From assembly GCA_019309545.1 (NCBI GenBank), contig JAFDGA010000004.1, positions 1-64,000 of the forward strand: DNA of 64,000 nucleotides. Direction: 5' to 3'. Origin of the DNA: Deltaproteobacteria bacterium (GTDB lineage: Bacteria > Desulfobacterota > Desulfobaccia > Desulfobaccales > Desulfobaccaceae). The notes below the pieces were generated by a model. That model was not told the DNA's origin. It made no database searches and worked only from the letters and a program-made list of their open reading frames with translations. The position numbers and the translations under genes were made by a program. Below, in pieces: positions 1 through 64,000 of the stretch. Each line of letters begins with the position of its first letter. Within the stretch, counting starts at the first letter, position 1.

Positions 1-3000
1 GCATCGTTCAGGGAGAGGTCCGACTGACCCGTCCGGGGCAAGAATTGCTGATCCGCCGGCTTGATCTGAAACTCGATGATCTGATCATTAAAAACCCCGG
101 ACGTTTAGACCAGGTTATTCAGGTCCGAAGTGGTCATCTTGCTTTTACGCCGCCGAATCTCCCGCGTATTACCCTTCAGTCCAAGCTTTCGGTCAGCGCT
201 CTGAAACTCCAACTTGATTCCTTGAATATTACCCTGAATGACCAACCGGCCGGTTTGATAACCGGTAGTCTGACCCGATTAGATCATCTCCCCGAGCTTA
301 TCCTGGATATTCGGCTGCTGCCGTTAAGCGGCAAACAGGTCCGCGGCATTTGGCCGAAATGGCCCTTAGACCAAAAGATGGCTGGGGATCTTAAATTAAC
401 CGGTGATATCCGTCATATCAGGGGGACCGGGAAAATCTGTCTGGGGAAATGTCATATTGCCCTGAATGGGGGCCTGAATTACGAAAATTCCGCCAACCTG
501 GACTACTGGTTGAACGTCCGGGTGGACTCGCTTAGCGCCGATATCCTTCGGGCTATAGCGGTCAATCGGTTTCCGGCGGAGGCAAAGCTGTCGCCCCTGG
601 GGGGCTCCCTCAGTCTGGCCGGCACCGGTCTGCCCTGGAGCGGGGGGCGATTGCAGAGCAATCTAAAAATTAGACCTTTTCAGTATAATCAGGCCGAAGT
701 AACTGAAACTCAAATAAATTTTGATATCAGTGAGGATTCCCAGCAACAGCTCAAGGCAGAGGTCAAGGGCAATTTCGGCCACCTGGCCGCCCATGGCTCC
801 GGTCGGCTGGTTCCCGGCTTGGGGCCCAAACCGGGTCTGGCGGGTGAGTTGGGGGCAAAGGTGGAGCAGCTAAACCCCGCTTTGTTGGCAGGTCAAAAAG
901 CTCCTGCGGGCCGGGTGGAGGGAAACTTTACCGGCCAATTTACCTGGCCGGAGCCTGGCAACCTCTCCCTTTTAGAGGCCCAAGGGACCCTGACCGCCAA
1001 AGGGACTCTCCAGGGATATACCGTCCAGGAGTTGCGGGTCCAGGGCCAGTGGCAGCAGAACGTCCTTAAACTACCCCAGGCCCGGCTGCGGCTGGCCGGA
1101 GTGCAAGCCGCTCTGCAGGGATCGGTCCAGCGGACCGGAGCTGATCTCAATTTCAACTTGGAACTGTCGCCTCAGGCTCAGTGGCCATTGGTCCCCGCCG
1201 GGCTGAAGGGCGAAGTCAAAGCCAGGGGGAGTTTTCGCGGTTCCTGGGCGTCTCCCCATTTGCGTCTGACCGCTTCGGGACAACGACTAGCCTGGCATCA
1301 ACTCTCGGTAGAGAGCTTACAAATTTCCGGAGACTCCAGGGGTTGGCCGCCGGATGTCGCCCGGCTGGAATTGACCGGCAAAAAATTTAAGTCTCCCTGG
1401 CTCAGCCTCTTCAAGGTGCGGTTAACCAGCCAGGCCCAGCAGCGGCAAGTGGCCTTTGATTTGCGGCTAGATCAGCCGAAACAGTCAGTTGGCCTGGTGG
1501 GCGGCACTCTGAATCTGCAGAGCCGTCCGTATTTGTTATCGGTGGATACCTGCCGGTTGGGAACGGAGAAGCATCAGGTTGTGAGTCTGGCCCCCATTCA
1601 GCTGCGATTCGCCCCCGAGGGGTTTGAGCTTTCCCCGGCCTCTTTCCGTTATCGGGATTGTACCGTCAATTTAGGCGGCATTGCTAATCAACAGGCATTG
1701 TCCTTCCGGGTGGACGTGGAGCGGTTTCCGGTGGCTGTGCTCAATAATCTATGGCCGTCAGTACCGCTGCTTGAGGGAGCGCTAGACCTTCAATCTAAGG
1801 CCAAAGGGAGCTTAAGGTCGCCGATGATTGACGGACGGCTTACTATAAGCCCAGGCCGGGTAGCTGACTTCGAATTCCAAACTTTCCGACTCGATTGGAC
1901 CTATGCCACTGACCAGCTCCAGATTGACGGCCAACTGCGGGAAAAGGCCGACGGCCCCGGCTTGCTGCTAAACGGGCAGATTCCCCTGTCTCTGTCTTTT
2001 TGCCCCCTGGTAGTCCAGGCTCGAGAACAAGGGTTGCAGATTCGGCTGCAAGGGGAAAAGCTCAACCTGGCGATGGTGTCCGACCTGATCCCGGCGGTGG
2101 AGGCGGCCCAAAGCGGCCTTGAGGTCCAGGCCCAATTAACTGGTAGTCTAAAAAATCCTCACATCGCGGGGAAAGTCAAGTGGGGATCAGGATTTCTCAA
2201 ATTACGGGAAGCCGGAGTGCCCTATGATCTGGCTGCTGGGGAATTGCATCTGGACCAGGAAAAGGTAACCTTGCCCTGTCTGGTTTTACATAGCGGCGAG
2301 GGCCGGGCCTCTCTGAGCGGAACCATGACCCTGGTCGGGTTAGAGCCCCGCGCAGTGGATTACCGCTTGCAATCGACTAACTTCCTGGCCCTGAATCGGG
2401 CCGGATCGCGCGCCGTGGCCAATGGCCAGATTAACCTGAGCGGCACCTGGCCCCACCTGGAAGTGCACGGTCAAGTAACCATACCTGAAGCCCAGATTAA
2501 GTTGAGCCTCTTCCAGGCCGCAGGCCACCCGGAGATTCGGGTAATCAAGCCCCAGAAAGCATCCCCGGTCCAGACCCCGGCCCAGAAAGAATCGGAAGAT
2601 TCGGCTTTATGGAAAAATCTGTTGATCAAATTAAATATAAAACTCCCAGGCAAGGTATGGGTGCGTGAGAAGGATCTGAAAGCCAACCTGACCGGCGGCA
2701 TCAGGGTAATCAAAATCCCCCCCCGACCGCTGTTCCTGGCTGGCAAAGTTCAATCCTTGCAGGGCAGCATTATTCTCAACCGTAAGGTCTTCGACATCGA
2801 ACATGCCTTGGTCACCTTCCCGGGATCTCCGGGGGGATTGATAATGTTGGATGCCCGGGCCCGTCATGAGATGGATGATGTAACCCTAATCATCGTGGCT
2901 TCGGGGCCGGTAACCAATCCTCGCACCCACCTGGAGAGCATGCCGCCGCTGTCTCAGCCCGATGTCTTGTCTTATCTGCTGTTTGATCGGCCGGCCAACG

Positions 3001-3311
3001 CCATTACCCGCGAACACGGCGCAATGAGCATTCTAGGAGGCATCACCGCCGAAAAGATGAAAGACTTTTTCGGCGGAGCCATACCTTTGGTGGAAAGTCT
3101 GAGCCTTAACGGCGGGGGCGGTGCAGTGGGAGTAGGAAAAAAATTAACCAAGGATATTACCGTTTCTTACGAACGCAACCTCGATCCCTTAAGTGCGGAG
3201 GACGTCAATCAATTCCGGGTGGAATACAAGCTCAATAAATATCTTAGCCTGGAAAGTCAATTCGGCCGCCGCAATCCTGGCGGGGATATTTTTCTCAATT
3301 TTGATTTCTGA
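1..3311 (+). CDS. tamB: Translocation and assembly module protein TamB, C-terminal part (5' end outside window)
   Basis: The frame is open from base 3 with no start before the window edge, so this is the last ~1100 residues of a longer protein. It shows the long, weakly repetitive beta-rich pattern of AsmA/TamB proteins, with many G-x-hydrophobic repeats. The family's conserved C-terminal DUF490/TamB block is clear near residues 960-1088, including QPDVLSYLLFDRP and a terminal phenylalanine. TamB is an inner-membrane-anchored periplasmic bridge that works with the outer-membrane protein TamA in envelope assembly and lipid transport. A tamA/bamA-like gene would be expected upstream, outside the window. 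The identity of the C-terminal domain is firm; the partner is inferred. Confidence 0.9.
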   Translation, partial: IVQGEVRLTRPGQELLIRRLDLKLDDLIIKNPGRLDQVIQVRSGHLAFTPPNLPRITLQSKLSVSALKLQLDSLNITLNDQPAGLITGSLTRLDHLPELILDIRLLPLSGKQVRGIWPKWPLDQKMAGDLKLTGDIRHIRGTGKICLGKCHIALNGGLNYENSANLDYWLNVRVDSLSADILRAIAVNRFPAEAKLSPLGGSLSLAGTGLPWSGGRLQSNLKIRPFQYNQAEVTETQINFDISEDSQQQLKAEVKGNFGHLAAHGSGRLVPGLGPKPGLAGELGAKVEQLNPALLAGQKAPAGRVEGNFTGQFTWPEPGNLSLLEAQGTLTAKGTLQGYTVQELRVQGQWQQNVLKLPQARLRLAGVQAALQGSVQRTGADLNFNLELSPQAQWPLVPAGLKGEVKARGSFRGSWASPHLRLTASGQRLAWHQLSVESLQISGDSRGWPPDVARLELTGKKFKSPWLSLFKVRLTSQAQQRQVAFDLRLDQPKQSVGLVGGTLNLQSRPYLLSVDTCRLGTEKHQVVSLAPIQLRFAPEGFELSPASFRYRDCTVNLGGIANQQALSFRVDVERFPVAVLNNLWPSVPLLEGALDLQSKAKGSLRSPMIDGRLTISPGRVADFEFQTFRLDWTYATDQLQIDGQLREKADGPGLLLNGQIPLSLSFCPLVVQAREQGLQIRLQGEKLNLAMVSDLIPAVEAAQSGLEVQAQLTGSLKNPHIAGKVKWGSGFLKLREAGVPYDLAAGELHLDQEKVTLPCLVLHSGEGRASLSGTMTLVGLEPRAVDYRLQSTNFLALNRAGSRAVANGQINLSGTWPHLEVHGQVTIPEAQIKLSLFQAAGHPEIRVIKPQKASPVQTPAQKESEDSALWKNLLIKLNIKLPGKVWVREKDLKANLTGGIRVIKIPPRPLFLAGKVQSLQGSIILNRKVFDIEHALVTFPGSPGGLIMLDARARHEMDDVTLIIVASGPVTNPRTHLESMPPLSQPDVLSYLLFDRPANAITREHGAMSILGGITAEKMKDFFGGAIPLVESLSLNGGGGAVGVGKKLTKDITVSYERNLDPLSAEDVNQFRVEYKLNKYLSLESQFGRRNPGGDIFLNFDF

Positions 3312-3428
3312 CCCAAGATTGGGGAGGTTTCAGGTTTCCCGTTGCGGTTTTTAACGCTGTAGAAAAGCGTCAGATTCCGCCACTTTTAAACTTTTATGCT
3401 GCCAGGGTGATAAAAATAACCTTAAAAA

Positions 3429-4460
3429 TTAGCAAGTTATAATCTCCTGCGCCTGTTCCACCACTTCCCGCAGGCGGGAGAAGACCTGACCGGGAGACTG
3501 GTTCAACCGCTCCCGGAGGCGAGCCAGGGCCAAGGGGATATATTGGGCAAATTGGGGCTTGCCTTTGACCCGGGTGAGATAGCCAAAGGCTCCCAAAATC
3601 TGCAAATTACGGCACAGCGCCAGATAATAGAACTGTTCTTCAAAGGCCTGGTCTTTGACCGGAAGATAGCCTTTCAAAATTTCCAGATAATATTGCCGGA
3701 GCCGGTCTTGCCAGTCCGGGGGCAGGGCGACATAGGGGTCGAGGAGGAGGGCAGCCAGATCGTAAGGCAAAGGTCCCAACCGACTGCCCTGAAAATCGAT
3801 CAGGCGCAAACAGCCATCTTTAATCATCAGATTACGGGACTGGAAATCACGGTGTAACAAATATTGTTCACCGGGGGTCAGGGCCCGGGCCAATAGCTGT
3901 GAAAAATCGGCCTCCAGCTCACCCGGCGCAACCGCCATGCCTAAGAAGTTTTGCAAAAACGCCTGGACAAAATAATGGCACTCCCGTCTCCGCACCAGTT
4001 GGTCGTCGTAAACCGGGGTATCAAAACACCAGGCCGGGTTGAAGCCCTGGTAGCCCTTGATCTGTAAACGAACCAGCAGTTCCAGGGCCTGTCGGTACCA
4101 GTCCAGAATTGATTCGGAGTGGGGCCGGGCCTGAACCTCGTCTTGCAGGTTCCAGTCTCCCAGGTCCTCAAGTAAAAACCAGTCTTCTTCCCGACAATAA
4201 TGGTAGATTTCCGGCACCGGCAGGCCTTGATGCCACAGATGGCGACCGATAAAAAAATAGGAATCATTTTCGGTTACCGCTGCTCCTGGTGGTTGGCCCT
4301 GATAAAGCAAGACCAGGGGCCGCTCCTCAGCGTGGAGCCGAAAAAACCGGCGGTCTGAGCCGTCCCCGGAAAGGGGCGACAGTCCCAGGAGCTGTCCGCC
4401 CAGGGCGGCTACCGCCCTCTGTAGTTGCTCGGTAATGAGGATTTTGTCCATGGGCCGCAT
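3429..4460 (-). CDS. amgK: Aminoglycoside phosphotransferase-fold sugar kinase, AmgK-like
   Basis: The 343-residue protein has the APH/choline-kinase fold: catalytic loop LLHRDFQSRNLM (HxDxxxxN) around residue 205 and the metal-binding RLIDFQGSRLG about 20 residues later. Family knowledge: AmgK phosphorylates the anomeric carbon of N-acetylmuramate/N-acetylglucosamine for direct peptidoglycan recycling. The assignment rests on the neighbour, a MurU-like nucleotidyltransferase 48 bp upstream on the same strand, the usual pairing. Start choice between the first ATG and one three codons downstream is open. It could be a kinase for another sugar, for example in LPS core precursor synthesis. Confidence 0.75.
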   Translation of the reverse strand: MRPMDKILITEQLQRAVAALGGQLLGLSPLSGDGSDRRFFRLHAEERPLVLLYQGQPPGAAVTENDSYFFIGRHLWHQGLPVPEIYHYCREEDWFLLEDLGDWNLQDEVQARPHSESILDWYRQALELLVRLQIKGYQGFNPAWCFDTPVYDDQLVRRRECHYFVQAFLQNFLGMAVAPGELEADFSQLLARALTPGEQYLLHRDFQSRNLMIKDGCLRLIDFQGSRLGPLPYDLAALLLDPYVALPPDWQDRLRQYYLEILKGYLPVKDQAFEEQFYYLALCRNLQILGAFGYLTRVKGKPQFAQYIPLALARLRERLNQSPGQVFSRLREVVEQAQEIITC

Positions 4461-4508
4461 TCTTTATTCGACCAACTCCGGCAATATAACCTTCAGCATC
4501 AGTATAAG

Positions 4509-5459
4509 CTAAAGCAAACATTGTCCCTGGGCCGAGTGCCGGACCCAGGCTTTCTGGCCGACAATGCAATCGCTCAGGTTAACATCCGCATCGATTCTGG
4601 CGTCGGCCCAGATCACGGTATTTTTTAGACTGACTCTGGCTCCGATCCGAACCCCGGGCCCGATACAGACGCCTCCGGCAGTGCGGACCCCGTCTCCCAA
4701 AACGACCCCCTCCCCCAGGCAGGGGTCAGTAAGGGGTGGAAAAAATCGGGCCACGCCGGAGATTTCCCCGGCTAACAGTCGCCGATGGACCTCCAGATAA
4801 GCCTCCGGAGTGCCAATGTCTTGCCAGTAATGGCCCTCTACCACCTGGGCAGCGATTTTCCCACCCGCAGCGATAGCTTCCTGGTATTGATCGATGATGT
4901 TGATGACCTTGCCCGGCGGCATCCGCTCCAACAGTCGAGGCGAAACTACCTGCACCCCGGTAAAGGCCAAGGGCGGTCCGACTGCCTCTGGGGGGCAGGG
5001 TTGGCCAAAACCGGCAATATGGCCGGCAGCATTTCTCCAGACTTGATTAAAGCGAGGGCAATGATGCAGCCCCAGAGTGGCCAGGGCCTGCTCCTGGTGC
5101 GCCTGATAAATTTCGGTCAGATTTAGATCCGTAACAATGTCGCAGTTAATTACCAGAAACGGCTGGTCTCCCAAAAAGTCGGCCAGCTTTTTAAGGCCGC
5201 CGCCGGTTCCCAAGATCTCTGGCTCATAGCTGAGATGCGATTGCACTCCAGCCGGGAGGTGTTGTTCCACAAAGGCTCGCATCTCTGGAGCCCGGTGATG
5301 GATATTGATGCCGATCTGATAAAACCCGGCCTCCTGGAGTTGCGCGATTATCAGTGCTAACAGCGGCCGGTTGAGAATTGGAAACAAGGGCTTGGGAACC
5401 CGGTCGCTGAGAGGCCGCAGGCGGGTTCCCAGGCCGGCAGCCAGAATTACTGCCTTCAT
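4509..5459 (-). CDS. murU: Nucleotidyltransferase, MurU-like, with left-handed beta-helix tail
   Basis: The N-terminus carries the sugar-nucleotide pyrophosphorylase signature GLGTRLRPLSDRVPKPLFP (residues ~9-27), and NCDIVTD gives the metal-binding aspartate. After about residue 240 there is a hexapeptide-type repeat (VVLGDGV, VCIGPGV, VSLKNTV), so the enzyme is longer than the ~225-residue Pseudomonas MurU and resembles mannose-1-phosphate guanylyltransferase-like proteins. With the AmgK-like kinase downstream it probably makes UDP-MurNAc or a related activated sugar for peptidoglycan recycling. Its ATG overlaps the stop of the upstream adenosine-kinase gene in an ATGA junction, so the genes are co-transcribed. 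Sugar and nucleotide specificity cannot be read from sequence alone. Confidence 0.75.
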   Translation of the reverse strand: MKAVILAAGLGTRLRPLSDRVPKPLFPILNRPLLALIIAQLQEAGFYQIGINIHHRAPEMRAFVEQHLPAGVQSHLSYEPEILGTGGGLKKLADFLGDQPFLVINCDIVTDLNLTEIYQAHQEQALATLGLHHCPRFNQVWRNAAGHIAGFGQPCPPEAVGPPLAFTGVQVVSPRLLERMPPGKVINIIDQYQEAIAAGGKIAAQVVEGHYWQDIGTPEAYLEVHRRLLAGEISGVARFFPPLTDPCLGEGVVLGDGVRTAGGVCIGPGVRIGARVSLKNTVIWADARIDADVNLSDCIVGQKAWVRHSAQGQCLL

Positions 5460-5938
5460 TTTTTATAGGCTAGCTTGCGTAAGATTTCCTGACGCCAGCT
5501 TTTGCCTTCTGGACCTTCGACCCCCCGGGGCGACAGCCCGTCGATAACCCCCAGAATGCCCCGGCCCTGATCGGTCTGGGCCAGGATGACTTCCACCGGG
5601 TTAGCGGTGGCACAATAAATGTTACAGACTTCCTGGCACTGCTTGATGGCGTTCAGCACATTAATCGGAAAGGCATTGCGCAGCAGCACATTAAAGGTGT
5701 GTCCAGCCGCCAGGCGTCGGGCATTTTCGGTAGCGGCTTCCATCAGCTCCTGGTCATTGCCCTCGAAGCGGATCAGGCAATCGCCGGAGGATTCGCAAAA
5801 GGCCAGGCCGAACTGGATGCCGGGGACCGCGCCTACCAAAATTTCATAGAGATCTTCAACAGTTTTAATAAAATGGGACTGACCCAGAATAAGATTGGCG
5901 CCCTCCGGGATATTCAGACGTTCAACTTTAAGTTCCAT
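5456..5938 (-). CDS. Adenosine-specific kinase family protein (DUF355/PAE2307-like)
   Basis: A compact ~160-residue protein matching the archaeal/bacterial adenosine-specific kinase family: MELKVERL start, LILGQSHFIKTVEDLYE, FGLAFCESSG and a conserved NVLNAIKQCQEVCNIYCATANPVEV-type core. The family's name comes from a structural study and its physiological role is poorly established. I start it at the ATG at 5938 because GGAGGGGG lies 5 bases before it; a TTG seven codons upstream has no such site. It is the first gene of the three-gene operon with murU and amgK, overlapping murU by 4 bp. The link to sugar recycling is inferred from position only. Confidence 0.8.
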   Translation of the reverse strand: MELKVERLNIPEGANLILGQSHFIKTVEDLYEILVGAVPGIQFGLAFCESSGDCLIRFEGNDQELMEAATENARRLAAGHTFNVLLRNAFPINVLNAIKQCQEVCNIYCATANPVEVILAQTDQGRGILGVIDGLSPRGVEGPEGKSWRQEILRKLAYKK

Positions 5939-6002
5939 CTTTTCCCCCTCCAGAGCCAAGGTTAAGTTCAGTCTTAGGGACGATTCTGCCGGGTTCTGAT
6001 TT

Positions 6003-6031
6003 TTGACACCTTAGCCAATAAGTGGTATTAT
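6003..6031 (+). promoter_or_regulatory. Sigma70-type promoter upstream of the corA remnant
   Basis: TTGACA at 6003-6008, a 17-base spacer and TATTAT at 6026-6031. It points at the corA fragment and the binding-protein gene behind it. Confidence 0.65.
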
Positions 6032-6150
6032 AATATTGTCAAATCGCCCCTGACAAGCGATAATCGGTTGAAGTTATCCCGGTTGCTGGAATTTATGATG
6101 AGTCAAAGCCGGTTGTCCCATGGCCCGATTTTAAAGACTAAACATCATTG

Positions 6151-6579
6151 ATGCCCTATAAAGCTTATCCGCCGCCTGGAACCCCGCCCGGCACCCTGGT
6201 GAGGGCCCCGGAGAGGGCCGTGGTGCCTTCGCGGCTCAGGGTTATCAGGTACGACCCCACCGAACTAGAAGAGCTTTCCGAGGCCACGGTAGCTGACTGT
6301 CAGAGCCTGACGGAGCGCGGGGGTGTCCTATGGGTACATCTCGAAGGGCTTGGTAACTTTGAACTTTTACAGGAGCTGGGCCATCTTTTGCAGTTACACC
6401 CGCTGGCCCTGGAAGATGTGGCCGAAGGCCGCGCCCTTACCAAGGTCGAGGATTACGACACGTTCCTGTTTATCCTGACCCGCATGATGCATGGCGATGC
6501 TAAATTATCCAGCGAACAGATCAGCCTGTTTCTGGGACCACAATTTCTGCTCAGTGGCTGCAAAATAGGAGGAAACTGA
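6151..6579 (+). pseudogene. corA: CorA magnesium/cobalt transporter, N-terminal fragment
   Basis: About 142 residues match the cytosolic N-terminal domain of CorA: ...GGVLWVHLEGL..., HPLALEDV, YDTFLFILTRM and EQISLFLGPQFLLS. A complete CorA has about 320-350 residues with the funnel helices, two membrane segments and a GMN pore motif. Here the match ends after FLLS and the frame stops eight codons later. The next gene's ribosome-binding site lies in the terminal codons (AGGAGG), so the 3' two thirds seem to have been deleted, joining the stub to the next gene. A strong promoter still precedes it. It cannot form a channel; a residual regulatory role is possible but unsupported. Confidence 0.8.
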
Positions 6580-7707
6580 TTGCGAGCGTGGTTTTTTAAG
6601 AGCTTGCTGATCCTGGTGGCCGGGCTATGGTTGAGTGCGGCGGTCGGACGGGCCGAACCGGTTAAATTGGGGTTATATCTGCCCATGACCGGCGCTGCGG
6701 CAGCGATGGGGGAAATGGTTTGGGAGGGAGTCCAGATCGCCCACCAGATGCAACCCTCGGTTTTGGGGCGCAAAATCACCCTAGCCCTGGTGGACACCAA
6801 AAGCGACAAGATCGAGGCGGCCAATGCGGTCAGCCGCCTGCTGGAAAAGGAAAAGGTGGTGGCCATCATCGGTGAGGTGATCAGCGGCGACACTTTAGCC
6901 GGGGCGCCGATCGCCGAGCGGGCCCAGGTTCCCAATATTACTCCTACGGCCACCAATCCCCTGGTGACCCAGAACCGCCGCTATACCTTCCGGGCCTGTT
7001 TTGTAGATAATTTCCAGGGGCGGGTGGGAGCCCGGTTTGCCTGGGAGAACCTTAAGGCCCGCCGAGTGGCGGTAATTATTGATCAGGCCCAGGATTACTG
7101 TGTCGGCCTGGCCAGCTTTTTCATGCGAGAATTCAAGAACTTGGGCGGTCAGATCGTCTCCATCACCTATATCCAAACCGGCGACCAGGATTTTACCGCC
7201 CAGATTTCGGCCTTAAAAGGCAGCCGGCCTGACCTCATCTATGCCCCCAACTACTATGCCGAAGACGCCCTCTTGGCCAAACAGGTTCAAGACTTGGGCT
7301 TACGGATACCCATACTGACCGGGGACGGGGCCCAGGTGCCGGAGTTGCTGACCATTGGCGGCAATGCCGTGGAAGGCATGTATTTTACCGCCCATTTTCA
7401 CCGGGAGGCCGCGGCTACCCCTCTGGCCCGACAATTTATCCAGGCTTATGAGTCGACTAACCGGAAAGAATTGGACGCCTTTGCGGCCCTAGGCGCGGAT
7501 TGTTATTTTCTCCTGCACCATGCCATTGAAACCGCCCAATCTACCCACGGCCCCCAGATTCGCCAAGCTCTAACTACCATTAAAGATTTTCCGGCCGTTT
7601 CCGGGACTATTACCATAGGGCCGGATAATAATCCAATTAAGGAAATGGTTATCAATAAAGTAAAGAATGGTAGATTTGTTTATGTTACGACTATTAAAGC
7701 TTATTAA
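6580..7707 (+). CDS. ABC transporter substrate-binding protein, branched-chain amino acid (LivJ/LivK) type
   Basis: The 375-residue protein begins with a Sec signal peptide (hydrophobic residues 7-21, cleavage near AVGRA-EP) and then a type I periplasmic-binding fold: VKLGLYLPMTGAAAAMGE, IGEVISGDTLAGAPIAERAQVPNITPTATN. It would capture an amino acid, amide or similar small ligand in the periplasm. The start is TTG at 6580, preceded by AGGAGG. No permease or ATPase gene is adjacent, so it must share a transporter encoded elsewhere or act as a sensor. It directly follows the truncated corA and probably uses that gene's promoter. Confidence 0.85.
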   Translation: MRAWFFKSLLILVAGLWLSAAVGRAEPVKLGLYLPMTGAAAAMGEMVWEGVQIAHQMQPSVLGRKITLALVDTKSDKIEAANAVSRLLEKEKVVAIIGEVISGDTLAGAPIAERAQVPNITPTATNPLVTQNRRYTFRACFVDNFQGRVGARFAWENLKARRVAVIIDQAQDYCVGLASFFMREFKNLGGQIVSITYIQTGDQDFTAQISALKGSRPDLIYAPNYYAEDALLAKQVQDLGLRIPILTGDGAQVPELLTIGGNAVEGMYFTAHFHREAAATPLARQFIQAYESTNRKELDAFAALGADCYFLLHHAIETAQSTHGPQIRQALTTIKDFPAVSGTITIGPDNNPIKEMVINKVKNGRFVYVTTIKAY

Positions 7708-7848
7708 TTTATTTATAAGTGGCAACTTTGGTATACTATTTGGCAAATCAGAGATAATAATGCCTACGGAAGTATTAATTTCTAAGCATTAAGATAGGTT
7801 TTGGTTTAATATCATAATGAGCTTACAGACAAATATTTAACTCAGAAT

Positions 7849-10282
<2,434 letters not shown>

Positions 10283-10299
<17 letters not shown>

Positions 10300-11311
10300 A
10301 ACGGTCGCCATGATCGGCGCCGGCAGTTGGGGGACGGCTCTGGCCCATCACCTGGGCGGCAAAGGAGTCTTGACCTGTCTGTGGGTGTTCGAGCCAGAAT
10401 TGTTGGCCATCCTCCAGGACCGCCGCGAAAACCCGGTCTTCCTACCAGGGATAAAACTATCCCGTCGTATTAGCTTTGCCGGCGACCTGGCAGAAGCGGT
10501 TCAGGATCAGCCTATAGTCATTATGGCGGTCCCTTCCCATGTGTATCGCCACACGTTAACCCAATTGAGTCCGCATCTGCTCCCCGGCGTAATTCTGGTC
10601 AGTGCCACCAAAGGCATCGAAGGCGACACCCTGCTGACCATGGAAGGTCTGGTCCGGGAGATAATGGGTCCGGAGACCGCTTACGCGGTTCTCTCCGGTC
10701 CCAGTTTTGCCACTGAAGTGGCCCGCCGGCAGCCCACCGCGGTCACTGTGGCCAGCCGTCAGCGGCCCATTGCCACCCGCATCCAGCAGCTGTTCTCTTC
10801 TCCTAATCTGCGGGTCTATGCCAGCTATGATGTTACCGGCGTGGAACTGGGGGGAGCCTTGAAAAATGTCATGGCCTTAGGAGCAGGGATCCTGGAAGGC
10901 CTGGGTTTGGGAGCTAACCCTCGGGCGGCACTGATCACCCGGGGTCTGGCCGAAATTTCCCGATTGGGTGTTCGCCTTGGAGCCAACCCTATGACCCTGG
11001 CCGGGCTAGCCGGTTTGGGAGACCTGGTGTTAACCTGCACCAGCTGCCAGAGTCGCAATTATCAGGTCGGCCTGCAACTGGGGCAGGGGAAAAAGTTAGA
11101 CGACATTTTAAGAGACATGCAGATGGTGGCCGAAGGCGTTAAAACCGCCCGGGCGGCTTATCACCTGGCTCAGAAGCTGTCGATCGACATGCCCATCGTT
11201 GAGCAGGTTTATCGTATCCTTTACGAGGATCATTCGCCCCTGGAGGCCATTCAGAAACTGATGAGCCGGGAACTAAAAGACGAAATTGATGCGATGTCTC
11301 AGACCTGGTAA
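10283..11311 (+). CDS. gpsA: NAD(P)H-dependent glycerol-3-phosphate dehydrogenase
   Basis: The Rossmann signature [15 protein letters not shown] lies at the N-terminus. The substrate and catalytic blocks [17 protein letters not shown], the catalytic lysine in [13 protein letters not shown] and [12 protein letters not shown] follow in the family order. Length (342 aa) is normal. It reduces dihydroxyacetone phosphate to sn-glycerol-3-phosphate for phospholipid synthesis in the cytoplasm. It overlaps the end of gyrA by 17 bp, so the two are likely co-transcribed. Confidence 0.97.
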
Positions 11312-11324
11312 ACCTTCGTTTTAA

Positions 11325-11519
11325 GTTTCGAGTTCCAGGTTTTGAATTTTGCTGAGCAGCAGAAGGCTTTTGTTGACGGATGATGCCGATTACAGATTAT
11401 TCATGCTGAACTGGGAGCTGGGCAGTTGGAAGGCACAAGGTTCCTAATCTTCATATGATCCAACAGCTTAATGCTCACTAAGGTATAAATTTCTAAACCA
11501 AAAACTTGGAACTTGAAAC
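11325..11519. repeat. 195-bp intergenic element bounded by 19-bp inverted repeats
   Basis: The arm at 11325-11343 (GTTTCGAGTTCCAGGTTTT) and the arm at 11501-11519 are inverted copies with 17 of 19 bases matching. The enclosed segment has no gene. The shape resembles a small non-autonomous element (MITE) or a large hairpin between gpsA and the phosphofructokinase gene. No target-site duplication is obvious. Confidence 0.5.
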
Positions 11520-11537
11520 CCCAAAAGGAAGCGGCTT

Positions 11538-12902
11538 ATGAAGTACGAACATTTTGATACCTCGATTCCGAGCATCGGAGTTACCAAAGTAGATTCGCCG
11601 ATTAATTATATGAATGTTGTCTCTCAGGGCGGTGATATTGTTGCCCCTAAATTTATCAGTGACCAGGACCGGCTGCTCGTATATGATACAATAGAATATC
11701 TAGAAAATTACTGCGGTGAAGAAAAGCCCTTATCCTTCGAAATGGCCGGGCCCCGGGCCAAAATTTATTTTGACCCTAATAAGATCCATTGCGCCATTGT
11801 AACTTGTGGGGGCTTATGCCCGGGCACCAATGATGTCATTCGGGCCCTGGTTCTGGAGCTCCACTATTTATATAAGGTCCGGCATATTTACGGTATCCGT
11901 TACGGTCTGCAGGGCTTTATCCCCAAGTATGGCCATGATATAGTTCAGATGACCCCGGAGTTTGTGGCCAATATCCATAACTTTGGCGGTACGGTTCTCT
12001 CTTCTTCCCGAGGGCCGCAGGACATCGGAGAAATTGTCGATGCCCTGGAACGTCTTAATGTCAGCATCCTGTTTGCCATCGGCGGAGACGGCACCTTAAA
12101 AGCGGCGGATCTTATCTGCGACGAGATTACCCGGCGGCAGTTGCGCATCTGTGTGATTGCCATTCCCAAGACCATTGATAATGATATCGCCCTGGTTTCC
12201 CGCTCCTTTGGCTTTGACACCGCGGTGGAAATGGCCACCGAAGCCATTCGCAGTGCTCACACTGAGGCTTTAGGCGCCCCCAATGGCATCGGCTTAGTAA
12301 AATTGATGGGGCGCTATTCCGGGTTTATCGCCGCTAACGCCACCCTGGCGCTGCGCGAGGTCAATTTTGTGCTGATTCCTGAAACGGATTTTGATCTCGA
12401 AGGCGAGCAAGGGTTTTTAAGCGCCCTGGAAAAAAGGCTGGCTGACCGGCGTCATGCAGTGATTATTGTGGCTGAAGGTGCGGGACAGAAATTCTTTAAA
12501 GAAGAGGAGCTGCCGCGGGATCCCTCTGGCAACATTAAACCGGGAGATATCGCCAGCTTCCTGGTCGATAAGATTAATGACTACTTTAAACAGCGGCATA
12601 TCGAGATCAACCTGAAATTCATTGATCCCAGTTATATTATTCGTAGTATGCCGGCCAATTATAATGACCGCATCTATTGCGGCTATCTGGCCCAGAACGC
12701 TGTCCATGCCGGGATGGCAGGCAAAACCGGGATGCTGGTCAGTCTCTGGCATGATCGCTATGTCCATATCCCAATCAAGGCCGCAGTAGGCAAACGTCGA
12801 CAGGTGCGTCTGGATGAACCATTGTGGCGCAGTGTGCTCGAATCCACCGGCCAGCCCCCGATGAAAAATTCGGTCTCCAGCAATTTAGTGGAGCCGCGAT
12901 GA
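11538..12902 (+). CDS. 6-phosphofructokinase, ATP-type with plant/trypanosome-like signature
   Basis: The 454-residue protein carries the PFK motifs CGGLCPGTNDVIR, IGGDGTLKAA, PKTIDNDI and KLMGRYSGFIA. Glycine in GGDGT is the residue associated with ATP as phosphoryl donor (pyrophosphate enzymes have GGDD), while lysine in PKTIDND is typical of pyrophosphate enzymes and of the plant and trypanosomatid ATP enzymes. It is longer than E. coli PfkA (320 aa), with an N-terminal extension of ~75 residues. It commits fructose-6-phosphate to glycolysis. AGGAAG precedes the ATG. The stop overlaps the next start in an ATGA junction. Donor use is inferred. Confidence 0.88.
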   Translation: MKYEHFDTSIPSIGVTKVDSPINYMNVVSQGGDIVAPKFISDQDRLLVYDTIEYLENYCGEEKPLSFEMAGPRAKIYFDPNKIHCAIVTCGGLCPGTNDVIRALVLELHYLYKVRHIYGIRYGLQGFIPKYGHDIVQMTPEFVANIHNFGGTVLSSSRGPQDIGEIVDALERLNVSILFAIGGDGTLKAADLICDEITRRQLRICVIAIPKTIDNDIALVSRSFGFDTAVEMATEAIRSAHTEALGAPNGIGLVKLMGRYSGFIAANATLALREVNFVLIPETDFDLEGEQGFLSALEKRLADRRHAVIIVAEGAGQKFFKEEELPRDPSGNIKPGDIASFLVDKINDYFKQRHIEINLKFIDPSYIIRSMPANYNDRIYCGYLAQNAVHAGMAGKTGMLVSLWHDRYVHIPIKAAVGKRRQVRLDEPLWRSVLESTGQPPMKNSVSSNLVEPR

Positions 12903-13348
12903 GTGAGCCGCCGCGGCCAGTGTTCCAATGTCAACAATGCGGCGAATGCTGCCGGGGAAAAGGGGGGATCTTGGTAAGCAAGGCAGAAATTGGCAAGTTG
13001 GCGGAATTTTTAGGTCTTTCGGAGGCAGAGTTCCGCCAACATTACCTGGAGTCTTCATCTCTGGGGCTTACCCTGCGCACCAAGGCCGATGGCATGTGCA
13101 TCCTGAACCAGGAGGGACGCTGCCGTGTGCATCCGGTAAAGCCGCGGATCTGCCAGGATTGGCCCTTTCTGCCGGCCATTCTGGCCGACCCCGAGGAACT
13201 GGCACTGGCTAAAGAGGCCTGTCCCGGGATTGCCGCCTATTGCACTCATGCGGAGTTCGTCCAGTGGTGGCAGGAAAGAGTGGCTAGGTCAGAATCCTTG
13301 GTCTCGGGGGAGCAGTTTTCGGAGAAATCTTCTAAGGCGTTAACCTGA
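12899..13348 (+). CDS. YkgJ-family cysteine-cluster protein
   Basis: The cysteines CQQCGECC near the N-terminus, GMCIL..GRCRVHPVKPRICQDWP in the middle and later single cysteines match the YkgJ/UPF0153 putative zinc- or iron-chelating family. The biochemical role is unknown; members are proposed to bind a metal or Fe-S centre. I use the ATG at 12899, which overlaps the phosphofructokinase stop (ATGA); a longer frame starting at 12824 would lie inside that gene and lacks homologous residues. Translational coupling with the phosphofructokinase is likely. Confidence 0.8.
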   Translation: MSEPPRPVFQCQQCGECCRGKGGILVSKAEIGKLAEFLGLSEAEFRQHYLESSSLGLTLRTKADGMCILNQEGRCRVHPVKPRICQDWPFLPAILADPEELALAKEACPGIAAYCTHAEFVQWWQERVARSESLVSGEQFSEKSSKALT

Positions 13349-13359
13349 GGAGGAAAGTT

Positions 13360-13590
13360 TTGTCCTTCAGCCACGATGATGAGCTTTTGATCGAAAAATT
13401 CCGGGCGGTATTGGCCGGTCCGGATGGCCCCCTGTTTATTCAGATTCTGGAGGCCTTCTACCAGCGGGGCGGACCGCGGGATGAATATTTTACCCCGGAG
13501 GACCTGCTCGACTTTCAGGAGGGCTTTGATCAGATCAGACAGGGCGATTACCTGGACTGGGAAGATTTTAAGCGGGACCACCAGCTATGA
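13360..13590 (+). CDS. Putative antitoxin of a type II toxin-antitoxin pair
   Basis: A 76-residue acidic protein with a TTG start preceded by GAGGAGG. Its C-terminal segment (DFQEGFDQIRQGDYLDWEDFKRDHQL region) resembles the toxin-wrapping tails of small antitoxins, and it overlaps a RelE/ParE-fold gene by 4 bp (ATGA). No clear DNA-binding fold is visible at its N-terminus. The antitoxin role is inferred from size, acidity and pairing. Confidence 0.6.
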   Translation: MSFSHDDELLIEKFRAVLAGPDGPLFIQILEAFYQRGGPRDEYFTPEDLLDFQEGFDQIRQGDYLDWEDFKRDHQL

Positions 13591-13853
13591 AATACACCAT
13601 CCGGCTGTCGGTCAAAACCGGCTCCCAATTAGAATGGTTAGACCCGGTCCCCTTGCGGCTGATGCAGGAGCGGATCGAAGCACTGGCCTTTAACCCCTAT
13701 TCGACGTTGATTTCCAAACCGCTGGCCCATGACCGCGAGCAACGCTACTCCTGGGTGGGCGACTGGCGCATTATCTATGAAGTCCGCGAAGACGATCTGA
13801 CCATATTGATCGCCACCATCCAACCCCGGACCCGACTTTCCGGGGAGATATGA
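13587..13853 (+). CDS. RelE/ParE-family toxin-like protein
   Basis: The 88-residue protein has the RelE/ParE layout: a leading strand (MKYTIRLS), a helical hairpin (LMQERIEALAFNPY), then SWVGDWRIIYEVREDDLTILI, the hallmark GDWRIIYE strand pair. It is expected to cleave ribosome-bound mRNA or poison gyrase. The last residues (QPRTRLSGEI) lack the usual conserved HR..Y tail of active RelE enzymes, so activity is uncertain. It is translationally coupled to the small acidic gene upstream and lies between the ykgJ-type gene and metG. Confidence 0.75.
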   Translation: MKYTIRLSVKTGSQLEWLDPVPLRLMQERIEALAFNPYSTLISKPLAHDREQRYSWVGDWRIIYEVREDDLTILIATIQPRTRLSGEI

Positions 13854-13970
13854 GCATTTAAGAAAGGACAGGTCCCATCCAGTATTTTCAACTTCAAGAC
13901 TCCAGGGGAATATCATTAAGGTAGGAATTATTCGGTATCTGGTATTCAAAAAATTGGATAAAAATCAACG

Positions 13971-15881
13971 ATGACAGATTCTTTTTATATCACCACCCCG
14001 ATCTATTATGTCAATGCCGAACCCCATATCGGCCACGCCTATACCACCATTGTCGCCGATACCCTGGCCCGGTTTCACCGGCTGATGGGGCATGACACCC
14101 GCTTCCAGACCGGCACCGATGAACACGGCGAAAAGGTGGTAGAGGCTGCCAAGGCCGCGGGGCTGTCGGTTAGGGATTTTGTGGATCGGATCAGCGACAT
14201 GTTTCGCCACACCTGGGATCAGATGCAGCTCAGTTATGACCATTTCCTGCGCACTACCTCCCCCGAACATATTCGGGTAGTCCAGGAAATTCTTAAGCGG
14301 GTCAATGACGCCGGGGACATCTATTTCAGTGAATACAGCGGCTTGTATTGTTATGGCTGCGAACGCTTTATCCTGGAACGGGAGCTGGTGGAGGGCAAAT
14401 GCCCGGATCATAAAGTCGCGCCCACCTTTATCAAGGAGGCCAATTACTTTTTCCGCATGAGCAAATACCAGGACTGGCTGGTCAATTATATTGATCAGCA
14501 CCCGGATTTCATCCGCCCGGAACGCTATCGCAATGAAGTACTGGCCTTTTTAAAGGAGCCGCTGGAAGACCTGTGTATTTCGCGGCCCCAGGCCCGCCTG
14601 AACTGGGGTATTCCCCTGCCTTTTGATGATCGCTATGTGACCTACGTCTGGTTTGACGCCCTGATCAACTACGTCAGCGGCCTGGGCTATCCGGACGACA
14701 CCTTATACCGGAAATTTTGGCCGGGGTGTCAGCATCTGATTGCCAAGGACATTTTGAAGCCCCATGGCATCTACTGGCCGACCATGCTCAAGGCCGCCGG
14801 AATTGAACCCTACCAACATCTCCACGTCCACGGCTACTGGCAGATGGGCCAGGGCAAGATGTCCAAGAGCCTGGGCAACGTGGTGGAACCCCTGGACCTG
14901 GTGAACCGCTATGGTCTGGACCAGGTGCGCTATTTCTTTCTGCGCGAGATGGTCTTCGGCCTGGACGCCCACTTCAGCGAAGAGGCCCTGGTGGGGCGGA
15001 TCAACGCCGACCTGGCCAATGATCTGGGCAACCTGTTTGCCCGCACCCTGGCCATGGCCTTTAAATACCGCCAGGGGATAGTCCCCCAACCCGGCGCGGC
15101 TCAGCCTTCGGAACTGGAACTGCAACATCACGCCGTCCAGGTAGCCAGGGATTTCCTGGAACTGATCCCCCGACTGGAATTTCACAAGGCCCTGATGCGG
15201 CTGTGGGAATTGATCGGTCTGACCAACCGCTACATCGTTACCTGCGAACCCTGGGAATTGTTCAAACAGCCCGACCAGCAACCGCGGCTGGATACGGTGC
15301 TCTACCACCTGCTGGAGGTGCTGCGGTTCGTGACCGTGTTGCTGAGACCGATCATGCCCGGCAGCGCCGAAAAGATGAGCGAGCAACTGGGATTGGGACC
15401 GGCCTGGTGTAGTCGGCCATCAACGGAATTGATTGACTGGGGGCAGCTATTGCCCGGGGGAACTTTGCAAAAGGGGCCGCCCCTATTCCCCCGTTTGGAG
15501 GCCATTCCCGCTCCTGCTGCTTCGGCTCAGCCGGCTCGGGCCCAGGTTCCGCCCTTTAAAGAGGAGATCGACTTGTCCGTGTTCCAGCGATTGGATCTGC
15601 GGGTGGGCCAGATCGTTGCGGCGGAGAGGATTCCTAAATCGGATAAGCTCCTCAAATTACAAGTAGATATTGGCGAACTGCGTCAGGTCGTGGCCGGTAT
15701 CGGGCGGTCCTACCGGCCCGAGGAATTGATCGGCCGGACCGTCATCCTGGTCGCCAATCTCAAGCCCGCCCGGCTCATGGGAGTTGAATCCCAGGGGATG
15801 GTGCTGGCCGCGGAGAGCGCCGATGGACTCTATCTTCTCACCACTGACAAGGAGGTCCCCCCCGGGAGGCCGGTGTCTTAA
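13971..15881 (+). CDS. metG: Methionyl-tRNA synthetase with C-terminal tRNA-binding domain
   Basis: A class I synthetase with the HIGH motif at EPHIGHAYT (residues ~19-22) and KMSKSLGN near residue 296. It has one metal knuckle with CYGCE and a later CPDH pair. An EMAP/Trbp111-like domain (DLRVGQIVAAERIPKSDKL onward, residues ~530-636) forms the tail, as in many bacteria where MetRS is a dimer. It charges initiator and elongator tRNA-Met. Length (636 aa) is normal. The ATG follows a gap of 117 bases after the toxin gene without a strong ribosome site. The 3' end overlaps the NlpC/P60 lipoprotein gene. Confidence 0.97.
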   Translation: MTDSFYITTPIYYVNAEPHIGHAYTTIVADTLARFHRLMGHDTRFQTGTDEHGEKVVEAAKAAGLSVRDFVDRISDMFRHTWDQMQLSYDHFLRTTSPEHIRVVQEILKRVNDAGDIYFSEYSGLYCYGCERFILERELVEGKCPDHKVAPTFIKEANYFFRMSKYQDWLVNYIDQHPDFIRPERYRNEVLAFLKEPLEDLCISRPQARLNWGIPLPFDDRYVTYVWFDALINYVSGLGYPDDTLYRKFWPGCQHLIAKDILKPHGIYWPTMLKAAGIEPYQHLHVHGYWQMGQGKMSKSLGNVVEPLDLVNRYGLDQVRYFFLREMVFGLDAHFSEEALVGRINADLANDLGNLFARTLAMAFKYRQGIVPQPGAAQPSELELQHHAVQVARDFLELIPRLEFHKALMRLWELIGLTNRYIVTCEPWELFKQPDQQPRLDTVLYHLLEVLRFVTVLLRPIMPGSAEKMSEQLGLGPAWCSRPSTELIDWGQLLPGGTLQKGPPLFPRLEAIPAPAASAQPARAQVPPFKEEIDLSVFQRLDLRVGQIVAAERIPKSDKLLKLQVDIGELRQVVAGIGRSYRPEELIGRTVILVANLKPARLMGVESQGMVLAAESADGLYLLTTDKEVPPGRPVS

Positions 15882-16413
15882 GAACCGGAGGCTGGGAGTA
15901 ATCCTCCTGGTTCTGATCCTGGGGCTGGGCGGATGCGGCGGCAAGCGGGTTCAGGCTCCCGCGGTTAAAAGGAAGGCTTCTGAGAGGGCTATTAAAAAGG
16001 CCATCCGGTCTTATCTGGGAGCCCCGTATCGTTATGGCGGCTCAAGTCCCTCCGGAGTCGATTGTTCCGGGCTGGTCATGGGAGTCTATCAGCAGGCCGG
16101 CATCAGGGTGCCCCGCACGGCCAAGGACCAGTACAAAAACGGAGAAAAGGTCGATACCGACGATTTGCGTTACGGTGACGTGGTCTTTTTCAATCAATAT
16201 TGCCAGCAACAGCCTTCCTATTTTTCGGCCAGCATCATTACCGACCTCTTTTCCCGGAAAAAGTCCCGTCCCTGTCATAGCGGCATTTACATCGGCGGCG
16301 GGCGCTTCATCCACGCTTCTTCCAGCCGTGGGGTTTGTATCAGTAACTTGAATCATGAGACCTGGCGCCGATCTTTTATCGGCGCTCGCCGCTATCTGCC
16401 ATCCAGCAACTGA
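15823..16413 (+). CDS. NlpC/P60-family cell-wall peptidase, lipoprotein
   Basis: The catalytic cysteine lies in SGVDCSGLVMGVYQQ and the histidine in CHSGIYIGGGRFIHASS, in NlpC/P60 order. Such enzymes cut the peptide bond between D-Glu and the diamino acid in peptidoglycan stems. The start is unclear. A lipoprotein signal (KNRRLGVILLVLILGLGGC) is obvious, but the only ATG placing it correctly is at 15823, inside metG (59-bp overlap); a non-standard start around 15892 is possible. The lipobox LGGC predicts outer-membrane anchoring. Confidence 0.85.
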   Translation: MDSIFSPLTRRSPPGGRCLKNRRLGVILLVLILGLGGCGGKRVQAPAVKRKASERAIKKAIRSYLGAPYRYGGSSPSGVDCSGLVMGVYQQAGIRVPRTAKDQYKNGEKVDTDDLRYGDVVFFNQYCQQQPSYFSASIITDLFSRKKSRPCHSGIYIGGGRFIHASSSRGVCISNLNHETWRRSFIGARRYLPSSN

Positions 16414-16569
16414 AAGAATGCCACCGACCCCTGACCTATATACGGGGGGTGGACTAGCGTGGCAGAGGGCAGGGCAAAAATTAATTTCAAAATTAAATTA
16501 CAATCGGTGGTTAGCATTGACTCCGAAAGGCCGAGGGTGGCCTCCGGAGTGAGTCGTCTCGACTTTCTA

Positions 16570-16767
16570 TTAGAAGGTAGTGTTGGCAGCCAGGACGAAC
16601 TTGCCGTCCAGGGTCTGGTTGAACAGGTTCAGATCCCGGCGAAAGAGCTGGCTTTTCAGGTCTTCCCGCACCTCCGCCAGGAAAGCCACGGTGCGATAAA
16701 AATACTGCAAGGCCAGGTCCAGGAACCCCGGCGCCTCCACGGTCTTGACCCAGGCCGATACAATATC
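16570..16767 (-). pseudogene. Unidentified gene remnant, C-terminal fragment
   Basis: On the minus strand an open frame of about 65 codons without a start runs to a TAA at 16570-16572. It has protein-like composition and third-position GC bias: WVKTVEAPGFLDLAL, YFYRTVAFLAEVRE, NLFNQTLDGKFVLAANTTF. It is closed upstream by a stop at 16768-16770. It reads like the tail of a once longer protein. I do not recognise the family. The rest of 16414-16817 shows nothing else I can name. Confidence 0.4.
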
Positions 16768-16817
16768 TTACAGGAAACCGGGAACCCAAAACAGTATAAG
16801 CTTTAGCTGGCTCGGGC

Positions 16818-18068
16818 CTAAAGTTCGGATTCCGGGGTCTGGTTTTCGGTTGCTTTTGAAGCTTCGGAGGGCGAGGAATCTTCCGGCGCTGGAGGAGGCG
16901 GTTCGGTTAACTGCCGCGGTACCTTCAGGATGGTAATCTGATAGATACTCAACAGCGACAGCAGGAAGGACAGAATCAGCGGCCCCAGGATAAACCCCAC
17001 TATCCCGAAATAACTGATCCCCCCCATGATGCTGAATAAAATAAGTACGGTCGGGATGGGGCGAGCCCCCTTGGAAAAATAAGGTCTAACCAGATTGTCG
17101 ACCGAGCCGATGACAATAGCACTCCAGAGCGTTAGCCCTATAGCCGAGCTATGATGGCCCAAAAAAAAGAGATATAAACTTGCCGGAACCCAAATCAGCG
17201 CGGTTCCCACCACCGGAATCACTGAAGCCGGAACCATTATCGTTCCCCAGAAGGCGGACTGGGGCACCCCAAATAGCCAAAATCCGAATCCCCCTAAAAA
17301 TCCCTGAATAAAGGCGACAATCACTGTGCCTTTAAGGGTAGCCTTAATGGTAGCCTCGATGTCTCCGAAAATTTCCTCATTGTGGGCGGCATCGAGCGGG
17401 GATAATTTTTTGATTTCTTCAATAAAGACATCGCCATCCAAAAATAAAAAGAAGGTGACGAAGATGATAATCGTCAGGCTAAAGAAAAATGAGGTAAAAC
17501 CTTTGACCAGTCCCACCGTGTTGGTGTAGATAAACCCGCTGGCCTTGGCCAGGGCAGCTCGGACCAATTCTTCCGGCTTGATTTGATCAGGATGAATGGG
17601 CAGATTCAAATGCTCCACATATTCTTCTAAAAATGCTAGCTTGTCGCTGAGCTGTTGCCAGAGATAGCCGCTCTGCAGGCCCTTACTGACCGTGCTGTAC
17701 AGTTCCAAGGCCTGACCGGCAACGATTCCGGTCAGGGTGAGCAAGGGTAAAATAATCAGGATAGTCAGCAACAGGCAGGTGATTGCCGAACTAAGCATGC
17801 GCCATCCTCGGAAAAGTCGGTTGAGGGCCAGATATATGGGCTTGGTAGTAAAAAACAGCACCAGGGCCAGGAAGATCTCGATAAGATAAGGCTTGACGAT
17901 CAGATAGGAGAAATACAGGATCAGTAGGGTCAAGGCGCCAAAAAAGATCCTGGCAAATTGAGTGGGGAAGGCCCTGAGGCTTGGTCCCGAAGGCGGCAGT
18001 TCCGGGCCGGCAGCGTCACCCGAAGAATTCTTGACTTCCGGCTTCTGTTCTTTATGCTGAGAGGTCAC
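16818..18068 (-). CDS. AI-2E family transporter (PerM/YdiK-type permease)
   Basis: A 416-residue membrane protein with an early pair of hydrophobic segments (residues ~38-90), a central soluble stretch with VEHLNLPI and EELVRAALAKA, and a cluster of later segments including the family's GFLGGFGFWLFGVPQSAFWG and VPVVGTALIWVPASLYL. This is the UPF0118 family, linked to autoinducer-2 export or, in some members, Na+/H+ antiport. The N- and C-termini are proline- and charge-rich and cytoplasmic. Its substrate here is not predictable. Confidence 0.88.
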   Translation of the reverse strand: MTSQHKEQKPEVKNSSGDAAGPELPPSGPSLRAFPTQFARIFFGALTLLILYFSYLIVKPYLIEIFLALVLFFTTKPIYLALNRLFRGWRMLSSAITCLLLTILIILPLLTLTGIVAGQALELYSTVSKGLQSGYLWQQLSDKLAFLEEYVEHLNLPIHPDQIKPEELVRAALAKASGFIYTNTVGLVKGFTSFFFSLTIIIFVTFFLFLDGDVFIEEIKKLSPLDAAHNEEIFGDIEATIKATLKGTVIVAFIQGFLGGFGFWLFGVPQSAFWGTIMVPASVIPVVGTALIWVPASLYLFFLGHHSSAIGLTLWSAIVIGSVDNLVRPYFSKGARPIPTVLILFSIMGGISYFGIVGFILGPLILSFLLSLLSIYQITILKVPRQLTEPPPPAPEDSSPSEASKATENQTPESEL

Positions 18069-18135
18069 CTCTAACTAAAAGTTCCCTTTTCCTCTGGCCT
18101 GGCGTCCGCTCAACGCTGACCGGACGCCGGTATCC

Positions 18136-19038
18136 CTAAAGTTTAATGGACTTAAATCTGGCGGTACGCTTCTTTTGGGCGGCGGTCACCGGCATCGGAC
18201 CTGATTTGGCCAGCTCCGCCTTAACATTCTTGAGTCGCTCGGCCATCCCTGGATGGGTTGTCCGGAATCCGCCGCTGGCGCCGGTTTTCTCCAGTCTGGC
18301 CAGAAAAGCCTCCAAAGCACTGGGATTATAACCAGCCCTCCGGGTATATTTCAAGGCGGCTAGGTCGGCTTTGGATTCCTGCACCCGGCTGTAGCCCTTT
18401 ACTACCAGGGTTTTGAAGACATCGTTGACGGCATCTTCAAATAAGGACACCAGACTGCCCAGCTTCACCCCGGCAAAGGATTGCGCCGCGCCAGTACCGG
18501 CCGCAGCCAAAACTTCGCCCCAGCGGGCCTGACTGATCGAGGCAATGCCGTCTTTATGATTGATGTGGCCGACTTCGTGAGCCAGAATAGCCGCTACTTC
18601 ATCCTCACTTTGGGCCTTCTTCAGCATGCCCCGGGTCACCAGAATAATCCCGCCCGGACAGGCAAAGGCGTTGATATCATCGGTGTCCAGAATGGCGAAA
18701 TGGTAGCCCCCGAAGGTCTGGGGCCGATCCGAGGCCAGGGCTACCGTCTGCCCGATTTCATTGATATACAAGGTAGCCTGGGGGTCATCCCTTAACCGAT
18801 ATTTTCCCAAAAACCGGGCGGCCACGGCCCGACCGATATAATATTCTTCGGATTCCGTGATGGGGCGGGCTGCCTTTTCGGTCTTTTCGGCCACCTTATC
18901 AATCGAATCCTTCTCGGTGCTGCTCAGATAACCGCTGGCCTGGCCGATCGAGGTGCCTACCTTGACTACTTCGGCACAGGACAGGACCAGACCCAGGGCC
19001 AGCAACAAGACTAAGATGCCCGCTAGTTGTCGAGTCAT
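18136..19038 (-). CDS. M48-family zinc metalloprotease, lipoprotein
   Basis: The zinc motif HEVGH is at residues ~154-158 and a downstream glutamate in QESKADLAAL gives the third ligand. A lipobox (VLSC, Cys21) follows a hydrophobic signal, so the enzyme is a periplasmic-facing lipoprotein similar in build to BepA/LoiP-type envelope quality-control proteases. Its ATG overlaps the stop of the upstream SH3-domain gene (ATGA), so the pair is translationally coupled. A specific substrate cannot be inferred. Confidence 0.9.
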   Translation of the reverse strand: MTRQLAGILVLLLALGLVLSCAEVVKVGTSIGQASGYLSSTEKDSIDKVAEKTEKAARPITESEEYYIGRAVAARFLGKYRLRDDPQATLYINEIGQTVALASDRPQTFGGYHFAILDTDDINAFACPGGIILVTRGMLKKAQSEDEVAAILAHEVGHINHKDGIASISQARWGEVLAAAGTGAAQSFAGVKLGSLVSLFEDAVNDVFKTLVVKGYSRVQESKADLAALKYTRRAGYNPSALEAFLARLEKTGASGGFRTTHPGMAERLKNVKAELAKSGPMPVTAAQKKRTARFKSIKL

Positions 19039-19529
19039 GGCCGTAGTCCTCCGTCCTTCAGAAACCTCTGAAATTCCTGGTCCGGCACCTGGAAACTCTC
19101 CACCCGGTCGACCGCAGCATAATTCATATCAGGATGTTTTCCCCGGTAACCGGCCTCCACCTCCGGGGTGAAGCCCTTGCCAGCCAGGGCCACTTCCTCG
19201 GCGCTGGCCGCCTGAGCCCGGCCCATACCCAGAAAAGTCGAAAAACGCACGCTGCGCGTGCTGACCGCGCTCTGGTGAATCCAGCCCTGTTTACCCTTAA
19301 ACTCCACCTGATACCAGTCCCCCTGAATACCCAATTGCTTAAGCTGATCTCCCTGCTTTACCGACGCCACTGGCCGGGCGAAGAACTGAGCCTGCTCCCG
19401 TAGACAGTCCTGGTTCTTGACCACCTTAAGGGTCTGGGCATAGGCCAGGGCTGGTAACAGCACCAGCATCAGAGCCAAAAGCCCGGCTCGCCCCAGCAAC
19501 CAGCGCCAACCAGGAATACTGCTCCTCAT
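19035..19529 (-). CDS. Secreted SH3-like domain protein
   Basis: After a signal peptide (hydrophobic core GLLALMLVLLPALAYA) comes one bacterial SH3-type domain, with VASVKQGDQLKQLGIQGDWYQVEFKGKQGWIHQSAV typical of the Trp-Tyr-Val strand and GWI(H/V) ending. A charged C-terminal third follows with no recognised domain. The ATG at 19529 is chosen because AAAGGAGG lies just before it; a frame seven codons longer has that site inside the coding region. It is the first gene of a pair with the M48 lipoprotein, so a role near the cell wall is inferred. Confidence 0.8.
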   Translation of the reverse strand: MRSSIPGWRWLLGRAGLLALMLVLLPALAYAQTLKVVKNQDCLREQAQFFARPVASVKQGDQLKQLGIQGDWYQVEFKGKQGWIHQSAVSTRSVRFSTFLGMGRAQAASAEEVALAGKGFTPEVEAGYRGKHPDMNYAAVDRVESFQVPDQEFQRFLKDGGLRP

Positions 19530-19638
19530 CTCTGTTCCTCCTTTATCCATATAGTCCCACTATACAGAGGTTCGGCAAATTTATCAACAACTGTAATATT
19601 ATCATAGCCCTAAAGAGAGGGAGCTGAGGGCGGGGAAC

Positions 19639-19902
19639 CTATAATCTTTCGCAGGTTAATTCCACTGAAATATTTTTATACCCGCAATGCAAACAGGCAA
19701 CAATAACGTGGGTAACCTTATCAAAACTGCTGCTGTATAAGCTGACCGCGCCGCTGCGACATAACTGCGGCTGGCCGCATTTCGGGCAGGGGATCGAGTT
19801 TTTATTACAGTAAAGGATGAGCAAATCATCCGTGTAGTCAGCTATGGTTTTTAAAAAAACCTTTATTTCTACCGGGGACAGATTACTGCGGAATGATAAC
19901 AT
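19639..19902 (-). CDS. Small zinc-ribbon protein of unknown function
   Basis: An 87-residue protein with two CxxC pairs, CPKCGQ and CLHCGY, about 31 residues apart, the spacing of a zinc ribbon. The preceding helix (LSPVEIKVFLKTIADYTDDLLILY) is amphipathic. I do not recognise the family. A hairpin-forming stretch with GGAGGTGG lies about 60 bases upstream of the ATG but no strong ribosome site is adjacent. Its neighbours give no functional hint. Confidence 0.6.
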   Translation of the reverse strand: MLSFRSNLSPVEIKVFLKTIADYTDDLLILYCNKNSIPCPKCGQPQLCRSGAVSLYSSSFDKVTHVIVACLHCGYKNISVELTCERL

Positions 19903-20100
19903 CGCTCAGGTAAACCAGATTCAGGCGCAACCTCATCCTCGCTCTTTCCAATCAGGAGTTTACCACCTCCTTGGTTGGTGGTGAACGGCATCTTCAGTCC
20001 TGAATATGCACCAACCCTTTCTTAGGTTAGTTATTCTATATCACAATCGGTCAGAAATGCCAATATGTTTAATGAATAACCGTGACCCCTCCAAAACATT

Positions 20101-20129
20101 TTGACCCGCGAAAAATTATGATATATTCT
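20101..20129 (+). promoter_or_regulatory. Promoter with long untranslated leader before the Cache-like gene
   Basis: TTGACC at 20101-20106, 17 bases, TATTCT at 20124-20129. A transcript would carry about 165 bases of leader before the start at 20303. The leader contains a Shine-Dalgarno-like GAGGAGGAA near 20154 with no start codon at usable distance. I see nothing else in 19903-20302. Confidence 0.5.
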
Positions 20130-20302
20130 TTAACTTATATAAAATATTTTTTAAGAGGAGGAACTTTTTCAAAATCTAACCCGCGGTGGCAGGTGTCAAC
20201 TTTTTTAACCCCAATGGCCCAAATGGCCGCCTAATCTCGGACTTAAGGTAAGGCAAGGTAACCAAACTTTCTAACCGGTTTTAACAATTACAAGGAGGTC
20301 TT

Positions 20303-20617
20303 ATGAAAGAGGTGGTCAAAAAACAGGTAGATGAAATTGTCGCGGCCCTGGATGCCGGGAAAAAACCTGAAGATTTTGCCGATGCCGCCCAAAAAGATCC
20401 CTATGTGTTTATTATGGAAGCGGATGGCAAGCTGCTGGTGCACCCCACCCTGGTGGGAGAGTCTCTGAAGGAAAAAGCTGGACCGGTCTACGAGGAAGTT
20501 GCCAAGGGAACGCCGGAGGGCACCTATGTGAGGTATGAATGGGGCGGCGCCAACAAATGCACCTATTCCCGGAAAACCAAAAGCGGACTGATTGTCGGTT
20601 GCGGATACAACGAATAA
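20303..20617 (+). CDS. Solitary Cache-like sensor domain protein
   Basis: A 104-residue protein consisting only of a single Cache-type fold: DPYVFIMEADGKLLVHPTLVGESL and GTYVRYEWGG, CTYSRKTKSGLIVGCGY. In most proteins this module is the extracellular ligand-binding part of chemoreceptors and kinases. Here no signal peptide, membrane segment or output domain is present, and the gene ends at an intrinsic terminator, so the protein is complete and probably cytoplasmic. AAGGAGG lies before the ATG. Its ligand and partner are unknown. Confidence 0.75.
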   Translation: MKEVVKKQVDEIVAALDAGKKPEDFADAAQKDPYVFIMEADGKLLVHPTLVGESLKEKAGPVYEEVAKGTPEGTYVRYEWGGANKCTYSRKTKSGLIVGCGYNE

Positions 20618-20651
20618 AATCCAGCCGCAGTTCTTCCGTAAACGTTTTAAA

Positions 20652-20680
20652 GGGCGATCAGAGATGGTCGCCCTTTTTTA
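20652..20680 (+). terminator. Intrinsic terminator of the Cache-like gene
   Basis: An 8-bp stem (GGGCGATC with GGTCGCCC, one G-T pair), loop AGAGAT and six T residues. Confidence 0.9.
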
Positions 20681-20937
20681 CCCTCCTGCTCCAGTTGCCT
20701 TGGGTCACGCCTGAACTTATTCTGGCACCCAAGTTGTACTGGAGCACGCCTTCCCCTGGGCAAGAGAGTCCCGCCTCGGTGGGCGTCGGCCGCCGGTTAG
20801 ACGGACCGCGATAAAATCCTGATCTCTGGCACCAGTAAAAACTGGCAGCCAGGCAACCTTAATCCAAGTAGTGCCAGGGGGAAATTTAGTTTGACGAGCA
20901 AGTCCTGGCTTGGCAGAATGCTGATTTACTATCAACG

Positions 20938-21123
20938 GTGTTCCACAGACCAGGATCCCTCTTAAAAATGGTTCGGGATGATCTGGCTGAGGGGGCGCCA
21001 GAAAAGCGGCATTTCCATACTCTCCCTGCAACGGCTGCTGGAAATTAATGGACTAAATCGCGCTTTGCTTAATCCTAAGTATTATGTTGCAGATATTTTG
21101 TATAAAGGTATTTCCGGAACATG
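20938..21123 (+). pseudogene. Degenerate IS1595/ISXO2-like transposase fragment
   Basis: Read across a frameshift near 20968, the strand gives GVPQTRIPLK, then KWFGMIWLRGRQKSGISILSLQRLLEIN. This resembles the segment of IS1595-family transposases where a HRTRTPL-like stretch precedes a KWFWAIWW-like and QKxGxSALxLQRxLG-like block. It ends in unrelated residues and a TGA at 21121-21123. There is no start, catalytic DDE/N segment or terminal repeat that I can see. The flanking 20681-20937 is gene-free, with only weak open frames on both strands. Confidence 0.5.
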
Positions 21124-21202
21124 ACACTGGGTAATGGTTTTTATATCATTGACCTATAGGCTAGAGCTGCATAAATGTTTGGTATAAAGATTTGATTGTC
21201 GT

Positions 21203-21233
21203 TTAAAAAGCTAAAGCGGATAAGCTTTAGCTT
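21203..21233 (-). terminator. Probable intrinsic terminator downstream of the minus-strand TPR gene
   Basis: A perfect 10-bp inverted repeat (AAGCTAAAGC, loop of 6, GCTTTAGCTT) at 21208-21233. Read on the minus strand it is followed by TTTTTAAAC. It lies about 140 bases past the TPR gene's stop. Confidence 0.6.
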
Positions 21234-21375
21234 ACCCGCATTAGCCAAGAAAAAATTATTTATCTTGAATTAATGTTTGGTTGCCTGATGCTCGGTTCAA
21301 AATTTTACGGGGCGGTGATGATTAATAGTTTTAGGCCCAGCGAATGTTTAGCTTAACTCAATATTCTCCCTTGGA

Positions 21376-21888
21376 TTATTTGCTCTTCTTTTCCATGGGA
21401 GGAATCTTGGCCGGGATGTCTTTGGGCTTGGGACCCATCTTGGCTTCCAGTCTTTGAATGTTTTCTGCAATGATCGGGGCGATGGCACTCTCTTTGCCCA
21501 ACTTTTTCACCGGCCGGACCGCATAGCAAAGACCGCCGGGGAAGCAGATCTGCTGAAGCTGCTCGTAATAATCCTTAGCGTGGGTGGCCCCCTGTTTCAG
21601 ATATGACAGGGCTTCCTGCATTTTGCCCTGACGCTCCATGATTACCGCCAAGTTATTGTTAGCAAAAGGATTGTTGACGTCGGCTTTAATCACCTTCTCG
21701 AATTGCTCCTGGGCAGCATCATATTTGCCTTCCTTCATGAAATCGTAGCCTTTGATCAAGGGGGTAAAAATATCCTCTGCCATCGGCCGTGGTTGCGCCA
21801 TGCTGGGTGCCGCCAGGGCCATACACAGGCAAATTGCTCCCAAAATTGCAAGTACTGAAAATCCCACCCATTTACGCATATTTCGCAT
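21376..21888 (-). CDS. Secreted TPR protein with CxxxxC loop, paralogue A
   Basis: After a signal peptide (cleavage near PSMA-QP) the protein has about two tetratricopeptide repeats: GYDFMKEGKYDAAQEQFEKVIKAD and NPFANNNLAVIMERQGKMQEALSYL. It then has a motif QICFPGGLCYAVRP and a lysine-rich tail. TPRs mediate protein contacts, here in the periplasm or outside. It is a clear paralogue of the divergently transcribed gene at 22213: both mature forms start near QPRP(M/L)(A/T)EDI and share the C-x-x-G-G-x-C motif. The start at 21888 has GGAGGGAG nearby. The function is unknown. Confidence 0.8.
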   Translation of the reverse strand: MRNMRKWVGFSVLAILGAICLCMALAAPSMAQPRPMAEDIFTPLIKGYDFMKEGKYDAAQEQFEKVIKADVNNPFANNNLAVIMERQGKMQEALSYLKQGATHAKDYYEQLQQICFPGGLCYAVRPVKKLGKESAIAPIIAENIQRLEAKMGPKPKDIPAKIPPMEKKSK

Positions 21889-21941
21889 TTTCTCCCTCCT
21901 TATTCAGAGCTTGGGAAAAAGCCGCCCCGTCCCACGGTTAA

Positions 21942-21970
21942 ACAATAAAGGTTATTTTTTATAATGTCAA
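21942..21970 (-). promoter_or_regulatory. Promoter of TPR paralogue A
   Basis: On the minus strand TTGACA (21970-21965), 17 bases, TATTGT (21947-21942), about 55 bases before the start codon. Confidence 0.6.
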
Positions 21971-21988
21971 GTAACAAACTAAGGGTGA

Positions 21989-22001
21989 TAACCTCGGGTT
22001 A
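21989..22001. promoter_or_regulatory. Operator-like dyad TAACC-TCG-GGTTA between divergent TPR genes
   Basis: A perfect 5-bp arm inverted repeat in the 324-bp space between the two TPR genes, just upstream of paralogue A's promoter. A near-identical dyad is at 51814-51826. A binding role is inferred only from shape and position. Confidence 0.3.
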
Positions 22002-22130
22002 CATTTTTTCGCTGCTTACCCATGGCAAGTTACCCTTATCCCCCCTGTTTCGACAATCAAGACAGGTATTAAGGGAACAACCCGCTTTAGAGTGCGAGTG
22101 CTTAATCTTACTTGCAATTTTAATGTTTTA

Positions 22131-22160
22131 TTGACATTGATAAGTAAAAACTCTTATGGT
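22131..22160 (+). promoter_or_regulatory. Promoter of TPR paralogue B
   Basis: TTGACA at 22131-22136, 18 bases, TATGGT at 22155-22160, about 50 bases before the TTG start. Confidence 0.55.
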
Positions 22161-22212
22161 TAAAATAGGTAACAGCGGTTTTCGCAGATAACTGATTGAA
22201 AGGAGATAAAAA

Positions 22213-22686
22213 TTGCTAACGCTAATGAGCTGTAAACCACGAATCCGGATATTGACCATGCTGGGGCTGACCGCCCTAGTCTTGACAATCTTCTCCCTGG
22301 CCATGGCCCAACCCCGCCCGCTGACGGAGGATATTGTCACCCCCCTGTCCCTTGGGTACGACGAACTGAAAGCTGGTAATACTGAGGTGGCCCAGTATCA
22401 ATTTGAAAAAGTATTAAAAGGCGACCCGGATAACCCTTATGCCCTCAACAACCTGGCGGTGATTCTGGAACGGCAGGGAAAGTTCAAGGAAGCCATGGCC
22501 TATCTGCTGCAGGCCGAAACCCATGCCGGGGACTATCTGCAAAAGCCTGATGAGATCTGCGACATCGGTGGCATCTGCATGGCCATAAAGCCCTCCAGGC
22601 TATCGGGCGGAGAAAGCAGCATCGCCCCTCTGGTGCATGGCAATATCAATCTGCTCAAGATCAAAATCGGCAAGCAAAAGTACTAA
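22213..22686 (+). CDS. Secreted TPR protein with CxxxxC loop, paralogue B
   Basis: Same architecture as the divergent gene at 21376-21888. It has a signal peptide ending near AMA-QP, QPRPLTEDIVTPLSLGYDEL, a TPR-like pair (NTEVAQYQFEKVLKGDPDNPYALNNLAVI), then EICDIGGICMAIKP and a short end without the lysine-rich tail. I take the TTG at 22213 because AAAGGAG lies seven bases before it; the ATG at 22225 is too far from that site. The stop is only 3 bp from the convergent mogA. The function is unknown; both copies keep the two cysteines, so a disulfide or metal site is plausible. Confidence 0.8.
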   Translation: MLTLMSCKPRIRILTMLGLTALVLTIFSLAMAQPRPLTEDIVTPLSLGYDELKAGNTEVAQYQFEKVLKGDPDNPYALNNLAVILERQGKFKEAMAYLLQAETHAGDYLQKPDEICDIGGICMAIKPSRLSGGESSIAPLVHGNINLLKIKIGKQKY

Positions 22687-22689
22687 ATT

Positions 22690-23181
22690 TCAAGGACTGC
22701 CGCATTCGGCGGCCCTGCCTTGAATCTTTTCCAAAGCATGCGGCAAGGCCGGCAACACCACGGCCAGATTTTCCCGCACCGCGCGGGGGCTGCCGGGCAG
22801 ATTGATGATCAGGGTCTGGCCGCGTATCCCGGCTTGGGCCCGGGAGAGCATGGCATGGGGGGTGAAGTCCAGGCTGGCGGCCCGCATCGCCTCGGCCAAA
22901 CCCGGCACCGACCGGTCAACCACCGCCTGGGTCGCTTCCGGGGTCAGATCCCGGGGGCTTACCCCGGTCCCGCCCGTAGTCAGGATCAGATCCAAATGCT
23001 GCTGATCGCTCCATTCTACCAGCCGGACGACGATGGCCTCCAGTTCATCGGGCACTAGGGCATAGGCTTCTACCCGATAACGGGTAGCCGGCAGCTGTTG
23101 TCTTATTTCCGCAGCGCTTAGGTCCTGCCGTACCCCTTGGGCCCCTTTGTCGCTAACGGTCAGGATTCCGACCCGAAACAT
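22690..23181 (-). CDS. mogA: Molybdopterin adenylyltransferase MogA/MoaB family
   Basis: The MoCF-biosynthesis fold is shown by VGILTVSDKGAQGVRQD, the loop TTGGTGVSPRDLTPEAT and INLPGSPRAVREN. MogA activates molybdopterin with ATP before molybdate insertion. The gene's start lies 29 bp inside the end of the upstream MOSC-domain gene, a common MOSC-mogA pairing in anaerobes. Length (163 aa) is normal. Confidence 0.92.
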   Translation of the reverse strand: MFRVGILTVSDKGAQGVRQDLSAAEIRQQLPATRYRVEAYALVPDELEAIVVRLVEWSDQQHLDLILTTGGTGVSPRDLTPEATQAVVDRSVPGLAEAMRAASLDFTPHAMLSRAQAGIRGQTLIINLPGSPRAVRENLAVVLPALPHALEKIQGRAAECGSP

Positions 23182-23623
23182 CTACTACCTCGATAGAGTC
23201 GCCGGGATGCACTTCACCCCCGACTATTACCCGGGCAAAGATCCCCTCATCGGGGATCAGGGATGCTCCTACCATTTTTCGGATGGGAGAATCCGGGTGG
23301 TCTTCCTTGCCGATCTGGGTAACCTCCAGTTCGACCTGGGAGCCGATACGCAGCCGGGTACCGAGCGGCAGGGAGGTGAGCTCCAGCCCCGCGGTGGTAA
23401 GATTTTCGGCAAAATCCCCGGGGCCGACATCCAGACCTTGCTGTCGGAGCCGAGCGATACTCTCCTGACCCAAAAGACTGATCTGTCGAGGCCAGTCACC
23501 GGCATGGGCATCCCCTTCCAAGCCATAGCCGGCGATCAGGTGGGCCTGGGGAAGGTTTTCTTTCTGAACTCCTCTGCTGCGGCTGCGGGAAACGGCCACA
23601 ATCCGGGGGTATGGCTCATCCAT
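23153..23623 (-). CDS. MOSC-domain protein, without the usual cysteine
   Basis: The MOSC fold is seen in GYGLEGDAHAGDWPRQISLLGQESI, ENLTTAGLEL, LPLGTRLRIG and PDEGIFARVIVGGEVHPGD. Stand-alone MOSC proteins next to mogA are linked to molybdenum cofactor or sulfur-carrier chemistry. In this family the segment after VTQIGKE normally holds a conserved cysteine (KECH or similar). Here it reads GKEDHPDSPIRK, and no cysteine occurs anywhere in the protein. It may therefore bind rather than transfer sulfur. It overlaps mogA by 29 bp. Confidence 0.85.
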   Translation of the reverse strand: MDEPYPRIVAVSRSRSRGVQKENLPQAHLIAGYGLEGDAHAGDWPRQISLLGQESIARLRQQGLDVGPGDFAENLTTAGLELTSLPLGTRLRIGSQVELEVTQIGKEDHPDSPIRKMVGASLIPDEGIFARVIVGGEVHPGDSIEVVDVSGRNPDR

Positions 23624-23657
23624 CAGTTTGACGGCATTGATAAGTGTAGATTTAATT

Positions 23658-25736
23658 TTATGATGCTTCGGCTTTGGCCGCAGCGATCACCTTTTCAGCC
23701 AGGGGTTGGGGCATCTCTTCATAGTGGGAAAATTCCATTTCAAAGGTTCCCCGTCCGCCAGTTTTGGAAGTAAGATCAAGGGCATAAAACTGGACCTCAG
23801 CCATCGGCACCTGGGCAGTGATGATCTGCAGGTTGCCCTCGCTATCCATGCCCAGCACCCGACCTCGGCGAGCATTGAGATCCCCCAGAATATCACCCAG
23901 GTATTCCTCCGGGACGGTGATGGTCATCTTCATGATCGGTTCCAGTAGTATGGGATGGGCGGCTTCCACTCCTTTTTTAAAACCCATTGAGCCGGCGATC
24001 TTGAAAGCCATGTCCGAGGAGTCAACTTCGTGGAAGGACCCATCATAGAGGGTAACCTTAAGATCAACTACCGGGTAGCCGGCCAGCACCCCCTCCGCCA
24101 TGGCCTCAACAATGCCTTTTTCTACGGCTGGAATATACTGTTTGGGGATGACCCCGCCGACGATTTTATCCACGAATTCAAATCCGCCGCCCCGAGGCAG
24201 GGGTTGCAGTTCCAACCAGGTATCTCCGTATTGTCCCCGGCCGCCGGATTGTCGTTTGTATTTGCCCTGAACCTTGGTAGTCCCTTTGATGGTCTCTCGA
24301 TAAGGCACCTTGGGAGTTTTGAGGTTGACCTCCACCCCGAATTTGCGTTTCATTTTTTCAACCGTAGCTTCGATATGGACCTGACCCATGCCTGACAACA
24401 GGATCTCTTTGGTCTCTGGATTTCGAGTGACTTTCAGGGAGGGATCCTCCTCTAACAGACGGGCAATGGAGGAGAAAACTTTTTCCTCATCGCCCCGGCT
24501 CTTAGGTTCCACCGCAAAGGTGATCACGGGTTTGGGCAGTTGAAAAGCCGGAAGGATAATCGGCTGGCTCTCTTCACAAAGCGTATCGCCGGTAACTGTT
24601 TCTTTGAGTTTGGCGACGGCAGCAATGCATCCTGGCCCTGCGCTCTCCACCGGCTTCTGACCTTTGCCTTCCAATTGAAAAAGCTGGCCCAGACGTTCGC
24701 TAACCTCTTTATTGGCATTCCACACCGTCGAATCAGGTTTCATGGTGCCGGAGTAGATCCGAAAAATTGATAAGCGGCCGGCATAAGGATCGGCTATGGT
24801 CTTAAAAACATAGGCAGCCAGGGGGCCGTCGGCATCTGGTGCTAGGTTGATTTCGGCTTTGGTTTTGGGGTTCTGCCCGGTTATTGCCCCGCGGTCGGAC
24901 GGAGAGGGCAGAAATAAATTCACCGCATCCATTAACAGGCGGGTGCCCTGATTCTTCAACGCCGCGCCAAAAAGCACCGGCACAATATTACCCGTTAGAG
25001 TTCCGGCCCTCAGGCCCTGAAAGATTTCTTCAGGGCTGAGCTGCTCTTCTTCCAGGAATTTTTCGATCAGGGCGTCATCGCTTTCGGCAGCGAAGTTGAG
25101 CAAGTCCAGGCGCTGGCTCTCGACTTCGTCGGCCATCTCGGGCGGAATCTCCCCTTCGTCCAGCTTCCCGCTGCCATCGCTCTTAAAGGTATAGGCTTTG
25201 AGTCCGATCAGATCCACCACCCCTCTAAAATCGGCTTCTTGACCGATGGGGAGCTGAATCGGCACGGGCTGGGCCTGCAAAATGTCCTTGATATCTGCCA
25301 GCACCCGGCGATAATCGGCCAATTCCCGGTCCATCTTGTTGATAAAGATTAATCGGGGTAAATGGTGCTGGTTGGCAAAATTCCAGACTTTTTCCGTACC
25401 TACCTTGACACCATCAACGGCATCGACAATCACCAAGGCCCCGTCAACGACTTGTAGCGCCGCCTGAGTATCAGATAGAAAGTTATCGTCTCCAGGGGTA
25501 TCGATCAGGTAAACCGAATGTTTCTTGTACTCGTAATGGTGACTGGCCGAAGAAATGGAAATTTGACGTTTAATCTCTTCGGGCTCATAGTCCAGGATGG
25601 AACTGCCATCATCTACTTTTCCCAGCCGGGTGGTGGCCCCAGCCATAAACAACAGGGCCTCGGCCAATGAAGTCTTACCCGAGCCACTGTGGCCAATCAG
25701 GGCTAAGTCACGGAAATTATCCAGTTTGCCAGCCAT
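23658..25736 (-). CDS. Elongation factor G-like GTPase (EF-G paralogue, EF-G2 type)
   Basis: A 692-residue translational GTPase with all five EF-G domains. The G motifs differ from housekeeping EF-G: P-loop GHSGSGKT (usually GHIDAGKTT), DTPGDDNF in place of DTPGHVDF, and FINKMDRE conserved. This matches the divergent EF-G-like group present beside the normal fusA in many bacteria. The histidine of DTPGH, essential for fast ribosome-stimulated hydrolysis in EF-G, is absent (D). Its role in translation or ribosome release is uncertain. GGGAG lies before the ATG. Confidence 0.9.
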   Translation of the reverse strand: MAGKLDNFRDLALIGHSGSGKTSLAEALLFMAGATTRLGKVDDGSSILDYEPEEIKRQISISSASHHYEYKKHSVYLIDTPGDDNFLSDTQAALQVVDGALVIVDAVDGVKVGTEKVWNFANQHHLPRLIFINKMDRELADYRRVLADIKDILQAQPVPIQLPIGQEADFRGVVDLIGLKAYTFKSDGSGKLDEGEIPPEMADEVESQRLDLLNFAAESDDALIEKFLEEEQLSPEEIFQGLRAGTLTGNIVPVLFGAALKNQGTRLLMDAVNLFLPSPSDRGAITGQNPKTKAEINLAPDADGPLAAYVFKTIADPYAGRLSIFRIYSGTMKPDSTVWNANKEVSERLGQLFQLEGKGQKPVESAGPGCIAAVAKLKETVTGDTLCEESQPIILPAFQLPKPVITFAVEPKSRGDEEKVFSSIARLLEEDPSLKVTRNPETKEILLSGMGQVHIEATVEKMKRKFGVEVNLKTPKVPYRETIKGTTKVQGKYKRQSGGRGQYGDTWLELQPLPRGGGFEFVDKIVGGVIPKQYIPAVEKGIVEAMAEGVLAGYPVVDLKVTLYDGSFHEVDSSDMAFKIAGSMGFKKGVEAAHPILLEPIMKMTITVPEEYLGDILGDLNARRGRVLGMDSEGNLQIITAQVPMAEVQFYALDLTSKTGGRGTFEMEFSHYEEMPQPLAEKVIAAAKAEAS

Positions 25737-26239
25737 GCAAATCTCCCTTCCCGGTTTTATTCCTCCCCAAAAGCTGACGGGTGAATTCTTGCTAGTTTAT
25801 AAATAGATCTTAATATCTATCAGATTAATAATGATCTTTCAATATCCATTAGTAAGGGAAATCTCGCCTGCCGGCCAAGGTAGTTTATCTCCTAAGGGCT
25901 TAATTTTTTGGAACTTGCCTAATCGCATACTGGCGGGCCAGAGAGAATCTGCTATAATTTGTCTATATCTAATGGAACACGGTAAATGCACTACTACCTC
26001 CCGATGATCTGACCCTGACAACAAGGTTTTTAATTTTTCAACCTCGATTAATACCGGGCTGTCCGTGAAAATTCCATTTCAGTTATACTCGCAACCAAAC
26101 CCAAACCGCCATCGGATCTCCAGGAGACCCCGGCTCAGTTCAAGCTACGTCTCCGGGGAAATCGCCGCGGCTAAGACAACTGCAGCCGCCAAGGAATTAT
26201 CTCCGCCGCCGGTTATTGAAGGGTGGTTAACTCCCTGGC
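25737..26239. other. Gene-poor region upstream of the EF-G paralogue
   Basis: About 500 bases with only short open frames lacking ribosome sites or recognisable protein sequence. The minus-strand EF-G promoter should lie near its start, but no convincing boxes were found. Confidence 0.4.
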
Positions 26240-26443
26240 GCGGATTTACCGGTGATAGGCGTGAGCTGGCAGGTCTGCCAGGAGTTTATTAAGAAATTTC
26301 AGGCCTTAGCGGAAGCAACTCACCGTTTGCCCACCGAAGCCGAGTGGGATTACTCCTGCCGGGCCGCGGCCCGCTTTCACGTCCCGCCGATCTCCCGGAA
26401 TCGACCCCACATAGTAGGATTCTGTCAGGTGAAAATAGCCTGA
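26240..26443 (+). pseudogene. Formylglycine-generating enzyme/sulfatase-modifying factor (SUMF1-type) fragment
   Basis: The frame reads ADLPVIGVSWQVCQEFIKKF and THRLPTEAEWDYSCRAAA. The PV..VSW(Q/x)..C..F and RLPTEAEWEYACRAG patterns are hallmarks of the FGE-sulfatase domain. Only about 45 residues match. A stop lies a few codons upstream and the downstream residues are unrelated. A full domain has about 220-250 residues, so this is a relic. Confidence 0.7.
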
Positions 26444-26829
26444 CCTCAACCAGAGGGTAGTAATCCGATCGGTTTCAGCCCGCTGCAACCGCAACCTGTG
26501 GGATAGAACCCTACCACCCCCCACCTTCCTTGTCTCTGTCCAGTCCGGTGAGACAGTTTAGGTCCAGCCTTTTCTGCAACGGATTCCTTGGCTAAGCCTC
26601 AGGAAAAGGGGCAAGTCCAGAGCTACTGAGAACTTTTATCATAACAGGATCACCTTCGGGAAGCACCTCAGACCGGATCTTTGCTGCCATTATGTTTAAG
26701 TATTTTAAAATATTTAAATAATTAAATTGTTATAAATCGTTTTTGATAAAAAATTAAATTTTTGTTGTATAATTATCTTTACATAAAGTATAATTTTTCG
26801 GAAATTTTGCCCGTTTTTTATAAAATGTT
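26444..26829. other. Non-coding region, AT-rich in its second half
   Basis: No supported gene. From about 26690 the sequence is strongly AT-rich and leads into the sigma28-like promoter and flagellin stub. Confidence 0.4.
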
Positions 26830-26857
26830 TAAAGTTCTTAAATAAAATGTTCGATAA
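26830..26857 (+). promoter_or_regulatory. Sigma28 (FliA)-like promoter upstream of the flagellin stub
   Basis: TAAAGTTC at 26830-26837, 12 bases, TTCGATAA at 26850-26857, compared with the FliA consensus TAAAGTTT-N11-GCCGATAA. It is about 64 bases before a flagellin-like start codon. Confidence 0.55.
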
Positions 26858-26920
26858 TAAGAACAAAGGTATCATGAATCCGACATGGAGGTTAATAAGT
26901 CCAACAAGGAGGTGAAGATC

Positions 26921-27037
26921 ATGTCATTGCTAATTAACCGCCATCTTATGGGCATGAATGCGGCCTGGGAACCTAAGTTTGACTTATGGCCGGTTGTCCT
27001 GCTCCGTTCCAGGGCTATCATCAGAGCTCCCGGTTAA
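26921..27037 (+). pseudogene. fliC: Flagellin N-terminal stub
   Basis: A 38-codon frame starts MSLLINRHLMGMNAAW, closely resembling the universal flagellin N-terminus (MSLxINxNxxAxNA). AAGGAGG lies eight bases before the ATG. The remaining residues (EPKFDLWPVVLLRS) do not continue the flagellin helix ND0, and the frame ends at TAA. A deletion seems to have removed the rest of the gene while its start signals and a sigma28-like promoter survive. It is not a functional filament protein. Confidence 0.6.
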
Positions 27038-27141
27038 TTCGGTGGTGGTCAAGGTGGTCAATCCTAATTCACACCATCTCTGGCCGTGCAGTAATTGGGG
27101 GTTGAGATCATCAGAGGCCGAGCCCAAAGGAGGAAAAAGTT

Positions 27142-27414
27142 ATGCCAACAATAGATTTTGATTCCAAAATTAAGCTGAACATAGATCAGGTTTCTAAATT
27201 AACCGGGGTTAGGAAATCTACCCTGCGGTATTGGGAAAAGACCTTTGAGGAATTCTTAAAACCTAAACGGACCGAATCCAATCGGCGGGAGTATAGCCTG
27301 TCGGATGTGGAAAAGGTAAATACGATCAAAAGATTGATCGATGAAGAACACCTGACCACTTTGGGAGTCCGGCTGCGGCTTGATCAATTCTCAGACGAGA
27401 CTAAGGGTAATTGA
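27142..27414 (+). CDS. Small MerR-type DNA-binding protein
   Basis: A 90-residue protein with a MerR winged-helix module only: LNIDQVSKLTGVRKSTLRYWEKTF, then YSLSDVEKVNTIKRLIDEEHLTTLGVRLRL. No C-terminal effector domain or long dimerisation helix follows, so it is of the short HTH_17/MlrA-like kind. AAAGGAGG precedes the ATG. It lies 104 bases behind the flagellin stub and may be read from that gene's sigma28-like promoter. Target genes are unknown. Confidence 0.8.
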   Translation: MPTIDFDSKIKLNIDQVSKLTGVRKSTLRYWEKTFEEFLKPKRTESNRREYSLSDVEKVNTIKRLIDEEHLTTLGVRLRLDQFSDETKGN

Positions 27415-27539
27415 TAAATCGAGAATCAGCCAGGCCGAAAAAGCAGAGGCATGCCACCATGCTTCTGACATCTTTGGGATCTTAAGGGCAAATGAAAAAA
27501 GGTGACCAATCTTATGATCCCAACTAACAGACTCAATCG

Positions 27540-27595
27540 ACCGAAACGGCCTTATACGCCTGAAACGAATAGATAGGTCAAGAGGTCGTTTCGGT
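27540..27595. repeat. 12-bp inverted repeat around 32 bases (GGYCGTTTCGGT)
   Basis: Arms at 27540-27551 and 27584-27595, one mismatch. No T-run follows. Possibly a structured RNA or protein-binding site between the MerR gene and the convergent CCG-domain gene. Confidence 0.35.
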
Positions 27596-27606
27596 TTCTA
27601 ACCAAA

Positions 27607-27623
27607 CCGGGGTGACGCCCCGG
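27607..27623 (-). terminator. GC-rich hairpin downstream of the CCG-domain gene
   Basis: CCGGGG, loop of five, CCCCGG. On the minus strand it is followed by TTTGGTT, a weak T-run, 16 bases past the stop of the CCG-domain gene. Confidence 0.45.
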
Positions 27624-27638
27624 AAAGATCGGCAGAAC

Positions 27639-28367
27639 TCATCTCTGTTCCGATCGGTTTCCCGGTGCCAGGATTTCGGCCAGGTGATATAATTTTAGAG
27701 GAAACCGGCGCGCCCGAATAATTCCTTCCAAATGCATCAGACAGCTCAGATCATGGGATACCAAACCATCCACTCCCGTGTCCAACACTGCCTGTAAATA
27801 GGTTTCTCCGATAGCTATAGAAAGTTCAGGGCATTTTACCGAAAAAAGACCGCCAAAACCACAGCAGGAGTAATAGGGGGACACTTCCCGCAGAGTCAGA
27901 CCGCTTACCTGGCTAAGCAGGGTAGACAGGTAATCTGTCACACCTAATTGGCGAGCCGCGCAGGAGTGGTGGAACAGCAGAGTTCCGGAAAAATTTAGGG
28001 ACCAAGGTAAGGGCAACTGCTGGATCAGCCATTCGCTCCATTCCCATAAGTGATATTGCACCTGGGCCAGGCGTTCCGACTCATGATAGCCCGTGACCAG
28101 TTGCTGATAATGCTGCCGCACGGTCAGCACACAAGAAGCGCTGGGACAGAGAATCGTTTCTGCTGCTCCAAAGACCCGGAGAAAATGGCGCATTAATTTG
28201 CGCGCCGCCGGCCATTCCCCGGCATTAAAAGCAAACTGGCCGCAGCAAGTTTGGTCCATGGGATACTCCCAGCCGACTCCTAAGGCATCCAGGGAGTGGG
28301 TAAGGGCCTGGACAACGGCTGGAGCGCCCTGATCAATATAACAGGGGATGAAGAGCTGAACGGCCAA
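27639..28367 (-). CDS. (Fe-S)-binding CCG-domain protein, LutA-like
   Basis: Two cysteine-rich CCG domains, first with CYIDQG..QTCCGQFAFN..CPSASC, second with HHSCAARQ..YSCCGFGGLF..HDLSCLMH. They resemble LutA/YkgE and the B subunit of heterodisulfide reductases. Such domains bind an Fe-S cluster and sit in lactate, glycolate and thiol-disulfide oxidoreductase systems. Typical LutA partners (lutB, lutC) are not adjacent. The gene stands alone with 360 bases of upstream space, so its electron donor and substrate are unknown. Length (242 aa) fits LutA. Confidence 0.82.
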   Translation of the reverse strand: MAVQLFIPCYIDQGAPAVVQALTHSLDALGVGWEYPMDQTCCGQFAFNAGEWPAARKLMRHFLRVFGAAETILCPSASCVLTVRQHYQQLVTGYHESERLAQVQYHLWEWSEWLIQQLPLPWSLNFSGTLLFHHSCAARQLGVTDYLSTLLSQVSGLTLREVSPYYSCCGFGGLFSVKCPELSIAIGETYLQAVLDTGVDGLVSHDLSCLMHLEGIIRARRFPLKLYHLAEILAPGNRSEQR

Positions 28368-28582
28368 AGACGAGGACCTTTAAAGAATTTTGTCTAATCT
28401 ATCAAAAAAAATAATAATTTTCTATAATTGATTAGGTCGGACATCTTTTCCAGCGGACTTTAAACCTTGACGATATTGGTAGATTTATGTCAATTATTAC
28501 TCAGGTCATAAACTAAATGACTTGAAGTTAGAAAAAAACGGCTATCCCCAACCCCTTAAGGGGAGTGGGGAGGGGAGCTTGC

Positions 28583-28620
28583 GGGGAGGGCGGGAGGCCG
28601 GCGGTCACCCGGCCCTCCCC
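28583..28620. repeat. GC-rich palindromic repeat
   Basis: GGGGAGGGC at 28583-28591 pairs with GCCCTCCCC at 28612-28620. The reverse complement of the neighbouring 28541-28600 resembles the outer flanks of the 107-bp repeat copy near 41086-41255. The rest of the 28368-28727 gap shows no gene. Confidence 0.45.
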
Positions 28621-28623
28621 TCA

Positions 28624-28653
28624 AATTAACCTGTTAAATGCTCGGAGTAATAA
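28624..28653. repeat. 30-bp repeat, copy 1
   Basis: AATTAACCTGTTAAATGCTC and the following ten bases match 57471-57500 at 27 of 30 positions in the same orientation. Neither copy is in a gene. Confidence 0.45.
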
Positions 28654-28727
28654 TAAAGTTGATTGCGTCAGGTGGCCTCGCCCCCCAAAATTTATAAACT
28701 TTTAACGATCAGAAACGGAATATTCTC

Positions 28728-29477
28728 ATGAAGAAGCTCGTCCTGCTCCGCCATGGCGAAAGTCTCTGGAATAAGGAAAATCGGTTTACCGGCTGGATCG
28801 ACGTCGGGCTCTCCGAAAAGGGTATGGCCGAGGCGGTCGAGTCTGGCCAGGTTCTGGCTAAGGAAGGTTTTGTCTTCGATGTTGCTTATACCTCTGTCCT
28901 CAAACGGGCCATCAAGACCCTCTGGCTGGCCCTGGAGGAGATGGACCTGATGTGGATTCCGATACACCATAGCTGGCGTTTGAATGAACGACATTACGGG
29001 GCCTTGCAAGGATTGAACAAGACCGAGACTGTCGAACAGCACGGTCTGGAGCAGGTGAAAATCTGGCGGCGCAGCTATGACATCCCCCCGCCGCCTCTCA
29101 CTCCCGAGGATCCTTATTATCCTGGTAAAGACCCGCGCTATGCCAACGTCCCGCCCCAGGAGCTGCCCCTGACTGAGTGCCTGAAAGATGTAGTAGCCAG
29201 GTTTCTCCCTTACTGGCACGAAATTATCGCCCCAGCCGTCCAGAGCGGCCAACGGGTGATCATCGCCGCCCATGGCAACAGCCTCCGGGCCCTAGTGAAA
29301 TATCTTGACCAGGTCTCAGACCAGGAGATTGTGGGGCTGAACATCCCCACCGGCATCCCGTTGGTCTATGAACTCAATGACGACCTGACGCCTATCCGCC
29401 ATTATTACCTGGGGGATCCGGAAAAAATTAAGGCCGCCATCCAATCGGTGGCGGACCAGCTCAGGAAAAAGAGCTGA
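28728..29477 (+). CDS. gpmA: 2,3-bisphosphoglycerate-dependent phosphoglycerate mutase
   Basis: The phosphohistidine motif [10 protein letters not shown] (His9) and downstream partners [24 protein letters not shown] and [16 protein letters not shown] are all present. Length is 249 aa as in E. coli GpmA. It interconverts 3- and 2-phosphoglycerate in glycolysis and gluconeogenesis using a phosphohistidine intermediate. The gene stands alone, with a convergent transporter operon downstream. No strong ribosome site precedes the ATG. Confidence 0.96.
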
Positions 29478-29567
29478 TAAAATTTTTGTTGCCGGGTTTT
29501 ACCAATGGGCCAGGAGTCCCCATTAATGGTCAGACCCAGGTTAATACCCTGGGTAAGATCCACTGGC

Positions 29568-30347
29568 CTATTTGGTTTGCCACGCGGAGAACTGGACCCA
29601 AAGCACGGCCCCTAGTTCAGCATCTTTCTTCTGGCCCTTTTTATTCTTAATGGCTTGCTTTTCAGTGCTCAAAGCGGCAAAACCCCACCATCCGGGATGA
29701 GGCGCGGCAAAGGAAAAAACTCCATTTTGATCTGTTTTAACTACCTGGATAGGGAAATACTCATTGGGGGCCACGGCTTGGCCGCCAGCATTCCAATAAG
29801 TGATTTCCACTTCTGTATTGGGCCTAGGCTGGCCATTGAGCTTCACTAGGCCCCGAAAGACATTGCCGGCATAAAGGCCAAAAGGCCGGGTCAGCGGGAG
29901 AATCTCGGTTTTCAGGCCCACTTCCTGGTCCCAGCCCTCTTCTTCCCCAAAGGCGGCGACATAGGCCTTGGTGTAGTGGATGATATATTTGTCCTCGGCC
30001 GGTTCCCAGTACGGCTGGGGCTCCATATAAAAGGTGTAAACTCCAGGCTTCTTGAGGGCGTAGGACGCTTTCCAGGCCTGGTGATCAAAAATCTTGGTCT
30101 CTTTCAGGCTCTTCAGCAAATCCGTCTTTTTGCCCTCAATCATGACTCCAAAAACCTGCGGACGGGCCAGATTCATGCCTTCTTGTTCAAAGGGATGGCA
30201 AAAGCCGAGTTGCACTTTCACGGTTTGGCCGTCTCCCTGGACCACCAAGGCTGGCGACGGCAACACCACGCCGAAATGGGCCTGGCAAATTATTGTCCAC
30301 CCCAGAACTAAACCCACGACCAAGAGCACACTACTAAGCTTAAGCAT
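29568..30347 (-). CDS. nikK: DUF4198 protein, NikK-like component of a nickel/cobalt ECF transporter
   Basis: A signal peptide ends near CQA-HFGVV, and the mature protein is a DUF4198 beta-sandwich: [60 protein letters not shown]. Histidines in the mature N-terminus and near the second block could bind metal. In comparative-genomics literature NikK accompanies NikM-L-Q-O transporters as a probable periplasmic metal-binding partner. Here it closes the operon, 73 bases after the ATPase gene. Its biochemical role is inferred from context. Confidence 0.8.
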
Positions 30348-30420
30348 TTTTAACCTCCCGATAAAGTCCTAAAAAGGGATTTTCCAAAAAATAGTAAAAG
30401 CCGAGCTGCTCGCCTTGAAA

Positions 30421-31179
30421 CTAGATCTTGGCGAGCCTTTTACCACCAATAGATTTTTCTCCCCCATGGGTATGCCCCTGTTGGAATTCTTCCGGCGGAC
30501 CGGTTTCGGTCGGGAGGCTTTCGCCCTCCGCCAATATCCGGCCCTGAGCCATAGTATAAAGCTTCTCAGTGGTCCGCTGGAGAAAATCTGAGTCGTGCGA
30601 GACTATCACGTAAGACATCTCCAACTCGCTCAGGACATGAACGATCCAATTTTTGGTCCTTTCATCCAGGCCATTCGAGGGTTCGTCGAGCAACAGCACC
30701 TGGGGCCGCATGGCCAATACCGTGGCCAGCGAAACCAACTTCTTTTCTCCTCCGGAAAGCTTATAAGTAACTCGATTTTCAAACCCGCTTAAGTGCAGCT
30801 GGTCCAAGGTCGCCAAGGCGATTTGGATCGCTTCCTGGGGGGATTTACCCTGATTCAGAGGGCCGAAGGCAACGTCTTCCAGGACCGTGGGACAGAATAA
30901 TTGGTCGTCGGCGTTTTGAAAAACCAGACCAATATTTTTTCGGACCCGAGCAAAGTCCTTTTCCTGCCGAACTTCCTGGCCGAAGATCAGCACCTTGCCC
31001 TCCTGGGGAGGCAACAGACCCATGATAATATGCAGCAGAGTGGTCTTACCGCTGCCATTGGCGCCGACCAGGCCCAACCGTTCTCCCGGGAAGAGCTGAA
31101 AGTTGCAATTCTGGAGGACTTCCCGGTGCCCGGGGTAGGCAAAAGAGATATTTTGCAGTTCGATCAGCGGCAGGCGCAT
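30421..31179 (-). CDS. nikO: Nickel/cobalt ECF transporter ATP-binding protein
   Basis: An ABC ATPase with Walker A GANGSGKTT, Q-loop LVFQNADDQLF, signature LSGGEKK and Walker B VLLLDEPSNGLDERT. It energises the metal transporter with NikQ and NikM. I start it at ATG 31179 because GAGG lies five bases upstream; a frame ten codons longer overlaps nikQ without such a site. The gap to nikQ is 2 bp. The C-terminus ends in a histidine-containing stretch (QQGHTHGGEK), common in metal ECF ATPases. Confidence 0.92.
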   Translation of the reverse strand: MRLPLIELQNISFAYPGHREVLQNCNFQLFPGERLGLVGANGSGKTTLLHIIMGLLPPQEGKVLIFGQEVRQEKDFARVRKNIGLVFQNADDQLFCPTVLEDVAFGPLNQGKSPQEAIQIALATLDQLHLSGFENRVTYKLSGGEKKLVSLATVLAMRPQVLLLDEPSNGLDERTKNWIVHVLSELEMSYVIVSHDSDFLQRTTEKLYTMAQGRILAEGESLPTETGPPEEFQQGHTHGGEKSIGGKRLAKI

Positions 31180-31181
31180 GA

Positions 31182-31946
31182 CTACCTCGGAAAACAATAA
31201 TCTAACCACAGCAAAGTCATGATACAGGGCAGCATGCTCACCAGAAAAACCAGATCACGCCGGTGCCAGGAAAACTGGTGAAGACTGTAAAATTTACCTT
31301 TGAAACCCCGACAGCGCATGGCTTGGAAGACCCGTTCCGCCCGGTCATGACTGCGCACCAGCAACATGGCCACCAGATAGGCATAGGTCCGATAGGTATG
31401 CAGATTGGTGCGGGGCCGAAAGCCGCGGACTTTGATGGCCTGCCGGAGACGGTGATATTCCTGCTCAAACACATAAAGGTAGCGGTAGGTAAATAACATC
31501 AGATAACAGAGCTTATGGGGCAGGCGCAGGTGATGCAGAGCCTGGCCCAGGGTGGGGATAGAGATGGTGGTCACCAAGGAAATCAGGGCCAGGAGAATGG
31601 TATTCGATTTTAAGGTAAGCAGGCCGGCCAGCTCTAATCCCTGACGGCTGGCGGTCAAAGGCCCTACCATAAAGGCAGGTTGGCCAGGAAAAGTAAAGGG
31701 TAAAATGAGCCAGAGGAAAAAGATGAACCCGTTTACCATTAACAACCGGGTCCCGACTTTTTTCAGATTTAAATGGGCCAGGCCCAGCCAGAGGACTGCC
31801 AGCAAAAGTGACAGCCACACCGCAACCGGGCTGCGCGCCATAGCCACTACCGCAGAAAAAAGCCCGGCGACTACCAGCTTGACCCGGGGATCCAACCGGT
31901 GGATTACCGAAGTTCCCTCAGAGAAATCTTCTTTGATGGTAGTCAA
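31182..31946 (-). CDS. nikQ: Nickel/cobalt ECF transporter transmembrane protein, CbiQ/NikQ type
   Basis: A T-component with several membrane segments and the two coupling motifs AIKVRGFRPR and AMRCRGFKGK (the A-x-x-x-R-G pattern) that contact the ATPase. The N-terminus FSEGTSVIHRLDPRVKLV is typical of the CbiQ family. It couples ATP hydrolysis to metal movement by NikM. The start overlaps the nikL stop by 4 bp. Confidence 0.92.
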   Translation of the reverse strand: MTTIKEDFSEGTSVIHRLDPRVKLVVAGLFSAVVAMARSPVAVWLSLLLAVLWLGLAHLNLKKVGTRLLMVNGFIFFLWLILPFTFPGQPAFMVGPLTASRQGLELAGLLTLKSNTILLALISLVTTISIPTLGQALHHLRLPHKLCYLMLFTYRYLYVFEQEYHRLRQAIKVRGFRPRTNLHTYRTYAYLVAMLLVRSHDRAERVFQAMRCRGFKGKFYSLHQFSWHRRDLVFLVSMLPCIMTLLWLDYCFPR

Positions 31947-32602
31947 CTGACTTTATTCCTTTTGCTTTTAAAGTAGGCGGCGACGCCCCAAATCCCCAAG
32001 ATATAGCCGATGCCGCCAATAATCTCGGGTAAAGAGGGTTTATGAGTCTGGGATTGGGCAAGCATCTCCATGATCGGGGCCAGTTTCCGATCCAGGGCCT
32101 GATCCACTATCTGTTCCAGGGTTTGCCGGTCCAGGGGTGCCGGGGAGGACCCAGAAGGCGCCGCAACTTGGGAATCGGTCGAGGGCCCCGCGGGAGCCGC
32201 TGATGGCTTGGAATCCCCGGTCCCGGGCAGGTAGTTTTGCGCTTTCAGCAGCCATTCGGCCTTATGTCCCATGGCAGCCTCGAGCACGATCCGCAAATCC
32301 ATTTTTTGAGCCAAAGCCTGAGGCGGGATCGCGAAGGAAAATTTTCCCTGAGCATCGGTTTTACCGGTTACCAGAAGCTGATCGGTTTTATTGTCCAATA
32401 CCTTCACCTCTCCGTTACGCACGGCCCCGCCAGGCACAAACTTGCTTTCCGTATGAATGGTATTGCCTTCCGGCCAGGCATAGATGAGGACCCGATGGCT
32501 CCAACCAGGGGTGGCGTTGAACAGAAAAAAAAGAAATGTCAGTCCGGCCAGCACCCGGGACATTATTATCGGGGAACCCCTGAGTACTAGATCTTTATGC
32601 AT
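31943..32602 (-). CDS. nikL: NikL-like accessory membrane protein of the nickel/cobalt transporter
   Basis: A signal peptide (hydrophobic residues ~18-32, ending near PGWS-HR) is followed by a beta-rich periplasmic domain (HRVLIYAWPEGNTIHTESKF, GKTDAQGKFSFAIP), a Pro/Ser-rich linker and a C-terminal membrane segment (EIIGGIGYILGIWGVAAYF). This matches NikL, an accessory component found between NikM and NikQ when the small NikN subunit is absent. The start ATG at 32602 has AAGGGA upstream and overlaps nikM by 8 bp; an inner ATG at 32563 is also possible. Confidence 0.78.
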   Translation of the reverse strand: MHKDLVLRGSPIIMSRVLAGLTFLFFLFNATPGWSHRVLIYAWPEGNTIHTESKFVPGGAVRNGEVKVLDNKTDQLLVTGKTDAQGKFSFAIPPQALAQKMDLRIVLEAAMGHKAEWLLKAQNYLPGTGDSKPSAAPAGPSTDSQVAAPSGSSPAPLDRQTLEQIVDQALDRKLAPIMEMLAQSQTHKPSLPEIIGGIGYILGIWGVAAYFKSKRNKVS

Positions 32603-33200
32603 AGATTCCCTTAAGGACCTCCGGCTTTACTTTTTGTAAAAAGACAAATATAAAGACCGTGACCAGGCCTTCGATAATCATGATCGGAATATGGGCCAGG
32701 ACTACCAACTGAGCTGCCTTTAGGAATGCCTGGCCGGTAGTCACCAGGGCCACGCCCACCAACAGCGCGCCTAACAATACCGCCGAAGCCCCAGCCGTAA
32801 AAGCCCCGACAAGGGCTACAACCCCTTTCCGACGCACCAAAGGGCGACAGAGATAATAGCTCATCAGTGCCGGCAAGGCCATGATCACGGTGTTAACTCC
32901 CAGAACCGTTAGGCCCCCGAACTGGAACAGCAGGGCCTGCAAAAAGAGGGCAACTAATATCGCCGGTATCGCTGCCCAACCAAGCAACAGACCTAAAAGG
33001 CCATTTAGCACCAGATGGACGCTGGAAGGCCCCACGGGAACATGGATCAGCGAAGCCACAAAGAAGGCCGAAGACAGGATGGCCACCCGGGGAATGCTCT
33101 CATAATCCATTTTTTTGAGGCCGGTGGCCGTCCCCAACACTGCCAATCCGGCCCCCGCCAGCAATACCGGGGGGCTCAGGACCCCTTCCGAAATATGCAT
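32595..33200 (-). CDS. nikM: Nickel/cobalt ECF transporter substrate-binding membrane protein, CbiM/NikM type
   Basis: The mature N-terminus MHISEGVLSPP (consensus MHI(P/S)(E/D)G) supplies metal ligands: the free amino group, His2 and a later histidine in HVPVGPSSVHLVLNG. I therefore start at ATG 33200, not 39 codons upstream where an unrelated extension would block the N-terminal ligand. About six membrane segments follow. Nickel versus cobalt cannot be told from sequence; the NikK/NikL partners favour nickel. It is the first gene of the operon and has a long leader with a terminator. Confidence 0.92.
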   Translation of the reverse strand: MHISEGVLSPPVLLAGAGLAVLGTATGLKKMDYESIPRVAILSSAFFVASLIHVPVGPSSVHLVLNGLLGLLLGWAAIPAILVALFLQALLFQFGGLTVLGVNTVIMALPALMSYYLCRPLVRRKGVVALVGAFTAGASAVLLGALLVGVALVTTGQAFLKAAQLVVLAHIPIMIIEGLVTVFIFVFLQKVKPEVLKGIYA

Positions 33201-33276
33201 TAGAGCTCCAAAATTAAACCAAGGCCTCGGCCCGGAGAACATTCCCGGATCTGCCGCCTGGCGCCGACAGTCTGAT

Positions 33277-33333
33277 AAAAAAAGCCACGCGCCTTTTTTC
33301 GGGACCAGCAGGTCCAATCAGGCCTTCGTGGCT
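33277..33333 (-). terminator. Intrinsic terminator in the nikM 5' leader (candidate attenuator)
   Basis: On the minus strand AGCCACG (33333-33327) pairs with CGTGGCT (33289-33283) and is followed by a run of seven T residues (33283-33277). The loop contains a second hairpin, GGACC-TGCT-GGTCC (33315-33302). It lies between the promoter and nikM, so it would cut off the operon unless overridden. No NiCo or cobalamin aptamer signature was recognised in the ~50 bases before it. Confidence 0.6.
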
Positions 33334-33365
33334 TGGCTAAAAGAATTATCCTGTTCTTTTATACC

Positions 33366-33444
33366 GCGGCTTCTGCCCGACGGTAAAATAATTTATAAAT
33401 TATTGTCTGGCCACTGTCAAGGTTTTTTTCCGAATAGAAGCCGC
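33366..33444. repeat. 9-bp inverted repeat flanking the nikM promoter
   Basis: GCGGCTTCT at 33366-33374 and AGAAGCCGC at 33436-33444 are perfect inverted copies placed on either side of the -35/-10 core. Possible operator pair for a metal-responsive repressor; inference only. Confidence 0.4.
33392..33420 (-). promoter_or_regulatory. Sigma70-type promoter of the nik operon
   Basis: On the minus strand TTGACA (33420-33415), 17 bases, TATAAA (33397-33392). Transcription would start near 33385, giving a leader of about 185 bases. Confidence 0.75.
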
Positions 33445-33587
33445 TGCTTGGTTACTAAAAATGTCTGAATCAAATGCCCCCGTGCCTTAACCCTCGCTAG
33501 TCTGGACCACCCCTCCCATCCAGTATAAATCTTGTAATTACCATATTTAACCGCCTCTGACCTCCTCACCTTAAGTGATGATTAATT

Positions 33588-33638
33588 AGCCGGGGGCGAC
33601 CCGGATTTATCGCCCGAGTTATTGCTTCCGGCTTTTTT
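33588..33638 (+). terminator. Nested-stem intrinsic terminator without an upstream gene
   Basis: AGCCGG pairs with CCGGCT; inside, GGGCGA pairs with TCGCCC; five to six T residues follow. No plus-strand gene precedes it, so it may end a small RNA. The sequence before it contains CCTCCTCACC. Confidence 0.6.
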
Positions 33639-33864
33639 ATCATCTATAAAATTCAGTAATTATTATTCCTTTCCTTGATCTTTTATAGTGTTAAGATACT
33701 AGTTTATAGTCCTATTCCTTTAAATCGTAGCCCGCCGATAGTCAGGCCGACCTCTTAAAAACCTTCCCAACTCCATCTTTCGGGCAACTGGGTATCACTT
33801 ATGACAGGAAGCGCAGTCCCTTGAAATACTTGAGGTAAGGTAATATACTAGTTAAATTAACAAT

Positions 33865-33898
33865 GCTGTTAGCTTTTTTAAAAAATTAGCTTGACAGC
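33865..33898. promoter_or_regulatory. 34-bp near-palindrome overlapping the mucR-type promoter
   Basis: GCTGTTAGCT and AGCTTGACAGC flank a T6A6 centre. The right arm overlaps the -35 box. AT-rich sites like this are typical targets of Ros/MucR proteins, so autoregulation is plausible. Confidence 0.45.
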
Positions 33899-33919
33899 AA
33901 ATAAGTAGTTCTATATATG
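33891..33919 (+). promoter_or_regulatory. Promoter of the mucR-type gene
   Basis: TTGACA at 33891-33896, 17 bases, TATATG at 33914-33919. Confidence 0.65.
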
Positions 33920-34042
33920 GATAACAATAACTGGTCAAAGGGGTTACGCTGGTAAAACTAAAATTTCCTGGTCTGGCTTAGTTGGCTGTGCAACATTAGG
34001 CCTTAATTACCAGAAGGCAGAATGGGTTAAAGGAAAGGAAAG

Positions 34043-34486
34043 ATGATTATGGCTTCAGAATTGGTTAAATTAACCGTTCAATTGGTGTCTTCCCATGCCT
34101 CTATTAGCGAACTAACCTCCGCCGAGTTAGTGGAAGAAATCAAGGCGGTCTATCAAACCATTGCCGGCTTGGAGGCTGGTCAGATCGAGGCCGCAGCCCC
34201 AGAAGAAGCTCCCGAAACCAAGGAAGCTCCTCCTCTCGAACCCGCCGTCCCCATAGAAGAATCAGTAAAGGACGATCATATTACTTGTTTGGTCTGTGGC
34301 AAGAATTTTCGGACCCTCAAGGCCCATTTACGGCGAGCGCATCAGCTGAGCCCGGCAGATTACTATAAGGCTTATGGGCTTGATCCGAAAAGATACCCAT
34401 TGGTATCCCGAAATTATTCCGAACAACGCAAAAGCCTGGCTAAAAAAATGGGACTGGGCGAACTTCGCCGACGCAAAAAAACCTGA
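34043..34486 (+). CDS. MucR/Ros-family zinc-finger transcriptional regulator
   Basis: The C-terminal half carries the prokaryotic C2H2 finger ITCLVCGKNFRTLKAHLRRAH followed by the family's LSPADYYKAYGLDPKRYPLV and YSEQRKSLAKKMGLG. The N-terminal part (LVKLTVQLVSSHASISELT) is the oligomerisation region. The middle is Glu/Pro/Ala-rich and longer than in alphaproteobacterial MucR. Family members bind AT-rich DNA in an H-NS-like manner. A near-palindrome overlaps its own promoter. The first ATG (34043) is preceded by AAAGGAAAGGAAAG; a second in-frame ATG lies two codons later. Confidence 0.88.
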   Translation: MIMASELVKLTVQLVSSHASISELTSAELVEEIKAVYQTIAGLEAGQIEAAAPEEAPETKEAPPLEPAVPIEESVKDDHITCLVCGKNFRTLKAHLRRAHQLSPADYYKAYGLDPKRYPLVSRNYSEQRKSLAKKMGLGELRRRKKT

Positions 34487-34799
34487 ACGCGCGTGCTTGC
34501 TGCCGATGAACCATCCACCCCAGGATTGTCGTTTGGACCTTTAGTTCTTAAGAACGGGCATATTCTCTTGATCGTTACCAAGAGGCGGGTAAGAATGTCT
34601 CTATAAGGAAATCGTTTAATCTCTTTTCTCCAGGCCATTAATATCCATATGCCAGATTTTGATTGCCTATGGTGCAATGTTTGGAGGGGATGACAGCTCT
34701 TGCCCTTGCCAACCGTAGGACTAAGCCTTATTTTAGACAGCATTTGGGTTGCTATATTTGCCCATTTCAAACTAAAATTTTTAGAGAAAGACTAATACA
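34487..34799. other. Gene-free spacer between the mucR-type gene and the UspA gene
   Basis: No supported gene, hairpin with T-run or promoter was recognised in these 313 bases. Confidence 0.35.
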
Positions 34800-35771
34800 A
34801 TGACCATTCTCACTTATCCTCTAACCCGCATATTGATTCCTTTCGACGGTAGTCCAGCAGCCCGCTTAGCCCTGGAGTTGGCCGCCACTTTGGTTAGGGC
34901 CGGTGGGGAAGCAGTGGAAAATCTGACTTTACTGCGGGTGATTGGGGGTAGTTACCTGAGCCGACACATTCAGAATGTTGATCTGCGCGTTACCCATATG
35001 GATCAGGTGAAAGAATGGCAGCGCATTAAGAAGCATTACCTGGATGAAGAGATCTACCCGCTGTTGGCCGAAGCCGAACAGATTCTCCGGGATTTGGGGG
35101 TGACTAGACCGATAACCCAGCGGGTGGGGGAGGGAAAGGTCGGCGACGAAATCATCCGCCTGGCGACGGAAGAGGCATTTTCCACCATCATTATGGGACG
35201 GCGGGGGCTTTCCCCGATAAAAGAATTGCTTCTGGGCAGTGCTACCCAAAAGGTTTTATCCTACGCGCAGGGCATGACCGTCTATGTAATGGGGCAACAA
35301 CTGGGTCCAGACCCCAATTGTCCGATTGCCCCACTATTGGTCCCCATTGACGGTTCGGAACCCAGTCTGGAGGCAGTTCGCCAGGCGGTAGCCCTGACTC
35401 AGGCTTTCCAGAACTATAAGCCGCACTTGACGCTTTTACATGTGGTGGATTTGGCTGTTTTAGGACAAAGAATTTCTGGAGAAACCACTCCTGCCCAGCT
35501 TACCGATCTCCTGGATAAACAGGAGCAGGAATTTCTGGAGGAAGGCCGGAAAATTCTCCGTCAGAGCGGATTAAATGGCCTCTGGGAAGAAAAACTGCTT
35601 ACTGGCAATCCACCCCAGGTTATTGCTCAGGAAGCTGAAGTTGGTCAATATGCGATGATTATGATGGGTAAAAAAGGCCGCTCCGCCCTGGAATCACTGC
35701 TGATCGGCAGTGTGGCTAGCAGCGTCTTGCACCGTGTCTCCCGCCCCACTGTAGCCTTGGTCTGTCGCTGA
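34800..35771 (+). CDS. Tandem universal stress protein (two UspA domains)
   Basis: Two UspA domains of about 155 residues. Domain 1 has ILIPFDGSPAA and the nucleotide loop MGRRGLSPIKELLLGSAT. Domain 2 has LLVPIDGSEPS and MGKKGRSALESLLIGSVASSVLH. Both loops fit the G-x2-G-x9-G(S/T) ATP-binding pattern. Such proteins bind ATP and modulate stress survival. The gene stands alone between the mucR-type gene and pheT. No strong ribosome site precedes the ATG. Confidence 0.93.
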   Translation: MTILTYPLTRILIPFDGSPAARLALELAATLVRAGGEAVENLTLLRVIGGSYLSRHIQNVDLRVTHMDQVKEWQRIKKHYLDEEIYPLLAEAEQILRDLGVTRPITQRVGEGKVGDEIIRLATEEAFSTIIMGRRGLSPIKELLLGSATQKVLSYAQGMTVYVMGQQLGPDPNCPIAPLLVPIDGSEPSLEAVRQAVALTQAFQNYKPHLTLLHVVDLAVLGQRISGETTPAQLTDLLDKQEQEFLEEGRKILRQSGLNGLWEEKLLTGNPPQVIAQEAEVGQYAMIMMGKKGRSALESLLIGSVASSVLHRVSRPTVALVCR

Positions 35772-35922
35772 TATTTGGTCTAGATGACTTCCCAAATTTG
35801 GTTTTTTGAGTTAATCTTTTACCCTAGGTCCGGAGCAAATACCTGGGCGTCCGCACCGGGAAAGCCAGGTCTGTCCGGAGGTTGATTAACAACCACAAGT
35901 ATTCCCAGGAAATTATACCACC

Positions 35923-38325
35923 ATGCGACTCAGTATCAATTGGCTTAAAGACTATCTTGATCTTACCATATCTCCGGCCGAACTGGCTGACCGACTAACC
36001 CTGGTGGGGCTGGAAGTCGAGGTTATTGAGACCCTTCAGCCGGCTTTCTCCGGCGTGGTGGTGGGCCGGGTCAAAACCGTAGAGCCCCATCCCCGGGCTG
36101 ATCGGCTGCAAGTGGCCGGGGTGGACGATGGCTGCCATGTCTATCAGGTAGTTTGCGGTGCTCCTAATCTACAGTCCGGGCGGCTCTACCCTTTTGCCCC
36201 AGTCGGGGCCGTGATCGCTGGCGGACAAAATATCAAGGCCGCCAAACTGCGAGGCGTTGTCTCGGAAGGCATGTTATTGGCTGAGGATGAACTCGGACTC
36301 TCCGAAGATCATCTGGGACTGATGGAAATCCCCCAAGACCTGGAGGTCGGGGCTGATCTGGGCGAAGCCTTGGCGTTGCGGGATGTGGTATTAGAGGTGG
36401 CCATTACCCCTAACCGCCCGGATTGCCTGAGTATTTTGGGATTGGCCCGAGAAATCTCCGCCCTGTTGGATCAGCCGCTGCAATTGCCCCATATCAGCGT
36501 CCCGGAAGGCTTGGATAACATCGAGGACTGGGCGGGGGTGAGCATCGAGGCTCCTGACCACTGTCCCCGCTATGCCGCCCGCCTCATCCGAAATTTGGTG
36601 GTTAAACCTTCGCCTTTCTGGATGCGGCAACGGCTGCAGGCCTGCGGTCTGCGGGCTATTAACAATCTGGTAGATGTAACCAACTATGTGCTGCTGGAAT
36701 ATGGCCAACCGCTGCATGCCTTTGATTTTGACCGCTTGGAGGGCGGGCGGATCGTCGTGCGTTTGCCCCAGCCCCAGGAAAAGAGCTTTACCACTTTAGA
36801 TGGTCAAGCGCGCTATCTGCACCCCGAAACCCTGTTGATCTGCGATGCCCGCGCCCCGGTGGCAGTGGCTGGGGTGATGGGCGGCCTGGCCTCTGAGGTA
36901 ACCCCGGCCACCTGTCAGGTATTGATTGAAAGCGCTTATTTCAACCCTCGCTCCATTCGCCGCACCTCCAAACGTCTGGGGCTGTCCACCGAGGCTTCTT
37001 ACCGCTTTGAACGAGGGGTCGACCCTGAAGGCGTCATCAACGCCTTGGAGCGGGCCACCCAGCTAATGGCGGCCCTAGGGGAAGGTCAGGTATGCCAGGG
37101 GAGAATTGATGTTTATCCTCAGCCGGTAATTAGACCACAGCTTCAACTGCGGGCGGCTCGGACCAATGCTATCCTGGGTACCGATCTATCCCTGCAGCGT
37201 CTAGCGGAACTCCTGCGGCGGTTAAATATGCCCCCCCAAAGACTCGATGCCGATACCCTGGAAGTTCAGGTGCCACCCTATCGGGGGGACCTTACCCGGG
37301 AGGTTGATCTTATTGAGGAGGTAGCTCGACTGCATGGTTTCGAACATATCCCGGTGTCCCTGCCGCAGGTGGCTATGGCCGCCCATCGTCCACCGAAGGC
37401 GGCCGTAATGAGGAGCGCGGCCAAGGCCATCCTGTTGGGGATGGGTTTTTTTGAGGTTATCACTTATGCCTTTCAGGCCGAAAGATTATCCAGCTTCCTG
37501 GTGGCCGGGAGCTCTGACCCCTCGCAGTTTGTGCAACTGGCCAACCCGTTGAGCGAAGAGCAGGCAGTTATGCGGCTCGATCTGATCCCGGGATTATTGG
37601 AGACCATGCGGAAAAACGCCGCTCATTCCATTTATGACTTAAAGATCTTTGAACTTTCCAAAGTCTTTATTCCACGCTCCCTAGAGCAGTTGCCGGAAGA
37701 AAAGCCGATGCTAGCCGGGCTGATGAGCGGCGTTCGTCAGCCCCCGGGATGGAACGTCCCGGAGGAAGAACTTGACTTTTTCGACTTGAAGGGCGCAGTG
37801 GAAACTTTGCTCTCCGGGCTGCTGGTGCCTGAGGTCAGCTTTCAGCCTGTTCCCGGCCTGCCATTTCTTCAGGAGGGGGCGCGGGTTTTTTCTGCTGATC
37901 TGGAACTGGGGTTTTTAGGCGAACTCCACCCCGAGGTGGGGAGACAGTTTGACCTGAAGGCCCCGGCCTGGATTTTTAATTTGCAATTCGACCGTTTAAC
38001 CGAAGTGGCTCGGGAATTTGCCACCTTCACCCCCTTACCCCGCTATCCGGCCGTCTATCGCGATCTGGCCTTGGTGGTGGACAACTCTATTGCTACAGCT
38101 CAAGTATTGTCTGCCATCTATCGTTATGGGCAGCCCTGGGTGGTGGAGGCGAACCTTTTTGATGTCTATAGCGGCCCGCCCATCCCGGAGGGTGAACGCA
38201 GTCTGGCCTTTCATCTCTGTTATCTGGATCCGGAGCGCACGCTCACTGACATCGAAGTAAATCAGCAACACGAGGCTTTGATCCAGAACCTTCAGCAGGA
38301 GCTAAAGGCCAGATTGCGCGTCTAG
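35923..38325 (+). CDS. pheT: Phenylalanyl-tRNA synthetase beta subunit
   Basis: At 800 residues it has the full bacterial beta-subunit order: a tRNA-binding domain (VVVGRVKTVEPHPRADRLQV, ~40-150), B3/B4 editing domain, B5 domain, core fold and C-terminal anticodon-binding domain (FTPLPRYPAVYRDLALVVD). It pairs with PheS to charge tRNA-Phe. pheS is normally immediately upstream, but here the preceding gene is a universal stress protein and the 150-base gap holds no coding sequence. The MerR gene directly downstream is a common pheT partner in related bacteria. Confidence 0.96.
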   Translation: MRLSINWLKDYLDLTISPAELADRLTLVGLEVEVIETLQPAFSGVVVGRVKTVEPHPRADRLQVAGVDDGCHVYQVVCGAPNLQSGRLYPFAPVGAVIAGGQNIKAAKLRGVVSEGMLLAEDELGLSEDHLGLMEIPQDLEVGADLGEALALRDVVLEVAITPNRPDCLSILGLAREISALLDQPLQLPHISVPEGLDNIEDWAGVSIEAPDHCPRYAARLIRNLVVKPSPFWMRQRLQACGLRAINNLVDVTNYVLLEYGQPLHAFDFDRLEGGRIVVRLPQPQEKSFTTLDGQARYLHPETLLICDARAPVAVAGVMGGLASEVTPATCQVLIESAYFNPRSIRRTSKRLGLSTEASYRFERGVDPEGVINALERATQLMAALGEGQVCQGRIDVYPQPVIRPQLQLRAARTNAILGTDLSLQRLAELLRRLNMPPQRLDADTLEVQVPPYRGDLTREVDLIEEVARLHGFEHIPVSLPQVAMAAHRPPKAAVMRSAAKAILLGMGFFEVITYAFQAERLSSFLVAGSSDPSQFVQLANPLSEEQAVMRLDLIPGLLETMRKNAAHSIYDLKIFELSKVFIPRSLEQLPEEKPMLAGLMSGVRQPPGWNVPEEELDFFDLKGAVETLLSGLLVPEVSFQPVPGLPFLQEGARVFSADLELGFLGELHPEVGRQFDLKAPAWIFNLQFDRLTEVAREFATFTPLPRYPAVYRDLALVVDNSIATAQVLSAIYRYGQPWVVEANLFDVYSGPPIPEGERSLAFHLCYLDPERTLTDIEVNQQHEALIQNLQQELKARLRV

Positions 38326-38326
38326 A

Positions 38327-38725
38327 TTGAGTTACGAGGAGATGGAGGTGGCCCCACACCGCCGTAACAAAAAACTCTATCGCATCGGCGAAGTGAGCCA
38401 GTTGACCGGAGTGGAACCCCATGTGTTGCGTTATTGGGAATCAGTGTTTGGCATTCTCCGACCCAACCGGCGACTGTCTAAGCAGCGCTGGTATCGGCAA
38501 TCGGATGTTGATCTGATTCTGGAAATCAAGCGCCTGCTGCACGACGAGAAATACACCTTATCAGGGGTTAAACAATATCTGAGCCAAGGCCCTCCTCAGA
38601 CCAACTGCGCCTCATCAGCCTGCCATTATCGAGATTTAAAACCGGATTTCCCTGAAGTCCAACTGACCGAACTTTTACGCCTGGTTTGCGCTGAACTCAA
38701 GGCTATTCAAGAGATTCTCCGTTAG
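38327..38725 (+). CDS. MerR-family transcriptional regulator behind pheT
   Basis: A 132-residue protein with the MerR winged helix LYRIGEVSQLTGVEPHVLRYWESVF and YRQSDVDLILEIKRLLHDEKYTLSGVKQYL. The C-terminal third is a helical tail with two cysteines (NCASSACH) and no known effector domain. The start is uncertain: TTG at 38327 lacks a ribosome site, while GTG at 38348 has GAGGAG about six bases upstream. Located one base after pheT, it is surely in the same transcript. Its targets are unknown. Confidence 0.82.
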   Translation: MSYEEMEVAPHRRNKKLYRIGEVSQLTGVEPHVLRYWESVFGILRPNRRLSKQRWYRQSDVDLILEIKRLLHDEKYTLSGVKQYLSQGPPQTNCASSACHYRDLKPDFPEVQLTELLRLVCAELKAIQEILR

Positions 38726-38853
38726 CCGCCGGTGCCTGTGGTAGAAAGGCCAAACCGAGGTCTTCTCCTCTGTCCATGCCATTCCTCCAGAATTTATGTT
38801 AAAGTAACGGCAGGGCTCGAACGGTTAACCTTCAGATTCATAAGGAGTGGCGC

Positions 38854-40089
38854 ATGGATGCCAGTGAGCGAGTGGCGGTTTATTCCACTGGAGTAAATAT
38901 TTTCCTGGTTGGTCTTAAGTATGCCTTGGCGGTGTTTTCCGGCAGCCTGGCTCTGGTGGCCGATGCCATTCACTCCTCGGCGGATGTGATTTCTTCGGCC
39001 TCAATCTGGGCCGGGATCAAGATTTCCCGCCGCAAAAGCAAGCATTTTCCCTATGGCCTGTACAAAGTGGAAAATCTGGTGGCCCTGTTGACCGCCGGGC
39101 TGATATTTTGGGCCGGCTATGAGATCGTTCAGACTGCCTTTGGTGAAGCCGAAAAGCTCCAGCCTCATCGCCTACCCTATGCCATAGGCGGGGTAGGGTT
39201 GGTGATTGCCATTCTATGGGGCTTTTCCCGGTTTGAACTCAAAAAAGGCCAAGAGTTGGGCTCCCCCAGTCTGGTGGCCGATGCCCAACATATTACTACC
39301 GACCTGTTTTCCTCCCTAATTATTCTGATCGGATTAATCGGCGGCTATTTTCAGATAAAATATCCCTTAGACAAATGGGCCGCCCTGATCATTGCTGGAT
39401 TGATAGTTTGGGCCGGGCTTAAGATCGCTATTGACGCCATCCGGGTGTTACTGGACGCGTCCTTAGATTTCGGCACCCTGAATACGATTCGCGAATTGAT
39501 TATGGAGACTCCTCAGGTGGGACAGATTATTTCCCTAACCGGCAGGAATTCAGGCCGGTTTAAATTCATTGAAGTGGATTTATCATTGAAAGTTAAGGAC
39601 TTAGAAAAAGCCCATGCCTTGGCCAAACAGATCGAGGCCCGCATCAAGGCCAGAGTTTCCAATGTTGACCACGTGATCATCCATTATGAGCCGATCAGAA
39701 AAGAGACCATCGTCCAGGCCCTGCCGCTTACCGAAGATTATCATCATCTTTCCGAGCATTTCGGGGAGGCCCCTTTTTTTCTGTTGTTGACCCGACGGAC
39801 TCAGGACCGCCGACTCCTGCGGGAGCGGCTGCTGGCCAACCCCTTTATCGAGGTGCCTACCGGTAAGGGCATCAAAGTGGCGGAATGGTTGCTCAGCCTG
39901 GGGGTGGATGAGGTTATCAGCGCCAAAAGTTTCAGTGGTAGGGGGCCGTTTTATGTCTTTTCGGGGGCTAATGTGGAAATGATTCAGACCCATCTCCGGT
40001 CCGTTGAAGAGATCAAGGCCAATTTAAATGGCCAGGCCACGGAGGCCGAAGTAATCGAAGCATCGCCCTCCGGTTCTTCCACCCCTTAG
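38854..40089 (+). CDS. Cation diffusion facilitator transporter with C-terminal NifX-like domain
   Basis: The first ~290 residues are a CDF transporter: metal-site motifs in ADAIHSSADVISS and ADAQHITTDLFSS (HxxxD pairs), six membrane segments and a ferredoxin-like cytosolic domain (AKQIEARIKARVSNVDHVIIHYEP). Residues ~300-400 (HHLSEHFGEAPFFLLL, NPFIEVPTGKGIKVAEWLLSLGVDEVI) look like the dinitrogenase iron-molybdenum cofactor (NifX/NifB-C) fold. It would export a divalent metal such as Zn, Fe, Co or Mn, with the tail perhaps sensing or chaperoning metal. AAGGAG precedes the ATG. Confidence 0.88.
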   Translation: MDASERVAVYSTGVNIFLVGLKYALAVFSGSLALVADAIHSSADVISSASIWAGIKISRRKSKHFPYGLYKVENLVALLTAGLIFWAGYEIVQTAFGEAEKLQPHRLPYAIGGVGLVIAILWGFSRFELKKGQELGSPSLVADAQHITTDLFSSLIILIGLIGGYFQIKYPLDKWAALIIAGLIVWAGLKIAIDAIRVLLDASLDFGTLNTIRELIMETPQVGQIISLTGRNSGRFKFIEVDLSLKVKDLEKAHALAKQIEARIKARVSNVDHVIIHYEPIRKETIVQALPLTEDYHHLSEHFGEAPFFLLLTRRTQDRRLLRERLLANPFIEVPTGKGIKVAEWLLSLGVDEVISAKSFSGRGPFYVFSGANVEMIQTHLRSVEEIKANLNGQATEAEVIEASPSGSSTP

Positions 40090-40237
40090 CAGATTCCGGA
40101 TAGACCACCTTGACCAATAGGAAAATGATGCTTAATAAAAAAATATCTCATTTGCTGAAAAGGGATGGCTTTCCCTCCAAGGCACCCTGGCCGCGTTGAC
40201 AGGCAGTTCTTGGCCTTACCAAAAAGGAGGAATCTCC

Positions 40238-40486
40238 ATGGCTTATACAAATGCAACCCTGCAGTCCAAGATTGCCGAGATGTATCCCGAAATCCTGCAA
40301 CATAATATTGACCTCAGCCTTGAGTTCAACGAGGAGAAAAACGCTTTTATTATTAAGTTAAAAAAGGACCAACATGAACTAACCACGCATCTTGAAAAAA
40401 AGGATGCGGATGCGTGTATGGAAGGTAATAAATGTGTTTATCTTGGGGTGCAGATCGGACAATTTGTCAAAAATTTCGAAAAATAA
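40238..40486 (+). CDS. Conserved-looking small protein of unknown function
   Basis: An 82-residue protein starting MAYTNATLQSKIAEMYPEI, chosen because AAAAAGGAGG lies seven bases before this ATG. It is predicted mixed alpha/beta with LSLEFNEEKNAFIIKLKKDQHELTTHLEKKDADACMEG and a short VYLGVQIGQFVKNF end, with two cysteines. No signal or membrane segment is visible. I do not recognise the family. It is followed by a 12-bp palindrome. Confidence 0.65.
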   Translation: MAYTNATLQSKIAEMYPEILQHNIDLSLEFNEEKNAFIIKLKKDQHELTTHLEKKDADACMEGNKCVYLGVQIGQFVKNFEK

Positions 40487-40534
40487 TACCTGCCAGCGAA
40501 GCAAAGCTTAACCATAGCGGTTCCGAGAGCAGAA

Positions 40535-40565
40535 TTTCCCCTCCCCGGCCATTGGGGAGGGGAAA
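40535..40565. repeat. Perfect 12-bp palindromic repeat (TTTCCCCTCCCC)
   Basis: Arms at 40535-40546 and 40554-40565 around GGCCATT. No T-run on either strand long enough for a confident terminator. The region 40487-40619 holds nothing else. Confidence 0.5.
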
Positions 40566-40619
40566 AAGCTTCTGGCCGAGACTGAGCCTTACACTATTCT
40601 ACCGCAGTTAGCCGTGTAG

Positions 40620-41255
40620 ATGCAATTTACCATACCCGGACCATCAGACCGACTGCGAGCCATTGGCGCTACCCAGGGACTTCCCCAAGCATTGGCCAAG
40701 GCTTTGGATCCGGGCGACGATTTCGAGCCCCTGCCCTGGCCGGGACCTTCAGACTGGCTAGCAGTCCATCCCGAGGCCGGTCAAACCTACGAGGAATTCG
40801 TCCAGGCTCACGGTAACCGGCCCGACCCAAAGCGCGGCAAAATCTACTTACAACCCCTGGGTGAATTCCCTCCTGGCCAAAGCCCTGATCTGGAGAGCTT
40901 AAAGGACTTTGCCGCCGCTTACTTTGTCTTGCCGGTGCATGTCCTACCTGCCTTGGCCGTGGCTCAGCAGTCCCTTAAAACCCGGCTTAACCCTATTAGC
41001 CGCCACCGTCAACTCTATACCGGCGACGTGCTGGCTCTGCTGCGAGCCCGGCTCCCGGCTAGGGAAGAGCCGAGGGACCGCTGGCCCCCCGCCCTCCCCT
41101 CCAGCTCCTCTCCCAACCACCCGTATTACCGATTAGCTTTCAAACGAGTAATTTTATCCTTTATCCCCTCTCCCTCGCTGGCGGGGGAGAGGGCGAGGGT
41201 GAGGGGGCATTTTAGCCCTTTGATCGCAACTTGGTATAAGGGGTTGGGGGAGTAG
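40620..41255 (+). pseudogene. amzA: Archaemetzincin (M54 metalloprotease), N-terminal fragment disrupted by a repeat
   Basis: The first ~145 residues match the archaemetzincin N-terminal region: PGPSDWLAVHPEAGQTYEEFV, KRGKIYLQPLGEFPPGQSP, FAAAYFVLPVHVLPAL, LNPISRHRQLYTGDVLALLRARLP. The catalytic half with HExxHxxGxxH and the CxxC zinc site is absent. From 41131 the frame enters a 107-bp dispersed repeat and then stops. The gene was therefore truncated by insertion or recombination at the repeat. The remaining product would be inactive as a protease. Confidence 0.75.
41131..41237. repeat. 107-bp dispersed repeat, copy 1
   Basis: Matches 59437-59543 at 101 of 107 positions with no gaps, same orientation. 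The core contains the imperfect palindrome CCCCTCTCCCTCGCTGGCGG...GAGGGCGAGGG. It interrupts the archaemetzincin remnant. The flanks (GCCCTCCCC before, AAGGGGTTGGGG after) resemble the 28541-28620 region. Confidence 0.8.
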
Positions 41256-41411
41256 GTTGGGAGAGCTGTTTTTTTCTAACCCTAATTCATTTATTTTACG
41301 ACCTGAGTAATATATTGTGGGCCTCTGGGCCTGTTCGGCATTTCTGGCACTATTGCGTATTTTTTTGTAAGATAGACCAACATCTCCTGACAAGGTGTCA
41401 TCCATCCGGTC

Positions 41412-42020
41412 ATGGCCATACCCAAAATCACCTCCGCCCAATTCCGCCTCAGTGCCCATACGCCAAGGCAATTTCCCGCCGAGGATTATCCTGAGGTCGC
41501 CTTTCTGGGCCGCTCAAATGTTGGCAAATCATCCCTCCTCAATACCCTGTTACACCGGAAACGTCTGGTCCGGACCAGTTCTCGGCCGGGTTGCACTCAA
41601 TCGATTAATTTTTTTCTGATCAATCGCTGCTGGTCCTTTGTTGATCTCCCCGGCTATGGTTATGCCCAAGTGCCATTAGCAGTAAAGGCCAGGTGGCTGC
41701 GACTGGTTCAGATCTATCTGGAGCAACGCCGTCAGTTAGTGGCGGTGGTGTTTTTAATGGATTGTCGCCGTCTGCCTGGGGCTGAAGAAATGGAGTTATT
41801 ACAAAAGTTGGAACGATTGCAGCGCCCTGTAATTGTGGTCCTCACCAAAGCCGACAAACTCAAGACCAGCCAGCGGGCCCGTCAATTGAGAAACCACGTG
41901 GCACGGTTGCAAGGCCTAAAGATCGATCCAGCCGAACTCATCTGGTTCTCTGCCATCACCCGGGAGGGACGCCAAGAACTCTGGACCCGGCTCTTAACCT
42001 TGATTAACCCTGGCCGCTAG
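41412..42020 (+). CDS. engB: Ribosome biogenesis GTP-binding protein EngB/YsxC
   Basis: A small TRAFAC GTPase with G1 GRSNVGKSS, the G2 threonine in SSRPGCTQ, G3 DLPGYGYA and G4 TKAD, and the family's start VAFLGRSNVGKSSLLN. It is needed for 50S subunit assembly. Length is 202 aa. The ATG at 41412 is unaccompanied by a clear ribosome site (CCATCCGGTC upstream). Confidence 0.95.
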   Translation: MAIPKITSAQFRLSAHTPRQFPAEDYPEVAFLGRSNVGKSSLLNTLLHRKRLVRTSSRPGCTQSINFFLINRCWSFVDLPGYGYAQVPLAVKARWLRLVQIYLEQRRQLVAVVFLMDCRRLPGAEEMELLQKLERLQRPVIVVLTKADKLKTSQRARQLRNHVARLQGLKIDPAELIWFSAITREGRQELWTRLLTLINPGR

Positions 42021-42347
42021 CCCGGCCTGACCAATTTCTGCCCAAACCCCATCCATTGCGGTTTCTGACTTTGAAAAGTGATTTACAATCAGCTATGCTT
42101 GGTTTATTATAAAAATTTATAAAAATCTAGCCTGTGGAGCGAATGATTTGAACCAGACTGTTTCAGATTGAATCACTGCCCCTGTTAAAGTTAAAAATGC
42201 TTTAGCTCGAAAAAGATATCAGCAAGGTTAAATACCAAAGTTGTAAAACAGGTAGACCAGTTAATAAACCGGCAGCTGGATAATCCCTTAAAATTTGATA
42301 AAATGGCAATATTACACGTTTAAGCCCATATTGAGATCTTGACCCTG
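42021..42347. other. Gene-free spacer between engB and the dnaJ-like gene
   Basis: AT-rich in part, with no supported gene, terminator or promoter recognised. Confidence 0.35.
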
Positions 42348-43421
42348 ATGGCCATCACTTATTGCTATCACATCTTAGGTGTATCACCCAGCGCCAGCTT
42401 TGAAGAGATCAGGCGCCAATACCGCCATTTGGCTTTGCGCTATCATCCTGACCGCAATCCTGGCGATCCCGGGGCCGCGGCTCGCTTTCGGGAAGTGGCC
42501 GAGGCCTATAACACTCTCCGTGAGGCGCATCGCTGCACACCTTTTGACCATTATGACAGCCCCTCGGGGAAGCATCCCTCCGACGATAATTTTTACAGAG
42601 TTGATGATCTGTTTTTCCAGACGGAAGACTGGCTGGCAGAATTTTTCGGAATCGAAAACGGCAAGTCCATTTTCAAAGAGCGGTCTGGGCCGGATTTCCG
42701 TTATGATCTGCAGATTCCCTTTATGGCCGCTATAATGGGCATGGAAACCGATATCGAAATTCGCCGGCTCCGGAGCTGCATCTTCTGCAATGCTACCGGT
42801 CTGGAACCGGGCAGCGACTACCAGACCTGCCCTGACTGTCAGGGCCAGGGGCGGCTGTTCCATAGTCCGGGACTCCTCCGTTTCGGTCCCCTTTGTAAAC
42901 GTTGCAAGGGTCGGGGCTGCATCATTGCTCATCCCTGTTCCCACTGCCATGGTAGCGGGAATATGGAACAGCTGCAGCGCTATCGGATCAAAATCCCTCC
43001 CGGAGTGGAGGACGGAACCCGGCTGCAAATCCCCTGGGAAGGCGGGGACGGATTCCAAAATGGTCCACCCGGACACCTGTTTGTGGTTATCCATGTGCAA
43101 CCTGATAATTTTTTTACCCGCTTCGGCAATGATCTTTGCTGTCGCATCGAGGTTTCATTTGCACAAGCGGCGTTGGGAGATACGATCGAAGTTCCCACTC
43201 TGTCAGGCAGCCAATTCCTGGAACTGCCTCGGGGCACGCAATCCGGCCGCATCTTCCGATTTCCAGGGTGTGGCGTTCCCCGCCGCGGCGACCAGGAACC
43301 CGGGGACCTACTGATTGAGGTGATTATTACCACCCCTACTGAGCTCAATTATCGCCAACGGGAACTATTACACGAATTTTGCAGATTGGATGAATTCAAC
43401 CAGGCTGGCAATCCGCCATGA
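42348..43421 (+). CDS. DnaJ-like type A co-chaperone
   Basis: An N-terminal J domain (YHILGVSPSASFEEIRRQYR, catalytic HPD in YHPDRNPGD) is followed by a short linker without a clear Gly/Phe region, four CxxCxGxG zinc repeats (CIFCNATG, CPDCQGQG, CKRCKGRG, CSHCHGSG) and a substrate-binding domain (RYRIKIPPGVEDGTRLQI). It stimulates DnaK ATPase. Grp/dnaK are not adjacent, so it may be an additional J protein rather than the main DnaJ. Start ATG 42348 gives the canonical J-domain beginning; a TTG three codons upstream is less likely. It overlaps moaC by 4 bp. Confidence 0.9.
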   Translation: MAITYCYHILGVSPSASFEEIRRQYRHLALRYHPDRNPGDPGAAARFREVAEAYNTLREAHRCTPFDHYDSPSGKHPSDDNFYRVDDLFFQTEDWLAEFFGIENGKSIFKERSGPDFRYDLQIPFMAAIMGMETDIEIRRLRSCIFCNATGLEPGSDYQTCPDCQGQGRLFHSPGLLRFGPLCKRCKGRGCIIAHPCSHCHGSGNMEQLQRYRIKIPPGVEDGTRLQIPWEGGDGFQNGPPGHLFVVIHVQPDNFFTRFGNDLCCRIEVSFAQAALGDTIEVPTLSGSQFLELPRGTQSGRIFRFPGCGVPRRGDQEPGDLLIEVIITTPTELNYRQRELLHEFCRLDEFNQAGNPP

Positions 43422-43918
43422 AGACTGAGAAACCGTCCAACTTTACCCATCTGGATGATCGGGGCCAGGCGCGCCTGGTTGACGTCGGCGGTAAACCGGT
43501 GACTCAGCGGCAGGCCACGGCAATAGGATCGATTTATTTAGGGGAAAAGGTCTATCCGCTGCTGATGTCTGACCAGCTGGAAAAGGGGGATGCGTTCGCC
43601 GCCGCCCGCTTGGCCGGTATTATGGCGGTTAAAAAAACCGCTGAGCTGATCCCTTTGTGTCATCCGCTGCCGCTTACCGGCATTGCAATTGATTTTACCC
43701 CCGATCCGGATCGGAAATCGCTTGCCATTAAGGCTCAGGTCCGGACCCAGGCCCAGACCGGGGTAGAAATGGAGGCCTTGGTCGGAGTAGCTGTGGCGGC
43801 TTTAACTATTTATGACATGTGCAAGGCTATTGACCGTAACATGGTCATCGAGCATATTATGCTAATTGAAAAGAGTGGCGGTAAAAGTGGAGCTTATCAT
43901 CGCCCCGTTTTGAGGTAG
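43418..43918 (+). CDS. moaC: Cyclic pyranopterin monophosphate synthase MoaC
   Basis: The MoaC motifs KKTAELIPLCHPLPLTG, DMCKAIDR and the C-terminal KSGGKSG are all present, and the length (166 aa) is normal. It rearranges the GTP-derived intermediate into cyclic pyranopterin monophosphate, an early step of molybdenum cofactor synthesis. It is translationally coupled (ATGA) to the dnaJ-like gene. Confidence 0.96.
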   Translation: MKTEKPSNFTHLDDRGQARLVDVGGKPVTQRQATAIGSIYLGEKVYPLLMSDQLEKGDAFAAARLAGIMAVKKTAELIPLCHPLPLTGIAIDFTPDPDRKSLAIKAQVRTQAQTGVEMEALVGVAVAALTIYDMCKAIDRNMVIEHIMLIEKSGGKSGAYHRPVLR

Positions 43919-43957
43919 GTTGCATTAGAATTAGACTAAAATTGAGGCGCGTTGGTG

Positions 43958-44320
43958 ATGGAACCCGAACGTCTGGAATACTTCCGAGATTTACTGCATA
44001 GTCGGCTCGAGGAACTGCTGAAAGAGGCCGAAAAGACGGTCAGCGGGATGACCAATCCCATAGATATGTTCCCTGATCCCACCGACCGGGCGACGCTGGA
44101 AACGGACCGCAACTTTACCTTGCGAATCCGGGACCGGGAACGCAAATTGATCAGCAAGATCAAGGAAGCCCTGGATCGCATTGAGGATGGGAGCTATGGG
44201 TTCTGCGAGGCTTGTGGGGAACCGATCTCCGAAAAACGCCTGCTCGCCCGCCCAGTTACTACCCTGTGTATCAAGTGTAAGGCCAAACAGGAAGAGCAGG
44301 AGAGACTCCGGGGGCTTTAA
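43958..44320 (+). CDS. dksA: DksA/TraR-family RNA polymerase-binding protein
   Basis: A coiled coil (residues ~3-95) carries the DPTDRATLETDR tip that enters the RNA polymerase secondary channel. A four-cysteine zinc finger follows: CEACGEPIS, with CIKCK after. It would adjust rRNA and amino-acid promoters together with ppGpp. Start ATG 43958; the frame also offers GTG and TTG two to three codons upstream. At ~120 residues it is shorter than E. coli DksA (151), as in many Desulfobacterota. Confidence 0.9.
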   Translation: MEPERLEYFRDLLHSRLEELLKEAEKTVSGMTNPIDMFPDPTDRATLETDRNFTLRIRDRERKLISKIKEALDRIEDGSYGFCEACGEPISEKRLLARPVTTLCIKCKAKQEEQERLRGL

Positions 44321-44400
44321 TAAGATCGGCAGTCTCGGTTTCCTCTGCCCGGCCCAACAGAAATTCGGTTATTTTACAGGTTCGTAATTGCTGGTCTGAC

Positions 44401-45477
44401 ATGACTTCCCTGGTCGATCTGAAAGAATTTACCCAGGATGAATTAGAACGCCTGGTGGCCTCCTGGGGTCAGCCCCCTTATCGCGCCCGCCAGTTGCAGA
44501 AATGGCTGTATAAAGGTATCTTTGACTTCGAGCAGATGACCGACCTCAGCAAGGATTTCCGGCATCAACTGGCCCGAAAAGCGATGATCAGCCGGTTAAC
44601 CTTGGCCGATCAGCAGCACTCTGAAGACGGCAGCGAGAAATTTGGCTTCGCCCTGGCCGATGGCCGTCGCATCGAAAGTGTGCTCATCCCGGAAGACGAT
44701 CATCTCACCCTGTGTCTCTCCACCCAGGTCGGCTGTGCCCAGGGCTGCCATTTCTGCCTCACCGCGCAACAGGGCTTGACCCGAAACCTGACCGCCGCCG
44801 AGATCGTCAACCAGGTCCTGGAAGTGAGGGCCCGGTTGCGCCAGGATCAGAAACTCAGTAACTTGGTCTTCATGGGGATGGGAGAACCATTGGCCAATTT
44901 TAATAATACTCTCAAGGCCTTAACCATTCTTACGGCTTCCTGGGGGCTGGATTTTTCGGCCCGCCGGGTTACGGTGTCGACCGTGGGCCTGGCACCGCAA
45001 ATAATTCAGTTGGGCAACGCCATCCGGGTGAATCTGGCAGTATCTCTCAACGCCCCTGATGATCCGACCCGCAGTCGGCTGATGCCGGTTAACCGCTGCT
45101 ACCCCTTGGCCGTACTTCTGGATGCCTGTCGGGCCTTTCCGCTTCCCGGGCATCGCCGCATTACCTTTACTTATGTGCTCTTAAAGGGGATTAATGACTC
45201 CCCCACCCAAGCGCGGCAGTTGGCCCGCCTCCTCCGGGGCCTGCGGGCGAAAATCAATCTGATTCCCTTCAATCCCCATCCCAGTCTTCCTTTTGAGCGC
45301 CCATCCGAGGCTGCCATCCTGGCCTTTCAGGAAATTTTGCTCTCCGCCCACTATACCACCCTGATCCGGAAAACCCGCGGTTTAGATATTGTCGCGGCTT
45401 GCGGCCAATTGGCCGGGACGGCACCGGTTTCGAAGCAAAACTTATCCCCCCTGAGGGCAAACCCAGCTACCCTCTAA
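44401..45477 (+). CDS. rlmN: 23S rRNA (adenine-2503)/tRNA methyltransferase RlmN
   Basis: A radical SAM enzyme with the CAQGCHFC cluster motif (CxxxCxxC), the family block VFMGMGEPLANFNNTLKAL and the C-terminal catalytic cysteine in VAACGQLAG. It methylates C2 of A2503 in 23S rRNA and A37 in some tRNAs. Length is 358 aa. The ATG starts directly after TCTGAC with no strong ribosome site. The final 15 residues differ from close relatives and are probably unstructured. Confidence 0.95.
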   Translation: MTSLVDLKEFTQDELERLVASWGQPPYRARQLQKWLYKGIFDFEQMTDLSKDFRHQLARKAMISRLTLADQQHSEDGSEKFGFALADGRRIESVLIPEDDHLTLCLSTQVGCAQGCHFCLTAQQGLTRNLTAAEIVNQVLEVRARLRQDQKLSNLVFMGMGEPLANFNNTLKALTILTASWGLDFSARRVTVSTVGLAPQIIQLGNAIRVNLAVSLNAPDDPTRSRLMPVNRCYPLAVLLDACRAFPLPGHRRITFTYVLLKGINDSPTQARQLARLLRGLRAKINLIPFNPHPSLPFERPSEAAILAFQEILLSAHYTTLIRKTRGLDIVAACGQLAGTAPVSKQNLSPLRANPATL

Positions 45478-45546
45478 AACCGGAAATATTTCCTGGCTGG
45501 TCAAAAGCAGGTTTGACGTTTGCGTGGTCTTCTGGCGGAGGCTATC

Positions 45547-45936
45547 TTACTGCGTCTTTTGCCAGGGAAAGATCGGCACCCCGTCCGGAGCGGGGCGTTC
45601 CACCGCTTGTAAATAGGCCCGTTTGCCGATACCCATTAGGCGGTCATCTTGAAAGACTAAAGGAGTATAGCCGCCCCGCACGGTTTCACTGCCCTCGTAG
45701 TCCATGGAATGGGTCTGATAAAAATAAAAAGTAAATTCGCCACCCCGATAGGTGGCCTTTTCGACCACCTTTGGTTTACCCATGATGCCGACGACTTCAT
45801 CAATGTTCATGCCCCGCTTTAAATCTTGTAGTCGGACATAGTTGGACCACATCTGACGCTCAACCCGCGGGTAAAGGATGGATTCACAAGCCGGGAGCAG
45901 GCACAACAGGACTAGCAACAGCGGCCACCGGGGCAT
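45547..45936 (-). CDS. Small lipoprotein, DUF3192/SmpA-OmlA-like
   Basis: A lipobox (LLPAC, Cys17) follows a hydrophobic leader. The mature protein contains RLQDLKRGMNIDEVVGIMGKP, a helix-turn seen in BamE/SmpA-OmlA-fold proteins, then a beta-hairpin region (GEFTFYFYQTHSM, YTPLVFQDDRLMGIG). The role is probably in the outer membrane or periplasm but is not established. It stands alone between rlmN (convergent) and the pyr operon. Confidence 0.75.
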   Translation of the reverse strand: MPRWPLLLVLLCLLPACESILYPRVERQMWSNYVRLQDLKRGMNIDEVVGIMGKPKVVEKATYRGGEFTFYFYQTHSMDYEGSETVRGGYTPLVFQDDRLMGIGKRAYLQAVERPAPDGVPIFPWQKTQ

Positions 45937-46125
45937 AGAATTCTCCTGGATTAAAGGTCTCTTACCAATACCGAACTCGGTGCTGTCTGTAACTATATCT
46001 TTATCAGGCGATGATAGTCAATAATCTAAAAAAATTAATATTGCCATCCGGTGCTTAGATTACCGTCGTCCCCGCTACCGGGAAATTGTACCTTGATGAC
46101 ACAATAAAGCGGCCGGTTCCGATAC

Positions 46126-47244
46126 TTAGATTTTAACCAATTCATACTGCCGCGTTCCTAGCCCTATCTGTTCCGCGTACTCTAGCTGGATCTCCCAGTC
46201 AACTTTCGGATAGAGGTCCCGGAATTTGTCGCTCCCGGGAGTGGGGTCTTTCAGACGAGAACCGGCCAGGCCGGCACTCTGATTGACCAGATCCGCGGAC
46301 GCCTGATCAATAGCTACCGGATCCCGGGAGGCCAGGATGCCCAAGTCCGCCACGATCGGTGCGTCATTGTGGGGATAGCAGTCGCAGGCCGGAGACACTT
46401 GGGTAATGAAGTTGAAAAAGACGGCCCGCTCCTGTTTGCCCTTTAACAGCCCATAAGCGTATTCCACCATCTTCTTCAGGAAAATGGGAATGGATTCGTT
46501 CCACTGAATGTCAATGTTGCCGTAGGGGCAGATCAGAATGCATTCGGCACAGCCGACGCATTTTTTGGGGTCAATTTCCGCTTTCTCGGTCTCGGGATTG
46601 ATCTTGATGGCCTCTTGGGCACAGTGGGCCACGCAGTCGCCGCAGCCGGTGCATTTTTTCTGATTGATCTTGGGGGAGATATTAGAATGTTGCGCCAGTT
46701 TGCCCTTGCGGGAGGCGCCTCCCATACCGACATTTTTGATAGTGCCACCGAACCCGGAGAGTTCGTGACCCTTGAAATGGGCCAGACTGATGAAGGTATC
46801 AGCCAAGACCACGGCCTCACCCAGATAGACGGAGATAAACATCTCCTGGTTGATCTGGACCTCAACCTCGGCCGTCCCTTTCAGACCATCGGCGATGACC
46901 AGCGGAGCATTGACCACCGCATAGGCAAAGCCGTTCTGGATGGCGGTGGTCAGATGGCTGACCGCCTCGGCCCGAGTCCCCACATATAGGGTATTGGTGT
47001 CGGTAAGAAAAGGGCGGCCGCCATAATCCCAGACCTTATCCACCACCTGCCGCAAGTAAATCGGGCGGATATAAGCGGTATTGCCGCGTTCTCCAAAATG
47101 CAGCTTGATAGCCACCAGGGGGCGTTTTTTCTTGCGGGCGATGGTGCTCTTCAGGTCTACGGCGTCGAGCAGACGGGCAAATCTTTTAAAGTTTGGATCT
47201 TTGGGAGTTCCCCGTAAATCTTCATAGAATACCTGGCTAGCCAT
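46126..47244 (-). CDS. DUF362-domain 4Fe-4S protein
   Basis: A DUF362 core (VAIKLHFGERGNTAYIRP, TDTNTLYVG, VSLAHFKGHELSGFGGTIKN) encloses two ferredoxin-type clusters, CTGCGDCVAHC and CVGCAECILIC, near residues 190-235. The family is widespread in anaerobes and its reaction is unknown. It starts right after the pyrC stop (1-bp spacing), so it belongs to the pyr transcript. A redox partner role for a dihydroorotate dehydrogenase is tempting but unsupported. Confidence 0.88.
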   Translation of the reverse strand: MASQVFYEDLRGTPKDPNFKRFARLLDAVDLKSTIARKKKRPLVAIKLHFGERGNTAYIRPIYLRQVVDKVWDYGGRPFLTDTNTLYVGTRAEAVSHLTTAIQNGFAYAVVNAPLVIADGLKGTAEVEVQINQEMFISVYLGEAVVLADTFISLAHFKGHELSGFGGTIKNVGMGGASRKGKLAQHSNISPKINQKKCTGCGDCVAHCAQEAIKINPETEKAEIDPKKCVGCAECILICPYGNIDIQWNESIPIFLKKMVEYAYGLLKGKQERAVFFNFITQVSPACDCYPHNDAPIVADLGILASRDPVAIDQASADLVNQSAGLAGSRLKDPTPGSDKFRDLYPKVDWEIQLEYAEQIGLGTRQYELVKI

Positions 47245-48531
47245 TTAACACACTCCTTCGGAATAGATGATCTTGCCACCCACCATGGTCATCACCGCCT
47301 GGCCGGGCAATTGCCAGCCGTGGAAAGGGGAATTACGGCTCTTGGATTTAAATTTATGGATATCCACCAGCCAGGCCCGATTAGGGTCAATCAGGGTAAC
47401 ATCAGCTGGTCCTCCCGGCGCCAGACTGCCACCAGGTATTCCCAGGATGCGGGCCGGGGCGGTACTGAGGCGTTCGATGGCGGTCATCAGGCTGATGGCG
47501 CCCTCCTGTACAAGTCTCAGGGTCAGCCCCAGGCTGGTCTCCAATCCAATTATGCCTTTGGCGGCCAGGGCGAATTCTACCTCCTTTTCCAGGCTGCTGT
47601 GGGGAGCATGGTCGGAGGCGATGCAATCAATGGTGCCGTCTGCCAGGCCTTCCACGATCGCCGCGACATCCTCGGCCTGGCGCAAGGGGGGGTACATCTT
47701 GGCGTTGGTGTTAAACCCCCGCACCGCCTCATCGGTCAGGGAAAAATAGTGCGGCGCGGTCTCGGCGGTAACTGCCAGGCCCTGTTTCTTGGCCTGGCGA
47801 ATCAGGGCTACGGAGCCAGCCGTGCTGACATGGGCAACATGCAAGCGCCCGCCGGTGAGCCGGGCCAGGGTCAGGTCCCGAAACACCATGACCTCCTCAG
47901 CGGCCGCCGGGATACCCAGTAATCCCATCTGCAGGGAGACCAGACCTTCATGCATCACTCCTGAGCCACTCAGATGCAAATCCTCGCAGTGAGCAATAAT
48001 CAACATCCCAAAGGTGCGAGCGTATTCCAAGGCCCGGCGCATGAGCTGGGGGTTCATCACCGGCCGCCCGTCATCGGAGAGAGCCACAGCCCCGGCCTCT
48101 TGCAAGTCGCCATACTCGGCCAGCTTCTCACCCCGGGAACCCTGGGAGATGGCAGCCACTGGATAGACCCGAGGGCCCGCCGCCCGTCGGGCTTGGGCCA
48201 GGATATAACTGGTTACCGCAGAACAATCATTCACCGGTTGGGTATTGGGCATGGTCGCCACCGCGGTAAAGCCGCCACGGGCCGCGGCCTGCCCCCCGCT
48301 GGCAATAGTTTCCTTGTATTCTTCCCCCGGCTCCCGGAAATGGACGTGCATATCAATTAAACCGGGGCTGACCACCAGATTTTGGGCCTCGATTAGCTGG
48401 TGGCCCTCGGCGGGGATAACCCCAGGAAGTTCCAGAGCCGCCACCTTACCGGCATCGATTAATAGGTCTCGGGGGGCCTCCAGGTTCTGGGAGGGATCGA
48501 CTACCAGCCCGCCTTTAATTACCAGTCCCAC
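47245..48531 (-). CDS. pyrC: Dihydroorotase
   Basis: The metal motif [10 protein letters not shown] lies near residue 60, with further ligand blocks HCEDLHL (histidine), [10 protein letters not shown] and [11 protein letters not shown]. It is 428 residues, a class I-type dihydroorotase as usually linked to pyrB. It closes N-carbamoyl-aspartate to dihydroorotate in pyrimidine synthesis. It overlaps pyrB by 17 bp. Confidence 0.95.
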
Positions 48532-49453
48532 TCGGTTCTCCTCCGGTTAACAGATAAAGAATTGCCATCCTGACCGCCACCCCGTTGGTGACCTGTTCCA
48601 GGATAACAGATTGTGCGCTGTCGGCCACCTCGGGGGCGATTTCCACTCCCCGATTTAGCGGCCCCGGATGCATGACCAGGGCATCTTTCTGCGCCAGCTC
48701 CAGGTGCTGCATGCTTAACCCAAAAAACCGGGCATATTCTCTTAAGGTAGAGAGATACATCTGCTCCTGGCGTTCTAACTGCAGGCGCAGCATCATCACC
48801 ACATCGGCCCCGCGTACCGCTGCTGGCAAGGAATGACTGACTTCAACCCCCAACTCCTCCAGGTAAGGCGGCAGCATGGTCACCGGCCCGCATACCGTCA
48901 CCTGGGAGCCCATCTTGGTAAAAGCCTGAATATTTGAGCGCGCTACCCGGGAATGGGCAATATCGCCAATGATGGCAATCTTGAGGCCATCCAGCCGCCC
49001 TTTTGCTTCCCGCACGGTCAATAGATCGAGCAGGGCCTGGGTGGGATGCTCGTGAAGTCCGTCGCCGGCGTTAATGATGCTGCTTTTGAGTCGCTTGGCC
49101 AGGAAATGGGGAGCACCGCTGGCCGAGTGGCGAATGATAATGATATCCGGCCGCATAGCTTCCAGATTGTCGGCGGTATCCGCCAGGGTCTCCCCTTTCA
49201 CCACACTACTGGCCCCAATGGTCAGATTAACGGTATCGGCGCTGAGACGCTTGGCGGCAATTTCAAAAGAAGTGCGCGTCCGGGTGCTGGGCTCATAGAA
49301 CAGGGTAACCACCGTCTTGCCGCGCAAAGTTGGAACCTTTTTGATCTCCCGAGTAGACACCTCTTTGAAGGAAACCGCGGTATCCAAAATGAGCTGAATT
49401 TCTTCCGGGGCAAGATCGGCGATTCCTAAAAGATCCTTAAGCCTAAACCTCAT
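48515..49453 (-). CDS. pyrB: Aspartate carbamoyltransferase catalytic subunit
   Basis: The carbamoyl-phosphate motif [15 protein letters not shown] is clear, along with [15 protein letters not shown] and [11 protein letters not shown]. The enzyme makes N-carbamoyl-aspartate. I start at ATG 49453 because AGAGG lies nine bases upstream; an extension of fourteen codons would run through the terminator region. No pyrI regulatory gene is present. It is the first gene of pyrB-pyrC-DUF362, preceded by a leader terminator. Confidence 0.95.
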
Positions 49454-49493
49454 TGATATAATCCTCTTGACTGCCAGGGTTGCCGGCCGGGGC

Positions 49494-49526
49494 AAAAAAA
49501 AACCTCCTTTGCGAACAAAGGAGGTT
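49494..49526 (-). terminator. Intrinsic terminator in the pyrB 5' leader (candidate attenuator)
   Basis: On the minus strand an 11-bp perfect stem (AACCTCCTTTG with CAAAGGAGGTT) closes on a TTCG tetraloop and is followed by nine T residues counting two in the stem. It sits about 40 bases before the pyrB start, downstream of a likely promoter, and would end transcription before pyrB unless prevented. The CAAAGGAGG arm also resembles a ribosome site. Confidence 0.75.
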
Positions 49527-49701
49527 GAGCGGATTATGGAATGGTTGGCTTACACTCATAGGTTAATTATCTCAGCCATTGCTTCAGAACGGTTAATGCT
49601 TTTCGCTCCTTTTTTATCATCCTTGCTGATCTAATTCAAGGACTTTTTCCTGGCCGGAAAGTTTAGATTACGGGATAAGATGGGCCAGTTCAATAACCCC
49701 G

Positions 49702-49730
49702 TTGACAAGAGAAGGAACCAGACTTATCTT
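49702..49730 (+). promoter_or_regulatory. Sigma70-type promoter of hsp20
   Basis: TTGACA at 49702-49707, 17 bases, TATCTT at 49725-49730. No CIRCE or HrcA site was seen in the 49454-49769 gap. Confidence 0.65.
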
Positions 49731-49769
49731 ATTTGCAAAAATGTTAGAATTATGAGGGAGGTACTTTAT

Positions 49770-50216
49770 ATGGAACTCACAGAATGGAAACCCTTTCGCG
49801 AAGTATCTCGCTTACGTCAAGAGATGGATCGTTTGTGGGAAGAATATTTCGGTCCCAGCCGCAGGGCCTTAAGACCCTTAGAGGCCGAATGGGCCCCGTC
49901 GGTAGATGTTTCCGAGAGCGCTGACAAGGTGACGGTCAAGGCCGAAATTCCGGGCATGGAGCCCAAAGACATCGACATCTCCCTGTCGGGGGATTTGTTG
50001 ACCATCAAAGGCGAGAAAAAGTCCGAACGGGAAGAAAAGGAAGAAAATTACCACCTGATTGAGCGCAGTTACGGCTCTTTCAGTCGCACCTTACGGTTAC
50101 CCGTAGGGGTGGAAGCCGATAAGATCGAGGCTTCTTATAAACAAGGGGTTCTGACCATCACCTGTCCCAAAAAAGAGGAAGTCAAGGCCAAACCCATCCA
50201 GATTAAGGCCGAATAA
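49770..50216 (+). CDS. Small heat-shock protein, Hsp20/alpha-crystallin type
   Basis: The alpha-crystallin domain runs from about residue 40 (APSVDVSESADKVTVKAEIPGMEPKDIDISL) to the hallmark (A/S)xxxxGVLT of ASYKQGVLTITCPKK, with the C-terminal PIQIKAE (IxI anchor). It binds unfolding proteins without ATP and assembles into oligomers. The ATG at 49770 is chosen because GGGAGG lies eight bases before it. A long inverted repeat follows the gene. Confidence 0.92.
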   Translation: MELTEWKPFREVSRLRQEMDRLWEEYFGPSRRALRPLEAEWAPSVDVSESADKVTVKAEIPGMEPKDIDISLSGDLLTIKGEKKSEREEKEENYHLIERSYGSFSRTLRLPVGVEADKIEASYKQGVLTITCPKKEEVKAKPIQIKAE

Positions 50217-50236
50217 TTAATCTGGGTGGTTAGGAG

Positions 50237-50319
50237 TCAGCCGTCAGTTGGCACGAAGTTTAATAAAAAGTCTGGCAGGATCTCAAATATTAGCCTTTTA
50301 ACTGCCAACTGACGGCTGA
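50237..50319. repeat. 17-bp perfect inverted repeat around 49 bases
   Basis: TCAGCCGTCAGTTGGCA at 50237-50253 is the exact inverted copy of 50303-50319. It may be a large hairpin ending the hsp20 transcript (ACTTTTTT follows the right arm) or a tiny element. No duplicate found elsewhere in the window. Confidence 0.6.
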
Positions 50320-50456
50320 ACCTTACTTTTTTATAAACCAGGGGCTGGAACCTTAGGGGGGACGAGGTTATTCTCTGGCCCCTGGTTAACCTTCCTTGGT
50401 AAATCAGCCGTAGCTCCTATGGCCGGGGCAAAGTCTCAAATGATCCAGAGAGCTGC

Positions 50457-51101
50457 ATGGGTCAAGAATTTCCGGGATTTCTAATTGCTCTGGAGGGCCT
50501 GGATGGCGCAGGGAAGACTACCCAGGCTCACTTATTAACTACTGCCCTAAAAAATTGCGGCCGCAGGGTGGTGCTCACCCACGAACCCACCGAGGGCCGT
50601 TATGGCCAAGAACTACGCAGATTACTCGCCCAGGGGCATCGGGTCCTGTCTCCCGCCCGGGAATTAGACCTGTTTACCGCTGACCGGCGGGAACACGTAT
50701 CCGGCATCATTCTCCCGGCCCTGACCTCGGGGGCGGTAGTGATCACCGACCGCTATTATTATTCTTCCATGGCTTATCAGGGGGCCAGGGGTCTAGAGGT
50801 AGTTGAAATCCAGCAGCAGAATGAATCCTTCGCCCCGATCCCGGACCTGGTTATCATCCTCACCCTACCCCTGACCCAGATTTTGGAAAGATTGGCCCGC
50901 CGCCGTCCCCAGATCTGGGATGCCTTTGAACAGGCCGATTATTTAGTAAAAGTTGCGGAAATTTACGCCCGGATGAGCGGTCCTCATCTCGTGCGCCTTG
51001 ACACCCAGGCCCCGCCCGAAACGGTTCATCAGAACATTATGTCCCTGGTCTGGCCCCGGCTCCCGCAGAGGAAAGGAGCGGGAGCGACCTTTAGCAATTA
51101 A
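50457..51101 (+). CDS. tmk: Thymidylate kinase
   Basis: P-loop EGLDGAGKTTQ, the DR motif in TDRYYYSSMAYQGARG, and the lid-type arginines ERLARRRPQ are present. Length is 214 aa. It converts dTMP to dTDP. The gene is followed by a convergent SH3 gene with a 4-bp overlap. Confidence 0.95.
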   Translation: MGQEFPGFLIALEGLDGAGKTTQAHLLTTALKNCGRRVVLTHEPTEGRYGQELRRLLAQGHRVLSPARELDLFTADRREHVSGIILPALTSGAVVITDRYYYSSMAYQGARGLEVVEIQQQNESFAPIPDLVIILTLPLTQILERLARRRPQIWDAFEQADYLVKVAEIYARMSGPHLVRLDTQAPPETVHQNIMSLVWPRLPQRKGAGATFSN

Positions 51102-51541
51102 TCTCCCCAGACCAGATCATTACGAATCCAGCCCACGACATCGCCGCTATAATAATAGCCCAGCTTAACCCAGTTGCCCCGTTTTCCCAGAACCTTAAAT
51201 ATATCACCCCGGTTGGCTTGCATTACCACTTTATTCCGCAGTCCCGGTCCCTGACGAATATTAGGGTTGTTGGCGCTGACCACTACCGTGTGAATTTCGG
51301 ACAACAGAGGTCGGTAAACCCAGCCCGAATTGCCTTCCCAATCTTTGAATCGGGCCCATTTGCCCTGATTTTCTACTACCTGCAGGGGGTATCCCAAGGG
51401 TGCCTGATAAAGCACTCCGGATTGGAGGCTGGGGCCGGATCGCACGTTGACTTTTTCTTTGCCGACGCTCATCATTTTAGCTCCCGCCGGCGCTACCCAA
51501 CAAATAACTGATATTAACGCTAAAAATCCGATTTTTTTCAT
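51098..51541 (-). CDS. Secreted protein with two bacterial SH3 domains
   Basis: A signal peptide ends near APAGA-KM. Two SH3b repeats follow: KVNVRSGPSLQSGVLYQAPLG to GWVYRPLL, and NPNIRQGPGLRNKVVMQANRG to VGWIRNDLVW. Such domains bind cell-wall peptides or act as targeting modules. No enzyme domain is attached. GGAGGGAG precedes the ATG. Confidence 0.88.
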   Translation of the reverse strand: MKKIGFLALISVICWVAPAGAKMMSVGKEKVNVRSGPSLQSGVLYQAPLGYPLQVVENQGKWARFKDWEGNSGWVYRPLLSEIHTVVVSANNPNIRQGPGLRNKVVMQANRGDIFKVLGKRGNWVKLGYYYSGDVVGWIRNDLVWGD

Positions 51542-51899
51542 AGGCTCCCTCCTATTATAGGAATTTTCCCGTTGCCCCGGTGCCGGGCAAATTATTTGCC
51601 AGATTTCGGGCTGGTCTATTTTCTTAGGTAATTAATGGCTATAATTTTTGGGGGGCAGGGAGTGAAGCAGATAATCTGCAAAAACCGGCCATGCAGGCGA
51701 TCATGATCGAGAGGCTACAATCACCCCCTGGTTAATTTTTTATCAGCCTATAAAAACCACAGCGAGCTTGTCAAGACAAATCGGTAACCACAAACTCATT
51801 CAACGGTCGCCGGTAACCTCGGGTTGTGTTAAAATATAACAAAGTGTTGACTGGTAATTGTTCAAGTAATTAGATTATAAAAATATTGGAGGGAAGCCG
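51542..51899. other. Divergent intergenic region with short palindromes
   Basis: No gene in these 358 bases. GCAGATAATCTGC is at 51667-51679 and CGATCATGATCG at 51698-51709. A dyad TAACC-TCG-GGTTG at 51814-51826 nearly repeats one at 21989-22001. No clear promoter for the ArsA gene beyond a weak TTGACT near 51846. Confidence 0.4.
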
Positions 51900-53102
51900 A
51901 TGCGCATCATCCTCTTTGCCGGGAAAGGCGGGGTGGGCAAGACCTCCATGGCCGCCGCCACCGGCGTCAATATAGCCCGTCGGGGGCAAAAAACCCTGGT
52001 CATGAGTCTCGATCCCGCCCACAGTCTGGCCGACATTTTTGATCTAAACCGCGGCCTGATGGATAAAAACCGCGGTAAGCCGGTTGCCGTAGACAACGAT
52101 TTATGGATTCAGGAACTGGATGTGCAGGAGGAAATCAAGCAGAACTGGGGTGAGGTCTATCGTTACCTGGCAATTCTGCTCAACGTTTCCGGGTTTGACG
52201 AAATCCTGGCGGAAGAATTGGCCATCCTGCCCGGAATGGATGAAGTCAGCGCCCTCCTCTATATCAATAAATACATCCGGGAACAGTCTTATCAGGTAAT
52301 CATCCTAGACTGCGCTCCCACCGGTGAATCACTCAGGTTTATCTCGATTCCCACTGCCCTGGAATGGTATATTAAAAAGATCTTCCACCTGGAACGGCAG
52401 ATTTTCAAGGTGGTGCGGCCGGTAGCACGGCGGATGACTACTATACCGCTCCCCGAAGACGAGTATTTTGCCGCGTTGCAGCGTCTGTTTGACCGTCTGG
52501 AAGGGGTAGACCGCCTGCTGGCGGACCCGAACGTCACTACTGTGCGGTTGGTCACCAATCCGGAAAAAGTGGTGCTCAAAGAATCCCAACGGGCCTTTAT
52601 GTATTTCTGCCTCTACCAGATGGTGGTTGACGGGGTAATCATTAATCGCATTTTTCCAACCGCCCTGGCCGATCATTTTTTCCACTATTGGAAACAGAAC
52701 CAGGAAGAATATTTGGAATTGGCCCACACCCGCTTTGCTCCAGTGCCGATCTTTCCGGTGGAATTTTTCGATCGGGAAGTGGTGGGGTTGGAGTCTCTGA
52801 CCCGCCTGTCCCAGGCCATCTATGGCGATCGGCAACCGGAGGACATTCTCTATCGGGAAAGTCCTTACCGGTTTGAGAAATCTGACGGCGTCTACACTCT
52901 TGCCATTCGCTTGCCGTTTATCGGGGCTGAGGATGTGTCCCTGGGGAAGACCGGAGAGGAACTCGTCATCCGGGTGGGGGGCTTTAAAAGGCATGTGCTG
53001 TTACCCCGTAATATGGCCGCCTTGGAACCCCAGGGGGCCAAATTTGAGGGGGATTATCTGAACATCCGATTCGGAGGTGTTGGTGATGACCGTCCCGCCT
53101 GA
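51900..53102 (+). CDS. ArsA/Get3-family ATPase with C-terminal HSP20-like domain
   Basis: A deviant Walker A GKGGVGKTS (residues ~8-16), switch I SLDPAHSL, and switch II DCAPTGESLRF identify an ArsA/Get3 SIMIBI ATPase. Residues ~315-400 (YTLAIRLPFIGAEDVSLGKTGEELVIRVGGFKRHVLLP) form an ArsA_HSP20 beta-sandwich. No cysteine pair like the Get3 zinc hook is obvious. No arsB or other arsenic gene is nearby, so arsenite pumping is unlikely; tail-anchored protein handling or another targeting role is conceivable. GGAGGGAAG precedes the ATG. Confidence 0.88.
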   Translation: MRIILFAGKGGVGKTSMAAATGVNIARRGQKTLVMSLDPAHSLADIFDLNRGLMDKNRGKPVAVDNDLWIQELDVQEEIKQNWGEVYRYLAILLNVSGFDEILAEELAILPGMDEVSALLYINKYIREQSYQVIILDCAPTGESLRFISIPTALEWYIKKIFHLERQIFKVVRPVARRMTTIPLPEDEYFAALQRLFDRLEGVDRLLADPNVTTVRLVTNPEKVVLKESQRAFMYFCLYQMVVDGVIINRIFPTALADHFFHYWKQNQEEYLELAHTRFAPVPIFPVEFFDREVVGLESLTRLSQAIYGDRQPEDILYRESPYRFEKSDGVYTLAIRLPFIGAEDVSLGKTGEELVIRVGGFKRHVLLPRNMAALEPQGAKFEGDYLNIRFGGVGDDRPA

Positions 53103-53367
53103 GGAAAACCAAGAAGGCCGCCGGGAAACCGCGGGGCCAGAGGCTGGTCGTGAGGCTGAAATGGGGTGTCCTCTCTGTCAGTTATACAATGCCCTGCTGC
53201 GTCTGGCCGGTCCCCAGAGTGAGTTTTGCCGTCATCTACAGAAAGCCCGGGTAGAGGTGTACAAAGCCGTTCGATCTCTGATCGATCAGCGGCTTGAGGT
53301 GCTGGAAAAGACGGCCCAGACCGGGACTAAAAAGGGCTTTCAAAAGATCAAGGTGGAAGAGGATTAA
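53086..53367 (+). CDS. Small protein encoded with the ArsA/Get3 ATPase, unknown function
   Basis: About 93 residues: an acidic disordered N-terminus, then GCPLCQLYNALLRLAG, CRHLQKARVEVYKAVRSLIDQRLEVLEK. The CPLC motif and a third cysteine may bind metal or form a disulfide. The helix is amphipathic. ATG 53086 has GGAGG about eight bases upstream and overlaps the ATPase gene's end by 17 bp, so it is translationally coupled to it. I do not recognise the family; a partner role for the ATPase is inferred from position. Confidence 0.65.
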   Translation: MTVPPEENQEGRRETAGPEAGREAEMGCPLCQLYNALLRLAGPQSEFCRHLQKARVEVYKAVRSLIDQRLEVLEKTAQTGTKKGFQKIKVEED

Positions 53368-53415
53368 AGCGCTCACAGGGAGACCCGATAAATATTTTTA
53401 TCATTTGGCGCTGCC

Positions 53416-54468
53416 ATGACCGGCAGTCCTTTTCCTGCCACTATGGCTGGACCTCCTCACCTGGAAAAAATTCTGATCTGGCACCAGGGCGCGCTGGGAG
53501 ATCTTCTCCTGTCCGGGCCTGCCCTCCAAGCGTTGGCTGCCCATTACCCTAAAGCCCGCTTCACCCTCCTGGGTTCGCCAGCCCGCCTGGCCCTGTTGGC
53601 CGCTACTTTACCGGTTGACGCCATCTGGGACAGTCAGCGGGCGGATTGGGCCTACCTGTTCCTGCCGGACACGCCCCTGCCTGAGCGCCTGCGCGGCTTG
53701 CTGGCCGACTTTGACCTGGCGGTGATTTTTAGCCCTCGACCCCATCCCCAGATTACCGAACGCCTGGGGCAAGGGGGGATCAAAGACAGCCTCTGGATTC
53801 CTAGTTTTCCCCTTCAGGATCGCATCCCGGTGCCCTGCTTGCAGGCCCGGCACCTAGCATTAAGGGGGATAAAACCCCCTTCCGGCCCTTTCCAATTGCT
53901 CATCTCTCCCAAGGAACAACTGGTGGCCCAGGCTCATTATGAATCCCAGGGTGGCCAAGGGCCGGGTCTGTCGCCCTGGGTCGCCCTGGCCCCCGGCAGC
54001 GGCCATCGACGGAAAAACTGGCCTTTGGAAAATTATCGGGGACTGGCCTGCCAACTACAAGCAACTTTCAAGGCCCGGGTGCTGTGGATAACCGGGGCGG
54101 CTGAGGCGGAATTTCTGGGCGAAATTAAGACCCTGGCCCAGGCCGCCGGACATTATCTGCTCAACGACCTGCCTTTGCCAAGCCTGGCCGCCTACCTGAG
54201 CCTTTGCCAATTGTATATCGGCGGCGACAGTGGCATCACCCATCTGGCCACAGCTGTCCGGCGACCAGCGGTGCTGGCCCTGTTTGGCCCTACCGATCCC
54301 GTAATTTGGGCCCCTCCCGGGAACCAGGTTAAAGTTATAACTTCATCGCGGGATTGCGCCCCCTGTACAAAGGGCCGGGAAATATTGTGTTCGGATGCCC
54401 TCTGTCTCCGAGATCTAACCATCGGCCAGGTTTTGGCTGCGGCCCGCACCGCCCTGAATCATGGGTAA
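53416..54468 (+). CDS. Glycosyltransferase family 9 (heptosyltransferase-like)
   Basis: The GT9 features are visible: an N-terminal GALGDLLLSGPALQALAAHYP, APGSGHRRKNWPLENYRGLA, and the nucleotide-sugar block GGDSGITHLATAVRRPAVLALFGPTDP. Such enzymes add heptose or related sugars to the LPS core on the inner-membrane cytoplasmic face. Four cysteines near the C-terminus (DCAPCTKGREILCSDALCL) are also seen in some GT9 enzymes. The acceptor is unknown. The start is ATG 53416; ATG 53443 inside is an alternative. Confidence 0.9.
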   Translation: MTGSPFPATMAGPPHLEKILIWHQGALGDLLLSGPALQALAAHYPKARFTLLGSPARLALLAATLPVDAIWDSQRADWAYLFLPDTPLPERLRGLLADFDLAVIFSPRPHPQITERLGQGGIKDSLWIPSFPLQDRIPVPCLQARHLALRGIKPPSGPFQLLISPKEQLVAQAHYESQGGQGPGLSPWVALAPGSGHRRKNWPLENYRGLACQLQATFKARVLWITGAAEAEFLGEIKTLAQAAGHYLLNDLPLPSLAAYLSLCQLYIGGDSGITHLATAVRRPAVLALFGPTDPVIWAPPGNQVKVITSSRDCAPCTKGREILCSDALCLRDLTIGQVLAAARTALNHG

Positions 54469-54497
54469 ATCGAGAGGGGATCGATCAGGCTGTCCCC

Positions 54498-54689
54498 TCA
54501 GGAGCGAAACCGCTCTAGCCACCAACGGATCAGGCCGCCCAGGATTATGCCAATCCCCAACAGACCCAAACCATAGTAAGTAATATTTCCTTGATAGACG
54601 CCTACCCCTAGAAAAACCAGGGCAGCCAGCAGCACAAACCAAAAAATTCTTTTTTGAGTCTCTCCCAGACGGGGCCGGGAATCGGTCAT
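54498..54689 (-). CDS. Small membrane protein with two transmembrane segments
   Basis: A 63-residue protein with hydrophobic stretches FWFVLLAALVFLGVGVY and YYGLGLLGIGIILGGLI, separated by a short loop, a basic N-terminus and an Arg-rich end. The positive-inside rule puts both ends in the cytoplasm. No homology is claimed. It is convergent to the glycosyltransferase gene. Confidence 0.55.
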   Translation of the reverse strand: MTDSRPRLGETQKRIFWFVLLAALVFLGVGVYQGNITYYGLGLLGIGIILGGLIRWWLERFRS

Positions 54690-54996
54690 AATATTTTCTC
54701 CGATAATAACATCTGGCCCTTACCCAATCTATTCTGCTCTAGATCCTGGTGTGCGGTTTGACAACTTCGGGGCTTCTGTCGGGTTTCATTATTTGAATTT
54801 TATTGCGGCCTGACCAGGATTTTGTATCATAAAATTCTCTGTTTTTTTAACACGATAAACATAATCACAGGGTTCTTCGCTTTTTCTGGTTTAAAAATTT
54901 GAACTGGCGATCGAGGTCGGTGGGCGACCGCTAACCGGTAAAAGGCCCGGCTGAACTGATTATGATTTAGAGATTTATGATTTCCAACCGGAGGTT

Positions 54997-55010
54997 GGCA
55001 CAATTACTGC
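54997..55010 (+). promoter_or_regulatory. Sigma54-like promoter (GG-N10-GC)
   Basis: TTGGCACAATTACTGC gives GG at 54997-54998 and GC at 55009-55010, ten bases apart, close to the consensus TGGCAC-N5-TTGC. A start site would be near 55022. GGTCG-GTGGG-CGACC at 54915-54929 could be an upstream activator site. No downstream gene lies on this strand before the terminator at 55110. Confidence 0.5.
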
Positions 55011-55019
55011 ATAAAAAGT

Positions 55020-55110
55020 AATAAAAGAGCGAGATTCCCCCTTAATCAAAGCTCATATACCATTTTCTCCTTTCTCCTAAGGTCGGGCTTCCCCCTCCCG
55101 ACCTTTTTTA
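55020..55110 (+). ncRNA. Candidate sigma54-dependent small RNA with CU-rich stretch
   Basis: About 90 bases lie between the predicted sigma54 start and a strong plus-strand intrinsic terminator. The middle holds TTCTCCTTTCTCC (55065-55077), which could pair with Shine-Dalgarno sequences. No open reading frame with a ribosome site lies on the plus strand. The same bases read on the minus strand look like a ribosome-binding site before a 5-codon frame, so an antisense element is an alternative. Confidence 0.45.
55079..55110 (+). terminator. Intrinsic terminator of the candidate small RNA
   Basis: A 9-bp stem (AAGGTCGGG with CCCGACCTT), loop of nine, then a T-run (55104-55109). No plus-strand gene precedes it. 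Confidence 0.8.
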
Positions 55111-55138
55111 TTTCCCCCAAAAAAGAGTTAGGCTCCGA

Positions 55139-55672
55139 TCAATCGGGGCGGAAAAGATATACTCCGGTCAGGTAGCGGTAATATTGTTGATAATCCAGGC
55201 CGTAGCCCACCACAAAATCATCGGCGATCTCAAAGCCCCGATAAGCCAGGGGCAGGGGCACAATCCGGCGTTGGGGACGGTCTAGCAGGGTGCAGATGCG
55301 GACGCTGGCCGGGCCCCGGGCCGCCAGGGTGCGGACCAGATAACCCAGGGTGAGGCCAGTATCAACAATATCCTCAACAATCAGCAGGTGGCGGCCGGTC
55401 AACTCTTCATCCAGATCTTTAACCAGGCGCACTGCCCCTTTTTGGCGTTCACCGGCCTGATAGCTGGTGATAGCCAGGAAATCCACGGTCACCGGGATAG
55501 TCAGACAGCGCAGCAGATCAGCCAGAAAAAGCACCGACCCTTTCAGAATGCCAACCAGGGTCAGGTCCTGATCGCGGTAGTCCTGTGAGATAGCCGTCCC
55601 CAATTCCACCACCCGGGCATGAATGGCCTCCGGCGGCAGCAACACTTGTAACAAGGTCCCCGGCGGCTTCAT
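55139..55672 (-). CDS. hpt: Hypoxanthine phosphoribosyltransferase
   Basis: A type I phosphoribosyltransferase with the PRPP loop LIVEDIVDTGLTLGYL, an active-site hood ITSYQAGER and the purine-contacting FVVGYGLDY. Length is 177 aa. It salvages hypoxanthine and guanine. It starts right behind the stop of the nuclease-like gene, as the third gene of the nagZ operon. Confidence 0.95.
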   Translation of the reverse strand: MKPPGTLLQVLLPPEAIHARVVELGTAISQDYRDQDLTLVGILKGSVLFLADLLRCLTIPVTVDFLAITSYQAGERQKGAVRLVKDLDEELTGRHLLIVEDIVDTGLTLGYLVRTLAARGPASVRICTLLDRPQRRIVPLPLAYRGFEIADDFVVGYGLDYQQYYRYLTGVYLFRPD

Positions 55673-56278
55673 TTATCCAGAGTTAGCGGCCGGGGCCAGG
55701 CCATATTTTTCTAACAGCCATTGGTAATCTTTGCCATAAAAAAGACGGATGGGGTGCTGCGGATAAATCTCCCGAAACAACCGCACCTTGCGATTCTTTT
55801 TGGTGACCAGGCTCTGCCTCATGGTGGTTAACTCAATATACAGATGATAGTCCACCAGATAGAAATCCGGGGTGAAACTTTCCACCACATTACCCTCCTC
55901 ATCCCAGGCGATGGGAAAGGTATGGGGTTCATACAGCCACTTAATCCGATAAAAATCGAGTAGCCGGGCAAATTCGACTTCACTGTCATTGGCAAACCGC
56001 TGGGCCTGAGCCAGCTGATAATCTTCCTGACTCTCATAATCCTCCAGCAAACCCTCGGCCGAGAGTTTGGCTTCAAGGCGGTTCAAGGCCCGTTTCAGTT
56101 CCGGTAACTGGGCCAGCGGCATTCGGACCAGCGGCACGGCTTCCTGCAGAGGCCCTCCCTGGCTGACGGATTGCAATTCCACCCAGGAGGTTTTATCCTG
56201 ACGACGCAAAGTGATCAGCAATTCCCGTTGCTCGCTGACCGCAAAGCGATGAATCAGTTCAGTTTCAGAATCAGTCAA
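55673..56278 (-). CDS. PC4-like plus PD-(D/E)XK nuclease-like protein of unknown function
   Basis: The first ~95 residues (REQLLITLRRQDKTSWVELQS region, LPELKRALNRLE) resemble the PC4/p15 single-strand DNA-binding fold. The C-terminal half resembles a PD-(D/E)XK nuclease: SEVEFARLLDFYRIKWLYEP, FTPDFYLVDYHLYIELTT and KKNRKVRLFREIYP. The usual lysine of ExK is replaced by threonine (ELT), though a nearby KK pair could substitute. Nuclease activity is uncertain. It overlaps nagZ by 4 bp and abuts hpt, so it shares their transcript. Confidence 0.6.
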   Translation of the reverse strand: MTDSETELIHRFAVSEQRELLITLRRQDKTSWVELQSVSQGGPLQEAVPLVRMPLAQLPELKRALNRLEAKLSAEGLLEDYESQEDYQLAQAQRFANDSEVEFARLLDFYRIKWLYEPHTFPIAWDEEGNVVESFTPDFYLVDYHLYIELTTMRQSLVTKKNRKVRLFREIYPQHPIRLFYGKDYQWLLEKYGLAPAANSG

Positions 56279-57336
56279 TTCTGGTCTCCGAAAGAACCGA
56301 AATATGCCCGCACTCTCGCCGGGTCAATCGGAACATATGGAAGGCTTTGCTTTAAAAGCTGGATCCGCTGTAGAGATTCTCGGAGACGAAATTCCAGGCC
56401 AATACTCGATGCTAACGCTTCATGGGCCTGAACTATAGCCTCCTGATGTTCACAGATCAGAAGCAAGTCTGCGCCCGCCGCTAATGCTTGCGGGGCTGCC
56501 TGGGCTATGGCGTAATGCCGGGAAATTCCGCCCATCTCCAGGTCGTCAGTGATAATCAGACCTTGAAAACCTAATTGCCGGCGCAACTGCCCAATCAGAA
56601 TTTTCTGCGATAAAGTGGCCGGTTGCTCATCCCAGTCGGGAACCAACACATGGGCGCTCATAATGGCCGGAACGCCGGCCGCCACTGCCTGGCGAAAGGG
56701 GAAAAGATCCTGTTCCCGATCCCGGGCTTCACCCGGGACAGTGGGCGTATCATGATGCGAGTCCAAGGTGGTGTTACCCAGACCGGGGAAATGCTTGGCC
56801 ACCGGAATCACTCCCCCGGCCAAAAAGCCACGTACCGCGGCCAGACCCAGTCTGGCCACCTTGTCCGGCTCTGCCCCATAGGAACGTTCCCATAGCGGGC
56901 TGTTGGGGCTGCGGGCTACATCCAGCACCGGGGCCAGGTTCATATTGATGCCTACCAGCCGCAGCTCGCCAGCCAGGCGGGTGGCCAGGCTCTCAACGAC
57001 CGAAGGGTCATCCTGCTGGCCTAACTCCCGGGCCGAGGGCAGTTGGGTAAAAGGGGACCGCAAACGTTGCACCGGGCCGCCTTCCTGATCAATGGCGATC
57101 AACAGCGCTGAACCAGTGGCGGTCAGAGATAATTCCTGCAACTCCCGGACTAATTCGGCCACCTGCAGTGGACTCTCCAGATTGCGCCGGAACAGGATTA
57201 TCCCGCCGACTTTAAACTCCACAATTAAATGCCTGGCTACAGGGTCAAGTTGTAACCCCGGTATCCCTACCATCAGCACCTGACCCCAGGGTAGAGGTCG
57301 GCTGCAGGATTGCTGGTCATTCATTCTGGTCACCAT
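56275..57336 (-). CDS. nagZ: Beta-N-acetylhexosaminidase NagZ (GH3)
   Basis: A GH3 enzyme with the hallmark KHFPGLGNT and the nucleophile block ITDDLEMGGIS; DSHHDTP holds the catalytic histidine loop. It removes GlcNAc from anhydromuropeptides in the cytoplasm, consistent with the MurU/AmgK-type recycling genes elsewhere in the window. The start is not certain: ATG 57336 lies closest to GGAG, while an ATG four codons later and one eight codons earlier are also in frame. Confidence 0.93.
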   Translation of the reverse strand: MVTRMNDQQSCSRPLPWGQVLMVGIPGLQLDPVARHLIVEFKVGGIILFRRNLESPLQVAELVRELQELSLTATGSALLIAIDQEGGPVQRLRSPFTQLPSARELGQQDDPSVVESLATRLAGELRLVGINMNLAPVLDVARSPNSPLWERSYGAEPDKVARLGLAAVRGFLAGGVIPVAKHFPGLGNTTLDSHHDTPTVPGEARDREQDLFPFRQAVAAGVPAIMSAHVLVPDWDEQPATLSQKILIGQLRRQLGFQGLIITDDLEMGGISRHYAIAQAAPQALAAGADLLLICEHQEAIVQAHEALASSIGLEFRLRESLQRIQLLKQSLPYVPIDPARVRAYFGSFGDQN

Positions 57337-57470
57337 AGTGCTCCGGGGTGCCCTTAACAAAGACTTTGGGCGGCGCTTCCCTGCTAAAGGGCAAATTATC
57401 TAGTTAAATTACGGATGTCAAGATATGAATCTCTGTTCTTCCACGGCAAATACAAAATTACCATACGGTC

Positions 57471-57500
57471 AATTAACCTGTTCAATGCTCCGAGTGATAA
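57471..57500. repeat. 30-bp repeat, copy 2
   Basis: Matches 28624-28653 at 27 of 30 positions, same orientation, in a gene-free stretch after nagZ. Confidence 0.45.
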
Positions 57501-57544
57501 GCCCTTTATCCATAACTTAATGTTTCCCTCCGTCATTACCATTC

Positions 57545-57688
57545 ATGCTGGCTTTGGCCGTCGTATTGAAGCGGTTGGAAATGGACGGCAGAATGGATCT
57601 GGTCAACCGAGTGGACACCCTGGTCATCACCCTCTACCTCGTAGCCTATATTATGGCGATCATTTCAGTCACCCTGTTGATGTGGTAA
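57545..57688 (+). pseudogene. Short membrane-protein fragment or small ORF, unidentified
   Basis: A 47-codon frame from ATG 57545 (open back to 57521) ends LVITLYLVAYIMAIISVTLLMW. It has a charged helix (LKRLEMDGRMDLVNRVD) and a membrane segment. There is no ribosome site. It reads like the tail of a lost membrane protein, but a true small protein cannot be excluded. Confidence 0.35.
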
Positions 57689-57715
57689 TTATCTGATCAA
57701 TTCTTTAGAATCTGG

Positions 57716-58330
57716 TTATATGAATTTAGCCTTCCAGGTTCGCATCTTCTCCACCGGCCAGTGGACGCAAAAAGCCGGCTTGCCCCGCATAATCATCTGC
57801 ATCCAGGTATCGCAGTTCGGATCGCAATGAATAATCTCGCTTTCTTTGCCCTGTTGCACCTTTTGAGGCCAGGCCGGATCAGCCCAGAGTACCCGGGCCA
57901 GCCCAATTAAATCCGCTCTCCTCTGCCAGCGCCCCCGTGGTAATACGGCCGGCGGTGATGACAGGCACTTTCACCTGGTTTTGATAGCCGCGGCCAGGGC
58001 AACCATATAACCCTCCTGTTTGGATTTCTCCACGATCTCCGGCAGAAAGAAAGACTCATAAGTACCGCCCATGACCGACAGATAAGAAACCCCGGCTTGT
58101 GCCAGCGCCTGGGCGAAATGGCCTGACTCCGCCAGCGGCAAGCCGTCCGGCAGCCATTCGTCAGCCAGGAACCGAAACCCCACCGGGAAATCCCCTACCG
58201 CGGCCCTGACCTGGGACACCACCTCCAAGGGAAACTTTTGGCGGTTCTCCAGGGGACCGCCATAGTCATCTATTGCCAGGGGGCTAGGGGACGGCCGCTG
58301 GCCAACATCAGCTTAAGGGCTTCCACCTTG
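57716..58330 (-). pseudogene. Old yellow enzyme-type NADH:flavin oxidoreductase, frameshifted C-terminal part
   Basis: Three frames together give a recognisable OYE C-terminal barrel: DYGGPLENRQKFPLEVVSQV, AGVSYLSVMGGTYESFFLP, then after a shift near 57974 VKVPVITAGRITTG, and after another near 57930 ADLIGLARVLWADPAWPQKV and HCDPNCDTWMQMIM. The final CxxxC matches the Fe-S-flavoprotein oxidoreductase branch only in part. Upstream residues are missing beyond a stop near 58265. It cannot encode an active enzyme. The rest up to 58612 is gene-free. Confidence 0.75.
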
Positions 58331-58552
58331 ACAGCTCAATATTAAAATACTAATCAGTTATGGAAAATCAGCCCATAAAAGCATCAGGATACCCTGAACC
58401 GAGGATTCTGGCCCCTGAGTCCGTTAATTAGGGACAGGTTAAAAAAGGTGATCATAGTTGGTAAATTTGTGGATAGATTTGACCCCGGAAAATTTATAAC
58501 CAGATTACGAAAACTTATCAATAAATTTTCAACAAAGTTCGCCTTTTGTTTA

Positions 58553-58579
58553 TTGACTTTTTTAATGTTTAGTTATAAT
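58553..58579 (+). promoter_or_regulatory. Probable promoter of the XRE-type regulator gene
   Basis: TTGACT at 58553-58558 and TATAAT at 58574-58579, with a short 15-base spacer, about 34 bases before the start. Confidence 0.45.
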
Positions 58580-58612
58580 AGTGTCTATACATAAAATTAT
58601 AAGGAACGATTA

Positions 58613-59047
58613 TTGGATACTATGGAAAGTAAAAAAAGCGTCCATCCTAAGGTTAAATCAGTCCTCAAGAGAATCCTGTCAGCCGTTGAGGTTGCTCTGC
58701 AGCAGGGAGAAACTCAAGCCTCGCTGGCGGAGAAATGTGGTATTACCCACCAGCAGATGAATCGCCTGATCAGGGGCTTGCGCGGCAGCAATTTAACCCT
58801 CAACATGGCGTTTAAGGTCTGGGAAGGTTTGGGAAAGTCCATTGATCATCTCTTCTCCGGGCCGGTCCCAGAAGATATCATGGTTAAAACCGAAGAAATC
58901 TATCAAAGTCCGGATGCTGAAGTGCTCAAACAATTTGTTGAAATTCTCTATAACAAGAGGTTTCTTTGCGAAGACTTTGATAAATTAAGAAATTTAGTTT
59001 TACTCACCCACCACCATGTCATGGCCAAAATTAAGGCAGACACCTAG
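58613..59047 (+). CDS. XRE-type helix-turn-helix regulator
   Basis: A 144-residue protein with an N-terminal HTH: VEVALQQGETQASLAEKCGITHQQMNRLIRGLRG, then a helical C-terminal region (EVLKQFVEILYNKRFLCEDFDKLRNLVLLTHHHVMAKI). The HTH fold predicts DNA binding, with the rest probably for dimerisation. The start is TTG at 58613 by ribosome-site distance (AAGGAA), with ATG 58622 as alternative. It neighbours only decayed genes, so its regulon is unknown. Confidence 0.75.
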   Translation: MDTMESKKSVHPKVKSVLKRILSAVEVALQQGETQASLAEKCGITHQQMNRLIRGLRGSNLTLNMAFKVWEGLGKSIDHLFSGPVPEDIMVKTEEIYQSPDAEVLKQFVEILYNKRFLCEDFDKLRNLVLLTHHHVMAKIKADT

Positions 59048-59231
59048 TTCCGCCCCTCTGGATTCCTCCAGAAAAACATAAAAGGCCTTTTAAATAAATA
59101 ACTTAAGGTCTAATAAGATAAATATTCCGCTTTGGTTGCTACCGGCTATGCCAGTACAAAGATTTTTTATAAAAGCAATTATGTGCTGTAAATAGGTCCC
59201 AACACCCATTTTATATAGCTACTGGTACCTA

Positions 59232-59365
59232 TTGGCAACCAATGGGCTGGCAGCTCGTCCCCAGGGTGAGGAATCCCTGGCTGCGCCCAGTTCCGGTCAG
59301 GTAATGGTTACGACGCTGATTTCTGCCATCAGCCCGGGCACCGAACTGTTAGTTTACCGTTTCTC
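59232..59365 (+). pseudogene. Zinc-type alcohol dehydrogenase-like fragment
   Basis: The frame ATNGLAARPQGEESLAAPSSGQVMVTTLISAISPGTELLVYR resembles the N-terminus of BchC-like/medium-chain dehydrogenases (GQVLVxTLxSxISPGTELLVYRG). The homology stops at VYR, the next ~25 residues are unrelated, and from 59437 the frame enters the second copy of the 107-bp repeat. A full enzyme has about 320 residues, so this is a relic. No start codon of quality or ribosome site is seen. Confidence 0.6.
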
Positions 59366-59436
59366 CGTCATGAACCTGCTGCGGCGCACCGGAAAACGAT
59401 CGGCATGGAACAATCGGCTTGATCGGGTCTTATACA

Positions 59437-59543
59437 GATTAGCTTTCAAATGAGTAATTTTATTCTTTATCCCCTCTCCCCCGCTGGCGAGGGAAAGGGC
59501 GAGGGTGAGGGGGCATTTTAGCTCTTTGATCGCAACTTGGTAT
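59437..59543. repeat. 107-bp dispersed repeat, copy 2
   Basis: 101 of 107 bases match 41131-41237, ungapped and in the same orientation, covering GATTAGCTTTCAAA to ACTTGGTAT. It ends the dehydrogenase relic. The following 59544-59747 holds an open frame (EQRSLALMDGFICIRQ...) that I cannot assign. Confidence 0.8.
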
Positions 59544-59747
59544 TAGAGCAACGCTCCCTGGCTTTGATGGACGGTTTTATCTGCATCAGGCAGCATACCC
59601 GAAAGTTAGTGGAAGGACTTATGGGCCCAGGCTGGCCAGGGTATGGGAAAATAACCGTAAGGATGCGATTATCAGGTGTTGGCCGCCGCGACCCGCCGAT
59701 GGGTTGCTGAATACTCCCGGGGCCGCCGGACACGGCCAATGGTTGAC

Positions 59748-60584
59748 TCAGGGGGCAGATGGAGTTGGTTTGCCGGTCTTTTTGATGGCTTCCCAGATGG
59801 CGTCCATTTCCTCCAGGGTGGCGGTTTCTGGGGTTTTGCCCTGCTTGGCCAGTCCCCGCTCGACCATGTGGAAGCGTTTGATGAACTTGTGGATAGTGCG
59901 ACGCAAAGCCCCCTCGGTGTTGATGTGCAGGAAGCGAGCCACATTGACCAGGGCAAAGAGCAGGTCCCCCAGTTCCTCTTCCTGGGCGGCCTGGTCGTTC
60001 TGGCTCAGGGTCTGGCGGAATTCCTGCCATTCCTCCTCCACCTTTTCTAAGACTCCCTCTAGATTCGGCCAATCAAAGCCGATGCGGGCCGCGGCTTCGC
60101 CCAAACGCTGGGCCTGTACCAGGGCCGGCTGCCCGGACGACACTTCCGCAAACCGGGGAGAGCCTTTGCTCTTGCCTTCTTGAGCCTTGGCCTGTTCCCA
60201 GACAGTCCGCAATTCTTCAATGGTCTCGACCTTGGCCTCGCCGAACACATGCGGGTGCCGGTGGATCATCTTGGCGGTGATGCCTTGGATCACTTCGGTC
60301 AGGGAAAAGCATTCCGCTTCCCGGAAAATTTCACTGAGAAACACGATGTGCAGCAGCAGATCTCCCAGTTCTTCCCGGATTTCCTCGGGCTGGTGAGATT
60401 CCAGGGCCTCCACCAGTTCATAAGCCTCTTCCAGGACATAGGTCTTGAGGGTGTCGGGGGTCTGACGGGCATCCCAGGGACAGCCACCCGGACCGCGCAG
60501 ACGGCGGACAATGTTCAGAAAATTAGTTAGTGCGGCCGCAGGATCAGACAGGGTCGGACCAGAACCGGTGAAACTAAAACTCAT
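59748..60584 (-). CDS. mazG: Nucleoside triphosphate pyrophosphohydrolase MazG
   Basis: The MazG domain occurs twice: LEEAYELVEALESHQPEEIREELGDLLLHIVFLSEI and, near the C-terminus, VEEEWQEFRQTLSQ..EEELGDLLFALVNVARFL, giving the EExxE...ExxD metal-binding pattern. Length is 278 aa as in E. coli MazG. It hydrolyses NTPs to NMP and pyrophosphate, lowering (p)ppGpp precursor levels. It starts one base past the cvpA stop, so the two form an operon. Confidence 0.95.
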   Translation of the reverse strand: MSFSFTGSGPTLSDPAAALTNFLNIVRRLRGPGGCPWDARQTPDTLKTYVLEEAYELVEALESHQPEEIREELGDLLLHIVFLSEIFREAECFSLTEVIQGITAKMIHRHPHVFGEAKVETIEELRTVWEQAKAQEGKSKGSPRFAEVSSGQPALVQAQRLGEAAARIGFDWPNLEGVLEKVEEEWQEFRQTLSQNDQAAQEEELGDLLFALVNVARFLHINTEGALRRTIHKFIKRFHMVERGLAKQGKTPETATLEEMDAIWEAIKKTGKPTPSAP

Positions 60585-60585
60585 A

Positions 60586-61143
60586 TTATTCAGACTCCTC
60601 TGCAGGATCAGCCGGAGGCGCGGGCTGACCCCATTGCTTTTCTAAAATACGGGCTCGCTCGGTCAGCCCTGCTTTAAAATCGGCCGGCAGTAAATTAACC
60701 GCCTGAAAGAAAAAAGTTCTCAGGTAGGGGGCGGTTCGAGATTCCTTAAGCAGCTGGGAATCATGAGGAATTACCAACTGCGAGGCGGTCAGCAGAAATC
60801 CGAGGATCAGCATCCCCTTGGCCAGTCCAAAAAGACATCCCAGCCAACGATCCAGCCCTCCCAAATAGAGGCGGGCCAATACCCGTTGCAGCAGATGGCC
60901 TAAGATACGAGTCAGCCAGTAAACCGCGATCAGGATGGTAATAAAGGCCAGAATCTGGCAGTAGAGGGGATTATTTATCCACGGTTGGAAGAGATGCGCT
61001 AAGCGCAGATAAAGATGGGCGGCGACCAGAAGCCCTCCTAATAACCCCACAATTACGGAGAGTTCCTGGAACAGCCCCCGATAATAACCTCTAAGGCCAA
61101 CCAGAAGCAAGACAATCAAAATACCCAGATCGAGTAAGTTCAT
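60586..61143 (-). CDS. cvpA: CvpA-family membrane protein
   Basis: A 185-residue protein with four hydrophobic segments: ILIVLLLVGLRGYYRGLFQELSVIVGLLGGLLVA, ILAFITILIAVYWLTRILG, and RWLGCLFGLAKGMLILGFLLTASQL. The RGYYRGLFQE loop is the family signature. CvpA is linked to colicin V export and envelope stress tolerance. The soluble C-terminus is acidic. It precedes mazG. Confidence 0.9.
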   Translation of the reverse strand: MNLLDLGILIVLLLVGLRGYYRGLFQELSVIVGLLGGLLVAAHLYLRLAHLFQPWINNPLYCQILAFITILIAVYWLTRILGHLLQRVLARLYLGGLDRWLGCLFGLAKGMLILGFLLTASQLVIPHDSQLLKESRTAPYLRTFFFQAVNLLPADFKAGLTERARILEKQWGQPAPPADPAEESE

Positions 61144-61430
61144 CAGGATCTAATTGATGGTGAGTTTAGATAAGGTAGCCTAACAGCAAATAACCTCCGC
61201 GTCAATCAAAAACCCGGAGCAGCAAAGGACCTCAGCATCTAAACTTTGCCACCCATGCCCTTTTCACCAATATTTCGCTGATAATTTTTTTACCTTGCTA
61301 TTCCACCTAAGCAGTGATAATTACAATAGATTATTTAAGGCCCGGAATAACCCTGGCCCCTTGGTTTTCCTCCCTCGTATAAGGAAGACTTGCAGGGGAA
61401 AGTTACAGGTATGAAGGAGAATTTGCTGGG

Positions 61431-63683
61431 ATGCTGCCCCTGGTCCAGAAAATATTTCGGCTCAGCTACTTGAAACTGGCCGTCTGGATAATTCTGGGTC
61501 ATATGTTACTCATGGCCTGGGAGCCGAACTTTATTAAAATAATTGAACTCAAGTTCTATGATCTGATGTTCCAAGTGCGCGGGGTGGTGTCTCCCGGTTC
61601 CGATATAGTCATCGTCGCCATTGATGATGCCAGCGTCAAGGCCCTGGGACGGTGGCCCTGGTCGCGGCGGCAGATAACCCGACTGGTGAACTGTCTGCGT
61701 CAGGCCCCGGCCCGGGTAGTGGGCTTTGACATGATTTTTGCCGAAAAAGAGGAAGAAGCCGGACTACAGGTCCTTAAAAAACTTCAGGCAGAGGTTGACC
61801 GGCAGGGCTGGCGGCCGCCCGGTTTCCAGACCTGGCTGCAGGAGCAGGAAAAAACCGCTGATCCCGATGGGGAGTTGGCTCGGGAAATAAGTCAACAAGG
61901 AGCGGTGGTTCTGGGATATTATTTCCCGGGCCTGGGAAGCCAAAAATATCCGGAAAGCGGCCCGGAGATGGAGATTCCACCGGAATTACTGAAATCTTCG
62001 ACCTATAACCTGGTCCGCTGGCAATCACCCGCGGCGCGGCGGTTTCCTCTATTAACCGCCCGGCGTATTGAGACCAATATTCCCCGGCTGATGGCCGCCG
62101 CGGCTCGGACCGGATATTTCAATGCCATCCCGGATAATGACGGCACCATCCGCCGGCTGCCGCTGGTGATTAGATATCGTGGGCAACTGGTTGCCCCTTT
62201 GCCGCTGGGTGTCCTCCAGCAATATTTTGGCAACCCGCCCTTGAGCATAAGCATTGCCGACCACGGGGTCAGCCAGTTGCGATTGGGAACCCGGCGGATT
62301 CCAGTGGATAATTATGGGCGCTTCCTGATCAACTTCCGGGGACCAGCCCGGACCTTCAAGTACTACTCGTTTGTCGACGTCATCCAGGGGCGAGTGCCGC
62401 TGACGGTCTTTCGGGATCGAATTGTGCTGGTGGGGGCGACCGCGGTCGGAATCTACGATATTCGTATAACTCCTTTTGAAAGCGTTTATCCCGGAGTGGA
62501 AATCCAAGCCACGGTCATCGACAACATCTTACAGCAGGATTACCTGCGGAGCTCTGCCAGGGCGTTTCGGCTCGACCTGGTGGCAATGATTGGTTTGAGT
62601 TTGCTGTTGGGCTGGTGGCTGCCCCGGCTGCGGGCGGCAAGAGGTCTTTTCCTTTTCCTGGTCATGGTGATGGCGTATATCATGGTAGGCTTTTACCTGT
62701 TTTCTGGTCATCGCCTTCACCTGCAAATGCTCTATCCCCTTAACTGTCTGGCTACGGTGTATGTCGGGGTTACATTGATGCGCTTTTTAGCCGAGGAACG
62801 GGAGCGCCGCCGCATCCGGGCCGCGTTCCAGAGTTTTGTCGCCCCGGAGGTGGTCAACGAAATGCTGCAGCATCCGGAGAAATTGCGGCTCGGCGGCGAA
62901 AAACGCGAGCTTACGGTAATGTTCAGCGACATCCGGGGCTTCACCACCCTTGCCGAGCAGATGGAGGCCGCAACCCTGGTCAGCCTGCTCCACGCTTACC
63001 TGACCCCGATGACCGAAATCGTCTTCAAGCATGGCGGCACGGTCGATAAATATATCGGCGATGCCCTGATGGCCATTTATGGGGCTCCCTTGGATCTCCC
63101 CGAGCATGCCGATCGGGCCGTCCAGACGGCTCTGGAAATGACCGCGGCCCTAAGACAACTTTGCCAGGAATGGCAGCCGCGCGGCTGGCCGGAGATCCAA
63201 ATCGGGGTGGGTATCAATTCCGGCCTGATGTCAGTGGGCAACATGGGTTCGGAACGGTTATTTGATTATACCGTCATCGGCGATGACGTTAACCTGGCTT
63301 CCCGCCTGGAGGGTCTTAACAAACAATACGGAACCGAAATCCTGGTCAGCGAATATACCGCTAAGCGTTTGCAGAACTCCTTTATTTTGCGCGAAGTGGA
63401 CCGTGTCCGGGTCAAAGGCAAACGAGTCCCGGTCAGTATCTTTGAAGTCCGGGGCCAAGGGTTGCCTACAGATGCTGAGGCCCAATTCCTGGAGACTTTT
63501 CATCAGGCTCTGGCGGCCTTTCGGCAACGCCAATGGGAACTGGCCGAAAAACTTCTGACCGATTGCTTATCTTTTCACCCCTCCGATGTTCCGGCCCGGC
63601 AATTGCTCTCCCGGTGCCGCCAATTTGCCCAATCCCCGCCCCCCCCGGATTGGGACGGAGCCGCCACCCTGACCGAAAAATAA
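61431..63683 (+). CDS. CHASE2-domain adenylate/guanylate cyclase
   Basis: An N-terminal membrane segment (residues ~15-30) leads into a periplasmic CHASE2 sensor (IVIVAIDDASVKALGRWPWSRR, PVDNYGRFLINFRGP, VLVGATAVGIYD). Three membrane segments follow near residues 380-445. A class III cyclase domain begins near residue 495: ELTVMFSDIRGFTTL, YIGDALMAIYGAP, TVIGDDVNLASRLEGLNKQYG. The metal aspartates are visible (FSDIRG and GDALMA). A helical tail with TPR-like character ends it. It would turn an extracytoplasmic signal into cAMP or cGMP. GAAGGAGA precedes the ATG. Confidence 0.92.
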   Translation: MLPLVQKIFRLSYLKLAVWIILGHMLLMAWEPNFIKIIELKFYDLMFQVRGVVSPGSDIVIVAIDDASVKALGRWPWSRRQITRLVNCLRQAPARVVGFDMIFAEKEEEAGLQVLKKLQAEVDRQGWRPPGFQTWLQEQEKTADPDGELAREISQQGAVVLGYYFPGLGSQKYPESGPEMEIPPELLKSSTYNLVRWQSPAARRFPLLTARRIETNIPRLMAAAARTGYFNAIPDNDGTIRRLPLVIRYRGQLVAPLPLGVLQQYFGNPPLSISIADHGVSQLRLGTRRIPVDNYGRFLINFRGPARTFKYYSFVDVIQGRVPLTVFRDRIVLVGATAVGIYDIRITPFESVYPGVEIQATVIDNILQQDYLRSSARAFRLDLVAMIGLSLLLGWWLPRLRAARGLFLFLVMVMAYIMVGFYLFSGHRLHLQMLYPLNCLATVYVGVTLMRFLAEERERRRIRAAFQSFVAPEVVNEMLQHPEKLRLGGEKRELTVMFSDIRGFTTLAEQMEAATLVSLLHAYLTPMTEIVFKHGGTVDKYIGDALMAIYGAPLDLPEHADRAVQTALEMTAALRQLCQEWQPRGWPEIQIGVGINSGLMSVGNMGSERLFDYTVIGDDVNLASRLEGLNKQYGTEILVSEYTAKRLQNSFILREVDRVRVKGKRVPVSIFEVRGQGLPTDAEAQFLETFHQALAAFRQRQWELAEKLLTDCLSFHPSDVPARQLLSRCRQFAQSPPPPDWDGAATLTEK

Positions 63684-63750
63684 CCTTCCTTTAGTTGACA
63701 AGCCAGGTGAAATATTTTAAATAGAGTTGGTTTTGAGAAAAGGAGGTTGA

Positions 63751-64000
<250 letters not shown>

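Follow-up and report, generated by a model that had tools for sequence, protein, structure and literature searches.

The question raised by this locus is whether an intergenic stretch encodes a small RNA (sRNA), and if so what switches it on and what it acts upon. The window, that is, the whole 64,000-nucleotide stretch of Desulfobaccales DNA that was analysed (contig JAFDGA010000004.1), contains a complete σ54 transcription unit at positions 54888–55109, consisting of an enhancer palindrome, a promoter, an RNA of approximately 88 nt and a terminator.

Organisation of the transcription unit

The promoter, TTGGCACAATTACTGCAT, lies at 54995–55012 (+), with the −24 GG at 54997–54998 and the −12 GC at 55009–55010, exactly where an earlier reading made without database searches (the sequence-only reading) had claimed a GG-N10-GC promoter, at 54997–55010. 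GG and GC are 10 bases apart within TGGCAY-N5-TTGCW, as the σ54 pattern requires, and rpoN is present in the genome. The predicted transcript occupies 55022–55109 (+), with a start at 55020–55023 by the σ54 rule and an end at the U-run; there are no RNA data for it. We found no plus-strand gene overlapping the unit, and the same reading had also reported none.

The upstream flank is a GT9 heptosyltransferase-like gene (53416–54468, +), and downstream come hpt (55139–55672, −), a gene for an unknown protein of 201 amino acids (55673–56278, −) and a nagZ-like GH3 gene. The 201-residue protein is conserved in the genus and has no match in Pfam or NCBIfam; its pattern TPDFYL...YIELT...KK resembles the PD-(D/E)XK nuclease core.

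Predicted RNA structure and the anti-Shine-Dalgarno core

The RNA folds with a z score of −3.3 relative to dinucleotide shuffles, and is predicted to consist of three elements. A 5′ hairpin at 55027–55054 (+) pairs GAGC with GCUC and GAUU with AAUC around a CCCCCUU loop. It is followed by a single-stranded core, UUUUCUCCUUUCUCC, at 55063–55077 (+), which has a mean unpaired probability of 97.7% and includes the CU stretch TTCTCCTTTCTCC that had been pointed out at 55065–55077. The unit ends in a strong intrinsic terminator at 55079–55109 (+), in which a nine-pair stem (55079–55087 with 55097–55105) encloses the C-rich loop CUUCCCCCU and is followed by a run of U's; a plus-strand terminator had been predicted at this end of the segment, and the alignments show compensatory changes in it.

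The core resembles CACCUCCUUUCU, the 3′ end of 16S rRNA. In the predicted fold the core is an unpaired stretch complementary to Shine-Dalgarno sites, which is what is expected of an anti-Shine-Dalgarno sRNA. UCUCC and its flanks are conserved among the copies that were read, related cores are present in sRNAs of other families, and each RNA exposes several C-rich elements. The simplest reading of the core is that it blocks Shine-Dalgarno sites, where both the pairing and the resulting translational repression are inferred.

Conservation within the Desulfobaccales

A BLASTN search with 141 bases of the element gave matches in all 28 other Desulfobaccales genomes (29/29 with its own), usually in at least two places in each; the usual copy number is two or three per genome. 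Outside the order only one genome had a BLASTN match with E < 0.001, and its locus (L032) shows no sRNA. We read 56 copies from 28 genomes. TGG(C/T)A at −24, N7 and TGCA at −12 occur with identical spacing in 56/56; the expression used to collect these copies already demanded most of the promoter pattern. A BLAST-anchored reading, which made no such demand, found the same promoter in nearly all of the copies that it covers fully.

The copies fall into two classes. In class A a long hairpin capped by a CCCACAUCCCCCC loop is joined through the linker CCAUUUUCUCCUUUCACC to a terminator whose loop is CCUCCCCC. The long hairpin, of which the shorter 5′ hairpin in the window is the counterpart, is lacking in class B. 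The window copy has the class B neighbourhood (GT9 gene before, nagZ after), and the second sRNA copy in the same genome (L002) lies in the class A gene neighbourhood. In the class A alignment 94.6% of cells pair, compared to only 27–43% for slid structures, and the helices carry compensatory changes: both partners have changed in 11 pairs, where shuffles average 4.6 and 0/500 of them reach the observed number. Covariation was one of the checks that the sequence-only reading had proposed, and conservation among related genomes was the test that it had set; promoter, enhancer, core and terminator are all conserved there, which supports its view of a σ54-driven sRNA. A plus-strand peptide in class A (M...KVPTSPP) was considered and rejected, as its frame is stopped early in many copies and lacks a ribosome site.

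The analysis confirms that the locus encodes a real sRNA that had not been catalogued earlier; its transcription is inferred, and no transcript has been measured. Rfam 15 gave no family above the gathering score in the window, and searches at gathering and relaxed thresholds likewise yielded no score beyond a gathering value. Rfam does not include the family.

The enhancer palindrome

The palindrome GGTTTAAAAATTTGAACT (54888–54905, +; consensus GGTACAA-N4-TTGTACC) is a predicted site for an NtrC-type response regulator, whose binding is inferred. In the upstream regions of the copies it is located 80–115 bases before the −24 element, and it scores at least 10/14 in 53/56 copies, compared to 4.6% of shuffles. 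An upstream enhancer is expected at about −80 to −150 and to serve an AAA+ activator, and here this is met by a sequence motif only. A different dyad, at 54915–54929, had been suggested as the activator site. It exists, as a perfect 5-bp dyad (GGTCG-N5-CGACC) between the enhancer and the promoter, but the same-genus copies (L004, L005) do not show it; the conserved palindrome is the one at 54888–54905.

In the window's own genome the degenerate pattern has a single exact site, the one in the window, and in the 29 genomes scanned such sites occur almost only at sRNA loci. When the palindrome and the σ54 promoter were searched together with the RNA left unconstrained, we found 18 sites in 17/395 genomes, and none with a control pattern; all 18 precede an RNA of UCUCC/UUCCUCC type with a terminator, that is, an anti-Shine-Dalgarno sRNA. 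The same palindrome stands ahead of regulator-linked sRNAs in several families.

One exception (L077, G006:C82:6675–6692) has the palindrome, an IHF-like site and a σ54 promoter, but the downstream sequence is unlike the sRNA family; it may be a decayed copy, or else a further target of the regulator. IHF-like sites are present in 8/56 copies, versus 0.4 in shuffles; for the window copy such a site was sought and is not evident.

The regulator and its linkage to the sRNA

When 297 genomes were searched with Infernal, other families yielded weak matches. On reading, these have σ54 promoters and, in a Desulfarculaceae-type family, palindromes; in the scan of named genomes, many of the matches listed are chance matches. 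Some of the distant sRNAs adjoin the 3′ side of a gene for an NtrC-type response regulator. The window's genome has 13 σ54 activators of NtrC type, among which the best counterpart of the sRNA-linked regulators is G000:C6:44032–45399 (L276:6030–7400, −), with 63–65% identity over the whole alignable length; the other 12 have 39–58% identity and clearly lower bit scores. It consists of receiver (REC), AAA+ and Fis-type domains. A kinase gene lies approximately 850 bases upstream, in whose product we found no recognised sensor domain.

Homologs of this regulator (E ≤ 1e-140) occur in 124/297 genomes, nearly always one in each. An automatic rule that required a σ54 promoter, a CUCC core and a terminator was satisfied behind the homologs in 24 of 90 downstream regions, representing ten families; the opposite-strand, reversed and shuffled controls gave no case. 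Three further families with the module (f7, f63, f85) were recognised by eye. In Desulfobaccales and Desulfarculaceae the sRNA lies elsewhere and not behind the regulator; it is also missing behind most of the more distant homologs, and many families with a homolog have no sRNA behind the regulator gene. The sRNA core is conserved across much of Desulfobacterota, often with the same regulator gene adjoining. Since the regulator is not adjacent in Desulfobaccales, the link there rests on orthology and on the shared palindrome; the G000:C6 regulator is likely to be the activator of the window sRNA, its binding and phosphorylation being inferred.

The recognition helix of the regulator is near-invariant within Desulfobaccales. 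GAFTGA is the near-universal σ54-contact motif; the Desulfobaccales regulators that were read have GAFTHA in this loop (GAFTNA in G011), and the distant ortholog L303 retains GAFTGA. At six loci (L099, L166, L162, L238, L243 and L249) the palindrome is replaced by direct repeats of TCCGGATTATG type, and the σ54 promoter and RNA core are retained. L099 and L249 are probably one genome, and the regulator is readable only in L099 and L166, where its C-terminus is unlike the Fis helix, the DNA-binding domain having been replaced. The repeats begin directly after the stop codon of the domain-swapped regulator gene. At three other loci (L132, L135, L310) tandem σ54 anti-Shine-Dalgarno sRNAs, different or near-identical, are found behind the same regulator gene.

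Proposed mechanism and alternative explanations

The best reading, to which we assign a probability of roughly 0.7, is a chain that runs from a kinase through a response regulator and σ54 to an Hfq-independent sRNA blocking Shine-Dalgarno sites. The sensor kinase would phosphorylate the REC-AAA-Fis regulator, which would bind the palindrome and remodel σ54-RNA polymerase at the promoter, and a trans-acting RNA of about 88 nt ending at 55109 would be made. The exposed CU-rich core and C-rich loops are proposed to imitate the 16S rRNA 3′ end, and the sRNA to pair with the Shine-Dalgarno regions of selected mRNAs, lowering their translation without Hfq. The module would be ancient, with the sRNA directly behind the regulator gene in many Desulfobacterota families; in Desulfobaccales it would have become unlinked and split into class A and class B loci, with the window holding a class B position. 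This reading builds on the observed promoter and palindrome motifs, the RNA structure, its conservation, the regulator linkage and the lack of a detectable Hfq: PF17209 has no match in the window's genome, which is 99% complete, and the same search was positive in five control genomes. Against it stand the GAFTHA/GAFTNA variant, the unlinked regulator, the many families whose regulator homolog has no sRNA behind it, the absence of a conserved extended target from six genomes and the lack of expression data; the CU-rich stretch might also serve a protein. Its final step, the anti-Shine-Dalgarno action, is an inference.

A single long conserved target was sought with the pattern GAAAGGAGAAAATGGTAT (up to 3 mismatches, six genomes) and rejected, as the pattern found mainly the sRNAs themselves; among nine other sites with this pattern that were checked, a long open frame follows at one only (L383). 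The absence of a long specific target common to the six genomes is in keeping with a short seed that serves several targets. It can also be taken to favour a different role, in which the RNA is real and σ54-driven but acts as a decoy, its CU- and C-rich elements binding an RNA-binding protein or acting as a sponge for G-rich RNAs. CrcZ and GlmY are precedents for such behaviour, and the multiple copies per genome and the several exposed C-rich elements of each RNA would suit it. We nevertheless consider a decoy unlikely, though still a serious competitor, because only the CUCC/UCUCC core just before the terminator, which is like the 16S 3′ end, is retained by every family, while the loops vary; no C-rich-binding regulator has been identified, although none was sought.

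The identity of the activator is a separate matter. The same sRNA could be driven by another of the 13 activators in the genome, a suggestion that gains something from the unlinked regulator in Desulfobaccales and from the GAFTHA variant of the G000:C6 protein. We think this improbable, since in other families the activators that adjoin the sRNA are orthologous to that very protein, the palindrome is common to linked and unlinked sRNAs, and regulator domain and enhancer have been swapped together. Least credible of all is a function on the minus strand, where the sequence-only reading had noted, as its own alternative, a ribosome site for a tiny frame; this frame, MVYEL, might be that of a leader peptide. 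GGAGAAAGGAGAAAATG is indeed a good ribosome site on that strand, but the frame leads no gene, the conserved promoter and terminator sit on the plus strand, and many sister copies have TTG, ACG or ATA in place of the ATG; we reject the frame because its start codon is not conserved.

An sRNA acting by the chain from kinase to Shine-Dalgarno site would give Desulfobacterota, where almost no trans-acting sRNA is understood and where no Hfq was detected in the window's genome, a phylum-wide sRNA regulator with a likely activator and an identified enhancer. About a dozen families provide natural variants, including one in which activator domain and enhancer have changed together, and the predictions are therefore testable in culturable sulfate reducers.

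Comparison with known systems

Qrr1-5 with LuxO in Vibrio, GlmY/GlmZ with GlrR, and CrcZ with CbrB are σ54-dependent, activator-controlled and often multi-copy sRNAs. They differ from the present family in sequence, enhancer and phylum, and they either need Hfq or RapZ or titrate them, whereas Hfq was not found in the window's genome. NfeR1 (PMC10746234), mmgR (RF00519) and the CcsR/cuckoo RNAs of alphaproteobacteria are likewise short, with CU-rich unpaired anti-Shine-Dalgarno stretches and terminators, but no shared activator is known. The only match of the mmgR model is in one distant relative, with E = 0.08 and 26.9 bits, short of the gathering score of 41.

The closest layout is that of Pxr of Myxococcus xanthus, described from myxobacteria only, an sRNA directly downstream of the NtrC-like response regulator PxrR (SpdR, Nla19) with the kinase PxrK (SpdS); it has a predicted σ54 promoter, an upstream enhancer and a 3′ stem-loop, there are paralogs in some species, and the M. 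xanthus genome lacks hfq (PMC5684412, PMC5568312, PMC10217877). The arrangement of kinase, response regulator, σ54 promoter and sRNA is like the one proposed here; in other Desulfobacterota families the sRNA is found behind the regulator, and in Desulfobaccales it stands apart from the regulator, which lies elsewhere with a kinase gene nearby. The published Pxr probe, from its sequence alone, implies a C-rich SL1 (CCCCCCACCCCUUC), as here, but the primer-derived Pxr 3′ sequence lacks UUUUCUCCUUUC before the last stem-loop. The resemblance appears to be one of layout, and membership in one family is left open. More speculatively, and with the odds against it, one ancestral kinase-regulator-σ54-sRNA module, inherited in both Desulfobacterota and Myxococcota, could act as an Hfq-free translation brake copying the ribosomal anti-Shine-Dalgarno sequence, with Pxr, the gatekeeper of myxobacterial development, as its specialised descendant. 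If the family were related to Pxr, for which no direct target is known as yet, this would hint at how Pxr arose and at possible binding of ribosome sites by its C-rich loop.

Within the sulfate reducers, Dv_sRNA2 of Desulfovibrio vulgaris lies downstream of the response regulator DVU0679 and is bound by it (PMC3333781); its membership is not established, and the likeness is that of a response regulator controlling the sRNA next to it.
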